Source: Opitutaceae bacterium
GTDB lineage: Bacteria > Verrucomicrobiota > Verrucomicrobiia > Opitutales > Opitutaceae
Direction: 5' to 3'
Length of the DNA: 64,000 nt
NCBI GenBank assembly: GCA_002694885.1
Contig: NZNM01000132.1
Location: 1 to 64,000, forward strand
Shown here: positions 1 through 64,000 of the stretch, one piece after another
How positions within the stretch are numbered: position 1 is the stretch's first letter
How the letters are laid out: each line of letters begins with the position of its first letter
Translations under genes and position numbers: made by a program
The notes under the pieces: generated by a model
The model's input: the letters and a program-made list of their open reading frames with translations, nothing else
Database searches by the model: none
What the model was told of the DNA's origin: nothing

Positions 1-66
1 GCTCGGCAGGCGGCCATCACCCAGGAAATTCTGGAAATCGCGGCCGCTACCTCGAGTAATAGCTAA
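1..66 (+). CDS. atpG: F1 ATP synthase gamma subunit, C-terminal end (partial, truncated by window start)
   Basis: Frame 1 reads ARQAAITQEILEIAAATSSNS*, matching the conserved gamma C-terminus (RQAAITxEIxEI), immediately upstream of atpD. Confidence 0.85.
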   Translation, partial: ARQAAITQEILEIAAATSSNS

Positions 67-167
67 TTAAACGAAAAATTAAGAACGAAGATTTAAGAAG
101 TAACTCTACCTGAATTCTCAAATAATCATCAGAAATCCGCTTCTCCATTTTTAATCCTACTTCTTAA

Positions 168-1616
<1,449 letters not shown>

Positions 1617-1664
1617 AGCTTCCAATTAGGAAGTAAGAGTTAAGAATTAAAAAGTGGAAAGCTC

Positions 1665-2024
1665 GTGGCAAAAGAGAAATTGGACTTGCGGGATCGGACA
1701 TTTGAATTCGCTCGGAGGATTGTTCGAATGTACGTCGCGCCTCCTAAATCGACTTTGGCTCAAGTTGTCGGGAAGCAGGTCCTCAGAAGTGGAACATCGG
1801 TGGGGGCAAACTATCGAGAAGCCTTCCGAGCTCGTTCGAGGGCAGAATTCGCAGCCATAATGGGCGATTGCCTAAAAGAGGTTGAATAAACTGATTATTG
1901 TATAGATTTGATAATTGCTGAAGGGATAGTGCCGGAATCGAAAATGACTCAACTCAAGCAAGAAACTTCTGAACTAATCGCCATATTTGTTTCAGCGATC
2001 AAAAGTACCAGGTCTAATACTTAA
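1665..2024 (+). pseudogene. Four-helix bundle protein (23S rRNA intervening-sequence-protein family), interrupted by in-frame TAA at 1887-1889
   Basis: RTFEFARRIVRMYV...LRSGTSVGANYREAFRARSRAEFAAIMGDCLKEVE*TDYCIDLIIAEGIVPESKMTQLKQETSELIAIFVSAIKSTRSNT*; same frame continues through the stop to a full-length ~119 aa product. Confidence 0.8.
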
Positions 2025-2083
2025 TCATGATCTTATAGTCCTGATACTTCGTAACTTTTAACTCTTAAATCTTACTTTATTTT

Positions 2084-2485
2084 GTGAATCTCGAAATCGT
2101 CATACCTGAAGAAAGAGTCTACGAAGATACGATCGACTCGATCGTCATACCGACTAGCTCTGGCGAAATTGATATTCTGCCGGGCCATATCCCTTTGGTT
2201 ACGGAAGTCGAGCCAGGTGAAATTATCGTTTCCAAGTCGGGAGAACGCCAATCCCTTGCCATCAGCAAAGGCTTCGCCCAATGCGTGGGTGAAAAGATAT
2301 CGATCCTTGCTGAAGACGCGATCCATATTGACGAAATCGACGAATCTGCCGTCGAAGACGCCCAGCGACGGGCTGAAGAATCTTTGGCAACCATGGAAAA
2401 GATGTCTGACGAAGAAATCGCTATGCTGGAGAAGCAAATAGCGTACGCCAGAGCTCAGATTATAGTGAAGCGAAAGCAAAAATAG
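2084..2485 (+). CDS. atpC: F1 ATP synthase epsilon subunit (GTG start)
   Basis: 133 aa; MNLEIVIPEERVYEDTIDSIVIPTSSGEIDILPGHIPLVTEVEPGEI. Confidence 0.95.
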   Translation: MNLEIVIPEERVYEDTIDSIVIPTSSGEIDILPGHIPLVTEVEPGEIIVSKSGERQSLAISKGFAQCVGEKISILAEDAIHIDEIDESAVEDAQRRAEESLATMEKMSDEEIAMLEKQIAYARAQIIVKRKQK

Positions 2486-2592
2486 CAGCATAGCTGCCAA
2501 AATCTCTGAAAGTAGTCCAAACACAGGGAAGGAAGTTCTAGTCAAAAAGCTGACCAGGATTTGTTTTCGGATAGAAACCGACCCAATACCGA

Positions 2593-3366
2593 ATGAACTC
2601 TTCTATTAGAAAAAGACTGAGAGCCGGAGAAACGCTCATCGGCAGTTGGATTAATTCGGGAAGCCCGGTAATAGCGGAGCTCATGGCGACTACAGGTTTT
2701 GATTTCCTGTGTATCGATGCGGAACATTCGGCGGTCGATCTACCACAGGTTCAACAGATGTTTCAGGCCATGCACTCTGGCAATCCCAGCTGTGCCAATG
2801 TTGTCCGCCTACACGGAGTTGATTACTCTCTAGTAAAGCGTTATCTGGATGCGGGTGCGGATGGAGTAATCGCTCCGCTCGTTATGAGTCGAGCGGATGC
2901 GGAGTTATTGATCGAAGCGACTAAGTATCCTCCCATGGGCAACCGAGGTGTCGGGTTTTGTCGGGCGAATCAATATGGTTTGAATGTAAAACCGAGTGTC
3001 GATTCGGCCAACGAAAACGTTTTCGTAGCGGTTCAAATTGAGCATGTAGATGCCGTGGGATGCATAGACGATATTTTGGATGTCGAAGGCATCGATGCCG
3101 TGTTTATTGGGCCTTACGATCTGTCCGCATCCATGGGATTGACTGCTCAGTTCGATCATCCCGATTACATTGAGGTTAGAACGCATGTGCTAAATGCCTG
3201 TAGAGCAAAAGGCATTGCCGCTGGCATTCACGTGGTCCCACCGGATGTAGATCTATTTATAGAGCAAAACCGGGAAGGTTATCAACTTATGGCTTACAGC
3301 TTGGACATAACGATGGTCTTGGAAAGTTGTAAGAATGCGTTATCACAAATACGTTCCACGATCTAG
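2593..3366 (+). CDS. HpcH/HpaI family aldolase (class II pyruvate aldolase type)
   Basis: 257 aa; GSWINSGSPVIAELMATTGFDFLCIDAEHSAVD, VRLHGVDYSLVKRYLDAGADGVIAPLV, VQIEHVDAV, FIGPYDLSASMG. Confidence 0.92.
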   Translation: MNSSIRKRLRAGETLIGSWINSGSPVIAELMATTGFDFLCIDAEHSAVDLPQVQQMFQAMHSGNPSCANVVRLHGVDYSLVKRYLDAGADGVIAPLVMSRADAELLIEATKYPPMGNRGVGFCRANQYGLNVKPSVDSANENVFVAVQIEHVDAVGCIDDILDVEGIDAVFIGPYDLSASMGLTAQFDHPDYIEVRTHVLNACRAKGIAAGIHVVPPDVDLFIEQNREGYQLMAYSLDITMVLESCKNALSQIRSTI

Positions 3367-3400
3367 GGCTCCTATAGAACTGCCTCTCTAACCGATAGTC

Positions 3401-4111
3401 ATGTCATATTTCTACAAGACTGTAGCACTTCTGCCAATGAAGGCGCATAGCGCCAGGGTGAGAGGAAAGAATTTCAGGAATTTCGCAGGCAAGCCCTTGT
3501 TTCGTTGGATACTCGATACCTTGCTTTCGGTGGAAGAAATTGAAAAAATTATCATCAATACTGACGCCCGACAGATACTCAAAGAAAACGGTGTAATGGA
3601 TTCGGATCGGGTTTTGATAAGGGATCGAAAGCCGGAGATCTGTGGCGATCATGTGAGCATGAACCTTGTGATCGATGATGACCTTGCTGCAATCGACTCT
3701 AGGACTTTTGTAATGACTCACACGACAAATCCGCTCTTGACTGCAGTGACTATTCGAGAAGCGATTGAGGCTTATCAATTGGGAATTAGAGAGAAGGGAA
3801 AAGACAGCTTGTTTACCGTGAACGAATACCAGACTCGGTTTTATCGTGAAGATGGATCTGCAGTGAATCATGATCCGAACGATCTGCTCCCGACTCAAGA
3901 ATTGGAGCCCTGGTATGAAGAGAATTCTAATCTTTACATCTTTACTAAAGAGTCGTTCAAAAAAACCAACGCTCGAATAGGTGCGAACCCCATACTATTT
4001 CCCACACCTACCTTGGAGTCAGCTGATATTGATAATGCTACCCAGTGGCGGATTGCGGAGATCATTGCTCTGGCGGAAATGCTCGTGCAGACTGCTAACC
4101 CGCCTTCGTAG
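3401..4111 (+). CDS. CMP-N-acetylneuraminate (acylneuraminate) cytidylyltransferase family protein
   Basis: 236 aa; VALLPMKAHSARVRGKNFRNFAGKPLFRWILDTLLS...MTHTTNPLLTAVTIREAIEAY. Confidence 0.88.
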   Translation: MSYFYKTVALLPMKAHSARVRGKNFRNFAGKPLFRWILDTLLSVEEIEKIIINTDARQILKENGVMDSDRVLIRDRKPEICGDHVSMNLVIDDDLAAIDSRTFVMTHTTNPLLTAVTIREAIEAYQLGIREKGKDSLFTVNEYQTRFYREDGSAVNHDPNDLLPTQELEPWYEENSNLYIFTKESFKKTNARIGANPILFPTPTLESADIDNATQWRIAEIIALAEMLVQTANPPS

Positions 4112-4119
4112 TAGTCAGA

Positions 4120-4644
4120 ATGAGCTTTCTCGAATCCATGCGAACCATATTTGGAATGTGTGGTTCGTTGTACCAAAAGCGCCAAAACCAGAAAAGATTC
4201 CATGTGCGCAAGAATCATGGAGTTAAGGATCATTGGCACGTCTTCACGGGCAATGGGCCCCGCCTTAATCAAAATCCCCTGGAGAGGTGGGAGATAGGAT
4301 ACATATTAGGAATCAATGGACGCTTCCTCTTGTATGATGATATTTCCTGGCGGTCCAAATATTACTGCACTTTTAACCACCTTGTAGCGTCCCGCATTTC
4401 ATCGCAGATCGATATCCAATTCCTGCAGTGCCCGGATACATCCGCCATCATGCATGAACGGTACACCGATCTGCAGGATCGTGAGGACATTAATTGGACC
4501 CGAGAAAAATCGCGGGATTACTCCTTGGAGGCGGATGACTATTTTGCCACTAGGTCGATGGATCCCTTGAGAATTTCTAAAACCGTGATTATCAATTGCT
4601 TCGCGATTGAGGTATTCATAGGCACAAATTTGAGGTATTCATAG
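4120..4644 (+). pseudogene. Truncated DUF115/MptE-like protein homologous to the intact 17024..17842 protein
   Basis: HVFTGNGPRLNQNPLE...GINGRFLLYDDISWRSKYYC aligns by eye with VIVVGNGPSLNQHDLDELAGIPSFAANAIYLIFERTNWRPGYYS; ends after ...VFIGTNLRYS* opposite IFLIGCDTDYK, lacking the C-terminal ~third. Confidence 0.6.
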
Positions 4645-4652
4645 GCACAAAT
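4607..4652. repeat. Perfect 23-bp tandem duplication (ttgaggtattcataggcacaaat x2)
   Basis: Direct reading of 4607-4629 and 4630-4652. Confidence 0.95.
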
Positions 4653-4719
4653 CCTATCTATCTCATCCATAGTTGAATGCTCGTATTATTCTTGTATGTT
4701 ATATTAGTGAAATGCCCGT

Positions 4720-5577
4720 TTGATAATAGATTTAACTCGAGGAAGAAGTTCTAATTTTAATGTATTCGAAATTTGGATGACCTACTTAGAGGGACAGAAA
4801 TTATTTTGGAAAGAATTGTTTGGGCAAGCAGATTTGTCTAAACGGATTTTTCTTCATAACTTCTTGGATGTGCACCGACAGCACCGACTTGGATTACTAT
4901 GGGTGATTGTCAATCCCTGTATCCCTTTAATAGTCTATAACTCGATGCAATTCCTAGGGATCTTCAAAGACACAAGCGCAGATATCCCCAGATCCGTTCA
5001 CCTTACGCTAGGTTTGTTGATTTACTACGCGTTTTCAGACGCTTTAAATTCATTTGCGGTATGCCTTCCTCAGAATGGACAGTACATTCTGAGGGGTGGT
5101 GTTTCAAAATTATCGGTGTATACGGGAACTTTTTATGAAGTTCTATCGAACTTCGTTATCATGTTTGTCGCCTTTATCGTTCTCTCTTATTTCGTAGGCT
5201 ACCAAGTCGGTTTGACGGTATTTTATATACCCCTAGTCGGATTAATAGCAATCAGTTTGGGAACATTGTTGGGCGTAATATTAAGCATTTTTTACGTTTA
5301 CTATCGAGACCTTGGAAACATACTTCGAATGTTTACTTTTTATCTGTTATTCGGATCTGGAGTATTCGGTGAAATCGAAGAGACCGGAACCTTTTTCGAT
5401 ATTCTACGCGCGAGCCCCTTGTACAAATTGATATATCAGGGGCGATCAATGCTATTTGAGAGTCAATTCATCATCGATAGTTCCACGCTATATCTATTTG
5501 GAGGATCTGTAGGTCTGTTAATCTTATTTATGGGTTTTTTCATGAGAGGGGAAAAACGTTTAAATGCATTCATCTAA
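4720..5577 (+). CDS. wzm: ABC-2 type polysaccharide export permease (Wzm/KpsM-like)
   Basis: 285 aa multi-TM; KRIFLHNFLDVHRQHRLGLLWVIVNPCIPLIVY; immediately followed by the Wzt-like ATPase. Confidence 0.85.
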   Translation: MIIDLTRGRSSNFNVFEIWMTYLEGQKLFWKELFGQADLSKRIFLHNFLDVHRQHRLGLLWVIVNPCIPLIVYNSMQFLGIFKDTSADIPRSVHLTLGLLIYYAFSDALNSFAVCLPQNGQYILRGGVSKLSVYTGTFYEVLSNFVIMFVAFIVLSYFVGYQVGLTVFYIPLVGLIAISLGTLLGVILSIFYVYYRDLGNILRMFTFYLLFGSGVFGEIEETGTFFDILRASPLYKLIYQGRSMLFESQFIIDSSTLYLFGGSVGLLILFMGFFMRGEKRLNAFI

Positions 5578-6919
5578 GAATAGCCTGGACTGTCTATTAA
5601 CCGTTCGAAACTTATCAAAACGGTTCAACTTGAATCCAGAAAAAGTCAGAAGTACGAGTTTGATTGACGTGCTTCGGCATATGTTTTTGCCCAATCCTGA
5701 ATTTGAGCGAGGATCTGAAGAAAACGAGTTTTGGGCTGTCAAAGATGTTTCCTTTACTTTGAAGAAAGGGGAGTCGCTTGGCGTTATGGGTATGAACGGG
5801 GCAGGCAAAAGTACACTGCTCAAAATGCTCCTTGGCCGACTCGATCAAGATGAGGGAGAAATAGAGATCGCAGGGAAAATCGGGGGGCTTATTGAATTGA
5901 GTGCAGGCATGCACCCCGAGTTGAGCGGTCGAGAGAATATTTACAACAAAGCCCGATTGATGGGCGTACCCAGAAATGAAATACTGGAGCGAATAGATGA
6001 GATTATTGAGTTCGCCGATATCGGCGAGTTTGTCGATTCGCCGGTCAAAACTTACAGCAGCGGTATGCACATCCGGCTGGGCTTTTCTGTTACGGTCTTC
6101 TTCCAGACAGATTTTGTTCTATGCGATGAGGTCCTTGCCGTGGGTGATTTCGATTTTCGTCAGAAATGCCTTAACAAGATCAATCAGCTTAGGAGGGATC
6201 GTGGCTTTGTTCTGGTTTCACACAGTGCGAAAGACATCTCGGTCTTTTGTGATAAGGTCATGGTTCTCCACAAGGGCAGCAGTATATTTTTCGGAGAACC
6301 GGAAAAGGGTATTGAAATCTTCTACAAGTTGGATCGCCACATGGAGGTAAATGAGGCGATGGCTATTTCAAGATCACTACAGGGTGAAACAGAACATGCT
6401 GCCGTCGAATACCATAGCAGCCCTCTCAAGCAGGAAGATGATGCAGAAAGAAGTGAAGACCTGAGCCTGGAAGTTAAGAATGAGCTTTTTTGGCCCGAGT
6501 ATCACAATAAGGATTTGGTAGGCAAATTTGAGATGACCTGGAATCTGCAAAAAAGGGAAGGCAAGTTCATTTATGTTCCAGGATCTAAATTTGTAATGAC
6601 GATTCGATACGTCTTGAAACAAAATATAGATAACGGGCGTATCGGGATTCCCTTCTTTGATGAGCATGGGCAAATGATATTCGGTCCGGATACCAGGCGG
6701 GTGGAAGAACGGTTTCTCCTGAACAACAAGGGCATGAAAGAGATTAGCTTTGATTTACCTAACTTGCCTGTTAACGAAGGCCGATATTGGGTGACCGTAT
6801 CGATATGCGATGATCCAGCCCAAATATTTCGCAAGCACCTGACTTTTTTCGATGTACCCAATGAAACGGGCCAATTTGGAATGATCGAGGTTCCAGACGT
6901 GAATTGGTCTATTGGCTGA
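5564..6919 (+). CDS. wzt: Polysaccharide ABC transporter ATP-binding protein with C-terminal Wzt-like carbohydrate-binding domain
   Basis: 451 aa; Walker A MGMNGAGKSTLLKML, YSSGMHIRLGFSV, VLCDEVLAVGD; ~150 aa C-terminal extension. Confidence 0.92.
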   Translation: MHSSKNSLDCLLTVRNLSKRFNLNPEKVRSTSLIDVLRHMFLPNPEFERGSEENEFWAVKDVSFTLKKGESLGVMGMNGAGKSTLLKMLLGRLDQDEGEIEIAGKIGGLIELSAGMHPELSGRENIYNKARLMGVPRNEILERIDEIIEFADIGEFVDSPVKTYSSGMHIRLGFSVTVFFQTDFVLCDEVLAVGDFDFRQKCLNKINQLRRDRGFVLVSHSAKDISVFCDKVMVLHKGSSIFFGEPEKGIEIFYKLDRHMEVNEAMAISRSLQGETEHAAVEYHSSPLKQEDDAERSEDLSLEVKNELFWPEYHNKDLVGKFEMTWNLQKREGKFIYVPGSKFVMTIRYVLKQNIDNGRIGIPFFDEHGQMIFGPDTRRVEERFLLNNKGMKEISFDLPNLPVNEGRYWVTVSICDDPAQIFRKHLTFFDVPNETGQFGMIEVPDVNWSIG

Positions 6920-7008
6920 GTAGCACCTTCAACTGTCACCTGTGGTGCTTATAAGGATAGCCGGAATAGGAGGTTATAGGGCCTGCCTGCAACTGTTTTT
7001 CGCAGCCT

Positions 7009-9141
7009 CTATACGGATCTTTCCGCCAGGCAGGGAATATATGAGTGCGTAAAGCTATTGAACTTAATCCCCTGTTCCTCGCCGGCGTCTATCATATTGC
7101 TTAGATTATCACAATGGTGGTCATAATAATCCGCATAATTACAATGATCGAAAAATCCGGGATGGAAATTTCGAGCCTCCTGCATAAGGTCTGAAAATTG
7201 GGAAGCTTTGTCATGCTTCCAAAAGTAGTTTTCATCCGGCTTCCTTCCATCACAGCCAAGGATATACAGATCGTTGCTGAGAGTAGCTCCAAGAGGAATC
7301 ATCAAAATAGTCAGGATATTATCGGAACCTCGTACCAGAAGCTGCTGCTTTAAATCGAACCGGTAATCCGTATTTGGATCTTGATGAACACCAATGCTTG
7401 AAGCGTTGAGGAAAGGATATTGGGACGCGAAATTGGGATAAAAGAAAAAGGGCAAGAGGAAAGTCAGGTCATAGTCCAAAATCGCGGTGACCAGGCTTCG
7501 GCGAAAGGATGATGCGTATTTTGACGCACCAAAGTGAAACACCGGATCAGCGGCCACTACGAAGTGCGGCTTAATGTGATCCATGAGCTTCTTGTTGCTA
7601 ATAAGGCTATTGCAGACGATCCGGTAACCGTCAGAAAAGTCATGCTTAATGGCGTCACTTAAAGAGGGGCCTGTGCAAAACAAATAGGACTTTTCGTAAC
7701 TGGGAAGGCTCTTAATCTTGGCTTGTAGCTTCCAAGGCATTTCTTCAGTCATGGATTTCCTTAAGGACCAGGAAAGCTCATGGAGCAGAACGCCATAGCT
7801 AAAGGCTTCCCGTCTCGATTTGTTATTCTTGTCCAGGTTGAAGATTCGAATGTCCTCCAGGTCAGAGATCTGATTTTCTGTTGCTTCAAAGCTCTTCCAA
7901 ATTCCAATCGTCCTGGACTGTGACATCAGGGCCTGCGTTTTTTGCGAGCCGGGCTCTAAAGAGACTACACTGATGTTGTTTTCCATTCCCGATAAGAGGG
8001 ACCTCTGTTCGAGCCTGATTTTTTCTTCGAGTGATGTGCTGATCAGCAATCGGCAGGAAATCTCGCTGGCTGAAGGTATATACCATGCGAGTCGATGAAT
8101 TTGATCTCTCAGGTCCTCCATAGATTCAAACACTGGAAACAGCGTCAAATCGATATTTTTGCCTTGGGGAAGTACCTGTTTGATCTTCGAGGTTTCCGTT
8201 AGCTTTTCCCAATCGGGCAGATGTTTGCTCAAGCCCTTCTCCGCCTCATCCCGATCCAGGTAGTGTCCGCTTAAGAGCTGCAGGATGGCCCGATTCGAGA
8301 AATTATATTTTTTCCAGAGCTCATTTTGCATCGTTTCCAGCTCATTCAAGCGAGCCTCATCGAGATCCTCCTTGGAGAAATTGTCCAGAAAGGATGAAGC
8401 ACCTAGGATCTTTGCTTCCGCATAAGCCGTAATCCATCTGGGGTGTGCGAAACTGAAAAATTTAAGAGAGGCTTTGAGTGAATCAAGAATCTGGATCTCA
8501 CGTTGTGCCACCGATTTTGCATCCTGGTGTAATATTGCGCAGGACAGATCCTCGTCTAGGAAATGAAAACTGGCACCGGAAAATACGAGTTGCATCCAAA
8601 ACTCATAATCCATGCATGACTGGTTTTCTTCGTTGAGAATTCCAGAGTCCGTCAGAATTTCTTTTCGGAAAAATACGGATGGCTGAATGATCCCAACCGA
8701 TCCGGCCAAAGTATATTTTAGCTTCGACGGCTCTGATTGAATCCAGGCTTCTTTTTTCTCTTCGCCCGGAAGTTGTATATAAGCACCCCTGCCGTAAACG
8801 ACGTCGATCTCTGGCCGTTCAGCAAATACCTTCGCGACTACGGTCAAGCTTTCATTGCTTGCATAGAAGTCGTCGGCATTTAACCAGGCCACCATGTCAC
8901 CACTGGCGATCCGGAATCCTTTGTTGATGGCCTCAGATTGCCCAGAGTCAGGTTCGGAAATCCAGAACAAGGGTTTAACCGGATCGAAACTTTTTAAAAT
9001 CGAAACTGAGTTATCTGTGGAACCTCCATCAATGACCACGTGTTCGATGGCATCGTAGTTCTGGGAATCGACGGATTCCAAATTATTCAGAAGAAATGAA
9101 CCCTGGTTATAATTAGGCGTAATAATGGTAAATTTGAGCAT
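7009..9141 (-). CDS. Family 2 glycosyltransferase fused to a C-terminal DUF115/MptE-like domain
   Basis: 710 aa; N-term FTIITPNYNQGSFLLNNLESVDSQNYDAIEHVVIDGGSTDNS; C-term YLFCTGPSLSDAIKHDFSDGYRIVCNSLISNKKLMDHIKPHFVVAADPVFHFG. Confidence 0.8.
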   Translation of the reverse strand: MLKFTIITPNYNQGSFLLNNLESVDSQNYDAIEHVVIDGGSTDNSVSILKSFDPVKPLFWISEPDSGQSEAINKGFRIASGDMVAWLNADDFYASNESLTVVAKVFAERPEIDVVYGRGAYIQLPGEEKKEAWIQSEPSKLKYTLAGSVGIIQPSVFFRKEILTDSGILNEENQSCMDYEFWMQLVFSGASFHFLDEDLSCAILHQDAKSVAQREIQILDSLKASLKFFSFAHPRWITAYAEAKILGASSFLDNFSKEDLDEARLNELETMQNELWKKYNFSNRAILQLLSGHYLDRDEAEKGLSKHLPDWEKLTETSKIKQVLPQGKNIDLTLFPVFESMEDLRDQIHRLAWYIPSASEISCRLLISTSLEEKIRLEQRSLLSGMENNISVVSLEPGSQKTQALMSQSRTIGIWKSFEATENQISDLEDIRIFNLDKNNKSRREAFSYGVLLHELSWSLRKSMTEEMPWKLQAKIKSLPSYEKSYLFCTGPSLSDAIKHDFSDGYRIVCNSLISNKKLMDHIKPHFVVAADPVFHFGASKYASSFRRSLVTAILDYDLTFLLPFFFYPNFASQYPFLNASSIGVHQDPNTDYRFDLKQQLLVRGSDNILTILMIPLGATLSNDLYILGCDGRKPDENYFWKHDKASQFSDLMQEARNFHPGFFDHCNYADYYDHHCDNLSNMIDAGEEQGIKFNSFTHSYIPCLAERSV

Positions 9142-9150
9142 CTTAATAGT

Positions 9151-10257
9151 CTATTCTGTGAGATGCTTTATGTAGCGGGATACAAAGGAGCGTTGTGGCT
9201 CTGAAGATCGTGATTCGAAGAAACGTTTTAAGGCATCCTTTTGTGACTTCCGTATGTCATTCCACTGTTCCATCGGAAGGCTGATGTTTCTCATTACTGT
9301 CCATTTAGTACCGTCTGCGATGGCTTCGGGGTCGGTTAGGTTTAGGAGGTCAAAGCGGACGAGCTCGAGGAGATTTTCCGCTGCTTTGATATTACCATCG
9401 AATATTGCAGATATGCAAGCGAGAAAGGCTTTTTTGGAACGGGTCATCGTCTGGCAAGCGGACCCTAGCCCATAGCTGAAATCTTCCAGTGCTTCAGGGA
9501 CACGGTCATCTCTACCCCATGCCCTCTCGGATACTCTCATGCGATCACAAAAGTCTTCATAGATATGCTTATGGCTGAAGCTGTTGCCGTGCTGCCGATA
9601 TTCCACGAAAGAATCTGGCGAAGACTTGATATAATAACCCAAGCGAGTCATTCGAAGCCACAAATCCCAATCCTCTCCAAATTTAAATGCCTTGTCGAAT
9701 CCACCCAGTTGTTTAAGAATCTGTGTGCGAGAAAATATACAACTGGTGATAAACTTGTTTTCTACAAGATCTGTAAAGTTGATGATCGCCCCCTTGGTTC
9801 CGTTGAGGCCCATCGGTGAGCCGGTGGGATCGACAAGACGAACCAGTGAATAAGCGGCACAGGCAAACGGGTCCGAATTTAGTATCTCTCTTCTGTCTTC
9901 CAAAGAATTGGGAGACATCATGTCATCGGAGTCGAGAAAGGCCAAGTATTCGGTAGTGGCCATTTCAATGCCGATATTCCTTTGTGCTGACGGGCCCAGT
10001 TGTTTCCCGTTTTGCAATAACTTAATCTTGGAGTATCGTCGCGAAAAATCTCGCACAATTTCAGCTGTACGATCCGTGCTGCCGTCGTCTAAGACTAAGA
10101 GCGTCCAGTCAGAAATATTTTGTTGAATAATAGATTCTACGCTTTCCGCGATATAAGCCTCTGCATTGTATGCGGGCATCACGATAGTAATTTCGTCTTT
10201 TCTCAACTCCGTCCCGGAGAGTTTTTTATTATTTCTGTTCCTAAAAAAGTTAAACAC
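9151..10257 (-). CDS. Family 2 glycosyltransferase
   Basis: 368 aa; ITIVMPAYNAEAYIAESVESIIQQNISDWTLLVLDDGSTDRT. Confidence 0.9.
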   Translation of the reverse strand: MFNFFRNRNNKKLSGTELRKDEITIVMPAYNAEAYIAESVESIIQQNISDWTLLVLDDGSTDRTAEIVRDFSRRYSKIKLLQNGKQLGPSAQRNIGIEMATTEYLAFLDSDDMMSPNSLEDRREILNSDPFACAAYSLVRLVDPTGSPMGLNGTKGAIINFTDLVENKFITSCIFSRTQILKQLGGFDKAFKFGEDWDLWLRMTRLGYYIKSSPDSFVEYRQHGNSFSHKHIYEDFCDRMRVSERAWGRDDRVPEALEDFSYGLGSACQTMTRSKKAFLACISAIFDGNIKAAENLLELVRFDLLNLTDPEAIADGTKWTVMRNISLPMEQWNDIRKSQKDALKRFFESRSSEPQRSFVSRYIKHLTE

Positions 10258-10303
10258 TTCGAATATGTAATTAGTAGACTCCCATGTCTGTTGAGTGAAC
10301 TCG

Positions 10304-12196
10304 TTAGAATCCTTTAAAAAGTTTTAATTCCTCCTCGCGGTTTCTTAGTTCTCCGATGTATGTTTTTAATTCGAAGACTAGCCGGCCCTTCTCCTCTTCA
10401 AGCACCCGAATTTTAGTGCTCTTGGATTCCAGGTTTTGTTTTAGCTCCGCTACCAGTTGCGCTTGGCTGGCTTTGAAGGACTCATATTCCTGGCTTAGGT
10501 TTTGCAACTCTTTAGAGGTGTTGCCGAGATCGCTCTTGAGCCTTTCACCTTCCTGCTGTTGCTGTCCACATGTGTGTTCCAGGTTTCGAATTCTATCTGC
10601 GTAATTTGCAATGTCTTCAGTGAGTGATTTGATTTGGATTTCTAGATCCTTTTTGTTGTTTTCTAGGGCTTTATTCTTCTGATCACTCTCCTCTTTTAAG
10701 CGCTCTGTTTCTGCGAGTTGCTTCTCTAAATCGTGAATCTTTAAATGGTTTTTATCGAGCCGCCTGGACTGGCTTCTGATCTGTTGCTTCAGACCCGTTC
10801 GCGTTGTCCTGAGCTCCTTGATCTCACCTTCTTGTTTCTGGATGATGGCCTGAGATTTTCCTAATTCCTCGTTATGCTTCAGTATCGTGTCTTGGGACTG
10901 TGATAGTTTCTTTGCTTGTCTAGAAATAGTCGATTGAGAAAGCTCTATTTCTGCCTGTTGTTTCGAAATGGTGGCGGATGATGTCTCAAGTTCTTTCTCT
11001 TGTTCCCATAGTTTTGAGGAAAAACGCTCTAAGCCCTTGTCCACCTGATCGAGCGAATCGCAAAGAGCATCGTTTTTGATAAGCAAGTTTGAGTAGTTAC
11101 TCTGTTCTTGCTCAATGGACGATTTAAGGTGCTCATTCTGCTCCTCCAGCTGTTCGATCAAGCGACCCTTTTCCTTCAGAACATTAGCAAAAGTCAGCAA
11201 CATGGGAGCCATCTGCAATGCTGTATTATTGCTGGTACCAAATTTGGGGACTTCCGGAAGGAGTTGGGTTTCCAGTATATCAGCGATGTTTTTATTGAGG
11301 GTCTCGTTGTTCTCTTGGACGATCTTGTCCAGATCGTTGCTCAACAACATACGCAGGTGGCTTGTACGTTGCCGGAAGAGATTCAAAAAGTCTCCTGTTT
11401 CCGATAGGAAATGCTTGGAGATAGGAGATTCAAAAAATCCACTGTTGCTTTGATTCAACACCAGCAGTTTTGAATGCGAAAGGATTGGGCAAAAGTTTTT
11501 AACTAAGTCCAGATTGGTCAGGATTCCTTCGGTGACCTGTGGCCAATCCACATCTAGAAAGTTGTCAATGGCCAGGTGCCCCTCCGGGTGGACAAAATCT
11601 ATGTAGTTTTCAATGTCCTTTTGAATACCGAGTAGGCTGTGATCTCCATCGATGAAGAGAAGACCGACTGGGCGCTCGGATGCTGCTAGGATAGGAGGCT
11701 GATTCTGACTCAAATCTTTTACGATTCGGATGTCTTCTTTGGGAATGGAAAAGGAGGCAAAATTCTCGTGAACCAGTTTCTCGGTGATCTTCAGATTTAA
11801 AACGATATCAAAGTCACTGCCACTGCCGGTTTTTTTATCTTTATAATAACCATCCAGGGGGTCAATAGTTACTATTCGAATAGAGGCGTTTTCTCTTTTT
11901 AAAGCATGCCAAATAAGGATTGAGCTCCCGCCGAAAAGGGTTCCAATTTCAACAATCTGACAATCTTTACCTTTAAAACGACGCCCCACGTCTCTTGCCA
12001 AGATGTATAATAGAATATACTCCTCGATGGGACCGGCGAGCCGGCCTTGGACTCTCGTCTCAATCTCAATAAAGGTCTTTTTCGCTTCATTCAAGTCTTT
12101 GACTCTTACCCAAGTAAGGCCCGCATTTTGCAGGATTTTGAGTAGTTGAGAGCGAGTTTGACTAGATACTTTTCTATTATGGACAGGGGACAACAT
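10304..12196 (-). CDS. Class I SAM-dependent methyltransferase with ~300 aa C-terminal coiled coil
   Basis: 630 aa; N-term IVEIGTLFGGSSILIWHAL...VTIDPLDGYY...GLLFIDGDHSLLGIQKDIENY; from ~aa 320 onward E/K/Q/L heptad-rich. Confidence 0.8.
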   Translation of the reverse strand: MLSPVHNRKVSSQTRSQLLKILQNAGLTWVRVKDLNEAKKTFIEIETRVQGRLAGPIEEYILLYILARDVGRRFKGKDCQIVEIGTLFGGSSILIWHALKRENASIRIVTIDPLDGYYKDKKTGSGSDFDIVLNLKITEKLVHENFASFSIPKEDIRIVKDLSQNQPPILAASERPVGLLFIDGDHSLLGIQKDIENYIDFVHPEGHLAIDNFLDVDWPQVTEGILTNLDLVKNFCPILSHSKLLVLNQSNSGFFESPISKHFLSETGDFLNLFRQRTSHLRMLLSNDLDKIVQENNETLNKNIADILETQLLPEVPKFGTSNNTALQMAPMLLTFANVLKEKGRLIEQLEEQNEHLKSSIEQEQSNYSNLLIKNDALCDSLDQVDKGLERFSSKLWEQEKELETSSATISKQQAEIELSQSTISRQAKKLSQSQDTILKHNEELGKSQAIIQKQEGEIKELRTTRTGLKQQIRSQSRRLDKNHLKIHDLEKQLAETERLKEESDQKNKALENNKKDLEIQIKSLTEDIANYADRIRNLEHTCGQQQQEGERLKSDLGNTSKELQNLSQEYESFKASQAQLVAELKQNLESKSTKIRVLEEEKGRLVFELKTYIGELRNREEELKLFKGF

Positions 12197-12198
12197 GG

Positions 12199-12927
12199 TT
12201 AGCCAAGATTGTATACCTCCTCAATAATAGAAAGGCGATCTTTGGGGGCGTCTTGTTTGAGAAATAAACAGTCATTCTGGGAGTCAAAGGTTCCATGTGC
12301 TGGAAATTTGTGTGCGAGGTGAAAACCACGTTCATCTAGATAGGATACTACCTCATCGAAGAGTGAGATGCCCTCGTAGAGAGGAATACGGAACAATTCC
12401 AGGACCAAGCCTATACAGTCCTTTTCCAGGAATTTTTCTGAACCTTTGAGTATTTGATGTTCGGCCCCCTGGGCGTCGATTTTAAGGAAGTCGAATTTCA
12501 CTTTGGGTTTAAGTGTGGACAAAACGTTATCCAGGTAATCACATTCAATTTTCTCAACCCCTATCATCTCGCCTCTATCGACCCAGGTCTCTGCGAAGCG
12601 TTTCGATCCTACCTCCTTCAATTCATCCCAGTTCTCCCGCACATATTTGAAGTTTTGCAAGAAGAGAGAGGAGCCGGTGCTGTTGAAGCCTTTGTAGATA
12701 TAGAAGTTTTTAGTGCATTTTTCCTCCCACAATGCGGTGTCAATGCTGGTCACCTTTTCATCCGGTGTATCCGATTCCCTGGGTTCGAACTTAAGAACGG
12801 TATCTATGTGTCCGGGAAATTTGTCCCATGGATTGGGTAAATTTCCTGCCGAACCAACATCGATGAAATTGATTTTCCCTACCTCGGCTACGTGCGGTTT
12901 CCTGAAATAATCAAGCATGATATCCAA
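12199..12927 (-). CDS. FkbM family methyltransferase
   Basis: 242 aa; NFIDVGSAGNLPNPW...LKPKVKFDFLKIDAQGAEHQILKGSEKFLEKDCIGLVLEL. Confidence 0.85.
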   Translation of the reverse strand: MDIMLDYFRKPHVAEVGKINFIDVGSAGNLPNPWDKFPGHIDTVLKFEPRESDTPDEKVTSIDTALWEEKCTKNFYIYKGFNSTGSSLFLQNFKYVRENWDELKEVGSKRFAETWVDRGEMIGVEKIECDYLDNVLSTLKPKVKFDFLKIDAQGAEHQILKGSEKFLEKDCIGLVLELFRIPLYEGISLFDEVVSYLDERGFHLAHKFPAHGTFDSQNDCLFLKQDAPKDRLSIIEEVYNLG

Positions 12928-13636
12928 TCGTTTTAGAGTTTCCTAAGCCAAATACTTCCTTTTGTTCCTTTATCGGTGAACAATTTAATTCCGAGTAAAG
13001 TTCGGTTTTGATATGACGGTTCGCAAGGAGGATTTTTAAGGTTTTGACTGACATGCGGCAAGATGTAAACTCCATCTCCAGGTTTCTATGGAACTTTGGA
13101 AGATATTCTGTGAGCTTTTTGATGGATCGGGCATAGTATTATGAACTGCTTTTCTGGCTCTAGCATCTTACGGCATGGCGGGAGGTTTTAATCCTTAAGG
13201 CCCTAGTATAGCAGAGTCTATAAATTAGGTCTTTGCCATCTTCGATTTGCAGGTTAATTTCAATTAGTAGGAACCAAAGGGTGACGATTTGTTGAGCCAA
13301 TGGAGTAATAATTTGAGCTTGCAGTCACAAGACTCGATACATTCGAGACCATACTCTTAGCGATTGTAAACGATCTAGCACCAGGCGTAGATCCTGCGAT
13401 CTGATCTATTTGCCTGAGGAGTTTTTTGCTGACAGCATTTTCCCATTTGGAATGTGGCTACTTTTTCACGTGAATCACTGCAAGTCGATTACTTAAAATA
13501 CGTTTGCGTCGTGAATTTTCTTGGGCTCTAATGGCATGTCAAGATTGGCCTAACCATAGTTTTACGAAATTGGTCGAGATTACGAGAACTGTGCCGCTTG
13601 AATCGTTAGTTTGGGCACTTAGAAAGGACCCATATA

Positions 13637-14460
13637 ATGAAAGGCAAAAGATACACGACAGAACAGAAGATCCGCATCCTGCGGGAGGCTGAGAGAAGCG
13701 ATAAAACGATTTTGGATGTCCAATGCGAGCAGCAGATAAGCGAGCAAACATTCCACCGTTGGAAGAAGGAGTTCGGCATTATGGAGGTCGACCAGGCCAA
13801 GCAGCTCAAGGAGCTTCAGAAGGAGAACGCTAGGCTCAAGCGAATGCTCGTCGACGAGATGCTGGGCAAAGAGCATTTGAAGGAGGCTCTGGAAAAAACA
13901 GTGAGCCCGGGACACAAGCGTCAGATCGCCGAAAAGCTTGTATCCGGGGGCCGTTGTACCGCTCGGGCGGCTTGCCGCCACTTCGGGCTGCATCGCAGCA
14001 CGTTCGCCTATCGGGCGAAACAGCCCGACGCCTGGCTGTCGAAGCTCAAGGCGGCGGTTCGTCGAGCCTCCAATCTATATCCGGAAATGGGATACCCGAA
14101 GATAGCCCGCTTGCTTAAGCGGGAGGGCTGGTCGGTGGGCACCCGGATGGTCTAACGGCTGCGTCGCGAACTCGGTTTGGCCGTTGCTGCGAAGAAGCCC
14201 AGACGCCGGCACCGAGGTCCCAGTACGGGCATGCCGACCAAGGCGACGCATCGCAACCACGTCTGGAGCTGGGACTTCGTTCACGACACGACGATACACG
14301 GCGGAACGCTTCGCATGCTCAACGTACTGGACGAGCACACTCTGTAATGCCTATGCATCCACGTGGATCGCCGGATCGACGCTCGCAAGGTCAGGCGGAT
14401 CATATCGGCGTTGATCGAGCGACATGGAGCGTCCGATCACGTCCGCAGCGACAACGCTGA
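13637..14460 (+). pseudogene. IS3-family transposase (OrfA+OrfB continuous frame), interrupted by TAA at 14153-14155 and 14345-14347 and 3' truncated
   Basis: MKGKRYTTEQKIRILREAERSDKTILDVQCEQQISEQTFHRWKKEFG (OrfA HTH) ... YPEMGYPKIARLLKREGWSVGTRMV*RLRRELGL...HRNHVWSWDFVHDTTIHGGTLRMLNVLDEHTL*CLCIHVDRRIDARKVRRIISALIERHGASDHVRSDN, all in one frame. Confidence 0.88.
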
Positions 14461-14596
14461 TTGCTATAATTATATTGACCCAATCAAGAGAGAATAATTT
14501 CATACTCGGAAAATTCCTCGAAACTCTATATATCTTACAGGCTTTATCTCTCAGGGAGAGCCAATATCGAAAGCTAAAAAGTATCTGACTCTCAAT

Positions 14597-15376
14597 ATGA
14601 CATATTCAAACGAAAACGACTTTATTTGTGCATGCTCTAACGACGGCTTTATCATAGAAAACTTTATTTGCGATTGGTATCGTCAATTTTCGGATTCCCA
14701 AAAGACCGGCGATTGCATAGACGGCGGTGCTTATCAAGGGTTTCATACAATGAGGATGTGCAAATACTTTAAAGAAAAAGTATATTCAATTGAAGCCAAC
14801 CACACTAGCTTCAGAGAATTGGTAAACCGAATCGTACAATGGCCAAAAGACTTAAAAGCAACTCCAATCCCTTTAAACGTCGCTTTGACTGGTCCAAACA
14901 ATGAAAAGGAAGTGTCCTTTTATGCCAGTAAACGACACCCAGGTAGATCCTCGTTGAATCCCAAAATTTGGGAAAGTTTAAATCCTGGAGAAGTAGACTA
15001 CGCTGAAGTCCAAGAAATTGGCACCCTTACTTTAGATAAGCTTGTAAAAAAATATAAAATTGATGATATTTCATTAATCAAATTGGATCTTGAAGGGACA
15101 GAAGTCGACGCCCTTTTAGGCGGCATAAGCACGTTAAAACGAATTCGCCCACCTATTGTGATGGAGTTTGGTTTAAGAAAACATAATGAGACCGTTTTCG
15201 GCCAAAAGCTCGAAGATTTTTTTGATGTACTTGATGATACATCCTATACTGCTTATCTACCTTGGGCAGTTCAAGTCACTCGAGGCAGCGAAATCCCATT
15301 CTGGTATCTATTTGTCTGTCCAAACGAAAACACAAATTACAAGAAATATTTGGAAAATAATTGGAATAACCTTTAG
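14597..15376 (+). CDS. FkbM family methyltransferase
   Basis: 259 aa; GDCIDGGAYQGFHTMRMCKYFKEKVYSIEANHTSFRELV...ISLIKLDLEGTEVDALLGG. Confidence 0.85.
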   Translation: MTYSNENDFICACSNDGFIIENFICDWYRQFSDSQKTGDCIDGGAYQGFHTMRMCKYFKEKVYSIEANHTSFRELVNRIVQWPKDLKATPIPLNVALTGPNNEKEVSFYASKRHPGRSSLNPKIWESLNPGEVDYAEVQEIGTLTLDKLVKKYKIDDISLIKLDLEGTEVDALLGGISTLKRIRPPIVMEFGLRKHNETVFGQKLEDFFDVLDDTSYTAYLPWAVQVTRGSEIPFWYLFVCPNENTNYKKYLENNWNNL

Positions 15377-15907
15377 TCACCTCGGCTCAATTAATCCAAA
15401 CTACTCATTATTTAAATAATTAGAGGATCTATCTTATATTATTCGGGCTAACTGCCCCAAACTTCCATTCTTTTGGCTAGGCCGGAGAAAACGTCGTGCG
15501 TATTGGAATGCGACAGTGCTTTGGATGGCATTGTGAGTGTTGAGAATTGAGAACTTGCGATTCATATGAAGGCTCTATGGCAACGCAACGGGTACTACAG
15601 CGATAGGCCGACAAATAGGAAATACGTACGGGAAATCTGGTTCATTTTCGTTGATATAGTTCCTGTCAAGCTGCCATTTAGCTATTCCTTTTGAAAAGAG
15701 GAAGCCCGCGAGATCATAGAGCCTACGGGATGTTTGTTTCTATTACAAGTATATGACTATCATTTTTATGTGTCTAGCCGCTTTTATTTCGTCGTTCTGT
15801 ATTTTGACCTGCTGCTATTAATTTGGCATCCCCTCGCAATTATATTCCGTAACATCCAAAGCTCCTGACTCGTTGAGATCGCTTAGCGATGATAGAAATG
15901 TTGGCCC

Positions 15908-16102
15908 TTATACTCTAGGTCTCCAATGTTCATGTAATCGAACTCTATCAGGAACAGCAAATATAACTCTGCGAAGCCGAGTGCCTGCGCTGACTCTGCA
16001 ATAATAAGGGCTTCCTGAAAACTCGCGAAATTTTTTCCCTTTAACTCTCTCGTTGTTCGCCTTCATGGGCAGGAGAGCGACTAAATCATATTTGGTTGCC
16101 AT
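15908..16102 (-). pseudogene. Truncated acylneuraminate cytidylyltransferase (second copy; N-terminal ~30 aa only)
   Basis: MATKYDLVALLPMKANNERVKGKKFREFSG vs MSYFYKTVALLPMKAHSARVRGKNFRNFAG of 3401..4111; similarity lost afterwards. Confidence 0.75.
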
Positions 16103-16110
16103 ATCTGGGG

Positions 16111-16898
16111 TCATTTTTTTGGTAATGCGGTGCGTATTTCGTTTAAGCCATCGATACACGTAGTCAGAACCATTGTTATATCTAGGCAGTATGCAAGTAG
16201 ATGGAAGCCGTCTGATATTCGATCAATCACTTGCTTGGCGTCTGGCTGGACGACGTTGATGCCAGGAGTCACACCATTGCGCTGGCAAGACGCGAGAATC
16301 TCGTTCCGAGCGGCGATAAAGTCGGGATGCTCGAAGTCTCCAGTTATCCCCATAGACGCGGTTATATCGTATGGTCCGATAAAGGCTGCGTCGATCCCCT
16401 CGACAGCCAAAATATCGTCTATGTTGGCTACTGCTTCGATATCTTCGATTCGCACGGCCACCAGGATCTCTTCATTGGCTGACTTGTAGTGCGCTTCCAC
16501 ACCCATGCCGTACTTGTTAGCTCGGCAGAAGCGGACGCCTCTTTTACCCAGAGGCGGATACTAGGAAGCTCGAACCAACAGCTGTGCTTCTTCTGCGTTC
16601 AGAATCAAAGGAGCGATAATGCCGGTTGCCCCGCATCAAGGTAGCGTTTCGTAAAAGCGTAGTCGACGCCATGTAGCCGAACAAATGCTTCGGTATTTGG
16701 GTTTCCAGACCGAATCGCTTGGAAAATCGGCTGTGCGTCAGTGAGATCTACAGCAGAATGCTCTGCATCTACTGTGACGAAATCAAACCCGGTGTTGGCC
16801 ATTAGTTCGCCGATGATCGGAGATCCGGAATTTAGCCAGCTCCCCACAACGGGTATTCCAGACTTGAGCTTCGCTCGAACAGACTGATGTTTTTCCAT
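16111..16898 (-). pseudogene. HpcH/HpaI aldolase (second copy), inactivated by 1-nt frameshift near 16630 and in-frame TAG near 16561
   Basis: MEKHQSVRAKLKSGIPVVGSWLNSGSPIIGELMANTGFDFVTVDAEHSAVD...KRYLDAG / (shifted) ATGIIAPLILNAEEAQLLVRAS*YPPLGKRGVRFCRANKYGMGV...VRIEDIEAVANIDDILAVEGIDAAFIGPYDITASMG. Confidence 0.88.
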
Positions 16899-17023
16899 TT
16901 GGCAGCTGGCTAGTTTCTAGCGGGGAGCACTGCAAGTTTAATGGTCGATCTTTCTCTACTTTGTGAATCTTCTTGAGATTCAAAAGTCGAGACAAACTAA
17001 TCTAACGAAAGTTTTACGATATT

Positions 17024-17842
17024 ATGGGCAGCGATTTTATGAAAGTCTGGCAGCTAGGTTCAGATGACTATCCAAAACTGGATAGGGAAAGCGTTATCGT
17101 GGTTGGCAATGGACCGTCACTGAACCAGCATGACTTGGATGAATTGGCGGGGATTCCTTCTTTCGCAGCTAATGCCATTTACTTGATTTTCGAGAGAACC
17201 AATTGGCGCCCGGGTTACTATTCATGTGTCGATACCGTAGTGCTTCCAGATAGAAAAGAGGAAATATCGCATTGGATTGACCGATTACCCGATACGTTGT
17301 TCTTCTTCCCGAAAGAAATATATACTCATGATTGTACAGGAACTCCTGTTTGTGTTGAAACCTTTATAAAGCCTAGACCAAACGTCCGATTCTTCAAAAC
17401 TCAATCGCTGAATCTCAATGGTCCGCAAGAAAATGTCTTTAGCCTTTCTAAAGATCATTTTATTGTGGAACCAATGACTGTGACTATCACGCTGATGCAA
17501 TTGGCTGTCAAATTTGGAGCAAAACGTATTTTTTTGATTGGCTGCGATACGGATTATAAGATTCCCGAAACGGCGAAAGTGCTGGATAAGGATGACAACC
17601 GTGTCGACAAGCGTATTGTCTTGGATGAAGACAATGACCCTAACCATTTTGATCCGAGATACTTCGGAATGGGCAAATTATGGCATACGCCTAATACTAC
17701 CTTGATGCTAGAGCATTACGAAAAGGCTTACGAAATATGTAAAGCTAACGGTATCGAGGTTTACAATGCCGGTTTCGGTGGCATGCTAGAAGTTTTTCCG
17801 CGCGTGTCTTTCGCGCATGCCGTTGAGGTATGTAGAGGGTGA
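17024..17842 (+). CDS. DUF115 / MptE-like (6-hydroxymethylpterin pyrophosphokinase-like) protein, possible glycosyltransferase
   Basis: 272 aa; VIVVGNGPSLNQHDLDELAGIPSFAANAIY...FGAKRIFLIGCDTDYKI. Confidence 0.75.
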   Translation: MGSDFMKVWQLGSDDYPKLDRESVIVVGNGPSLNQHDLDELAGIPSFAANAIYLIFERTNWRPGYYSCVDTVVLPDRKEEISHWIDRLPDTLFFFPKEIYTHDCTGTPVCVETFIKPRPNVRFFKTQSLNLNGPQENVFSLSKDHFIVEPMTVTITLMQLAVKFGAKRIFLIGCDTDYKIPETAKVLDKDDNRVDKRIVLDEDNDPNHFDPRYFGMGKLWHTPNTTLMLEHYEKAYEICKANGIEVYNAGFGGMLEVFPRVSFAHAVEVCRG

Positions 17843-18723
17843 AAATAAAGGAATATTCAATTTCCCCAATGAATGTTTCGATAATCGTACCGTCGTACAA
17901 TCAAGGCCCATATATCCGCGAATGCATAGAGAGCCTCATTCGGCAACCCATAAAAATAGAAATTTTTGTATTCGATTCGGATTCGTCGGACGGTACTGCC
18001 GAAATATTAAAAGATTATGTTGGTGAGATCGACTTTTTTATCGAGAAAGATCTCGGGCAACCTCATGCTATAAACAAGGGCCTAAAAAAAGCTAGAGGTG
18101 ATATACTAGGCTATCTTAATAGCGATGATAAGCTAGTGCCAGATTCGATTGGCAAGGTCTTGGACTTTTGGACAGAATATCCTGATACGGATTTATTGTA
18201 TGGAAAATCCTATTACATTGACGAGCATAGTCGCGTTATTGGAGATTACCGCACGAGAAACTGGGATCAAGCGGCGTTTAAAGGAGAATGTTTTCTATGC
18301 CAGCCATCCTGTTTTTGGAGCCGGAGAATATTCAATAGAATTGGGTTTTTTGACGAGCGTCTAGATTGCTCGTTGGATTACGATTATTGGCTTAGGATTG
18401 CGAAGTCTGGCGGCGTGATTAAATATTTAGACGAATATTTGTCATGTTCGAGGGACTACCCGGAAACAAAAACTCGAAGTCGAAGAGGAGAGATTTTTCG
18501 CGAAATATTCGAGCTCTCGCTCAGGCGTCTAGGGTACATAGACCGTTCTTGGATAGAACAATGGTTCGACTATCTCAATCACGAGAAAAAGTCGTCGATC
18601 GCCCGTGCGTTTCTTTCCGACAGCAGTGCCAAAATACGACTAGGGAAATGGGGCGAATACTTTTCTCATGCGATTTCTAAGGACACTTGCCTGGTTGAAC
18701 CAATGTTTGATAGAGTGTTGTGA
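17839..18723 (+). CDS. Family 2 glycosyltransferase (GTG start, 4-bp overlap with upstream gene)
   Basis: 294 aa; VSIIVPSYNQGPYIRECIESLIRQPIKIEIFVFDSDSSDGTAEIL. Confidence 0.9.
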   Translation: MKIKEYSISPMNVSIIVPSYNQGPYIRECIESLIRQPIKIEIFVFDSDSSDGTAEILKDYVGEIDFFIEKDLGQPHAINKGLKKARGDILGYLNSDDKLVPDSIGKVLDFWTEYPDTDLLYGKSYYIDEHSRVIGDYRTRNWDQAAFKGECFLCQPSCFWSRRIFNRIGFFDERLDCSLDYDYWLRIAKSGGVIKYLDEYLSCSRDYPETKTRSRRGEIFREIFELSLRRLGYIDRSWIEQWFDYLNHEKKSSIARAFLSDSSAKIRLGKWGEYFSHAISKDTCLVEPMFDRVL

Positions 18724-18738
18724 GGCTCCTTTAGATTG

Positions 18739-20478
18739 ATGAACGTCTTAATCGATCTGCATTGGATGAAAATTGGACGCTCCGGGGGCATGGAGCAATT
18801 GGCTTGCGAGTTGGTGACCTCTATCAGCTGGTTGTGGGATCGGGGCAAAATTACGGTATACTGTCCGGGAGAGTCTTGTGAGGAGCTAAAGGGTAGTAGC
18901 CGAGCAGCAAAGATCGACTTTATCGATAGCAACGTCTATGAACTCGTGCCCTCAAGGGAGCCCTTTGCTCGGGGGAGCTTAGGCGATTCGAAGGAAGAGT
19001 TTTTCAGCCCTTTGGGGGTAGTCCTGGTTGGATCGACCAAGACGAAAGCGAGAATTATCAAAGTCGATCTGGTTCATTCGATTGGCGGTTATGTCTCTCC
19101 TGAGTTTTATGGATATCGAAATATCGTCACCATCTTGGATCTGCAGCATCGTCACTTTCCTGAGTTTTTTGATGAAATCGAAGTAGAGGCGCGGGAAGCT
19201 AATCATGAACTAGCGATCGAGCTGGCCGAGAAAGTCATCTGTATCTCAGACTCGGTTCGGCGGGATGTTCAGCAAAGCTATAATGTCTCGGGAAGTAAGC
19301 TAGAAACGATATGGCCGATTCCCAGCAGTCACTTTTGGATAGATCTGCCAGAGGGTGTAAACGCCAAGATCCGAGCAAAATTCAAACTTGATGATAACTA
19401 CCTCTTTTATCCTGCTCATTCCTGGCCGCACAAGAATCATGAGACATTAGTCGATGCCTTTGCATCGCTGTGTAAGCGGTTTCCTAACTTAAAACTTATA
19501 CTAACGGGTGGAAATTTCGCCTCAGATCATCCGGCTCGGAAGAAGATAGAGAAGCATGGCCTGCAAGAATCGGTGATGCATTTGGGCTATTGCTCTTCGT
19601 TAGAAATCAGGTGTTTGATGGAGGGTGCGAAGGCCCTGGTTTATCCATCGAGGTTCGAGGGATTTGGTCTACCGGTTGCGGAAGCGATTATTTTGGGAAC
19701 GCCTGTGGTTTGCTCCGATATCGAGACTCTCAAAGAGGTTGGAGGCGATGCGATATCCACCTTTGATCCGGAGGATAGCAGTGACATCGTTAGGGCTGTG
19801 GAAAAGGTATTGATGGATCCGCGATCTCGCGATTCTCGCTCCGCCAAGGCTCAAAAGCGAAAATCGCTGTTCGCCGCTGGCCCTATCGCCTTGAAAACCT
19901 TCAATCTCTATCGCGAGTTCTGTGGTCAGAAGCCTATCGAAGAGGCTCGCGCTATTCCCTTACCAACGTATCGGCGCGAGCGAGCTAGGCATTGGGGCCG
20001 CCAAGCCCTCAAGCGCGTGGATAGCTGCCAGTTTCTCAAGAGCTGGATAGCTTTAGCCAAGACTTTTTGGAGTAGTCCCGTCCACGGCTTTGCTGTGTGG
20101 AGGCAATTGCGATACCGCCGCCAGAGAATGAAGGAGCCGTTCAGCGGAAGATATGGCGATGGTTGGATCGAACCGGATTTTCGAAAATGGCTTATGGTGC
20201 CAGACGGGACCCAGTCTCTGACCTTGAGAATCGAATACCCACCGCGTGAAACCTGCCGCAACATGCGGATGTGGTTATCGCTCAATGAGGGCGAACCCAT
20301 TCTCGACACTTATTCTGGTCATGTGGGAGCGACGATCACGATCCCGGTCCCTGCAGAATCCCCCAAGTTATCGCTCCTTAAGATCAAGAGCCAGCATTAC
20401 TTCGTGCCCCAGAACCTCGGGCAGGGTGACGACTCCAGAAAGTTATCAGCCAAGCTCCTGGATATTCGCTGGGATTGA
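18739..20478 (+). CDS. Family 4-type glycosyltransferase with C-terminal extension
   Basis: DDNYLFYPAHSWPHKNHETLVDAFASL...ILTGG...GYCSSLEIRCLMEGAKALVYPSRFEGFGLPVAEAIILGTPVVCSD. Confidence 0.9.
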   Translation: MNVLIDLHWMKIGRSGGMEQLACELVTSISWLWDRGKITVYCPGESCEELKGSSRAAKIDFIDSNVYELVPSREPFARGSLGDSKEEFFSPLGVVLVGSTKTKARIIKVDLVHSIGGYVSPEFYGYRNIVTILDLQHRHFPEFFDEIEVEAREANHELAIELAEKVICISDSVRRDVQQSYNVSGSKLETIWPIPSSHFWIDLPEGVNAKIRAKFKLDDNYLFYPAHSWPHKNHETLVDAFASLCKRFPNLKLILTGGNFASDHPARKKIEKHGLQESVMHLGYCSSLEIRCLMEGAKALVYPSRFEGFGLPVAEAIILGTPVVCSDIETLKEVGGDAISTFDPEDSSDIVRAVEKVLMDPRSRDSRSAKAQKRKSLFAAGPIALKTFNLYREFCGQKPIEEARAIPLPTYRRERARHWGRQALKRVDSCQFLKSWIALAKTFWSSPVHGFAVWRQLRYRRQRMKEPFSGRYGDGWIEPDFRKWLMVPDGTQSLTLRIEYPPRETCRNMRMWLSLNEGEPILDTYSGHVGATITIPVPAESPKLSLLKIKSQHYFVPQNLGQGDDSRKLSAKLLDIRWD

Positions 20479-20596
20479 AGTCTAGACGCTCGCCGAGTCC
20501 TGCTCGTGACGAAGCATGCGCTCGATGATCGGCGTATTTCTTTGAGGCTCCTTGGGATTTTCTGGGTTTAGCTTATCCTTGTATTTTTGGAAGGAC

Positions 20597-21601
20597 CTAT
20601 CCGATTACATTCTTCCATGATTCGGGCATTGATTTAGCGATTTCGATCTCGCAAAATTCTTCGGGTGTCGAAGGGGGCCGGTTCTGCACCCACCTAGCCA
20701 TCTCCCTGATACCTGCTTTAAGGGACACTGGTACCGGGCAATCAAACACTTCGCGTATCTTATCGTGTTTAGCATAGGCGTCCACCACTTCGTTGCGAGC
20801 CTCCAGATGTCGGACGTCAGTTGGCTTGCCCATCGCTGCTGAAACTTCGTGGGCGAGCTCGAGTACAGAATGGGGTGTATCCGCCCCTATGTTAAAAGTC
20901 TCTTGATAGGCTTTGGAATTTCTAGGCGACCGGGCAATCAGGGGCGCCACATCATCTATGTAGGAGAATGCTCGCGTCTGTTTCCCATCGCCGAAAATAG
21001 TCATCGGCTCGCCTTTCAGTAGCTGGTTCATGAATATGCCAATCACATTGCGATACTTGTCTGCGATGTTCTGACGCGGGCCGTATACATTATGGGGCCG
21101 AAATATGATATAATTCAATCCGAACATTTGGTGCGCCGCTCTCAAGTCCAACTCGAATGCGTACTTCGATATCCCGTACGGATCCTCGGGGAGAGGGGTC
21201 ATGGACTCGTCCATCGGCAGCTGATTGGCACCGTATACCGCGATTGAAGAAGTGAATACAAAGCACTTCACTTCGTGGTTTACTGCCTGATTCAGCAAAT
21301 TGACCGAGGCTAGTAGATTGGTTCGGTAATTGTAAGCTCGGATGAAATGCGATAGCCCCTCCGCTGCGTATGCCCCCAGGTGATAAACGTAATCAAATTT
21401 TTGGCGGTTCCAAAGCGACTCTACGAACGAATTGCTCTTTAGGTCGCCTTCGACAAACTCGCATCCCGCAGGAACATTGTCGAGGGATCCTCCGCTCAGA
21501 TTGTCGGTTGCAACAACGTCGATTCCAAGTTTGAGGCAATGTTCCGCGACGTGGGATCCGATGAATCCGGCTGCTCCGGTTACGAGGGCAGTCTCGCTCA
21601 T
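20597..21601 (-). CDS. NAD-dependent epimerase/dehydratase (UDP-glucose 4-epimerase-like SDR)
   Basis: 334 aa; ALVTGAAGFIGSHVAEHCLKLG, FTSSIAVYG, DPYGISKYAFE. Confidence 0.9.
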   Translation of the reverse strand: MSETALVTGAAGFIGSHVAEHCLKLGIDVVATDNLSGGSLDNVPAGCEFVEGDLKSNSFVESLWNRQKFDYVYHLGAYAAEGLSHFIRAYNYRTNLLASVNLLNQAVNHEVKCFVFTSSIAVYGANQLPMDESMTPLPEDPYGISKYAFELDLRAAHQMFGLNYIIFRPHNVYGPRQNIADKYRNVIGIFMNQLLKGEPMTIFGDGKQTRAFSYIDDVAPLIARSPRNSKAYQETFNIGADTPHSVLELAHEVSAAMGKPTDVRHLEARNEVVDAYAKHDKIREVFDCPVPVSLKAGIREMARWVQNRPPSTPEEFCEIEIAKSMPESWKNVIG

Positions 21602-22659
21602 AATTCTTTGGATTGTTCGTGTTGAATCATCTTCGAAATGGTTTCTTCGAGAGTTGTTCTCGGTTTCCAGCCAAGTTGATGCGATGCTTTCGAGTAGTCA
21701 CCGCAGGTGCCTTTGATGTCTCCAGGGCGGTAAAACTGCTCGTCGATCCTGACGACTACCTTGCCGTTACTTGGGTCGCGGGCGATTTCGTCCAATCCCT
21801 CGCCGCTCCACTCTAGTTCAATCCCGGCGTGCTTGAAAGCCAGATTGACGAAATCCTTGACCGAGTGGAGTTGGCCTGTCGCGAAAACGAAATCGTCGGG
21901 CAGCTCCAAGGCCATGACGTCGAGAACGCCTTCCATGTAGTCCCCAGCATAGCCCCAGTCTCGCTCTGCATAGATATTGCCCAGAGAAAGAGTTTCGTCC
22001 CGTCCCGCGGATATGCGAGCGACGGATTGTATGATTTTTTTAGTCACGAATTGTTCTCCCCGAAACTCGCTCTCGTGATTGAAGAGGATCGCGGTCGCGG
22101 CCCAAAGCCCGTAGTGTTTTCGGTAGGCATTGATCAGCTGAAATCCGAAATCCTTGGTTAGGCCGTAGGGGCTCTGGGGGTGACGGGGGGCGCTTTCGGA
22201 TTGTTTGCCGTCGGTGAGATCGCCGAACATTTCTGAACTCCCGGTAAAAAGGAGTTTCGTTTTTGGGGAACGGTCCCGAATCGAGGTGGCGATGTTGGTC
22301 AAACCCAGCACGTTGGTATCGATAGTCTCCCGTGGATGCCCGATGCTCCGGGCGACGGAGCTCTGGGCAGCCAAATGAAATACCTCGTCGAACAGTTCGC
22401 GTTGGATCAGTTCATCGACGAACCATTTTTCGGTAACGTCCCCGCGATGGATGCCAATCCTTGCGAGTTCAGCTTCTCCGAGAAATTTTAGGGACCCTAT
22501 CTCGTCCTCAGAGCCCCCGCGTAGCAGGCCGTGTACGGTATCTCCTCTTTCCAGCAGCAACTTCGCCAGGAAATAGCCGTCCTGGCCGCCAACCCCTGTT
22601 ATCAATATTTTCTTGCTCAAAGACTGGCAGCTATAGCTATCGAATGAGCTTCGCGGCAA
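21598..22659 (-). CDS. gmd: GDP-mannose 4,6-dehydratase family protein
   Basis: 353 aa; KKILITGVGGQDGYFLAKLLLERG, SPYGLTKDFGFQL, LFNHESEFRGEQFVTKKI. Confidence 0.85.
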   Translation of the reverse strand: MPRSSFDSYSCQSLSKKILITGVGGQDGYFLAKLLLERGDTVHGLLRGGSEDEIGSLKFLGEAELARIGIHRGDVTEKWFVDELIQRELFDEVFHLAAQSSVARSIGHPRETIDTNVLGLTNIATSIRDRSPKTKLLFTGSSEMFGDLTDGKQSESAPRHPQSPYGLTKDFGFQLINAYRKHYGLWAATAILFNHESEFRGEQFVTKKIIQSVARISAGRDETLSLGNIYAERDWGYAGDYMEGVLDVMALELPDDFVFATGQLHSVKDFVNLAFKHAGIELEWSGEGLDEIARDPSNGKVVVRIDEQFYRPGDIKGTCGDYSKASHQLGWKPRTTLEETISKMIQHEQSKEL

Positions 22660-22848
22660 CGGTTTTCTTCGTTAGAAGTCGTTCTCGAGGCTGGCATGCC
22701 AAGCCGTAGTCTCGCAGGAGTTGGAACGGAGGGTCCGCCTTCGCCGTTTCTGGACTTCCTCCTTCGCCTTTTAGGCTACGGCGTGACGGGCCCGGCGTGA
22801 CAGCCTTCGACTCTTCTCCGGCTCAGCGGGATGCGAGCGAAGGCTGGT

Positions 22849-22918
22849 GCGGGTAGACGGAATCGAACCGACGCAACCAGCTTGGAAGGCTGGGGTTCTA
22901 CCACTAAACTATACCCGC
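22849..22918 (-). tRNA. tRNA-Gly (anticodon TCC)
   Basis: Reverse complement gcgggtatagtttagtggtagaaccccagccttccaagctggttgcgtcggttcgattccgtctacccgc folds as a cloverleaf; anticodon loop CTTCCAA. Confidence 0.93.
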
Positions 22919-23568
22919 GTTAATGGAGGGGTCTAAGATCAAAGGCTCGAGGCCTAGGTCAAGTCCTTTTCTGTCCAGACTCTGGATCGCGAAAAGAGAA
23001 TAAGGGCTAATGGATCGTTAGTCTGCTCGGCGCTTCGCTAGATCTTGGGCAAATCGAATATCAGGTCTAGTCGCCAAAAGCTGTTCAAAAACCGACTAAA
23101 AGGGACCGTTTTGTAGGTAGTTGTGAAACGTCTACGTAACAATTCGGAGAAAGATGTGCCAGCGGCACTGATAGACACGGCTCGAATTTAGTGTATGATT
23201 GTTGTCGAGTTTTGGAAACGACCGGATTCGTCTCTTCGGAGACAGCTAGGGTAACAGCAGGCTATAATCCGGAAACGACCTTGGCTCACATACAAGAGTT
23301 GGATTCCTGGGCCGGCGATCTCAGATCGTCGGCTCTTCTTGTATCTGGACGCCGCGAAGTTGGCGCGAATCAGTTTCTTATACCACTTACAAAAAGTATT
23401 GGGGAAATAGCGAAGCAAGGATCGAGCTTGGGCCAGTCGGCTCGATTGATAACCGTCCCCGAAGGGAATCCTCCTCAAAGAAGAGTTCGCGGCGTTAGCG
23501 AAGCGCGATAAACGCCCCATTTCGTTTTCCCGTTGCTATGAATCGGCTTTCCTGAAACATCGGCGGAT

Positions 23569-24561
23569 ATGGGTGAGAACATTGAATTCAACCTGCCAAA
23601 AAATTTCCGGGAGTTCCGGACTCGGGCATCATCGATCCTCTGGATTTTGATAGGCATTCTGGTGGCCGCAGCTGCATTCACCAGTATTTATACAGTAGAG
23701 GCTCAGTCCCAGGGTGTGGTGCTTCGTTTCGGCAAATACGTGAAAACAGTTGATCCTGGGATTCAGGTGAAACTGCCTTTTGGCATTGATCAGGTATCGA
23801 TCGTCCAGGTCAGGCGTCAATTGCAGCAAGAGTTTGGTTTCGCGACGCGGGGCGGAACGAATCCAACTCAGTTCAATCCCTCTCAAACGGAACGCAGTTT
23901 CGAGCGCAGCATGGTGACGGGGGACTTGAACGCCGCCACGGTCGAATGGATTGTTCAATTCCGCATTCAGGATCCTAGGCTATTCCTCTTCAAGGTCAGG
24001 GAGCCATCATTGACCTTGCGTGACATTTCAGAGTCGGTAATGCGATCCGTTGTCGGCGATCGAACGGTGGACGAGGTGATTACCGTTGGGCGTCAGGAAA
24101 TTGAAAGCGAAGCGACCATCCAAATGCAAACGCTGGTCAATAAATACGAGCTCGGGCTCAGCATCGATCAAGTGCAGCTTAAGGATGTCAACCCTCCCCA
24201 ACCGGTTCAGCCTTCCTTCAACGAGGTCAATCAGGCTCAACAAGAACGGGAGAAGATGATTAACGTCGCCAACGGGGAGTACAACAAGGTGGTGCCTCGA
24301 GCCCGAGGTGAGGCTGAACAGCGTATTCAGTCCGCGGAAGGCTATGCTCTCAAGCGCGTCAACGAGGCGGAAGGCGATGTGGCTCGATTCAACGCCATTC
24401 TTGAGGAATATATCAAGGCCCCGGAAGTGACCAAGCGGCGGCTATATCTAGAGGCCATGCAGGAAGTGATTCCGCGATTGGGCCGAAAGATTATCATCGA
24501 TGAGGAAGCCCAGCAAATTCTGCCGCTCCTGCAACTAAACCAAGATACGCCAACCCGCTAA
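23569..24561 (+). CDS. hflK: FtsH protease activity modulator HflK
   Basis: 330 aa SPFH protein; FTSIYTVEAQSQGVVLRFGKYVKTVDPGIQVKLPFGID. Confidence 0.92.
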   Translation: MGENIEFNLPKNFREFRTRASSILWILIGILVAAAAFTSIYTVEAQSQGVVLRFGKYVKTVDPGIQVKLPFGIDQVSIVQVRRQLQQEFGFATRGGTNPTQFNPSQTERSFERSMVTGDLNAATVEWIVQFRIQDPRLFLFKVREPSLTLRDISESVMRSVVGDRTVDEVITVGRQEIESEATIQMQTLVNKYELGLSIDQVQLKDVNPPQPVQPSFNEVNQAQQEREKMINVANGEYNKVVPRARGEAEQRIQSAEGYALKRVNEAEGDVARFNAILEEYIKAPEVTKRRLYLEAMQEVIPRLGRKIIIDEEAQQILPLLQLNQDTPTR

Positions 24562-24568
24562 ACGAACG

Positions 24569-25531
24569 ATGAAAAAAATAGCAGGCTCATTCGCAGTTCT
24601 TCTAATTCTTGCCGGGATTGTCGTCCTTTTCGCGTCGGCTTACACGGTTCACGAAACCAAACAGGCGATTATTACCCAATTCGGCAAACCCGTGGGCGAT
24701 CCAATCACCAGGTCGGGGCTCCATTTCCGTACGCCATTCGTGCAGACTGTTCACATGATCGAGAAGCGTTTTCTCGAATGGGATGGCCGTCCCACCGAGA
24801 TGCCGACCAAGGACAAGACCTATATTGAGGTCGATACCTTTGGGCGCTGGCGGATTAGCGATGCCAAGCAGTATTTCGAAAGGCTGCGCGACGAACGCAG
24901 TGCCGAGTCGCGCTTGGATAACATTCTGGGAAGCGAAACTCGAAACGCCATCGCCAAACATGAGTTGATCGAAGTAATCCGCACGACTAAAGATCGCCAA
25001 CCGGCCCAGGATGCTACGCTCGTGGATACGCCTGGCAATATTGGCATTCTCTATCCGATCACGCTGGGGCGGGCCGCTATCGAGCAGGAAATATTCGAAA
25101 ATGCGGCGTCCAAGCTAACGGACTTCGGTATCGAGTTGCTGGATATTCGATTCAAGCGGATCAATTACAACAACAGCGTACGGCAACGCATCTACGAACG
25201 CATGATCAGCGAGCGCCAGCAAATCGCAGAGCGTTTTCGTTCCGAAGGAGCGGGTGAAGCGGCGAAGATAACGGGTAAAAAGGAGCGGGATCTTCAAGAA
25301 ATCGAATCGGAAGCCTACAAGACGGTGGAGACGATGCGCGGTCAGGCGGATGCCAAGGCCACTCAGATTTACGCGGACGCGTTTAATCAGAGCGATAGAT
25401 CCGTCGAGTTCTACGAATTCACCAAGTCCTTGGAGTCCTACGAGCGCATGCTGAATGAGGACGCGACGCTAATCCTGTCAACGGATAGCGAGCTCTTCAA
25501 ATTCCTTAAGGATATTGAACCAGGGGAGTAG
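24569..25531 (+). CDS. hflC: Protease modulator HflC
   Basis: 320 aa; SAYTVHETKQAIITQFGKPVGDPITRSGLHFRTPFVQTVHMIEKRFLEWDG; adjacent to hflK. Confidence 0.93.
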   Translation: MKKIAGSFAVLLILAGIVVLFASAYTVHETKQAIITQFGKPVGDPITRSGLHFRTPFVQTVHMIEKRFLEWDGRPTEMPTKDKTYIEVDTFGRWRISDAKQYFERLRDERSAESRLDNILGSETRNAIAKHELIEVIRTTKDRQPAQDATLVDTPGNIGILYPITLGRAAIEQEIFENAASKLTDFGIELLDIRFKRINYNNSVRQRIYERMISERQQIAERFRSEGAGEAAKITGKKERDLQEIESEAYKTVETMRGQADAKATQIYADAFNQSDRSVEFYEFTKSLESYERMLNEDATLILSTDSELFKFLKDIEPGE

Positions 25532-25778
25532 GGCTCGTCTTTATTTCTGGAAGCCAATGCATGGCATTTTTCCCTTAAGAGTTGTATGGAGCGGTCCCGC
25601 TAAGCGTGGACCCCGATAAACGCATGCAGCTCGTCCTGAAATCGCGGGCAAAACCCGCTCCTGCATCAGACTTTCCGTTCTAGGTTCAACAGGATACGCC
25701 AAGAGGGATCGAGACTACAGATGTTGTTACCCTTGTTGGCAAACCAAGGCAATTGAACGTTACCAACAATAAAGATTC

Positions 25779-27053
25779 ATGTTTAACGTCCTGAAAGCAC
25801 TGCTGGCGATCGCCGTCGTTTCTGGCGTTGGCTATCAATTGGCTCGAATTGGGGACCGGCTATACAACGGTATCCCGCATACTTTGAAGGTACGGGCAAT
25901 TGAATCGGTCAGCCAAACTCAAACGGAAAGCCAGGCGGAAACTGAAGGCGAGCCGCTACTGCGCGATGGGGTGATGGAACCGCTGGTGGAAACGTTCCTG
26001 GAAGCAGGTTTGGTGGAAGGCGAGTTTTCCTTGGAACGAAAACTGGCCACTCTCGACTTTTCTCAGCTGGAGGATTTTTACATCGAAGCGCTTTCCTTCG
26101 ATCTCCAGAGCGCCAAAGCCTATGAAGCGGCTGGTCTAGCCTTGCAGAAAATCGCCACGGAGGATCCTGCCAAAGCGTTGGAACTTCTCTTCGCCCTTTC
26201 ACCTGCTGAGAAGGAGCGTCTGTCCACGGAGCTCGCGATTGGCTGGGCTCGCGCGGATCCGCACTCGACTTGGGATTGGATCGATTCCGCGTGGATGGAC
26301 TCCAGCGGAGCGTACATCGATCGGCAGTTGCAGAACGGTTTATTCCGCGAAACGTTAGACGTTGTGCTCGAGGAGCATGAAGACTATAAAATGGCGGCCG
26401 GTATGCTCGCCAGCGTTGTCGAACCGGACCTGAAACTTGAGCTAGCGGATTTGATCGCATTCCACGTTGTATCCAAGAATCCTGCCGAGGCCCTAGAACG
26501 CATGCGCTTTCAAAGCGACGATTTGCTAGATTCGGCTATCATGGATGCCGTTATTGAGGAGTGGGCCCAACGGGATTCAATTGGAGCGATGGAGTGGACA
26601 TTGGCAAACCAGCGACAAGTTACCAGCGCAGGAGCCAAGGAAATCGCCAAGGATCTCTTGCTAAACGGCGTTCGCGATGGCCTGATCGACTTTCACGCGA
26701 ATTTGCAAAGCCAATACAAAAGGGATGCGGTGGCTTCGGAAGGGGCCCGTCTACTGGCCAGAAGGGAACCGATTGAATCGATTTCCTGGCTTGCCGCCAT
26801 CGAGTCTACCGGGGATCGCTACCAAGCTTATTACGACTCGCTATATGAGATCGGGCATGACGATTTCGAGAGCTCAGTGGAGTTCGCGGAGCTCGCCAAC
26901 AGCGCCGCCGATCTAGATCGGGAAACCGCTTTCTTTGAAGCCCTGCAAAGTTGGACGCTTGTCGATCCGGAAAGGGTAAAAACGTATCTAGATTCTAGCG
27001 ACGATTTCGTAGACAGTCAACGCTTCGCTCAGCTTCGGAGCGGGCTGGAGTAG
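25779..27053 (+). CDS. Hypothetical membrane-anchored repeat protein
   Basis: 424 aa; N-terminal hydrophobic segment; recurrent W-A-x-x-D-x-x-x-x-x-W motifs (GWARADPHSTWDWI, EWAQRDSIGAMEWT). Confidence 0.6.
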   Translation: MFNVLKALLAIAVVSGVGYQLARIGDRLYNGIPHTLKVRAIESVSQTQTESQAETEGEPLLRDGVMEPLVETFLEAGLVEGEFSLERKLATLDFSQLEDFYIEALSFDLQSAKAYEAAGLALQKIATEDPAKALELLFALSPAEKERLSTELAIGWARADPHSTWDWIDSAWMDSSGAYIDRQLQNGLFRETLDVVLEEHEDYKMAAGMLASVVEPDLKLELADLIAFHVVSKNPAEALERMRFQSDDLLDSAIMDAVIEEWAQRDSIGAMEWTLANQRQVTSAGAKEIAKDLLLNGVRDGLIDFHANLQSQYKRDAVASEGARLLARREPIESISWLAAIESTGDRYQAYYDSLYEIGHDDFESSVEFAELANSAADLDRETAFFEALQSWTLVDPERVKTYLDSSDDFVDSQRFAQLRSGLE

Positions 27054-27077
27054 CACAGGCTTCCAGCCTGTGTTTTT
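27054..27077 (+). terminator. Rho-independent terminator: cacaggct-tcc-agcctgtg-ttttt
   Basis: 8-bp perfect stem plus T5, directly after the stop at 27051-27053. Confidence 0.7.
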
Positions 27078-27096
27078 GGTAGCGTGGTAGACGGCT

Positions 27097-27132
27097 GTAG
27101 GAGCGGCCCACACCATGCGGGGCCGCTCCTAC
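27097..27132. repeat. REP-like palindrome gtaggagcggccc...gggccgctcctac
   Basis: 13-bp perfect inverted repeat. Confidence 0.7.
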
Positions 27133-27352
27133 GTTCGACCAGCACTTTATTTTGAGCCTACTCGCGTCGCGGCACAAACCCTTGCCCACGGTTGGTATTA
27201 CCTTTTTCCCATACCCGCCTGAGCCTGGGTAAGGGCCATTGTGATGAACGAGATTTGGTGGATTTGAGCGAAGGAGGATTTATACGTATTTCCCTCAGTT
27301 ATTCTCCCATTTTTTACTTAACATTGACTAGTGGATCGGCATCATTTCGAGC

Positions 27353-27700
27353 ATGTATGAATTGGAAGGCACAGTTAAGCTGATAGACGACACGCAAACG
27401 TTTGGCAGCGGGTTTAAGAAGCGGGAATTCGTGGTCACGTCCGACGAGAAGTTCCCACAGGACGTTAAATTCGAATGCACGAAGGAAAAAATCGAATTGC
27501 TGGACAAAGTAAGAACGGGCGATCGTGTCAAAGTGAGCTTCAATATTCGAGGCAACGAATACAAGGGCCGCTACTACGTGAATCTCCAAGCATGGCGGAT
27601 TGAGCACGGAGGTGGCGAAGTGGATAGCAATCTGGCCGATGTCACCGATTCATCCTCGGGCGAGGGGAATCTAGACGACTTGGAAGAGTCGCCTTTCTAG
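27353..27700 (+). CDS. DUF3127 domain protein
   Basis: 115 aa; [42 protein letters not shown]. Confidence 0.75.
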
Positions 27701-27731
27701 AGAGAGGTTTATAGGTAGCTTCCAGAGCTTG

Positions 27732-27813
27732 AATGGTAGGGCTGATTGTCCTCAAGTAGCCGCCTTAATTCGTCCACCCAAACGGCTGCTTAGGGACAAG
27801 CAGCCCTACCATT
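27732..27813. repeat. Long imperfect hairpin element (~35-bp arms)
   Basis: aatggtagggctgattgtcctcaagtagccgcc ... ggctgcttagggacaagcagccctaccatt; outer 13 bp perfect. Confidence 0.75.
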
Positions 27814-27839
27814 GTCGACAGCCATTCAGCGCCGTCATA

Positions 27840-28337
27840 CTACAGCCCCTCGGGGCGAATCCATCGATTACCGTCAAACGGAATCGCGAGATCGGGAATC
27901 TTGGTGCAGCCGTACGCCCAAGCGGGCAGGATAACCCCGTCAGCTCTCAATACGGGTACAGCCATCCGTTGATAGACGCTATTCGAACCTATCGAAAAAC
28001 CTTCCCAGGAGTCGGGCCTGTCGAATACGCCGCGTTCCCAGGGGATTTCGATTAGCTCGCCTTCGATACTAGGTTGGCTCGTGAACCGAAAGGCGCCTGC
28101 AGCCAGCTTAGCGCAAGCCTTCTCCCAGTCGGATTCCCATTTGTGGCTGGCTGTAGCTATGTGATTTCCTGGCTCGATTAGCAGAATGGGATAGCCCTCT
28201 TTCAGGATGTAAAGGCGACCCGGGGCCTTCGCTGCGCTAGTTGACAGTCTCTTAGGTCCATGGAGACCGCTTTCTATCTCTTCAGTTCGCAATGTGCCGT
28301 AAGCGAAAAGGTATTGAGATCGGGAGACTGACATCAA
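27840..28337 (-). CDS. Gamma-glutamylcyclotransferase (AIG2-like) family protein
   Basis: 165 aa; YLFAYGTLRTEEI...GRLYILKEGYPILL. Confidence 0.75.
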   Translation of the reverse strand: MMSVSRSQYLFAYGTLRTEEIESGLHGPKRLSTSAAKAPGRLYILKEGYPILLIEPGNHIATASHKWESDWEKACAKLAAGAFRFTSQPSIEGELIEIPWERGVFDRPDSWEGFSIGSNSVYQRMAVPVLRADGVILPAWAYGCTKIPDLAIPFDGNRWIRPEGL

Positions 28338-28604
28338 ATTTGAGATAGCGCCTCTCTGGGCAAAGAAAAGTCTCTAAACAAGAGTGAAGCTACCTATTCG
28401 CGTTTTCTCTCCCACTGCTATAAATCTATGAAACTGCCTGAGCATCAGGAATTCGGGCTCAATGGTCTCGCTAGAAACAGGGTAACTTACATTGGAATAG
28501 GGGCGTTCCCATGCAATTTATGAAACCGGGCAGTTGTCAGTCTGCGAAAGAAACAGTAACTTCCTATCTATTTGTCCCGTCCACTTAGGTCGACCGATTT
28601 TCCG

Positions 28605-29753
28605 ATGATCCGCCTTGTTCGAACCCACCGTATCGCCGCCTTGGCAGGATATTTGTATCTGGCTGGGCCGCGACTGCTGAACGCCGAGGATCACATTTCC
28701 ACCAAGTGGCAGGACTACAGTGAAGATGACGGGCGTATTCGAGTTATCTCCAAGTATCTGGGGTTCGAAAAACAGGTAAGTAGCGAGCTTACGCTCAAGG
28801 GGCACGGCGTCTATGACTCCATCTCTGGGGCAACCCCAACGGGTGTACCAGCGGAAGATGGAGTGAATGTGCCGCTCTCCAACCTAACGGATGTTAGAGA
28901 GGCTGGAGTTGTCGACCTGGATTGGGAGCACGGCATTCACACATCCAGCTTTCAGTTCTCCTACAGTTCGGAGGACGATTTTCTCTCCCGCGGCTACGCC
29001 TTTTCTCAGACAACGGAAATCAACCAGCGGAATACCGGGATCAATTACGGGATTGGCTACATCGATGACCTAGTTCGTCCTAACTTCCTTGATGAAAGCC
29101 AACGCAAAGAGAGCTACGACTATTTCGTGGGTATTAGCCAAGTGTTGGATCCCAACACGGTAGTGGCCCTGAATTTTACTTACAGCGACTACAAAGGCTT
29201 TCTAAGCGACCCCTACAAAATCATTCAACGGGAAACCGAAATTCTACCAGGCCTCTCCTTGCCGCTGACTTTCCCGGAGAATCGACCTGATAGCCGGGAT
29301 CGACGTATTTGGTTTTTCAATGTTAAGCGTTATTTTGATGGGATTGGGGCTAGTTTGGATTTCGATTACCGATATTTTAGTGATACCTGGGGCGTTGAAA
29401 GTAATACCTTCGATTTCGAGTGGTACCAAAAGCTTGGAGAGAACCTAATCCTGAGACCCAAGTACCGTTACTATTCGCAAAATGCGGCAGACTTTTACAC
29501 GCTCGACCTAACAGGGACGCCTATAGATCCACGCGAATCGACTCCTGGCCTGGTACCGCATTACTCCGCGGACTACCGTCTTGGGAAATTCGATACGCAT
29601 ACTTACGGATTAAAGATCATCTATAATTTCGGGGAAAAATTCAGTGTCGATGCCGCTTTCGAGCGTTATGAAATGGAAGGGAAGGACGATACGCCGCAGT
29701 CGGCTTTCGCGGATGCGGATGTATTGACGATAGGAGCTACGGTATGGTTCTAG
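28605..29753 (+). CDS. DUF3570 family outer-membrane beta-barrel protein
   Basis: N-terminal hydrophobic segment, ISTKWQDYSEDDGRIRVISKYLGFEKQ, alternating aromatic beta-strands, terminal aromatic residue (ATVWF); gene neighbours ApbE/TlpA/DUF4266. Confidence 0.75.
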   Translation: MIRLVRTHRIAALAGYLYLAGPRLLNAEDHISTKWQDYSEDDGRIRVISKYLGFEKQVSSELTLKGHGVYDSISGATPTGVPAEDGVNVPLSNLTDVREAGVVDLDWEHGIHTSSFQFSYSSEDDFLSRGYAFSQTTEINQRNTGINYGIGYIDDLVRPNFLDESQRKESYDYFVGISQVLDPNTVVALNFTYSDYKGFLSDPYKIIQRETEILPGLSLPLTFPENRPDSRDRRIWFFNVKRYFDGIGASLDFDYRYFSDTWGVESNTFDFEWYQKLGENLILRPKYRYYSQNAADFYTLDLTGTPIDPRESTPGLVPHYSADYRLGKFDTHTYGLKIIYNFGEKFSVDAAFERYEMEGKDDTPQSAFADADVLTIGATVWF

Positions 29754-30733
29754 AAGAAAAGCCAGCTCCAATGAAAATCCGCGCCAATGTTGCGTTTGAT
29801 TCGCAGCGAGGGTTGTACGATCTGACTTTTAAAGCATTGGGTACGGATTGCCGCATTCAATACACGGCGACATCAAACGATCAAGCGGCCCGATTCGCCA
29901 AAGAGGCGGTCAAGTGGGTTGCCGATTTCGAAACCAAGTATTCCCGCTTCAGAAGCGATAGCCTGATCAGCGTGATCAATAGAAACGCTGGAGGCGCTTG
30001 GACGGAGATCGATGCTGAAGTGGAATCCATTTTTGCGATTTGCGACGATCTGCATTTCATGACCCAAGGGGTCTTGGATCCGACCATGCTTCCGCTGATT
30101 CGCCTTTGGGACTACCGGGACAATCACGATATTCTACCCGACGAGAAGTCCGTTTCCGAAACCCGCGGACTAATTGGCTGGAGCAAAGTCGAGCGCAAAC
30201 TCGGCGCCGTGCGGCTTCCGCTCAAAGGAATGGCTCTGGACCTAGGCGGTTTTGGCAAAGAGTACGCAGTGGACAAAGTGGCGGCTGTGGCAGTGGGCAA
30301 CGGAATCGACGACTGTCTGGTTGATTTCGGCCGAGACATCCATGCCCTCGGTCAACCTCCCCGCTATCCTGCTTGGCATGTGGCCCTGGAGAACCCGGAG
30401 AATCCAGGCTCGGTTTGGGGGAGCTTGGCTGCAAAGGACATCGGAGTGGCGACCTCAGGTGACTACCGACGCTTTTTCGAGCACAGTGGGCAGCGTTTCG
30501 GGCATATTTTGGATCCCAGATCGGGCAGGCCGGTCTACAACGGTATTCTCTCCGTAACCGTTACAGCGAACTCTTGTTTGGAAGCAGGAGTCCTCTCGAC
30601 TGCTGTTTGCGTATTGGGGGAAGAAGAAGGGCTTAAACTTGTAGAAGGGACTTTTGGGGCTGAGGGATGTATCGTAATGAATTCTGGAATACAGCAAACT
30701 TCGAAATTTCATGAAAGAATGGTTGAAAATTAG
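29744..30733 (+). CDS. apbE: FAD:protein FMN transferase
   Basis: 329 aa; LGTDCRIQY, FSRF-like KYSRFRSDSLISVINRNAGG, GMALDLGGFGKEYAVDKV, HILDPRSGRPV. Confidence 0.93.
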   Translation: MVLEEKPAPMKIRANVAFDSQRGLYDLTFKALGTDCRIQYTATSNDQAARFAKEAVKWVADFETKYSRFRSDSLISVINRNAGGAWTEIDAEVESIFAICDDLHFMTQGVLDPTMLPLIRLWDYRDNHDILPDEKSVSETRGLIGWSKVERKLGAVRLPLKGMALDLGGFGKEYAVDKVAAVAVGNGIDDCLVDFGRDIHALGQPPRYPAWHVALENPENPGSVWGSLAAKDIGVATSGDYRRFFEHSGQRFGHILDPRSGRPVYNGILSVTVTANSCLEAGVLSTAVCVLGEEEGLKLVEGTFGAEGCIVMNSGIQQTSKFHERMVEN

Positions 30734-31208
30734 GATTGGCGGGTTGGCCTTGCTTCTGGCTAGCGTTAACGCTGCAGCCGCTGGCTGGGAAGCGGGGATG
30801 GACGTCCCTTCGCTCGACAAATACTCTCTGGTTGGGGATGCGCCGAGCCTAGAGGGCAAGGTAACCTTGATCGATTTTTGGGCGTCCTGGTGCGCTCCTT
30901 GCAAGGCGGCGTTCCCGGAGATGGAAAAGCTCTATCAGGAATTCGTCGACGAGGGATTTCAGATCATAGCGGTAAGCGTGGATCAAAAGGAGCGGTCGAT
31001 GCAGCAGTTTCTAGATCGGAGAAAACCATCCTTCACAACGGTCCACGACGCTTCGCAGAAGCTGGTTGAACAAGCCGGTATCCAAGTTATGCCTACTTCA
31101 TTTATGATAGACAAGAAAGGCGCCATTCGATTCGTCCACGAAGGTTGGCACGCCAAGAAGTCCGTGCAAAACTTGACGGAAGAAATACAAACTCTATTAG
31201 TCGAATGA
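30711..31208 (+). CDS. TlpA/thioredoxin-like secreted disulfide reductase
   Basis: 165 aa; signal peptide, LIDFWASWCAPCKAAFPEMEKLY. Confidence 0.93.
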   Translation: MKEWLKIRIGGLALLLASVNAAAAGWEAGMDVPSLDKYSLVGDAPSLEGKVTLIDFWASWCAPCKAAFPEMEKLYQEFVDEGFQIIAVSVDQKERSMQQFLDRRKPSFTTVHDASQKLVEQAGIQVMPTSFMIDKKGAIRFVHEGWHAKKSVQNLTEEIQTLLVE

Positions 31209-31438
31209 AAAACAAGCGTTATGTCCCTTTGGGGCCATTCCTGGCAGTCCTGGCGAGCGCAATCGCGTTCTCGGGCTGTTCGACTGTCGCCCCCTATCAG
31301 AAAGGCAACCTTGCCGATTACACAATGCGATCCGATCGCGATGAAATAGCTACTGTCATGACGTCTCACATACAGTTCTCACGTGAAGCCACGACTGGCG
31401 GTGAAGGCGTGGGCGGCGGTGGCTGTGGCTGTAATTGA
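31205..31438 (+). CDS. DUF4266-type small lipoprotein with cysteine/glycine-rich C-terminus
   Basis: 77 aa; lipobox FSGC, PYQKGNLADYTMRSDRD, C-terminal GGGGCGCN; ATGA overlap with upstream gene. Confidence 0.8.
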   Translation: MKNKRYVPLGPFLAVLASAIAFSGCSTVAPYQKGNLADYTMRSDRDEIATVMTSHIQFSREATTGGEGVGGGGCGCN

Positions 31439-31489
31439 TTTCCAATTCACTACATACTTCGTTTCCCAATTAGACTGACCGACCCAACT

Positions 31490-32692
31490 ATGAACTTGAT
31501 GCTTATCCAATTAAAACTGGCTCGGGCCCAAATGGGCCTCTTCATTCTCTTGGCCCTGCTGCAGAGAACGCCGATTATCAAGTACGCTTTTCAGTTTGAG
31601 AGAGCCTTGGCCGCTCCGGTTGCCAAGCTTATTAAAGCCACGACTTATGTAGCGACAGGTATGGGGCTGTTTCATGCGACTGCGGGGGCGACCACCTACG
31701 TCATCAATCCTGCATCACCTGCGGACGCGACAGTTGGTGAGGAATTCGCATTGGCCTTTGATATCACCGGAACCCCTTCCGATGCGTCATCGTGGAGGGT
31801 AACCGGGCAAATTCCTCCGGGGCTCACCGTTCCAGGACTAGTGGGAGACAATATTAATACGGAAGATCCCGTTTCGATTGTTGGAACGCCGTCGCTTGAG
31901 GGAACCTACAACATCACTGTAAAGCCTTGGAACGGGGCCAATCAGACAAGACAAACTACAACAGAAACTACCATAACAATCATCGTAGCCGAAGCCCCGC
32001 CGGACCCGCCAGTTATTCTCCGGCCACCTGCCTCAACACGCGTTCCGACCGGAGGCCGAGCCCAATTTTTCTTCGAGCCGGAAGGTGTGGTAGATACGAT
32101 CCAGTGGCTGAAAGACGGTGTCGAGATATCTGGCGCGACGGCGGAAACGCTTGTCATCCAAGATGTATCAGCTTCTGACGAAGGAGCTTATTCGGTCGAA
32201 GTGACCAATGCGTCGGGATCCGCCGTTTCAGCCGCAGGGACCTTAACAATCGACGACTCTGCGACAGCAGATTTGGTGAATCTATCGAATAGAGGTTTCG
32301 TTGGCGTGGGAGGGAATATCATGATTCCGGGAATGACGATTATCGGACCAACCTCGAAAACTGTATTGGTGCGTGGATTGGGACCGGCATTGGAAGCTTC
32401 AGGTGTCCCCGGATTTCTCGAGGATCCTGAACTTACGGTGTTTCAGGCGATTTTCGATCAAAACGGGGCGTTTCTTGGAAGCCAGCAACTGTTTTCCAAT
32501 GATGATTGGGAAACGGGCCCCAATGCGGCAGAGCTGGAGACCATTCTTGCCGATAGAAACCTAGAACTGACTCCAGGTTCGAAGGACGCCGCGGTTCTTC
32601 TTACGCTTGGCCAAGGAGTCTACACCTTTAATTTGTCTGGCGTTGGCAACACAACCGGCGTGGGGCTCGTCGAACTGTTCGTAATCGATTAG
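31490..32692 (+). CDS. Putative Ig-domain surface protein
   Basis: 400 aa; ITGTPSDASSW...GQIPPGLTV (putative Ig), Ig-like domain ASDEGAYSVEVTNASGSAVSA, C-term VRGLGPALEASGVPGFL. Confidence 0.75.
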   Translation: MNLMLIQLKLARAQMGLFILLALLQRTPIIKYAFQFERALAAPVAKLIKATTYVATGMGLFHATAGATTYVINPASPADATVGEEFALAFDITGTPSDASSWRVTGQIPPGLTVPGLVGDNINTEDPVSIVGTPSLEGTYNITVKPWNGANQTRQTTTETTITIIVAEAPPDPPVILRPPASTRVPTGGRAQFFFEPEGVVDTIQWLKDGVEISGATAETLVIQDVSASDEGAYSVEVTNASGSAVSAAGTLTIDDSATADLVNLSNRGFVGVGGNIMIPGMTIIGPTSKTVLVRGLGPALEASGVPGFLEDPELTVFQAIFDQNGAFLGSQQLFSNDDWETGPNAAELETILADRNLELTPGSKDAAVLLTLGQGVYTFNLSGVGNTTGVGLVELFVID

Positions 32693-32817
32693 GCGTGGCC
32701 AGGTTCAAATGGACTTTGCCCTTAGAGTTGTATCCTCTAGGGGTGGAAGCTGTTGCTCAATTGGCTTGCTTTTGATTCAGAAATTAAAGTTGTGTCCGAA
32801 TAGATCCGCCGGGACCG

Positions 32818-34125
32818 ATGAACTTTACCTACTTGAAATTCAAGCTGGCGAAAGCCCAGTTCGCAATTCTTCTGCTGGGATTTATTCTACAGCGATCGCC
32901 AGCGGTTCAGATCGTCGCTCTTTTTGAGAAAGCGCTAAAAGTTCCGTCTGCTCAGATCATTAGATCCGCAACTTGGCTGGCTACTGGAATGGGATTGTTT
33001 CACGCGACTGCGGGAGCGACAGGGCTTCAATCGTCAGTCGATGGAGCATCGTTCACCAACAGAACGGCGTTCACCATCGATGTCGGCGAAGAGACAACTC
33101 TATCTCTAAATTTGGAAGGCGTTCAGGTTGCCTATTGGGAAATCGATGCGGCGAGCGATTTCGTGGATGGATTCGATTTTATCAGCGATCAGATTCCTCC
33201 TGGCTTGTTGGAAGGTCCCTTTCAAAGGACGGGTGGTCCCGGAGGAGTTAATGACTACTATCGCATTAACAGCCAATTATTGACGCTCTCGGGCGCTCCA
33301 ACTACCCCGAGCCAAATAGCCACGTTGGAGCCAGATGGCTTTTTCTCCAATCAGAATGTGCTGGGGATTAAGGCTTATGATGCTAACGGGGAAAGCGAAG
33401 GGGGTTGGTACGAGATTGCTGTTGAGGTGCCGCTGACGGTACCTGTGATTCTATACGACCCTGTTTCCATAAGGGTTCCGACTGGTGGCCGGGCCCAATT
33501 CTTTTTTGAGGTAGAAGGAGGGGTAGACACGATCCAGTGGTTGAAAGACGGAGTCGAGATCCCCGGGGCGACGGCCGAGACGCTAGTAATCCAAGAGGTT
33601 GCAGAGGCAGACGAAGGCGATTATTCAGTTGAAGTGACAAACAGTTCCGGATCCGTGGTTTCAGCCGCAGCAACGTTGACGATAGACAACACGGCAACTT
33701 CAGAACTGGTAAACCTATCGAACCGTGGTTTCGTTGGAGTGGGTGGAGATGTAATGATTCCCGGCATGACGGTGATAGGGGGCGCTTCTAAAACCGTATT
33801 GGTTCGTGGATTGGGCCCTGCACTAGAAGCGTCTGGGGTCCCTGGTTTTTTAGTGGATCCTGAACTCAAGGTATTTCAGGCGATTTTCGATCAGAACGGA
33901 GCGATTGTCGGTAGTCAGTTGTTGCTGACCAACGATGATTGGGAGCTCGGTCCAGATGCAGACGAACTCGCCAGTGTGTTGGCAGATCGAAATCTGGAAT
34001 TGGCGCCGGGATCAAAAGACGCGGCGATACTAGTGACGCTCAACCAAGGCGTATACACTTTCCAGCTTTCTGGAGTGGGGAATACAACGGGCGTGGGGTT
34101 GGTAGAGCTATTTGTTATCGATTAA
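32818..34125 (+). CDS. Putative Ig-domain surface protein, paralog of 31490..32692
   Basis: 435 aa; shares N-terminal module and the Ig + C-terminal domains with the preceding gene. Confidence 0.75.
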   Translation: MNFTYLKFKLAKAQFAILLLGFILQRSPAVQIVALFEKALKVPSAQIIRSATWLATGMGLFHATAGATGLQSSVDGASFTNRTAFTIDVGEETTLSLNLEGVQVAYWEIDAASDFVDGFDFISDQIPPGLLEGPFQRTGGPGGVNDYYRINSQLLTLSGAPTTPSQIATLEPDGFFSNQNVLGIKAYDANGESEGGWYEIAVEVPLTVPVILYDPVSIRVPTGGRAQFFFEVEGGVDTIQWLKDGVEIPGATAETLVIQEVAEADEGDYSVEVTNSSGSVVSAAATLTIDNTATSELVNLSNRGFVGVGGDVMIPGMTVIGGASKTVLVRGLGPALEASGVPGFLVDPELKVFQAIFDQNGAIVGSQLLLTNDDWELGPDADELASVLADRNLELAPGSKDAAILVTLNQGVYTFQLSGVGNTTGVGLVELFVID

Positions 34126-34160
34126 TTGGGTGGTCTGCTAGAAGCGTTTATCGCATCTCT

Positions 34161-35240
34161 CTACAATCCGCCGAATAGGTCGTCTAGCGAGCGGGTCGCT
34201 TTTATCGGGACTGCTCGCTTCTCTTTTGCGGAAAGGGCCAGAGCGTCTAGCATTCTCATGAGTGTCAGCCCTTGTTTGCCGTCGTTCAGAGGTTCACGTT
34301 CCTCGCGGATAGCGTCGACGAATTCCTGAGCCTGGGCTAGGAAGCAGTTGGATTCGGTGGTCGGGTCCTTCGTATAGGGTGTGGATAGGACATCAGGTTG
34401 CTGAGCGATGATTCGCTGGCCTTTGCATAGATCAAGGGAACCTTTAGTGCCATAAATTTGAATACTATTTTTTGCCGGCGATCCCCATTGGGATTTATTG
34501 CCGTCTACGTGGCCAAAGAATGCCGTAGAAAAACTTAGGCTCGACCCGTTCTTAAACCGAATCATGCCGTACACGGAATCTTCCGCAATTTCATCGGGAT
34601 CGGGAACGCGGTCTTTGAGAAACAAGCTGTGGCGGGAAGCCATGGCTTCCACAGGATCAGGGCAACCCATAGGGTACCAAGCTGAATCGATCATATGGAT
34701 ACCGATATCCAGCAAGGCTCCGCCACCCTTTTCCCTATTGCCTCGCCAATTGTCGTTGTCGAATGGCCACCAAGCCCATTGCCAAGATGACTCCCCGCGA
34801 TAGGCGTCACCGATTTCCCCCCGTTCGATGATTTCGCGAGCGTTGGCAATTTCTGGAGAAAACCGGTGCTGCCGAGCCCACATGTAAGTTTTACCACAGA
34901 AACCTGCGGCGCTGACAATCTTGGACATCTCGCTCTCCGATGTAGCTGGCGGTTTTTCGCAGAGGACGTGTAGACCCACGTCGAATGCGGCGCTCACGGA
35001 TCTTTCGTGCATGGCGGTGGGTAGGCAGATGACAACGGCATCCAGCTCGCCCGCCTCGAGCATTTCATAGAAAGTTTCAAAGGCCCGTTCGAATCCGTAT
35101 CTGTCAACCAAGGGTTGTCGCCTAGATTCATCCGGCTCCGCGATTGCTGCCAGCGTGACTCCATCAATCTGGCTAAACGCTTCCGCGTGCTTTTCGCCAA
35201 ATCGAGCTCCAGCGAGGCCAATTCTCAAGTCGCTACTCAT
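34161..35240 (-). CDS. Gfo/Idh/MocA family oxidoreductase
   Basis: 359 aa; IGLAGARFGEKHAEAFSQIDGVTLAAIAEPDE, HVLCEKPPATS. Confidence 0.9.
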   Translation of the reverse strand: MSSDLRIGLAGARFGEKHAEAFSQIDGVTLAAIAEPDESRRQPLVDRYGFERAFETFYEMLEAGELDAVVICLPTAMHERSVSAAFDVGLHVLCEKPPATSESEMSKIVSAAGFCGKTYMWARQHRFSPEIANAREIIERGEIGDAYRGESSWQWAWWPFDNDNWRGNREKGGGALLDIGIHMIDSAWYPMGCPDPVEAMASRHSLFLKDRVPDPDEIAEDSVYGMIRFKNGSSLSFSTAFFGHVDGNKSQWGSPAKNSIQIYGTKGSLDLCKGQRIIAQQPDVLSTPYTKDPTTESNCFLAQAQEFVDAIREEREPLNDGKQGLTLMRMLDALALSAKEKRAVPIKATRSLDDLFGGL

Positions 35241-35369
35241 AGTTCTAAACTTTGTGGGGGCTTACCGAATATAGCAATGATTCCAATCGCGAGCAGTGTT
35301 TCGTCGGCAACTTATGGATAGATTCTTGCCAGCCAGTCCGCAGTTGCCCGAAAGTGTGCTGAATTAGTA

Positions 35370-35990
35370 ATGACATTGAGCATAGGCAATCTCCAGTTCT
35401 TAGACTGGAAGAATCTAGATTTGACCATTGGAGATGGAGAAGTGGTTTGCCTAGTCGGCGAGTCGGGCTCGGGAAAATCTCTCCTGTTGAGGGCAATCGC
35501 CGATTTGATCCTCAATGAAGGCGCAATCGAGCTGGATGGCGCTGGACGGGATAGCATGAGCCCTAGAGACTGGCGGCTAAAAGTGGGATATTTGCCAGCG
35601 GAGATATTCTGGTGGGAAGACACGGTTGCCGCCCATTTCTTGAACCGGCCAAGCAAGCAAGCGCTCGAGAGTCTTCGCTTGAGCCCAGATTGTCCGGGCT
35701 GGAATCCGAACCGATTATCGATGGGTGAACGTCAGCGGCTGGGAATCTTGAGGCTGCTGGATCGCGAGCCAGAGATTCTTCTGCTTGACGAGCCGACGGC
35801 CAACTTAGACGAAGCGAATTCCAGCTTAGCCGAGAATAGGCTATTGGATTATATCCGTGAAAAACGAGGTGGAGCTTTGTGGGTATCGCATAGCTCGGCT
35901 CAAGCGCGCCGGGTGGGAGATCGAGCGTTTAGAATGAAAGACCGGATACTCGTAGCGCTTGATAGCGAAACTGGAAGGAAGGACGGGTGA
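35370..35990 (+). CDS. fetA: ABC transporter ATP-binding protein (FetA/YbbL-like)
   Basis: 206 aa; GESGSGKSLLLRAIADL, LSMGERQRLGILRLL, ILLLDEPTANLDEAN; followed by a FetB-like gene. Confidence 0.85.
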   Translation: MTLSIGNLQFLDWKNLDLTIGDGEVVCLVGESGSGKSLLLRAIADLILNEGAIELDGAGRDSMSPRDWRLKVGYLPAEIFWWEDTVAAHFLNRPSKQALESLRLSPDCPGWNPNRLSMGERQRLGILRLLDREPEILLLDEPTANLDEANSSLAENRLLDYIREKRGGALWVSHSSAQARRVGDRAFRMKDRILVALDSETGRKDG

Positions 35991-36784
35991 CGACAGAAAC
36001 CATCCAGCTGGACTACTACGATATTCTCTTCGCGGGAATCATAGTCGTGGGCCTGGGCATCTTGTTGGGTTACTACAGGCTTGGAGTGACGCGCGATTTG
36101 GCCATCGCTTCCGTCCGCTTAGTGGTTCAACTCTTCCTGATCGGATACGTTTTGCGATTCCTGTTTGCCGATGGGAGGGAAGGGTACGTGGCCATCATGG
36201 CCGGAGTGATGCTTCTGGTGGCTTCGAGAGAAATCATGGCGCGGCAAAAGCGCCGTCTTACCGGTTGGAGCGGATTCGGTCTGGGGGCGTCGACCTTGTT
36301 CGTTTCCTCCTTCGCTATCGCTCTATACGGCCTTCTCGTCGTTGTTCGACCGGAACCTTGGTACCTTCCGCAATACTCCATTCCCTTGCTGGGCATGATC
36401 ATGAGCAACACCATGAGTGCCATTGGGCTTTCTATGGATAGGTTGACGTCTGCCCTTCATGACAATCGGGCGATTATCGAGCAACGCTTGGCCCTGGGGG
36501 AGAGTTCGAGGGATGCGATCCTTCCCTACTTGAGGGATTGTATTCGCACGGGAATTATGCCCGTCGTCAATGCCATGGCCACCGCGGGTATCGTGTCTTT
36601 GCCGGGCATGATGACAGGCCAAATACTAGCGGGATCGATCCCCACCGAAGCGGTTAAGTATCAAATAATCATCTGGTTTCTAATAGCGGGAGGAGTGGGC
36701 TTCGGAATGGTGGCTGCTCTCAAAGTGATCGAATGGAGGCTATTCGATGAGCGACAGAGATTGCGTTTGGATCGTTTGGACTGA
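35987..36784 (+). CDS. fetB: ABC transporter permease (FetB/UPF0014 family)
   Basis: 265 aa; ASVRLVVQLFLIGYVLRFLF, NTMSAIGLSMDRL, GIVSLPGMMTGQILAGSIP. Confidence 0.9.
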   Translation: MTTETIQLDYYDILFAGIIVVGLGILLGYYRLGVTRDLAIASVRLVVQLFLIGYVLRFLFADGREGYVAIMAGVMLLVASREIMARQKRRLTGWSGFGLGASTLFVSSFAIALYGLLVVVRPEPWYLPQYSIPLLGMIMSNTMSAIGLSMDRLTSALHDNRAIIEQRLALGESSRDAILPYLRDCIRTGIMPVVNAMATAGIVSLPGMMTGQILAGSIPTEAVKYQIIIWFLIAGGVGFGMVAALKVIEWRLFDERQRLRLDRLD

Positions 36785-36908
36785 TAGTGATGGCCAGATG
36801 CCTAGCCGATTCAGTCTAAAATTGAATCCAAAGAAACTTGTTCAACGAACCCACAAGTGTTAGAATTGCCTCCAAGTCTAGAGGTTGGTTCCTGTTCCGA
36901 ATACGACG

Positions 36909-37508
36909 ATGAAAACGACGAGATTCATATTGGCGCTGATGGGATTGCTGGTTTTAGCCTCCTCGAATCTCCAGGCTCAAAAGCGGGAGATCCCTTTCAT
37001 CTACTTGGACCAGAACCAGATACTATACATCACGGTTATCGATAACATCTACCGTGATGATGGTTTTGGCGGTGGAAATGTTGCGGATCGGTATTACGAC
37101 ATCGAGGAAACTCTCGTGAAAGTCCTCAGGGAAACGGAGTTTCCCATGGGCTACAAAATTGTTCGTTTCGGAGCTCGGGTGCCGAAAGATCAGCCTGAAC
37201 TGCAGCTGATCATAACAAAATGGGGTGATAATCGTTTAGGGGAGATCGAGGTTATCTTTAACGGAGTATTGAAAGAAAGTTCCCAGGGGCGCACTAAAAA
37301 CAAGCTTGGGTTTTTTCGCGAGCGCGACGGCGCCTTCCCCATGATTTCCCAGAGTCGAACCACCGCAAAGTACAATGAGGTGCTATCCAAGGCTCTCGTG
37401 AAGCTGATCGCCCGGTTGAATGATCATTTCACTTTGGAATTCGAAGGCCCTAATTTGGGCCAAAGCGCGTTTCCGCCTAGTTTAGATACGCCGGTAAAAA
37501 ACGAGTAG
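36909..37508 (+). CDS. Hypothetical exported protein
   Basis: MKTTRFILALMGLLVLASSNLQAQ signal peptide; no family recognised. Confidence 0.6.
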   Translation: MKTTRFILALMGLLVLASSNLQAQKREIPFIYLDQNQILYITVIDNIYRDDGFGGGNVADRYYDIEETLVKVLRETEFPMGYKIVRFGARVPKDQPELQLIITKWGDNRLGEIEVIFNGVLKESSQGRTKNKLGFFRERDGAFPMISQSRTTAKYNEVLSKALVKLIARLNDHFTLEFEGPNLGQSAFPPSLDTPVKNE

Positions 37509-37529
37509 GTTGGTCGGGGTAAGATAGCA

Positions 37530-38108
37530 ATGAGTGGTTCGATGGATGACGCGAGCATCGAGGCGGAATTGATCAGACGCATTGGCGCGGGAGAACGCAG
37601 CGCGTTTGATGAGTTGTATGCACGCTATTCTCGTCCACTATTTTCGTACGCGTTTAAGTTTCTAAGGGATCGTATGATAGCTGAAGAGGTTCTTCAGGAC
37701 GCTTTCGTGAAAATCTGGAGAACGGCGCCTCGATACAACCCTGAGCTATCCAGGCCCTTTAGCTGGGCGGTTTTGGTGACAAAGCGGCTTTGCATTGACC
37801 GGCTCAGAAGAATGAAGCCAGAATCGGTGGTCGAGGATCCGATGGCGCTGCAATCTAGCGAGGAAACTCGGTCACAACAGCGCTCTCCCGTGGAAACTGT
37901 CGCCGTGGGGGAAGAGATCTCTCGCTTGCGATCCATGATCGACAAATTGCCGCAGGCTCAAAAGGACAGTTTATCTCTGGCTATCAGTAAAGGGCTTACT
38001 CAACAGGAAATTTCGGATACGCTTGGCATGCCTTTGGGCACGGTGAAAACCTCGATGCGGCGTGGTATGCAACGTCTCCGGCAGTTAATGTCACATTGTT
38101 ATGAATAA
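37530..38108 (+). CDS. ECF-type RNA polymerase sigma factor
   Basis: 192 aa; DELYARYSRPLFSYAFKFLRDRMIAEEVLQDAFVKIWR; GLTQQEISDTLGMPLGTVKTSMRRGMQRLRQ. Confidence 0.93.
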   Translation: MSGSMDDASIEAELIRRIGAGERSAFDELYARYSRPLFSYAFKFLRDRMIAEEVLQDAFVKIWRTAPRYNPELSRPFSWAVLVTKRLCIDRLRRMKPESVVEDPMALQSSEETRSQQRSPVETVAVGEEISRLRSMIDKLPQAQKDSLSLAISKGLTQQEISDTLGMPLGTVKTSMRRGMQRLRQLMSHCYE

Positions 38109-38961
38109 GGAAGAATTACAGGAAAAGGCGCTTCAATACGCTCTCGGGACACTCCCGCAATCGGAGCATGAAGAGGTAGAGCGTCTCGTCTCGGAACACC
38201 GCGAGCTGCGTTCCATCGTGTACGAATGGCAAAAGGTGAACGAGGTGGATGCCTGCGAATGCGATCAAGTCGAGCCGTCGTTCCATATTTACTCGAGCGT
38301 CATGTCGAGAATCGACAGCGCGAATGAGGCCAATCAATCGCGGAAAACGGGATCGAGAGGCGCGCCGCTACACTTTTTGGCTCAATGGGGCGGCTGGGCG
38401 GCTGCGGCAGGCCTAGCGATCTTTTCGGGAATTTCGATGAGCCAATTGGCGAACGAATCTTCAAATGCCAGCCCCGCCGAAAGCGATATTGTGCTCAATG
38501 AATTGGGCAACCCTGAGCAAACGAGTTTGGTAGCTAGCGAGGGCGATGAGGAGGAGTTCCAGAATCGGTTATTGGAGCTGACTGGTTTAGCTGAAGCTTA
38601 TTGGTTTTCCCGGGAAGGGTTGCCGCCAGAGCCGGGTAGTGGAGTCGATGCTGAGGAGTTCAGTGGAGGATTCTCGATCTACGACCGGAAGATCAAAATC
38701 GGCGTAATCGGGATTGAGAATATTCCTGAAGGCCGCTTGGGGCGCTATTACAGTGTTTGGGCAAAGCCGTCGGAAGCTGGCGATCCCGTCTGGGCGGGCA
38801 TGATCCAGCAAGGCGAGCCTGCGAGCCGTTTAGCATTCTTTGATCTTTCTTCAAACGACACGATTCAAGATTCTGATGAGGCGATCTTTTTCTTCGTGAC
38901 TGAAGAAACGGAAAAGAGGCCCGTCCGCCCTGAAGGAAAAATCGTGCTCAGCGGGATCTAG
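38101..38961 (+). CDS. Anti-sigma factor (RskA-like)
   Basis: 286 aa; overlaps sigma gene; ALGTLPQSEHEEVERLVSEHRELRSIVYEWQ, one TM, RskA-like C-terminal domain. Confidence 0.85.
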   Translation: MNKEELQEKALQYALGTLPQSEHEEVERLVSEHRELRSIVYEWQKVNEVDACECDQVEPSFHIYSSVMSRIDSANEANQSRKTGSRGAPLHFLAQWGGWAAAAGLAIFSGISMSQLANESSNASPAESDIVLNELGNPEQTSLVASEGDEEEFQNRLLELTGLAEAYWFSREGLPPEPGSGVDAEEFSGGFSIYDRKIKIGVIGIENIPEGRLGRYYSVWAKPSEAGDPVWAGMIQQGEPASRLAFFDLSSNDTIQDSDEAIFFFVTEETEKRPVRPEGKIVLSGI

Positions 38962-39067
38962 GTTAGGGTATCCTGAGGCGGACGAACTGCTTCGGGCATG
39001 TATGATGACGGAAAATTGCCTGTCTTGACCGTTGCCAAAGCGGAAAGCGGGCCTAGGGTTTGGTTGC

Positions 39068-39982
39068 ATGGGAGTTTACTCGAAGGTCCCTGAGTGCTTA
39101 CTCGTAGTCGTCGCCCTCCTTGCGGGCGGCTGCTCGATCAAGAACGTGGCCATGAATCAGCTGGGCGACGCTCTGTCTGGAGGTGGAACGGTTTTTTCTT
39201 CCGATGAGGACCCTGAGCTCGTTAGAGACGCATTGCCGTTTAGCCTGAAATTGATGGAGAGCGTTCTTGCAGAGACTCCCAGGCACGAAGAGCTACTGGG
39301 CGCTTTGGCTAGCGGATTCGCGCAATACGGGTACGGATTTGTTCAGCTGGATGCCGATGAGATAGAGGACGAGGACTATGACCGAGCTCTCGAACTAAGA
39401 GCTCGCGCTAAAAATCTCTATCTCCGAGCCAAGAGTTACGGAATGCGGTCTCTTGAAGTCGCTTATCCAGGATTTGAAACTGATTTGAGAACAAATAAAG
39501 CCGCGGCCCTCGATCGACTCGGAAAAGAGGACGTGGAAACTGCCTATTGGACTGCCCTCGCTTGGTCGGCAGCGATTGTTTTATCGCTAGATGATCCAAA
39601 AATTCTTGGAGAATTGGCCTTCGCCGAAGCCATAATGGAGCGATTGTTGGAACTCGACCCGGATTGGGAATATGGAACGCTGCACGGTTTTTTCATTACC
39701 TACGAAATGAGTCGGCTAGGGGGAGAAGGCGATCCCATAGAGAAAGCGACAAATCACTTTCAACGCGCCAAAGAGCTATCTGGTGGAAATATGGCGTCCT
39801 TTTACGTGGCTATGGCTGAATCTGTTGCCATTGAGAAAGGCGATAAAGAGTTGTTCGTCTCATTATTGAATCAAGCGCTGGCTATCGATATTGATATCCG
39901 TCCGGATTGGCGTCTTTCCAATCTGATTCATCAACGAAGGGCGAAGTGGCTGCTCACTCGACTGGATTGGTATTTCTTTTAA
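39068..39982 (+). CDS. TRAP transporter TatT-component (lipoprotein)
   Basis: lipobox LAGGC; TPR-like alpha-helical protein upstream of DctP; HGFFITYEMSRLGGEGDPIEKATNHFQRAKELSGG. Confidence 0.8.
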   Translation: MGVYSKVPECLLVVVALLAGGCSIKNVAMNQLGDALSGGGTVFSSDEDPELVRDALPFSLKLMESVLAETPRHEELLGALASGFAQYGYGFVQLDADEIEDEDYDRALELRARAKNLYLRAKSYGMRSLEVAYPGFETDLRTNKAAALDRLGKEDVETAYWTALAWSAAIVLSLDDPKILGELAFAEAIMERLLELDPDWEYGTLHGFFITYEMSRLGGEGDPIEKATNHFQRAKELSGGNMASFYVAMAESVAIEKGDKELFVSLLNQALAIDIDIRPDWRLSNLIHQRRAKWLLTRLDWYFF

Positions 39983-40042
39983 GATTCGATCCTGGGAAAC
40001 TGCGTTTGCCGCATTATTGTTTGAAACGTTTCCGGATATCCG

Positions 40043-41098
40043 GTGTTTTCTATTATAGCTGATTCCCAAACTCGTATGATTATGCGTTCTCAGAGAGATA
40101 TATTCCTAACGACCGTTCTCCTTGGGGTTATCCTTCTTGGCTCCCTCACGAGCATGGCAGCTCCGCTTAGGCTGGCGACCTTGGCCCCGAAAGACACATC
40201 CTTCGACAAGACCTTGCGAAAGATGGGCCAAACGTGGAGGCAGGAAACGAACGGGAAAACCAGCCTGATAGTTTACGCAGGAGGAAGCCAGGGAAGCGAA
40301 TCGGAATTGATCAAGAAGATGCGAATCAACCGTCTGCACGCCGCGTTGCTTACCGGTATCGGCCTGTCGGATATCGATGATGGGGTTGCTGTATTTCAAA
40401 AAGTGCCCTTGTTGTACCGGAATTTCGAAGAACTCGAATATGTCATGGGCAAGTTGTCGCCTGTGCTAGAAAAACGGATACTCGATCAAGGATTTGTCGT
40501 GTTGACCTGGATCGATAGTGGATGGGTGCGGATCTTCAGCAAGAATCCACTGTTGACTCCAGATGACATGAGGCAGTCGAAACTATTTACCTGGTCGGGT
40601 GACCCTCAGCAAACGGATCTACTCAAGAAGATGGGATTCCGGCCCATCCCTATCGAGAGCACTGAAATCGTTTCCAGCCTGACCACAGGATTGGTGGATA
40701 CAGTACCCATGCCTCCCTTCTACGCTCTAGCCAGCCAAACGTATAGCTCGGCCCCCTACATGCTGGATTTCAATTATGCTCCAATAATTGGGGCAATCGT
40801 CATTTCGAAACGAATGTGGGAGCGATTTAGCGAAGAAGAAAGGGCGGCGATGAAAGCGGCGGCCGAAGAAGCAGGCAGGGAAATGACTGTGTCGGGGCGA
40901 AAGGAAAGCGAAGAGTCGATCAGCGTGATGGCCGATAGTTTTGGACTTAAGTCGAATCAGTTGAACGACAATTTGCGAGAGCAATGGCAGTCAGTTTCCA
41001 CAGAAGCCTATGGTCATATTCGCGACAATACAGTACCAGGAGAGATTTGGGATCAAGCTATAGAGTATCTCCAAGAGTATCGAGCGGGCGCTAACTGA
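40043..41098 (+). CDS. dctP: TRAP transporter substrate-binding protein DctP
   Basis: 351 aa; LRLATLAPKDTSFDKTLRKMGQTWRQET, ALLTGIGLSDID. Confidence 0.88.
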   Translation: MFSIIADSQTRMIMRSQRDIFLTTVLLGVILLGSLTSMAAPLRLATLAPKDTSFDKTLRKMGQTWRQETNGKTSLIVYAGGSQGSESELIKKMRINRLHAALLTGIGLSDIDDGVAVFQKVPLLYRNFEELEYVMGKLSPVLEKRILDQGFVVLTWIDSGWVRIFSKNPLLTPDDMRQSKLFTWSGDPQQTDLLKKMGFRPIPIESTEIVSSLTTGLVDTVPMPPFYALASQTYSSAPYMLDFNYAPIIGAIVISKRMWERFSEEERAAMKAAAEEAGREMTVSGRKESEESISVMADSFGLKSNQLNDNLREQWQSVSTEAYGHIRDNTVPGEIWDQAIEYLQEYRAGAN

Positions 41099-41154
41099 CG
41101 GTTCGGATTCTCAAATCCCCTTGCCTTTCCGATCCTACGAGGTAGCAATTCCCC

Positions 41155-43077
41155 GTGGAAAATGAAGATCTTTCCAGTGGCCAAAATCTAGAGGAGAGCT
41201 CGAAGATTGAGCCGATGAGCGGACGAGCAAGTTTGGCTTGGGCTCGAGTAGAAGACTGGGCCATTTCTATTTCACTCGGGTTGATGATGGCTCTGCCCTT
41301 GCTCGAAATCGCGCTGCGACGGTTCAACACCGGCATTTCTGGCTCCGCGGAGCTTTTGCAGCATCTCGTTCTTTTTGTGGCAATGCTCGGAGGAGCGATA
41401 GCCGCGCGCGAGAATCGGCTGCTTTCACTCTCGACGTTCACCGCTTTTCTAGAGGGGTCCTGGGCGGCGATCGCGCGAAGTTTCAGCGCCTCCTTCGCTT
41501 TGTTCGTTACGGCTGTAATTGGGATAGGCTGTTTCAAATTTATCAATACGGATGGGATCGGAGATGAGGCTATTTTTTGGGGAATCCCTGGCTGGGCGGT
41601 TATGGCTATCATGCCAATCGGCTTTGCATTGCTCGCGATCCGTATTGTCTGGTTTAGCTCTCCAAGCTGGAAGTCACGTTGGATTCCCCTGGTCGCCAGC
41701 GCTGCCCTAGTAGTTTTCGCTATTTACCCCTTCGAATATGTAGAGAAATTCGTATGGCCTTTGTTAATACTATTGATACTAGCAACAGTCGCTGGAGCCC
41801 CTCTATACGTGGCTATTGGAGGAACTGCCCTCATAATGAACTGGGGTTGGAGTGGATACTTTCCTGAAGAACGGGTTAGCATAACTATTGAAACTCAGGC
41901 CCAGACCCTCTATGGGTTCATTAGTAACCCGTTACTCGTGACCCTGCCTCTTTTTACTTTGGCCGGTTATTTCCTGGCCCAAGGGAATTCCTCAAAGAGG
42001 CTGATCCGGTTGATACAGTCGATTTTTGGTGGCGTGCGCGGCGGGGCTGTAATTGTTACCGTCCTAGTCTGCGCTTTTTTTACGACATTCACGGGAGCTT
42101 CGGGTGTTACGATTCTTGCTCTAGGCGGTTTGCTCATGCCAGTGCTACAATCCGCTGGATACAATGAACGCTCTAGCATTGGCATGCTCACAGGAGCGGG
42201 ATCTTTGGGAGTTCTGTTTCCGCCGTGTCTTCCATTGATCCTCTATGCTGTCGTTGCCACGAATACGAAGCTGGTCAGCCTGTCTCTAAAGGATGTGTTC
42301 TTAGGGGGAGCCATTCCGGGCGCGTTGCTAGTGGTTGTGACGATCATTTGGGGGATTTGGAAACAGCCGCAGACCAGTGTCGACCAGACCCCAATTGATT
42401 GGACGGAAGTAAGAAAGGCTTTCATTGGGGCATTAGGGGAGCTTTTCTTGCCTATCGTGGCTTTGTTCGCTCTATTCAGCGGGCTTGCTACTCCGATCGA
42501 AGCCGCGTCGGTATCCGCTTTTTACGCGTTTATCGTCTATTTCGTCGATGCCAAACGAGTTCGAGGCGTGAGCGTTAGAGCTGAACTTCCGACTATGATG
42601 GCCGAGTGCGGATTGCTCGTTGGAGGCGTTTTGCTCATTCTGGGTGTGGCAATGGGGCTGACCGATTATCTGATTTTCGCGATGATTCCCGATCGCATGG
42701 TCGAGTGGGCTCAAGCGACAATCGAATCGAAATACCTTTTTCTTTTGGCCTTAAACGGAGCGCTGATCCTCGTCGGTTGCTTGATGGATATCTTTTCCGC
42801 GATAATCGTGATCGTTCCACTGATCGTTCCGTTGGGCATGGTGTTTGGGATCGATCCAGTTCATTTGGGGATCATATTTCTAGCAAATCTGCAATTGGGC
42901 TATTTAACGCCACCGATTGGTATGAACCTGTTTCTGGCTTCCTATCGATTTGGAAAGCCCATGTCGGTTGTTATTAAAGCTTCGTTACCTTTGTTGCTGG
43001 TATTTGTCATCGGAGTTATTTTGATAACCTATATCCCCTTTCTGACCACTTGGCTTCCTGGCTTGCTGCAGAAGTAG
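41155..43077 (+). CDS. dctM: TRAP transporter fused small/large permease (DctQ-DctM)
   Basis: 640 aa; ~160 aa DctQ-like N-terminus followed by DctM domain (FTGASGVTILALGGLLMPVL, LTPPIGMNLFLASYRFG). Confidence 0.88.
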   Translation: MENEDLSSGQNLEESSKIEPMSGRASLAWARVEDWAISISLGLMMALPLLEIALRRFNTGISGSAELLQHLVLFVAMLGGAIAARENRLLSLSTFTAFLEGSWAAIARSFSASFALFVTAVIGIGCFKFINTDGIGDEAIFWGIPGWAVMAIMPIGFALLAIRIVWFSSPSWKSRWIPLVASAALVVFAIYPFEYVEKFVWPLLILLILATVAGAPLYVAIGGTALIMNWGWSGYFPEERVSITIETQAQTLYGFISNPLLVTLPLFTLAGYFLAQGNSSKRLIRLIQSIFGGVRGGAVIVTVLVCAFFTTFTGASGVTILALGGLLMPVLQSAGYNERSSIGMLTGAGSLGVLFPPCLPLILYAVVATNTKLVSLSLKDVFLGGAIPGALLVVVTIIWGIWKQPQTSVDQTPIDWTEVRKAFIGALGELFLPIVALFALFSGLATPIEAASVSAFYAFIVYFVDAKRVRGVSVRAELPTMMAECGLLVGGVLLILGVAMGLTDYLIFAMIPDRMVEWAQATIESKYLFLLALNGALILVGCLMDIFSAIIVIVPLIVPLGMVFGIDPVHLGIIFLANLQLGYLTPPIGMNLFLASYRFGKPMSVVIKASLPLLLVFVIGVILITYIPFLTTWLPGLLQK

Positions 43078-43083
43078 CGGACA

Positions 43084-43794
43084 ATGAATATCGTTTTATT
43101 CGAAGCGGATGAGGTCGGAGGACCTTTGGCCCGTCAAGATCCGCGAGCGGAGCATATTCTAAGTGTCCTGCGTCGCGAAATAGGGGATACGCTTGATGTA
43201 GGTGTGATAAATGGGCCTAGGGGAAAAGCTAGAGTCGAGAGAGTCGAAGAAGACCATCTATTTCTTGAGTTCGAGCTTAACGAAGAAGACCCCCCTTTGT
43301 ATCCTATCGAGCTTGTAGTGGGATTATCCCGCCCGCAGACGAACCGAAGAATCCTTCGCGAGGCAAGCAGTTTGGGCGTACGACGCCTATCATTCGTTAG
43401 GACCGATCGAAGCGAACCATCGTATGCGGATTCTAGACTCTGGAGTTCGGGAGAATGGAAACGGCATGTGATAGATGGAGCGGCCCAGGGCTTTTCAACG
43501 AGAATCCCTGAAGTCGATTTTGGAAAATCGCTTAAAGATTCAGTAGAGCATTTTGAAACGGTCAGCGAGCGAATCGCTCTTGATAATTATGTATCTAAAC
43601 ACCACTTAATGGATACGGTAATCAAAAAGCCGAATATAATTTTGACTGTGGGCTCAGAGAGAGGATGGTCTAGAGATGAGCGCGATTTCCTAAGAATCGA
43701 AGGGTTTGCATTTGCCCATCTCGGTCCCCGTCCGCTTAGAACGGAAGCTGCCGTTGTGGCGGGGTTGTCAATGCTTGCTCGAACCTTTTTATAG
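43084..43794 (+). CDS. rsmE: 16S rRNA (uracil1498-N3)-methyltransferase
   Basis: 236 aa; AEHILSVLRREIGDTLDVGVINGPRGKARV, LTVGSERGWSRDERDFL, LGPRPLRTEAAVV. Confidence 0.9.
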   Translation: MNIVLFEADEVGGPLARQDPRAEHILSVLRREIGDTLDVGVINGPRGKARVERVEEDHLFLEFELNEEDPPLYPIELVVGLSRPQTNRRILREASSLGVRRLSFVRTDRSEPSYADSRLWSSGEWKRHVIDGAAQGFSTRIPEVDFGKSLKDSVEHFETVSERIALDNYVSKHHLMDTVIKKPNIILTVGSERGWSRDERDFLRIEGFAFAHLGPRPLRTEAAVVAGLSMLARTFL

Positions 43795-43836
43795 GTAGTG
43801 GTATAAATCCTTTGCTGTTGCGGGTTGAATGTTCAC

Positions 43837-44394
43837 TCATTTTCGCTCGTAGAATAAGGCGGTGGGCTGATCGACGCCTTTCCCAATCCTCTTTGACTGA
43901 ACCCACCCATGGGGAGCGTATTCGAAATTGCCTGGCGCTTCTAGAATAAACAAGCCTCCTACCTCCAGATTTACGTCCGCGACACGAAAGAGATCCGATT
44001 CGATCGAATTGAGAAACTCATAAGGCGGATCAGCGAAAATGAGATCGAAGCGTTTGCTTGAAAACGAAATGGCTTTTGTCGCGTCCTTTGGAAGAATGGG
44101 GGCGCTAAATCGATCAGCGCCCATGCTTTTCGCGACGATCGCGATATTTTTTCGGATCATTTCGCATGCTTTGCGATTCTTTTCAACGAATGTGGCAGAG
44201 GCCGATCCACGACTAAGCGCCTCTAGTCCGTAGGAACCTGTGCCAGCGAACAAGTCGCAAACATCTGTACCTTCAATGCGTTTTCCGAGACTGGAGAAGA
44301 CTCCTTGGCGTAATCGATCGGTTGCAGGCCTATGGACAGATGATTTGGATACGCTTAAAGCTACTCCGCGCGCCTTTCCACCAGAAATTCGCAT
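43837..44394 (-). CDS. rsmD: 16S rRNA (guanine966-N2)-methyltransferase
   Basis: 185 aa; MRISGGKARGV, RPATDRLRQGVFSSL, DLFAGTGSYGLEALSRGSA, LIFADPPYEF. Confidence 0.92.
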   Translation of the reverse strand: MRISGGKARGVALSVSKSSVHRPATDRLRQGVFSSLGKRIEGTDVCDLFAGTGSYGLEALSRGSASATFVEKNRKACEMIRKNIAIVAKSMGADRFSAPILPKDATKAISFSSKRFDLIFADPPYEFLNSIESDLFRVADVNLEVGGLFILEAPGNFEYAPHGWVQSKRIGKGVDQPTALFYERK

Positions 44395-44410
44395 GACAGT
44401 TAGCCGCTAT

Positions 44411-45133
44411 TTATCGAGATTCTAGACATTCGCTGACAATATTGGCTCGTTGGGCGTTTTCTACCAGCTGATTATTTAGTCGGTTGCTGAAATAGGAATG
44501 GGCGATCATGGCAGGAATCCCAATACAAAGTCCTGTAGCGGTAGTTATAAGAGCCTCGCCGATATTCCCTGCTAGTAGCTCCGGGCGACCCATGCCGCCA
44601 GCCGACATTGTCTGGAAGGCGCCAATCATTCCGCTGACCGTGCCCAGAAGTCCGATCATTGGAGAAACGGTAGCGATGACGTTGATGTAGTGTATCCATT
44701 GGCTTACTGCGTGCTCTTCGAGTTCGAATTGTTCGTGGACAGTTTCATCCAGTTTGTCGCGATCAATCGATGTCGCCTCGAGATCGAGTTTGTCGAAGGC
44801 TAGGGACAAGGCTCGACCAAGCAAAGCAGACTCTTGTTTGGCTGCTGAAAATGCTTCGGCGAGCTTGCCATTTTTGCAAAGACTTGCGATCCGCTCACCG
44901 AATAGTTCATTTCCGAATCGCGATGGTTTGGTCTCTCTAGAACAATGGATGATCAGATAGATCAGCGCGAGTGAACAAATTCCGAGAGGGACCATGGCCC
45001 AGCCGCCTTGCTCGATCATATTCCACAATGAGGAAGAATTCGTGTTGATTTGAACACCGTCTTGACTGAATGCTTGATAGGTTCCGACCGTGAAGACAGC
45101 GATAGATGTAGCGATTCGGATGGATATATTCAT
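44411..45133 (-). CDS. MotA/TolQ/ExbB proton channel family protein
   Basis: MNISIRIATSIAVFTVG...; SPMIGLLGTVSGMIGAFQTMSAGGMGRPELLAGNIGEALITTATGLCIGIPAMIAH. Confidence 0.92.
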   Translation of the reverse strand: MNISIRIATSIAVFTVGTYQAFSQDGVQINTNSSSLWNMIEQGGWAMVPLGICSLALIYLIIHCSRETKPSRFGNELFGERIASLCKNGKLAEAFSAAKQESALLGRALSLAFDKLDLEATSIDRDKLDETVHEQFELEEHAVSQWIHYINVIATVSPMIGLLGTVSGMIGAFQTMSAGGMGRPELLAGNIGEALITTATGLCIGIPAMIAHSYFSNRLNNQLVENAQRANIVSECLESR

Positions 45134-45149
45134 GATTTGGATTCCGGGT

Positions 45150-46061
45150 TTAGGGTTTGCCGACAAGCTTAAATACGGTGTCGACACTCCGTTGGTTTGG
45201 CGAAGCCTCTTTTTCAGATTCTAGGTCGTCTTCGAGTCGCGATTCAGCATTGGCGATTAGCTTTGACCAGCGTGAGTTTGCGGGCGGCGATAGTCTTTGA
45301 TTTGGTAATTCTGACTTGAGCTGCTGCGCTAGCTCCGGGTCTCCGATGTTAATCGCTGATATGATAGCTATTGCGTAAGCGTCTTCCAAATACGCCGGTC
45401 TGGATGGTGGCGAGAAAACGATTGGGTTTAGAGCTGTCCATAGCGCTGTTTCGTAATCCTCAGCTATCAAGGCCGCGTTGGCCAACGATACCCATGGTAG
45501 GGCCGTCTTTTTAGAGGAATGGCCCGATTCAATCCATCGTTGACTATAGTAGGCTGCCTCGCTGGCTCGATCCAATTTCCAAGCAGCCTGGATTTGGATC
45601 TCCTCTGTCCGTAGCTTTGCATTGCCTGAAGGCAGTTTCTGCAACCAGAGTTTCGAACGTTCCAGAGCGTCTTCTTCTCTCCTGGACAAGATGTAGGATT
45701 CTAGAAGCTTGGTAAAAACGGTTTCATCTTCAGGCCCTAGCAACTCCAGGTAAGGCATTCGTTTTAGCGCCAGTTCTTCTAGCATAGCAGCCGATTGCCG
45801 AGGGTGACGACTTGAAAAGCGATCGATCGCGTCTTGCCTTTGAAGTGAATCGGAAAAGTCGATACGCTCAATGTTATCCTTTCGATAGCGCAGCTCGGCC
45901 TGGTTGCTCGAGTTTTGGACAATGATCGAAAGATAGCCGCCCACAATACCTGCCAATTCGCCATGCACGATTTTTCCACTCGCAAGCACGATCCTATCAG
46001 ATTGGGCGAGAGCTGGGTCGACCATGGTAATGATCATCAGAAATGCAAAGATTCGGGTCAT
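45150..46061 (-). CDS. Hypothetical exported protein
   Basis: 303 aa; signal peptide, SDRIVLASGKIVHGELAGIVGGYLSIIVQN; overlaps upstream TPR gene by 4 bp. Confidence 0.6.
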   Translation of the reverse strand: MTRIFAFLMIITMVDPALAQSDRIVLASGKIVHGELAGIVGGYLSIIVQNSSNQAELRYRKDNIERIDFSDSLQRQDAIDRFSSRHPRQSAAMLEELALKRMPYLELLGPEDETVFTKLLESYILSRREEDALERSKLWLQKLPSGNAKLRTEEIQIQAAWKLDRASEAAYYSQRWIESGHSSKKTALPWVSLANAALIAEDYETALWTALNPIVFSPPSRPAYLEDAYAIAIISAINIGDPELAQQLKSELPNQRLSPPANSRWSKLIANAESRLEDDLESEKEASPNQRSVDTVFKLVGKP

Positions 46062-48871
46062 AATGACTGTTCGGCGCTGAGTTTAGTTAGTAGCTTTTTG
46101 GCTTGTTCGAAGAAAATGGTATGCCGGTACTCTGATCGCCCGAGAAATTCCTCTAGCACCTCTTTCGCTTTTCCGGGCTCCTCTATCTCGGCCAGATGTT
46201 GAGCGCTCCTAAAGTAGCCTGCGGCAGCAGCGTCAGTGGCTCCCGGGTACAAGGTGAAAACGCGCTGGCAATAGGCAATCGCTTGTTCGGGCCTGTTATG
46301 GCGGGTTTTGAGTTCCGCGAGCGCGAGCAAGCAGTCAGCCTTTTGCTCGCTGGTGGCCCAGCGTAGGGAAAGAGCGTTTTCGAGAATTTCTTGAGCCCGC
46401 TCGTACTCCTGAACCTCTATCCTGAGTTGGGCTTCGAAGATCATGCTATCGACGTGGATAGGAAGTCCAACAGCGTTAGAACCCATGCGGTTCAACCAAC
46501 CAAGAGCTAAACTGTACTGTTTGGCTTCGGCTTCCTTTATCGCGAATCCAAAGTAGGCAAACGGCGTGTAAAAACTATCAGGATACAACGCAACTAGCCG
46601 CTGGAGCATAGTCTGCCCGATATTAAAATCGAGCCTAGCCATTTCTAGCCCTACATGAGCGAGGCACTCAGGGGGGAGTCGCTCAATAGGTATCTCGTTT
46701 GCCAAGGCTAGAAGGGTTTCTCGGTACTGGAAAACTCGGTCGGCATTCTTCAGCTCCAGCGCATGAAAGAGCCAGTATCGGGCAGCGAGCCTAAACTGGT
46801 TGTTGGCTAGCGCTGCATCCTTTAGTGAGATTGCTTGGATCTCTTTTGTTGAGGCGATGACATCAATCGCTTGAAGCAAGTTCTCGGCTTCTGGGCTATC
46901 GCCGTTAGTAGAGATTGTCTCGCGAAGCAAATCAACGGCTTGCTCAGTATCTCCTAGCTTAAAACGGAAATCGACAGCTAGTAGTTGAATCTCAGTGCTC
47001 TTGTAGGCGTCTTTGGTAAACTCGAGTTGAGCTTCCAGAACGTCGATAGCTTCATCAAAGCGATCCAGATCCCAACTCATTTGAGCAGATTGCATGGCAG
47101 CTAGATGACCGATCACGCCAATATCTCCTGGTATAGATTGGTACTGCTTAAGAGCCGCTTCAATTTGATTGTCCGCGGCAAGCGCATCGCCTAGAAGAAG
47201 AGTGGCTTCGTACTGCCTTGGATGGCCTAGGTAGTTTGTCAAAAAACCTGATAACGAGTTTGCGCAACTAGAGTAATCGAAACTTGTATACAAACAACAG
47301 GCATAACGATAGTGCGCTTCTCCACGAATCTCCCCGTTTTGAGAATCGGACTTCAGCTTCTCGAAAATCGGTAGAGACTTTTCTAGGTTGCTTTGCAGGA
47401 AGAAGCCAATTCCCTTCCAAAGGCTGGCTCTTTCCGCTAAGTCTTGGCTAGTAGCGAGCTTTTCAACTTGCTCGAAATCAAGGTGAGCGCTCTCGTAGTC
47501 CGGTACACGTAGATAGCATTGCCCTCGTTGATAAATGGATACTGTTTTTAACGATTGGTCGGAGGCGTCGGTGATTAGTTCTGTTAGGGCGTTAATGGCT
47601 TCCTCATAGCGTCCTGCATCGATCAAGGTATGGGCAATGAGCGAAAGGGCATCGTCCACGGATTCAGATGCGGGATAGGTGTCGAGATAGTTGCGAGCGA
47701 TGGCGATGGCATCCTCGTATTGTCCCAGTTCTTTGGCAGCTAATATCCAGTTAAAGTGGGCGGCTTCCGCGACCTCTAAACTCACTGATTGGCTTAGCCG
47801 TTCGAAAATCAGCCAGGCTTCATAAGTTCGCTTTGCTAGAAGGGCGGATTTGCCGCGACGAAGTTGCAATGGGTCTGTATAATCTTCCGAATCCTCTAAA
47901 GCAGCCAACTGGGCAGTCGCTGCTCCGATTAACTGTTCATAGAAGTCGGTCCACATGATTCCACCCATCCCGACATTAGCCCTTCGGGCCTTAAATGTAT
48001 GAGTTAATTCGTTGAGTTTCTGTTTCTGCTTCTCGACAAGCGTAGTTTTGGAAGGAGCGAGGCGATAGGCTCTTCTCGCTTCCTCAACGAGCCCGTTTGA
48101 TAAAAAGAGGTCTCCAGCCTCGATTGATAAAAAGGCGAGCAAGGCCATTTCGGGCATAGTATCTGATTCCCAAGGACGGTTCAGAAGCGTTTCAGCGGCT
48201 TGATGAAACTTCATTTGATCCAATTGCGTTTGCAAAAGTCGAATCCGAGCGTGTATCCGAATTCTTATGGCAGTAGAGGCATTTTCGGAAACCTGAGAGA
48301 GGATTGCCGCCGCCAAATCGAAGGCGTTTTGCTTTTCGTGGATATCGGCTTCATGAACCAGGCCGATGCTTTGCTGCGAGACCGAATGAGTTGCTGCCCT
48401 AAATTGAGCGAAAGCGTCCAAGGCTTCGGCGAATTTCCCCTGGTTCTTCAACGCTAGGGCTAGTGTGTATCTAACGAATATCTCCTGGCCATCGCCAGAA
48501 CCATCTTCGCTAACATACTGTTGAAGAGAATCAATCGCCTGATCGAATAGGCCGGCTTTGAGGGCGGCGTAACCCGCAAGTGGAGCGATTTTGGGGCCGA
48601 GGCGGTTGGCCTCCCATTCGGGCTCCTCAGAATATAGGGATTCGAGCTTCTGGAACGCTCTAGCCGCTTGAACGTAGTCGCCATCGGCGAAAGCATTCGC
48701 TCCTCGATTTACAAGGTCCGACATGGTTTCGAACTCAACCACTTGGGACGGAGCCAAGGGGAGGAGCGCAAGAATGGAGAATACCGCCGCATTCCTAAAG
48801 CGCTGCGTAGCAGCTTTGAGAACGAGGAAAGAAGTATGGCTCAGGGATTCCTTGGTTAGCGGGTAAAGCAA
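46058..48871 (-). CDS. Large tetratricopeptide-repeat protein
   Basis: 937 aa; repeated TPR-like helical pairs (GDYVQAARAFQKLESLY, GQYEDAIAIARNYLDTYPAS, GRYEEAINALTELI). Confidence 0.85.
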   Translation of the reverse strand: MLYPLTKESLSHTSFLVLKAATQRFRNAAVFSILALLPLAPSQVVEFETMSDLVNRGANAFADGDYVQAARAFQKLESLYSEEPEWEANRLGPKIAPLAGYAALKAGLFDQAIDSLQQYVSEDGSGDGQEIFVRYTLALALKNQGKFAEALDAFAQFRAATHSVSQQSIGLVHEADIHEKQNAFDLAAAILSQVSENASTAIRIRIHARIRLLQTQLDQMKFHQAAETLLNRPWESDTMPEMALLAFLSIEAGDLFLSNGLVEEARRAYRLAPSKTTLVEKQKQKLNELTHTFKARRANVGMGGIMWTDFYEQLIGAATAQLAALEDSEDYTDPLQLRRGKSALLAKRTYEAWLIFERLSQSVSLEVAEAAHFNWILAAKELGQYEDAIAIARNYLDTYPASESVDDALSLIAHTLIDAGRYEEAINALTELITDASDQSLKTVSIYQRGQCYLRVPDYESAHLDFEQVEKLATSQDLAERASLWKGIGFFLQSNLEKSLPIFEKLKSDSQNGEIRGEAHYRYACCLYTSFDYSSCANSLSGFLTNYLGHPRQYEATLLLGDALAADNQIEAALKQYQSIPGDIGVIGHLAAMQSAQMSWDLDRFDEAIDVLEAQLEFTKDAYKSTEIQLLAVDFRFKLGDTEQAVDLLRETISTNGDSPEAENLLQAIDVIASTKEIQAISLKDAALANNQFRLAARYWLFHALELKNADRVFQYRETLLALANEIPIERLPPECLAHVGLEMARLDFNIGQTMLQRLVALYPDSFYTPFAYFGFAIKEAEAKQYSLALGWLNRMGSNAVGLPIHVDSMIFEAQLRIEVQEYERAQEILENALSLRWATSEQKADCLLALAELKTRHNRPEQAIAYCQRVFTLYPGATDAAAAGYFRSAQHLAEIEEPGKAKEVLEEFLGRSEYRHTIFFEQAKKLLTKLSAEQSL

Positions 48872-48910
48872 ACTAGTGGGGGTAACAGGGGCTTTTTAAA
48901 GTTGGGATGG

Positions 48911-49775
48911 CTAGATAAGCATAGAAAACAAGTTTTGGCGATCATTGAATTCGAAGCGAGTAGAATCGATGAGGCTAGCAGTTTCTAGTATATCCAGACT
49001 CAGCTCCTTCGAGGCCCAAACGAATTCCGATGGTAGAGCGGCGTCAGGATCGAATTCCTTAAAATTCTCGGCCAGCCAGATGGCTGCTGTCAGGATGGCT
49101 GTCGAACGAACAAAGTGGGCGGCCGCTTTGGGATTGGATTGCTGTCTGATCGGCTGCCATATTTCTGCTTCGAATTGCCAATGCCTCAATAACTCGAATC
49201 CAGCATGGAGGTGCGTTATCCCGAAGTTTTCGATTTCAGCCTCTACCAAGGCTTCCCGTTGCTTGGTGGTGACAATATGCTGCGTTTTGCCGAGCTTTTC
49301 GAAATACAAGTTGATCGCCAGTTTCCCGATCACGTGGAGCAATCCAGTAGTATAAGGGGCGTTGAGATCGGCCCCGGCTTGCTGGGCGACGACTTCAGAG
49401 GCGACGGCAACTGCAATACACTCGTCCGCGTACTCCGTAGCGGTAACGCCATAAACCGGCAGAGCCTGGTAGAAAGAATCGTGGGCAATAACGACGCTCA
49501 GCACTTTGTGAACCTCGTTGAACCCAATTCGGGCAATGGCTGATTCTACATCATTGAGCTTAACCGCGCAGCCGTAATAGGCGCTATTCGTTACCCGAAG
49601 AATATGAGCCGCGAGCGACGAATCCATCTTTATGAGGGATGCGATGTAATCCAGCCCGGTATCTTCGTCCTCGATGAGCGTAGACAGTCGCAAAAAAAAT
49701 ATTGGGCGATGCTGGTAGTTGCGAAGAAAACTCCAGCAAAATGGGTATTGCAACTTGGCTGTCTTGGGAGGGCAT
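48911..49775 (-). CDS. HDOD domain protein; N-terminus in a different frame (1-nt shift at homopolymer 49692-49699)
   Basis: Main ORF 48911..49753 IASLIKMDSSLAAHILRVTNSAYYG...; overlapping ORF 49584..49775 supplies MPSQDSQVAIPILLEFSSQLPASPNIF, which joins to LRLSTLIEDEDTGLDYIASLI if one T is removed from T8. Confidence 0.8.
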
Positions 49776-50095
49776 GCTTATAAACTATTTAAGCGATTTT
49801 TGAGAATCTCCAGTATTCGCCCCCTAGAAGCAATGCTTTCGTGAAAAACCAGCGTTACGAGCGATTGCGGGAATGGCTCCGCTTCGTTTAACCGTTGACG
49901 CTGCGGTCCAATGGTTGGGGCGATTGGATTGCTTCGGGCTTTGCCCTCACCGCTACGCGGCAAAGCTTGAAGCACTGGCCATCTTCGCTCGCTTACGCGC
50001 TTCGTCGAACCTTAGGTTCTCATCCAATCGGGAGCGATTTTCCTGTGGGAGAGTTGCTTCAATGGAGGACCACCGAGCCCCCTAGGGTCAAATGG

Positions 50096-50169
50096 TCGGG
50101 GCGATTGGATTCGAACCAACGACCTCCTGGTCCCAAACCAGGCGCTCTACCAGGCTAAGCTACGCCCCG
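50096..50169 (-). tRNA. tRNA-Pro (anticodon TGG)
   Basis: Reverse complement cggggcgtagcttagcctggtagagcgcctggtttgggaccaggaggtcgttggttcgaatccaatcgccccga; anticodon loop TTTGGGA. Confidence 0.95.
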
Positions 50170-50327
50170 AAAAATGAGGGGTCAAAAGATGTGTATTCGG
50201 TTGGGCTGTCAAGAATATCTTGAAATCCTGCCTTAATGGTCGAACAACTATGGTAGCCATTGCTTACGGGTAAAGTCGGCCACAAGGGTTGCGCTACTCG
50301 GGCTTTGTGAAAGAAAACGATATTGCC

Positions 50328-50954
50328 ATGGATAATCTATCTTCCGCCGATTTGGATTCGACTTCGAAGACTCCGCTTTTCATAGGTATTGCGGCTGTAA
50401 TAATCGCTCTGACAGGCGTCATTCTTGGGTGGCTAGGACTTTCCAAGGCAAACGCGCTAGAGAGCCAGTTGGCCGCGATTTCCGGGGCAGCGGATTCAGT
50501 AAGCAGTTTGGAATCTACGGTTGAATCAAATTCGGAGATGCTGCGAAAGGCTGCCGGCAAGATCACGTCGATCGAGTCAAGTCTGGGCCGCGTGACCAAT
50601 GAGATTGAAAAAGACATTTCTTCTGTCAAAAGCGCCATGCGGAAAGTGACAATCGATGCAGGCACTGCTCTGAAGAAAGTCGAAGCATTTGAAAAGGCTG
50701 GCTTGCGAACGGCACCGGCTCCAGACACGCGCCCGACGGCTCCAGGTTCGTCACGGACGAAATCGTATGGACCGCAGCCAGCTGTCATAGGGGACTCGAT
50801 AATGCACAAGATAGAAGCGGGCGACACCTACCAAAAATTGGGGAATCGGTACAAATTAGGCGTTAATGACCTGATTGACGCGAATCCTGGAGTTGATCCT
50901 CGACGCCTGCGTATCGGGCAAGAAATCGTTATACCGGTTTCTAGTAGCCAGTAA
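50328..50954 (+). CDS. LysM domain protein
   Basis: C-term HKIEAGDTYQKLGNRYKLGVNDLIDANPGVDPRRLRIGQEIVIP; N-terminal TM and coiled coil. Confidence 0.88.
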   Translation: MDNLSSADLDSTSKTPLFIGIAAVIIALTGVILGWLGLSKANALESQLAAISGAADSVSSLESTVESNSEMLRKAAGKITSIESSLGRVTNEIEKDISSVKSAMRKVTIDAGTALKKVEAFEKAGLRTAPAPDTRPTAPGSSRTKSYGPQPAVIGDSIMHKIEAGDTYQKLGNRYKLGVNDLIDANPGVDPRRLRIGQEIVIPVSSSQ

Positions 50955-51033
50955 GAATCCATCCACCTAATGGCGAAGTTTGTCTATCGACAATGTTCGC
51001 CTATTTTCCAAATCGCGATCCTCTCAGCGATAG

Positions 51034-51693
51034 ATGCCCGCTTCCAGACATCCTAACCTGCCCGATAACCAGGTCCCGCATTGGGAGGAAGTGGAGTTTG
51101 AGCCGGTAGCCGAATGCCGTATATTCGACGTGGTGTCGAAGCGATTTCGACACCCGGAGCGTGAATCAGAGGGAGAATTCTACGTCATCCGAACTAGAGA
51201 TTGGGTCAATGTCATCCCCATAACCCCGGATTTTGAAATGGTATTGGTGAATCAATTCCGTTTCGGCGTTAAGAAGAATTCCTGGGAAATCCCTGGAGGC
51301 GTCATGGATCCGGGAGAAGATCCGGTAGTAGCAGGATTGCGGGAGTTGCAAGAAGAGACGGGATTCACATCGAAAAGCGCGCGCCTATTGGGGTCGGTAC
51401 GCCCAAATCCTGCCATCCAGAATAATTCCTGCCACATCGTACTGGCTGAACGGGCTTCTAAAACGGCTGATTTGAAGTGGGACGAGCATGAGGAGATCGT
51501 GACTAAGACCGTTCCAATCGAAACGGTGTTCGAGATGGCCCAGTCGGGCGAAATCTTTCACTCCCTAGTTTTAAATGCGCTTCTGCTGTTCTACCCGGAA
51601 TGGCAAAAGATTCAGGCTAGGCGGCGAAGTCGACAGTCGAGCGTTAGAGTATTGAATTTTGACGCTCAGGCAAGTGGTCGCGACGATAGCTAA
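51034..51693 (+). CDS. NUDIX hydrolase (ADP-ribose pyrophosphatase-like)
   Basis: 219 aa; Nudix box GGVMDPGEDPVVAGLRELQEETGF. Confidence 0.9.
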   Translation: MPASRHPNLPDNQVPHWEEVEFEPVAECRIFDVVSKRFRHPERESEGEFYVIRTRDWVNVIPITPDFEMVLVNQFRFGVKKNSWEIPGGVMDPGEDPVVAGLRELQEETGFTSKSARLLGSVRPNPAIQNNSCHIVLAERASKTADLKWDEHEEIVTKTVPIETVFEMAQSGEIFHSLVLNALLLFYPEWQKIQARRRSRQSSVRVLNFDAQASGRDDS

Positions 51694-51855
51694 TAGACGG
51701 TATAGCATCCTCTTATCTTTTCATTCTCAGGCGGTTAGCGAAGGGTTCCTAATTGACCTGCGAGGTTGCGAGAATAGTGTTTCGTCCAGCCTGCGTGGTT
51801 ATCCGATTGGCTAAAAATCGTCTCGGGCAGCGCGCACGACAAAATCGGCGACTCG

Positions 51856-52659
51856 ATGAATATTCTGCACGTTCTGTTTAAATCTTCCATCGGAAAGAAA
51901 ATTACGATGGCGGTGACGGGTTTTATACTTTTCGGATTTGTGATTGGGCACTTGTCTGGCAACCTCCAGATATTCGCCCATCCAGACAAGATAAACGCTT
52001 ACGCCCATTTTCTTGAAGCTCTGGGCCCTGGCCTATGGCTAATTCGGCTATTTCTTTTAGCCATCCTGATTATTCATGTTTGGCTAGCCGCTCAGCTAAC
52101 TTTGGAAAACAAGGCTGCCCGGCCGCAGGGCTATCAAAATCAGATCACTTTACGGGCAACCCTAGCCTCGCGCTACATGCGAGTTACCGGAGTAATTGTG
52201 TTGGTATTTATAGTATACCACTTGCTCCATTTTACTGTTCGGGTGACGCATGGACCGGAAGCCTACCCCAATACAGTCCTTATCGATGGCACTCCGGTTC
52301 GCGATGTTCATTCCATGATTATTCTCGGATTCCAAAATCCACTCATATCCATTTTCTACATACTGGCAGTGGGTCTGCTCAGCTGGCATCTTAGGCATGG
52401 TCTCGTAAGCATGTTCCAATCAATCGGTTGGCAGACGAGAACGTGGTCCAAAGCCTTGAACAAGATTGTCCTGGCGGTTTGCGTGCTGTACTTTTTAGGA
52501 AACGCGTTGATCGTCGGCGCTGCCATGAGCGGCCAAGTGCGTATCCAAAACCCTCAGGTAGCGGGTTACGTATGTCGAACAGATTGCGAGATTTGCGGGC
52601 TTCGCAATGCGGCAACGATAGCTGAAAGCGATGAAGCCGCTAGCGATAACCAATCCTAA
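51856..52659 (+). CDS. sdhC: Succinate dehydrogenase cytochrome b subunit
   Basis: 267 aa; SSIGKKITMAVTGFILFGFVIGHLSGNLQIF; followed by sdhA, sdhB. Confidence 0.92.
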   Translation: MNILHVLFKSSIGKKITMAVTGFILFGFVIGHLSGNLQIFAHPDKINAYAHFLEALGPGLWLIRLFLLAILIIHVWLAAQLTLENKAARPQGYQNQITLRATLASRYMRVTGVIVLVFIVYHLLHFTVRVTHGPEAYPNTVLIDGTPVRDVHSMIILGFQNPLISIFYILAVGLLSWHLRHGLVSMFQSIGWQTRTWSKALNKIVLAVCVLYFLGNALIVGAAMSGQVRIQNPQVAGYVCRTDCEICGLRNAATIAESDEAASDNQS

Positions 52660-52674
52660 GCTTTTTCCCAACTA

Positions 52675-54591
52675 ATGATACTTGATTCAAAAATACCGTC
52701 GGGCCCCTTAGAGGAAAAGTGGGACAAGCATATAATGGACGGCAAGCTCGTCAACCCGGCCAATAAGCGAAAGTATGAGATTATCGTTGTTGGGACTGGA
52801 TTGGCAGGAGCTTCAGCGGCATCGACGCTGGCAGAGCTTGGGTACTCGGTGAAAGCGTTCACTTTTCATGACAGCCCGCGACGGGCCCATTCGATTGCCG
52901 CTCAAGGAGGCATTAACGCTACCAAGAATTACCAAAATGACGGTGATAGCGTGTATCGACTTTTTTACGACACTGTGAAGGGTGGGGATTTTCGGTCTCG
53001 CGAAGCGAACGTATATCGTTTGTCCCAAGTCAGCGCCAATATCATAGATCAATGCGTTGCCCTAGGCGTTCCGTTCGCTCGAGAGTATGGAGGTTTGCTC
53101 GCCAATCGTTCCTTTGGCGGCGCCCAAGTATCCCGAACCTTTTATGCTCGAGGACAAACCGGGCAGCAGTTGTTGCTAGGCGCCTATTCTGGATTGAGTC
53201 GCCAGATCGGCTTAGGCAATGTGGAGCTTTTCGCGAATCGCGAAATGCTGGAGCTGGTTGTTATCGATGGGCACGCAAAGGGAATCATTACCCGAGATGT
53301 TATCACCGGCTCGATTGAGAAGCACTCCGCTCACGCAGTAGTGCTGGCCACTGGGGGATACAGCAATGTTTTCTATCTATCGACGAGCGCTTTGAACTCG
53401 AATGTCACGGCTGCGTGGCGAGCTCATCGTAAAGGAGCTGCCTTCGCTAATCCTTGCTACACGCAGATCCATCCGACCTGTATTCCCGTTTCTGGTGATT
53501 ACCAATCCAAGCTGACCCTGATGTCGGAGTCGCTTAGGAATGACGGACGCATTTGGGCCCCGAAGAACCCAGGCGACAAGCGTCCCGCTGACCAGATTCC
53601 GGAAGACGAGCGCGACTATTATCTTGAGCGTAAGTACCCGAGTTTTGGAAACCTGGCGCCTCGGGACATTTCGTCGCGTTCAGCCAAGGAGGTATGCGAT
53701 GAAGGTCGCGGAGTTGGGGAGACTGGCCTTGGTGTGTACCTGGATTTCAAGGACGCAATTGATCGCCTGGGAGAAGATGTTATTCGCGAGCGTTACGGCA
53801 ATTTGTTCGACATTTATCACGAGATTACTGGTGAGAGCGCCTACCAACAGCCAATGCGAATATATCCAGCTGTTCACTACACAATGGGTGGCCTTTGGGT
53901 AGACTATAATTTGATGAGCACGATTCCCGGATGCTTCGTTCTTGGCGAAGCGAATTTTTCGGATCACGGCGCGAATCGCTTGGGGGCTTCAGCTTTGATG
54001 CAAGGGCTCGCAGACGGGTATTTTGTATTGCCGTATACAATTCCTCACTACTTGGCGGAAGTGCCTAGGGAACCTGCTCCTCCGATAGACCACCCCGAAT
54101 TCGCTAAAGCGGAGGAAGAGGTGGTTAATCGAACGAAAGCCTTGCTTGAGAATAACGGGAAGCAATCCGTTAACAGTTTTCACAAACGCCTTGGCAAAAT
54201 TATATGGGACAAGTGCGGCATGGCTCGAAACAAGAGCGGTCTCGAGGAAGCGATCAAGGAGATCCCTGCCCTCCGCCAGGAATTCGAAGAGGATGTCCGA
54301 GTTCTGGGCGCGGGAGACAATCTCAATCAATCACTGGAAATGGCGGGACGCGTTGCGGATTTCTTCGAGTTGGGCGAATTGATGTGCAGGGATGCCTTAG
54401 CGCGGGAAGAGTCTTGTGGCGGGCATTTCAGGGAAGAGCATCAATACGAGGATGGAGAAGCGAAGCGCGATGACGAAGGCTTCTCTCACGTTTCTGCCTG
54501 GGAATGGAAAGGCAAAGACCAGCCTCAAGTTTGCCATAATGAGAAATTGGAGTATGAACGCGTGAAAATGGTTACGCGTAGTTACAAATAG
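52675..54591 (+). CDS. sdhA: Succinate dehydrogenase/fumarate reductase flavoprotein subunit
   Basis: 638 aa; [54 protein letters not shown]. Confidence 0.96.
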
Positions 54592-54622
54592 AAGAGTCGC
54601 GAGCGAAGGATTCAGAAAAGCA

Positions 54623-55387
54623 ATGAAAGTAACACTACGTGTTTGGCGGCAGAAGGACGGAAATTCCCAGGGGAAGTTCGAGGAATATGCAGCGGAAGGA
54701 CTAAATCCAAATATGTCCTTCCTCGAGATGCTCGATGTGGTGAATGAGGATCTGATCGAGAAGGGTGAGGAGCCGATAGCTTTCGCATATGATTGCCGAG
54801 AAGGCATCTGCGGCACCTGTTCGTGCATGATCAACGGAAAACCGCACGGCCCGGAGAATGGGGCAACGACCTGCCAGACTTACATGAGAAGTTTTAAGGA
54901 CGGCGATGTCATCGTGGTCGAGCCCTTCAGAGCCAAAGCCTTTCCGGTTCAAAAGGATCTAGTCACCGATCGTGCCGCGTTTGATTCCATTATGCAAGCG
55001 GGGGGGTATATTACGTCTCGAGCGGGAAGTTGCCAGGATGCCAACGCCATTCCGATTTCGAAAGAGATTGCGGACTTGGCTATGGATGCTGCTGCGTGCA
55101 TTGGATGCGGAGCGTGCGTAGCGGCCTGCAAGAATTCATCGGCGATGCTCTTCGTTTCCGCAAAAGCGGGTCAACTGAATCTGCTTCCGCAAGGTCAGCC
55201 CGAAAAGGATTCTCGTGTGGTGAACATGGTGTCGGCCATGGATGAGGCTGGGTTTGGCAACTGCACCAATCAGTACGAGTGTTCAGCGGCCTGCCCGAAG
55301 CTGATAAGCGAAGAATTCATATCAAAAATGAATCGCGATTATCTATCGGCGAGCGTCAAAGGGCTTTTCAGCGCAAAAGCCTTGTAA
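54623..55387 (+). CDS. sdhB: Succinate dehydrogenase/fumarate reductase iron-sulfur subunit
   Basis: 254 aa; [53 protein letters not shown]. Confidence 0.96.
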
Positions 55388-55522
55388 GCCGGAGGTTGGA
55401 GAAGTCGGGAAGCTTTGAATTGTCTAGCAATTCCGCAATTCCGTTCAATCGGAGCTATCCTTGGTCAATGGCCCATCTACCCGTTGGTAGCTGAAGATGA
55501 AATTGCAAATAAGTAGCGAACC

Positions 55523-55786
55523 CTAGAAAAGTTCTAGCGCCTGGGCGCTTTCGACCACAACCCAAATCAAGCCCACAACCAAGGAGCAGGCAACCAGGGC
55601 CGAAACGAGTTTTTTCAAGCGCTTGGACTTATCGTGACGATTGAGCTGATGGTACCGGAATCCGCTTTTTTGCAGAAAGCTCACGAACTGGGCATTCTGC
55701 ATCCGAAAGTCGTCTGAACTGCGATCCAGCAACGCGTCGTTACGAACGCGCCTTTTGTGGAGCAAGTTAGACAGGAAGCGGAACAT
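55523..55786 (-). CDS. Small hypothetical protein with C-terminal TM segment
   Basis: 87 aa; KKLVSALVACSLVVGLIWVVVESA; isolated ORF, low support. Confidence 0.45.
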   Translation of the reverse strand: MFRFLSNLLHKRRVRNDALLDRSSDDFRMQNAQFVSFLQKSGFRYHQLNRHDKSKRLKKLVSALVACSLVVGLIWVVVESAQALELF

Positions 55787-55950
55787 AAATGGATTGAAAA
55801 TCGTTAACCGCCTTTCATCAAGTAGTTAATCGGTGCTAGTGACCGAGATTTCAGAAAAAGCGCTAATTTATTTCCGTTTGGGATGAAATTCGTTGAACTT
55901 GTTTCAAGGGTTGTTGCCAGACTGGTGTAGGAGAATTAGGAAGATCGATA

Positions 55951-56964
55951 ATGTCGAAAAGTAGGCGGGTAGCGATTTGTGGCGCAGGAGCATGGGGAAC
56001 GGCGATGGCATTGCATTTAGCTCGCCAAGGTTGCGAGGTTACCTTGGCGCCGCGACGGCAAGAACAGGTACTGGCGATTAGGGAATCTCGTGAGAATGAA
56101 TCCTACTTGCCGGGATATGCTCTCCCTGACGAGATTCAGGTGACGATGCTGGAAGAGAATGTTCTCCAAGGCGTCTCCGCGGTGTTCTTGGCTTCGCCCT
56201 CCTACGCATTGAAAGAATGGCTGGAAAATATTGAGGCTTTAAACCTGTCAGGTGAAAAACGGCTATTCGTAAGCTTGGCTAAAGGACTAGAGTTGGATAC
56301 TCTGGAAACGCCATGCCAGATGATTGCCGAAGCCCTGCCGGGCGTGATGGTTGCTAGTTTGTCTGGGCCCACCTTTGCCGGCGAGGTTGCCGAAGGGAAA
56401 CCGGCGGCTATGACATTGGGGTGCGAATCGGAAGACCCACTAGTTAGCCAGATTCAAGAGGCGCTGAGCGGATCGAGCATGCGAATTTATCTCAGCGACG
56501 ATTTAAATGGGGTCGAACTAGGCGGGTGTTTGAAAAATGTTTATGCAATCGCGGCAGGCTGCTGTCAGGGATTAGCTCTGGGGGACAATGCATTGGCGGC
56601 CTTGCTGACAAGGGCCCTGGCCGAAATGGTCAGAGTGGGGGTTGCCTTAGGCGCGAGGATGGAAACGTTCTACGGGCTCAGCGGGTTTGGCGATCTAGTG
56701 GCGACCTGCCATGGTGAATGGAGCCGCAATCGTACGTTTGGAGAAACGATTGCTCGGGGTGTATCCGCTAGGGAAGTCATATCATCGCAACGCACGGCAG
56801 TTGAAGGCTACCGGACGTCTCGATCATTCCATGAGATGTTGAGACAGAAGGGAATCGAGGCTCCGATACTCGAGCAGGTTTATCGGGTTCTATACGAAGA
56901 TAAGACGCCGATAGCTGCCTTGGACGATCTGATGCGTCGGGACCTTAAGCGAGAGACCGATTGA
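55951..56964 (+). CDS. gpsA: Glycerol-3-phosphate dehydrogenase [NAD(P)+]
   Basis: 337 aa; VAICGAGAWGTAMALHLARQG, LSGPTFAGEVAEGKPAAMTLG, GFGDLVATCHGEWSRNRTFG. Confidence 0.95.
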   Translation: MSKSRRVAICGAGAWGTAMALHLARQGCEVTLAPRRQEQVLAIRESRENESYLPGYALPDEIQVTMLEENVLQGVSAVFLASPSYALKEWLENIEALNLSGEKRLFVSLAKGLELDTLETPCQMIAEALPGVMVASLSGPTFAGEVAEGKPAAMTLGCESEDPLVSQIQEALSGSSMRIYLSDDLNGVELGGCLKNVYAIAAGCCQGLALGDNALAALLTRALAEMVRVGVALGARMETFYGLSGFGDLVATCHGEWSRNRTFGETIARGVSAREVISSQRTAVEGYRTSRSFHEMLRQKGIEAPILEQVYRVLYEDKTPIAALDDLMRRDLKRETD

Positions 56965-56976
56965 GTTTAGCTTTTC

Positions 56977-58257
56977 ATGAGATCGGTGACTTCCGAAGGC
57001 AAGCGTCGCGTATACTCCTGGATATGCTTCGATTTCGCGAACTCGGCCTACGGGACCATTATCGGTACTTTTGTCTATGCCACATTGTTCACTACGATTA
57101 TAGCGGCTGACGAGGCGAGTGGCACTTTTATTTGGGGTGTTGCGGTTGCGATCTCTTCCGTTGCTATTGGCTTGCTGTCGCCGGTCCTCGGAGCGATCGC
57201 GGACGCATACAGCTGGAAGCGTCGGATGATGGGATCCTGCGTAATTATTTGTGCGATAGCTTCGTTCGCGTTGTTTTTTCCTACGCCGGGACAAGCCATT
57301 CTGGCCGTGACAGTTTTTAGTATTGGAACAATCGCCATCGAGCTCGCGATCGTATTCAATAATGCCTTTCTTCCAGAAATCGCTCCCAAGGAATCCCATG
57401 GGAAGGTTTCAGGGCAGGCTTTCGCTGCGGGTTATTCGGGTGGACTCGTTTGCCTGGGGCTTTCGCTTATTGGATTTATCGATACAGAAACGCCGTGGTT
57501 TGGCTTCTCCAAAGATGCTGCCCAGAACGTTCGAGCAACGAGTTTGCTTGTAGGCATTTGGGTATTGGTCTTCAGCCTGCCAATGCTCCTGCTTGTGAAG
57601 GAAAAGCTGAGGCCACGGCCCTCTCACGGAATGGGCAAAGTCGTAAGCAGCGCGGTCGGTAGGCTTGCGGAAACATTCCAACACTTGCGTTCTTACAAAA
57701 ACATATTTTGGCTCTTCGTTTCTCGGATATTTTATAATGATGCCCTCGTTACTGCCTTCACTTTTGGGGCGATCTATGCGGCGGGAACGTTTCAGTTCTC
57801 GCCAGAGCAGATTCTCATTTTTGGAGTAGCGCTAAATGTGTTTGCTGGCTTGGGAGCCTATGGCTTCTCGTTCTTGGAAGATCGTATTGGTAGTCGTAAG
57901 ACGATAATCATCTCTTTAGTTTGCCTTTCGGCGAGCAGCGCGGCGGCGGTCTTCGTTGAAACCAAAGCAGGATTTTGGGCCTGCGCCATCGTATTGGGAA
58001 TCTTTATTGGGCCGAATCAATCAGCCAGCAGGGCCTTCCTAAGCCGCATAGCCCCCGAGGAAAAGGTCAACGAGTTCTTCGGCTTTTTCGCGTTCTCGGG
58101 AAAGGCGACTTCGTTCCTAGGGCCGTTGCTATGTGGCGCCTTAACAGCGACCTACGATAGTCAGCGTGTAGGAATGGCGATTGTTCCGTTGCTGTTTATC
58201 ATAGGGTTGGTTGTGCTTGTCTTCAAGACGCGTCCTTTTCTGGCGGGAGAAAAGTAG
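56977..58257 (+). CDS. MFS transporter, UMF1-like family
   Basis: 426 aa; RVYSWICFDFANSAYGTIIGTFVYATLFT; FIGPNQSASRAFLSRIAPEEKVNEFFGFFAFSGKATSFLGPL. Confidence 0.9.
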   Translation: MRSVTSEGKRRVYSWICFDFANSAYGTIIGTFVYATLFTTIIAADEASGTFIWGVAVAISSVAIGLLSPVLGAIADAYSWKRRMMGSCVIICAIASFALFFPTPGQAILAVTVFSIGTIAIELAIVFNNAFLPEIAPKESHGKVSGQAFAAGYSGGLVCLGLSLIGFIDTETPWFGFSKDAAQNVRATSLLVGIWVLVFSLPMLLLVKEKLRPRPSHGMGKVVSSAVGRLAETFQHLRSYKNIFWLFVSRIFYNDALVTAFTFGAIYAAGTFQFSPEQILIFGVALNVFAGLGAYGFSFLEDRIGSRKTIIISLVCLSASSAAAVFVETKAGFWACAIVLGIFIGPNQSASRAFLSRIAPEEKVNEFFGFFAFSGKATSFLGPLLCGALTATYDSQRVGMAIVPLLFIIGLVVLVFKTRPFLAGEK

Positions 58258-58275
58258 CATGGGCATTCTGCCCGT

Positions 58276-59667
58276 TCAATAGCTGACGCCCGGCAACCAA
58301 GTGACCAGTTTCGGAAATACGACGACCAGAGCGAGAGCAATTAGTTGTATCACAATAAAGGGTACGACTCCTCGATAGAGGTGCTTCAGCTTTATTTCTG
58401 GCGGGCAAACGCCTTTTATATAGAAAAGGGCGAAACCGACTGGGGGCGTCAAAAATGAAGTTTGCAGAGCTACGGAGCACAAAATCGCGAACCAAATCAG
58501 AGCAGGTTTCGATGTGGCTTCCATGCCGCTATCAGCGAGCCAGGCCAAATCCATTCCTCCGATAATAGGCGCGACAATTGGAAGCATAATCATGGTGATC
58601 TCGATCCATTCTAAGAAGAAGCCGAGTATAAATATGATGGCGAGGATTACGAAGATAGTGCCGTAGTCGCCAGATCCTACTCCGAGAATCGCGTTGGCAA
58701 TCATTTCGTCCCCTCCAAGTCGCCGAAGGACGAGAGAGAAGCAAGTCGCTCCAATTAGGATCGCTGCCAAGAAGCCCATCGTACTCATAGTATCATGCAG
58801 CGATTTGCGTAAGCTCTTCAAATTGAGTCTCCGGTTGGAAAAGGCCAAAATCATCGCTCCGAGAGCGCCCATACCGCTTGACTCAGTGGGAGTTGCGATA
58901 CCGAAGAAAATGGATCCGAGAACGAGCATGATCAGGAAAAGGGCTGGCAAGATCGCGAGGGCTGATTCGATCCAATCTCGCGGTCTAAGCTTGACGATTT
59001 CCTTCGGTTTTGGAGCGGCTGATGGGTTCAGCTGGGCGTAGACGACTATGTAGAGCAAGTAGAGACCCGAAAGCACTAGGCCTGGGAAAACGGCTCCCAT
59101 AAACAGGTCGCCCGTGGAGACGTCCAGTTGCGTGGACATCAAAATGAGCATGATGCTCGGGGGAATTAGAATTCCTAGCGTTCCTGCGCTGCACACAGTC
59201 CCGGCAGCGAAGGAAGGCGAATAGTTTACCCGCATCATAGCGGGCAGAGTAAGAGTGCCGAGCAGAACCACGGAAGCTCCGATGATGCCGGTTGATGCGG
59301 CAAGAAGAATCCCCATGAGTGTGACCGCAAGAGCGAGCCCGCCGGAAACCCGGCCGAGAATCTTTTGCTGGGCCAGCATCATTTTTTCAGCCACCCCGGA
59401 TCGATCGAGGATGTTTCCCATGAGAATGAACATAGGGAGGGCCACTAGCACCTCGCTTTTCATGATCCCGAACACTCGATCTACTGTGATGGAGAAACGC
59501 AGGTAGCTAAGCCCGGTATAGACACCGAAAACTGCATCGAGCACGACGGCGATTGTCGTTACCGCCATAGCGGATCCGCCAAGAGCAAAGCCAACGGGAA
59601 CTCCAAGAAATAGCAGCCCTATGAAGAGTCCCATAAGGACGAAAATGAGTATCGTGCTAGGATCCAT
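58276..59667 (-). CDS. dctM: TRAP transporter large permease DctM
   Basis: 463 aa; LGVPVGFALGGSAM, LAASTGIIGASVVLLGTLTLPAMM, SAGTLGILIPPSIMLI. Confidence 0.93.
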   Translation of the reverse strand: MDPSTILIFVLMGLFIGLLFLGVPVGFALGGSAMAVTTIAVVLDAVFGVYTGLSYLRFSITVDRVFGIMKSEVLVALPMFILMGNILDRSGVAEKMMLAQQKILGRVSGGLALAVTLMGILLAASTGIIGASVVLLGTLTLPAMMRVNYSPSFAAGTVCSAGTLGILIPPSIMLILMSTQLDVSTGDLFMGAVFPGLVLSGLYLLYIVVYAQLNPSAAPKPKEIVKLRPRDWIESALAILPALFLIMLVLGSIFFGIATPTESSGMGALGAMILAFSNRRLNLKSLRKSLHDTMSTMGFLAAILIGATCFSLVLRRLGGDEMIANAILGVGSGDYGTIFVILAIIFILGFFLEWIEITMIMLPIVAPIIGGMDLAWLADSGMEATSKPALIWFAILCSVALQTSFLTPPVGFALFYIKGVCPPEIKLKHLYRGVVPFIVIQLIALALVVVFPKLVTWLPGVSY

Positions 59668-60208
59668 GTACCTCCGATGGATGAATGTCTTCCTCCTCGT
59701 CGAGCCATATCAAAACGAGGCGGGCCAGCGATTCGATGATTAGCAGAAAGCAACTTACCGGGAGCAAGCCTTTCACTAACCATAGCCAGGGCATACCGCC
59801 AGGATTTGGGGAGCTTTCGTTAATCGAAAACGAATTAACTGCGTAGTCCCAGCCATTCCACATAAGGAAAGCGTACATGGGAATGAGGAACAGGGCAATT
59901 CCGACAAAATCGACTATGCGTTTCGTTTTGCCCGAATAGCGCTGGTAAACGAAATCGACCCTGACATGGCCATCGTGGGTCATCGTATAGGATAGTCCCA
60001 AAACGAGTGTCGCCGAGAACAAGTACCAAAGCGAATCCTCGAGCCGCGTATTGGTAATGCCAAAGGCGTAGCGCAGCAGTACTTGGATAACGATTGCTCC
60101 CAGGAGTATGGCCATCGACCAGGATGACGCTTTCCCGATCAAAGTAATCGCTTTTTCAATACGATGGGCGAGAGTTTTCATTTTCATCGCTCGCTCGCGA
60201 GCTTCCAA
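59657..60208 (-). CDS. dctQ: TRAP transporter small permease DctQ
   Basis: 183 aa; ILLGAIVIQVLLRYAFGITNTRLEDSLWYLFSATLVLGLSYTMTHDGHVRVDFVYQ. Confidence 0.9.
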   Translation of the reverse strand: MEARERAMKMKTLAHRIEKAITLIGKASSWSMAILLGAIVIQVLLRYAFGITNTRLEDSLWYLFSATLVLGLSYTMTHDGHVRVDFVYQRYSGKTKRIVDFVGIALFLIPMYAFLMWNGWDYAVNSFSINESSPNPGGMPWLWLVKGLLPVSCFLLIIESLARLVLIWLDEEEDIHPSEVHGS

Positions 60209-60230
60209 GATAAGGGACGAATAATAAACG

Positions 60231-61322
60231 CTATCTCAGAAAAGCCTTATCCGCCCAGGTAGCGTATTCCGCTCGGAAAGACTGTAAATCGTCCCACACT
60301 TTCTTGAAGAACGGGTCCTTGGCCGACTCTTCCGCCGCGACCTCTTCCCAGGTTTTCCGAAAAATCTCAATCATTTCAGGCGACCACTGTTTGACTTGCA
60401 CTCCGCGTTCTTCATTGCGCTTCATAGCTGCGGCTTGGATAGCGGTGCAGTAGGCGATCGAATGGAGGATGCTCGATTTGCAGGCGGTTTCGATCTGGGC
60501 TTGCTGGGTATCGGTAAGACGTTCCCAAACGCTTTTGTTGATAATCAATTCGTGAGTAGTGGATTGCTGGTGCCACCCTGGAAAATAGTTGTAGTTGACG
60601 AGCTTGTGGAAACCTTGGCTTTCATCCACCGTAGGCAACGAGTACTCGGTAGCGTCGATCACGCCTTTTTCCAATGCGGGAAAAATCTCGCCTCCGGGTA
60701 GTACAGATACGGATACGCCGAGTTTTCCCATAATCACGCCACCAAGGCCAAAGAAGCGCATTTTCAAGTCCTTCAAATCGTCGACGGATGTAATTTCGTT
60801 GGCGAACCAGCCGCTCGTTTCAGGAGGGATGATAGCACAGACGAACACTTTTACGTCGAAGCCATTCGTGTCGTACATTTCTTGGTACAACTTCATTCCG
60901 TTGCCTTCGTAGAGCCATGAAAGAAACTCGGAAGAGTTTGGGCCGAAGGGTATAGCGCAAAAAAGCGGGGCGGATGGAATTTTGCCTGCCCAGAATCCCG
61001 CAGCTCCATATCCCGCATCCACTTTTCCGTCGGAAACGGCGTCTAGAATCTCTAAGGGCCCAACCAGGGCGTTTGGCTCGAATATTTCGAAGGTCACATT
61101 TCCACCGCTGACGCGATCGAGCTCATCGGAAATGTGAGTGAGCTGTTCGCCGATCACATTGACCGAAACAGGTATGAACGAAGCGAGTTCTATCCTAACT
61201 TTCCGATCTTGAGCAGCAGCTCCTGAGGAAGCGTTTTCCGCATGGGACCCCCCGCAACCTGCGAGAAGCGATACGATGGCAATAGGGATGAGAATGAGCG
61301 CTGAGTTTGGCATAGGGAGCAT
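60231..61322 (-). CDS. dctP: TRAP transporter substrate-binding protein DctP (lipoprotein)
   Basis: 363 aa; lipobox SLLAGC; EPNALVGPLEILDAVSDGKVDAGYGAAGFWAGKIPSAPLFCAIPFG. Confidence 0.92.
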   Translation of the reverse strand: MLPMPNSALILIPIAIVSLLAGCGGSHAENASSGAAAQDRKVRIELASFIPVSVNVIGEQLTHISDELDRVSGGNVTFEIFEPNALVGPLEILDAVSDGKVDAGYGAAGFWAGKIPSAPLFCAIPFGPNSSEFLSWLYEGNGMKLYQEMYDTNGFDVKVFVCAIIPPETSGWFANEITSVDDLKDLKMRFFGLGGVIMGKLGVSVSVLPGGEIFPALEKGVIDATEYSLPTVDESQGFHKLVNYNYFPGWHQQSTTHELIINKSVWERLTDTQQAQIETACKSSILHSIAYCTAIQAAAMKRNEERGVQVKQWSPEMIEIFRKTWEEVAAEESAKDPFFKKVWDDLQSFRAEYATWADKAFLR

Positions 61323-61507
61323 AGAATTCGCGTCTACAAAGAGGGTAGCTCAAAGCGAACGACTCAATTAGGCCGTTCACTGCTAGTATAGAGGTTTCAT
61401 GCTCGGAAGCTCCAAGGGACACGGCAACTTCTTTTTGCCGTCTATCGCGAACCTAGCCAGAATCCGGAGATGGAGATAGTACTCGGTATTCCGTATCCGC
61501 TGGCAGT

Positions 61508-61882
61508 CTATGAGTGAGAGACTGTGGCAAGTCGCTGCTGCATGGGTTCGATAAGCGCTTGCAGGTCATCGCATTGGCCAATTTCGTTAGCGGTCATGAA
61601 TGGCGCGATAGACTCGCCTCTTTCGATGAAAACGGCTGGGAGCTCGGCTTTCACGTCTGGATATTTCTCGGTGAATTCGTTTCGATGCAGGAAAGTTTTT
61701 TCGATTTCGAGCTCATCAATGAAATCCCGCCATGCGCCCTGCATGCTGGTCAGCCCATAGGTAATTTGGCACAGCTGGCACTTATAGTTAGAAGGAGACA
61801 GGACCTTGTGAATGGTGTCTGTCATGGCATTGAAAATGCCAGCGTCGGCATTGTAGACGAAAATCAGTTTCATAGGTGTCAC
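61508..61882 (-). CDS. Hypothetical protein
   Basis: 124 aa; KLIFVYNADAGIFNAMTDTIHKVLSPSNYKCQLCQITYGLTSM; codon-like composition, CxxC. Confidence 0.65.
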   Translation of the reverse strand: MTPMKLIFVYNADAGIFNAMTDTIHKVLSPSNYKCQLCQITYGLTSMQGAWRDFIDELEIEKTFLHRNEFTEKYPDVKAELPAVFIERGESIAPFMTANEIGQCDDLQALIEPMQQRLATVSHS

Positions 61883-62049
61883 CGTCGTAGGAACGATCTG
61901 AAAGGTGAATTGAATGACTATGTGGGCGGGAAAAAGCTACCGGCGCGTCAGCGCTCAGCAGGTTTTGCCGATTCTCACAGAGGATCCAAGAAAGTTAGCT
62001 ACGTCTATCGGCTCAGGATAGCGTCATTGAATCGCCGGAATCAGAAACC

Positions 62050-62622
62050 ATGAAAACCATATTGGGAAGTATTTGTGTTGGTCTACTGCTTTGCCTCGCG
62101 ACCGCTGTTCAGGCCATTGTGTGGACTGACGATCAGAGCATTGGAAAGCGCCTCAAAGAGGGGGAATCGTTTTCGGGAACATTCTAACTGGATAGTTTTG
62201 ATCCGCTTCTCCACACGATTTCTAGCGTCTCGGTATCGTTCGCGTTTTCTGACGGCCGGCGTTGGGGCGACATTCAAGGGGACTGGGCGGATATTAAGGT
62301 TGGGTCGGATTGGATGTGGACCGGTTTGGAGGTGGATGGGACCAGGCGTTTCGGCTTTGATTGGGTGAGCGAGAGTTTGGGCGGGCATTTAATTGCGGAT
62401 CCACAGTGAAATGGGTCTTTGGGATATCTTGTTCGGGCTGTTGATTTCCAGGGATGGAGAAGTCGAAACAATTTTCGTCTCGAGCGAGCTCGCATAACTG
62501 CTTGGGGAGAAGAAAAATCTTCCCATCACAATGTGCCGGATAGTGGGCACAGGTTGATTCTGTTCGGGTTGGGATTTGTCGCTTTAGCGGGTTGGTCCCG
62601 ATTTGCCAATAAGCGAAGCTAG
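62050..62622 (+). pseudogene. VPDSG-CTERM (exosortase-type sorting signal) protein interrupted by in-frame TAA (62185-62187) and TGA (62407-62409)
   Basis: MKTILGSICVGLLLCLATAVQAIVWTDDQSIGKRLKEGESFSGTF*LDSFDPLL...GGHLIADPQ*NGSLGYLVRAVDFQG...HHNVPDSGHRLILFGLGFVALAGWSRFANKRS*, one continuous frame. Confidence 0.82.
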
Positions 62623-62726
62623 GGTTGAAAATTCTGGTGATTAGCAAGTAAGCCGAGCCTGATCGCTCATTTTGCTTTCGCAAAGGGTGTTTGCTCGCAG
62701 ATCGACTGCTACCAATTGGGAGCTCT

Positions 62727-63707
62727 CTACCTCGAAGCCACGAAAATGGCTCGCTTGGGAGCGGGGTAGCCTTCGATGGTCTTTGTGGGGTCTTTGGGAT
62801 CGAGAAATGTCCTTAAAGAGTCGAAATGCATCCACTCGGTGCTCCGCTGCTCTTCAAAAGTAGTCGAGGAAACATCGACGAGATTGATTCCTCGATAGCC
62901 ACAGCGTTTCAGCCAGGCTTCCAAAGTTAGGCAACTGGGGATGAACCAAGTGTTTCGCATTTTGGCATAGCGACCTTTAGGGAGGAGGGAATATCCCTCC
63001 GATCCGTTGACAACGAGAGTTTCCAAAATCAGCTCTCCTTCTGGAGCGAGAAGGCTCCGTATCTCAAAAAGGTGATCAAGCGGAGAACGCCGGTGATAGA
63101 GAACTCCCATTGAAAACACCGAATTGAATGCGGGTATAGCTTCAGGAAGCTGTTCAATCGAGAAGGGGATCACCCAAGACGGTACGGATTCGGGCAGGTA
63201 TCGGTGGGCGAACAGCGACTGGACCACGTAAAGGAGATAGGGATCGATTCCCAACGCTAGCTTGGTCCGTTCGCCAGCCATTCGATAGGCGTAATATCCA
63301 TTGCCCGATCCGATATCGAGTACCAGGCGATCTTGAAGAGGTGAGATTGCGTTCTTCAATCGATCCCACTTTAGGTTGGAACGCCACTCTGTATCCAATT
63401 CTACGCCGAAGTAGTTCCATGGCCCTTTTCGCCAAGGGCGAAGAGACCCGAGGCATTCTTTCAGTACATGCCGTTGATCTTCCGGCAGATCGTTTGGGTG
63501 GCCAATGGTAATAGCTTCTTGATCATAATGCAGGCAACTGGGCAGGGCCTGGGGCATTCTTTCAAAGGAGTTGATCCAACCAGGTAGATGACCATTGTTC
63601 GAAGCGTAGAGGTTGTCCTGAATTCCGCGGGCGATGTCGTCGAGCCACGGATGCAGATCCGTGTTCCCTATCTGATCGAGCAGGGGTTGGTAGATCTGAT
63701 TGAACAT
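62727..63707 (-). CDS. cmoB: tRNA U34 carboxymethyltransferase CmoB
   Basis: 326 aa; LRPWRKGPWNYFGVELDTEWRSNLKWDRL, LDIGSGNGYYAYRMAGE, FSMGVLYHRRSPLDHL. Confidence 0.93.
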   Translation of the reverse strand: MFNQIYQPLLDQIGNTDLHPWLDDIARGIQDNLYASNNGHLPGWINSFERMPQALPSCLHYDQEAITIGHPNDLPEDQRHVLKECLGSLRPWRKGPWNYFGVELDTEWRSNLKWDRLKNAISPLQDRLVLDIGSGNGYYAYRMAGERTKLALGIDPYLLYVVQSLFAHRYLPESVPSWVIPFSIEQLPEAIPAFNSVFSMGVLYHRRSPLDHLFEIRSLLAPEGELILETLVVNGSEGYSLLPKGRYAKMRNTWFIPSCLTLEAWLKRCGYRGINLVDVSSTTFEEQRSTEWMHFDSLRTFLDPKDPTKTIEGYPAPKRAIFVASR

Positions 63708-63753
63708 TTCTTGGCGAATATTGGAATACTGTTAGGTATCAACTAATCAATGA

Positions 63754-63999
63754 CTACTTGATTGCGAGGAGAGAGGCGAAATTAAAACACTGAAACCATA
63801 CTTCGCAATGGCTGAAACCCGCCTTTTCTAGGCTCGCTTTGTGCTCCTCGATCGTCTCAGGCTTCAGCACGTCTTCCAAGGCCGCCCGTTTTTGACTGAC
63901 CTCCATATCGCTGTAGCCATTCGATCGCTTGTAATCGTGATGAAGTTCGAATAGCGATTTTTGGATACAAGAATCGTTGAATCGAATTTTTTCCGACAA
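63754..63999 (-). CDS. cmoA: Carboxy-S-adenosyl-L-methionine synthase CmoA, C-terminal part (truncated by window end)
   Basis: [63 protein letters not shown]; directly upstream of cmoB. Confidence 0.9.
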
Positions 64000-64000
64000 T

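Follow-up and report, generated by a model that had tools for sequence, protein, structure and literature searches.

A NeuB-free aldolase-cytidylyltransferase cassette in Opitutaceae and a candidate route to CMP-activated short ulosonic acids

The cassette and its degraded second copy

The DNA analysed here, referred to as the window, comprises positions 1-64,000 (64,000 nucleotides, forward strand) of contig NZNM01000132.1 from the Opitutaceae bacterium assembly GCA_002694885.1. Two intact forward-strand genes lie near its start, with ATP synthase genes upstream and a Wzm/Wzt-type polysaccharide exporter downstream. The first encodes an HpcH/HpaI class II pyruvate aldolase (2593-3366) and the second, 34 bp further on, a NeuA/PseF-like cytidylyltransferase (3401-4111), here also called the synthetase. 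The exporter genes, on the same strand, encode a Wzm-like ABC-2 membrane subunit (4720-5577; PF01061) and an ABC ATPase with a Wzt C-terminal glycan-binding domain (5564-6919; PF00005 and PF14524). A GT2 protein (7009-9141) follows, whose C-terminal half resembles DUF115 in a weak tblastn match (E 6e-4). No clear island boundary was found in the GC profile of the window.

The original prediction described a DUF115-like gene after the pair as the transferase of the cassette. The open reading frame in question (4120-4644, forward strand) is of DUF115 (MptE-like) origin, as it aligns to residues 4-189 of a 293-aa DUF115-type orthologue in genome G120 at 44% identity. However, it is the remnant of a putative transferase that lacks its C-terminal third and has no Pfam match, PF01973 included. 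A 23-bp perfect tandem duplication (4607-4652, forward strand) marks its broken end. Compared with G120, pN/pS is 0.085 for the aldolase and 0.11 for the cytidylyltransferase, both of which are under strong purifying selection; it is 0.34 for the DUF115 remnant, which evolves under relaxed constraint. A pair of intact DUF115 orthologues gives 0.125. These values indicate that the aldolase and synthetase are kept while the remnant decays, and the remnant is no working gene.

A plausible working transferase lies instead at 17024-17842 on the forward strand, where an intact DUF115 (MptE-like) protein matches PF01973 (E 8.5e-11) and is a candidate CMP-ulosonate transferase. Its predicted model (pLDDT 89) has among its top PDB matches the flagellin-modifying Maf (5mu5) and the sialyltransferases CstI and CstII, with TM-scores of about 0.5; some of the matched CstII structures contain CMP or a CMP-sugar analogue. 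This likeness is consistent with a CMP-sugar-acid donor. The protein shares with Maf and CstI/CstII the DUF115 (PF01973) domain with its CstII-like fold (PMC11339370). Maf, however, is a three-domain protein, whereas the window protein is a stand-alone domain in a polysaccharide locus.

The intact DUF115 gene adjoins, in divergent orientation, a second copy of the cassette (15908-16898) that the original prediction had not mentioned. It consists of a degraded aldolase (16111-16898, reverse strand; frame broken between 16605 and 16635), whose pieces are 65-77% identical to the copy in the same-genus genome G005, and an N-terminal cytidylyltransferase stub (15908-16159, reverse strand; about 39 homologous codons) that is 77% identical to the G005 synthetase. 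A transposase remnant was seen by inspection nearby (13637-14414). The aldolase and synthetase of the first copy are 86-87% identical to those of G120, which belongs to a different family. The exporter genes share only 35-42% identity with their counterparts next to the G120 cassette (35% for the Wzm-like subunit), so the idea that the whole exporter block travels with the cassette was rejected, and the mobile unit seems to comprise just the two or three genes of the cassette. We infer from these sequences a replacement, in which the newer cassette would supply the aldolase and synthetase and the old one would still supply the transferase. Directly upstream of the G120 cassette (L059 10490-13414), inspection of the sequence revealed CysN/CysD/CysC-like genes for PAPS synthesis; a sulfated glycan is possible there.

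Identity of the two enzymes

The aldolase matches PF03328 with an E-value of 2e-35 (122 bits; cut-off 25). Its catalytic positions, said in the original prediction to be retained, are indeed conserved across 10 close homologues (DAEH, RLHGVDY, Q-EH and GPYD). H45, R72, E150 and D176 are invariant in the close-homologue alignment; the His and Arg are the catalytic residues of the family, and the Glu and Asp bind the metal. The roles of His45 and Arg70 have been described in HpaI (PMC8560999). The nearest PDB entries are HpcH/HpaI aldolases, HpaI and YfaU among them, and PF03328, the class II metal site and pyruvate aldol chemistry are common to the window aldolase and HpaI/GarL/RhmA (YfaU). In contrast to the catabolic neighbourhood of those enzymes, the neighbourhood of the window aldolase is biosynthetic, and it falls far under the curated cut-offs of the HpaI, GarL and RhmA equivalogs (172 of 368.8 bits for HpaI). 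HpcH aldolases join pyruvate, and some of them hydroxypyruvate, to glycolaldehyde, glyceraldehyde or erythrose to yield 4-hydroxy-2-oxo acids (PMC7610986).

The cytidylyltransferase matches PF02348 (E 2e-15; 57 bits, cut-off 22.6), and its clade, at 60-86% identity, extends over many phyla. In a fold comparison of its predicted model (pLDDT 88), synthetases of CMP-Neu5Ac, CMP-Kdn and CMP-Pse rank before KdsB and IspD, with 6ifd, 9t4z and 9ftb as the top matches. The NeuA-like identity given in the original prediction therefore holds. The best NCBIfam model is PseF (TIGR03584), whose equivalog cut-off is missed by far (66.7 against 205.7 bits). The DxD metal pair D209-I-D211 is kept in at least 95% of 84 synthetase sequences, and the pair D209/D211 is needed for catalysis in the CMP-Neu5Ac synthetase of N. 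meningitidis (PMC2901514). In the meningococcal enzyme, Gln104 is needed for Neu5Ac binding (PMC2901514). This Gln104 aligns with a near-invariant His107 in the synthetase clade, and Arg165 with a near-invariant Thr165; having neither Gln104 nor Arg165, the window enzyme does not qualify as a CMP-Neu5Ac synthetase proper. The CMP-Pse synthetase 9ftb has Ser at the position aligned to Arg165, and since it too is without the Arg, the sugar-site substitutions were dropped as proof against any nonulosonate.

Partner genes and PEP-dependent synthases

Among 141 relatives covered, the close synthetase clade (60-86% identity) occurs at 13 loci in 12 genomes. The aldolase lies immediately upstream of the synthetase at nine of these loci (the window, G120, G135, G128, G116, G099, G007, G006 and G005), an adjacency kept at 58-87% identity. 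A 2-hydroxyacid dehydrogenase stands by the synthetase at two (G062 and G091), and neither partner at the other two. As a control, distant NeuA-like genes of the same order had an aldolase at none of 13 loci and NeuB at two of 13. The pairing of aldolase and cytidylyltransferase is more than chance. In G116 (L063 8735-10116), a second, very divergent cytidylyltransferase-like gene is present between the aldolase and the synthetase.

A wider scan, with one genome per GTDB species, identified 211 synthetase relatives, of which the 80 nearest loci were read with flanks of up to 10 kb. These loci were chosen through conserved peptides as nearest to the query, so their proportions describe the synthetase clade only, and partners were found by single-sequence searches, in which very divergent ones may be missed. 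They span Verrucomicrobiota, Pseudomonadota, Planctomycetota, Cyanobacteriota, Nitrospirota, Myxococcota, Bacteroidota and Thermodesulfobacteriota. Within 3 kb of the synthetase, 60 loci have a D-2-hydroxyacid dehydrogenase, 12 an aldolase, eight neither (in five of these, one flank is shorter than 3 kb) and none both. All 12 aldolase-bearing loci are from Verrucomicrobiota, and 10 of them also have a DUF115 gene. No relative of the cytidylyltransferase was found in phages.

The typical dehydrogenase locus carries a lactonase-like gene, a GT2 gene, the synthetase, the D-2-hydroxyacid dehydrogenase and a glucose-dehydrogenase-like SDR. GT2 is found in 56 and the SDR in 43 of the 60 loci; the lactonase-like gene, with a UlaG-like metallo-beta-lactamase fold or of the SMP-30 type, is found in 34 and missing from 26. 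Lactonase-like, GT2, SDR and dehydrogenase genes were all absent near the 12 aldolase loci. This module is annotated only generically, for example on plasmid p4SUD7 of Sulfitobacter sp. D7 (L075-L154). At eight loci (e.g. L133 8288-9955) the GT2 encoded before the cytidylyltransferase carries a fused UlaG-like metallo-beta-lactamase domain; an apparent GT2-cytidylyltransferase fusion in L139 was rejected as an out-of-frame artefact. The dehydrogenase is nearest in sequence to phosphoglycerate dehydrogenase, so the oxidative route set out below is a guess. The same kinship, together with the presence of IspD and TarI in the cytidylyltransferase superfamily, would suit an enzyme that activates, in place of a cyclic ulosonic acid, a different hydroxy or phospho acid to its CMP or CDP derivative. 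We regard this as highly improbable, as CMP-nonulosonate synthetases stand far ahead of IspD and TarI in the fold ranking.

In a tree of 84 synthetase sequences, 14 of the 15 aldolase-linked rows fall into one Verrucomicrobiota group (SH-aLRT 93), and the aldolase label requires four changes compared with 14.1 in shuffles, although deep branches are weak. This clustering is as expected for a partner swap. Two loci inside the group (L107 and L108) have neither partner nearby. At the threshold used, no alignment column of the synthetase tells aldolase-linked and dehydrogenase-linked members cleanly apart, in keeping with substrates that are the same or closely alike.

No NeuB was found in the window, in agreement with the original prediction, and none in five of the 12 clade-carrying genomes (G005, G062, G099, G120 and G135; 94-99% complete). 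The sole NeuB of the window genome (G000) is a 153-aa fragment on contig 82; there (L006 1447-2613) a NeuB/PseI-like fragment adjoins a PseB-like fragment. A pseudaminate-type pathway appears to have been lost from this genome. NeuB lies within 3 kb of the synthetase at none of the 80 GTDB loci. HpcH-NeuA pairs lacking NeuB, which the original prediction proposed to look for, recur in relatives, and NeuB is neither clustered with the synthetase nor needed. These absences weigh against a CMP synthetase for a nonulosonic acid of the Pse, Leg or Neu type that is fed by a NeuB encoded elsewhere, with the aldolase as a NanA-like lyase for recycling or as an incidental neighbour, and so does the replacement of the Neu5Ac-binding Gln104 by His107. 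Such an enzyme would be in keeping with the sub-threshold PseF match, the likeness of the RTQDLE register to RSQDLE in 9ftb, a CMP-Pse synthetase, and the NeuB present in some relatives, but we consider it distinctly unlikely.

That KdsA is missing from the window does not by itself speak against Kdo as the substrate. KdsA scores over its cut-off in 11 and KdsB in all 12 of the clade-carrying genomes; the KdsA model had no match in the window genome's assembly, which is incomplete. Because these genes are encoded elsewhere in relatives, Kdo is a possible substrate, at least in relatives. The cytidylyltransferase might accordingly draw Kdo, modified or not, from the housekeeping KdsA pathway and activate it, with the aldolase or dehydrogenase merely modifying or trimming the pool. 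A DUF115-containing Maf can use CMP-Kdo as a donor (PMC11339370), which agrees with this proposal. However, every clade-carrying genome already has the separate KdsB, fold and sequence group the enzyme with CMP-nonulosonate synthetases and not with KdsB, and the mutually exclusive aldolase and dehydrogenase partners would be left unexplained. Activation of Kdo is therefore unlikely.

The aldolase itself could run in the opposite direction. Aldolases of the same clade (61-64% identity) occur in TonB/transporter loci without such a cytidylyltransferase, so the cassette aldolase may run as a lyase. Four such loci (L071-L074) also encode TonB receptors, transporters and a propeller-like protein of a conserved family, and may represent a catabolic counterpart of the cassette; searches for sialidase or Kdo-hydrolase kinship of the propeller-like protein returned neither Pfam nor PDB matches. 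A catabolic aldolase in the cassette would cleave a keto acid released from a glycan, to balance or degrade the pool. We find this very unlikely, since the cassette aldolase is linked with CMP activation and DUF115 rather than with uptake, and since it replaces the dehydrogenase module and does not accompany it.

Proposed pathway and significance

The reading that we lean towards, and hold to be somewhat probable, is that the genes of the cassette together build a short ulosonic (2-keto sugar) acid and activate it, with no need of a PEP-dependent synthase. The substrate is probably a C5-C7 ulosonic acid. First, the HpcH/HpaI aldolase would form a 4-hydroxy-2-oxo acid of about C5-C7 from a small hydroxyaldehyde and either pyruvate or hydroxypyruvate. 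Aldol products of at least five carbons can ring-close and carry CMP at C2. No gene for producing the aldehyde accompanies the cassette consistently. The NeuA-like enzyme, judged by its fold and conserved metal site, would then use CTP to couple the anomeric hydroxyl of the acid to CMP, and release of pyrophosphate would pull the reversible aldol reaction forward. Finally, a DUF115 protein with a Maf/CstII-like fold would put the residue on the glycan exported by Wzm/Wzt. Because the adjacent copy is broken, the transferase of the window genome is likely the intact DUF115 protein at 17024-17842.

In most other bacteria, the same synthetase may be fed oxidatively by the SDR, the lactonase-like protein and the D-2-hydroxyacid dehydrogenase. 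The dehydrogenase operon can be read as the conversion of an aldose to a lactone (SDR), of the lactone to an aldonate (lactonase) and of the aldonate to a 2-ketoaldonate (dehydrogenase), which would be the same product class. In our reading, a single CMP-ulosonate synthetase is served by either of two exchangeable front ends, one oxidative and one based on the aldolase. The original prediction, in which an aldolase product is activated with CMP and transferred by DUF115, stands in the conserved pairing, the freedom from NeuB and the CMP-nonulosonate type of fold, but the aldolase is just one of two alternative partners. Since most relatives carry the dehydrogenase, what is general is a NeuB-free CMP-ulosonate and not an aldolase-based one.

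The cassette has in common with the NeuB-NeuA, PseI-PseF and legionaminate pathways a NeuA/PseF-like cytidylyltransferase, a DUF115/Maf or sialyltransferase-like partner and a surface glycan locus. Unlike these pathways, which use NeuB, it has an aldolase or dehydrogenase front end, and its synthetase belongs to a distinct clade that scores below the NCBIfam equivalog cut-offs. With the Kdo pathway (KdsA-KdsC-KdsB) it shares the CMP activation of a 2-keto sugar acid, but it has no PEP synthase and its synthetase is no KdsB orthologue, KdsB being separate. To our knowledge, every CMP-activated sugar acid characterised so far originates from a PEP-dependent synthase, either NeuB or KdsA. A search of the open-licence literature for an aldolase- or dehydrogenase-cytidylyltransferase combination found nothing relevant. 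We tentatively suggest, as a possibility with less than even chances, that CMP-activated hex-2-ulosonic or other short ulosonic acids form a widespread undescribed class reached by two convergent, interchangeable routes, through aldose oxidation by the SDR, lactonase and D-2-hydroxyacid dehydrogenase in many phyla and through a single aldol step that starts from hydroxypyruvate or pyruvate in Verrucomicrobiota.

A NeuB-independent module of this kind in many phyla would imply that genome surveys relying on NeuB as their marker overlook a whole class of acidic sugars at the cell surface. The module would also supply a pathway to short ulosonic acids known from capsules. One example of such an acid is the 4-deoxy-2-hexulosonic acid of the E. 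coli K3 antigen, named in the title of a work cited in PMC10433991; a tie between the cassette and the K3 cluster is hypothetical. The cassette would, in addition, represent a short route to new CMP-sugars.
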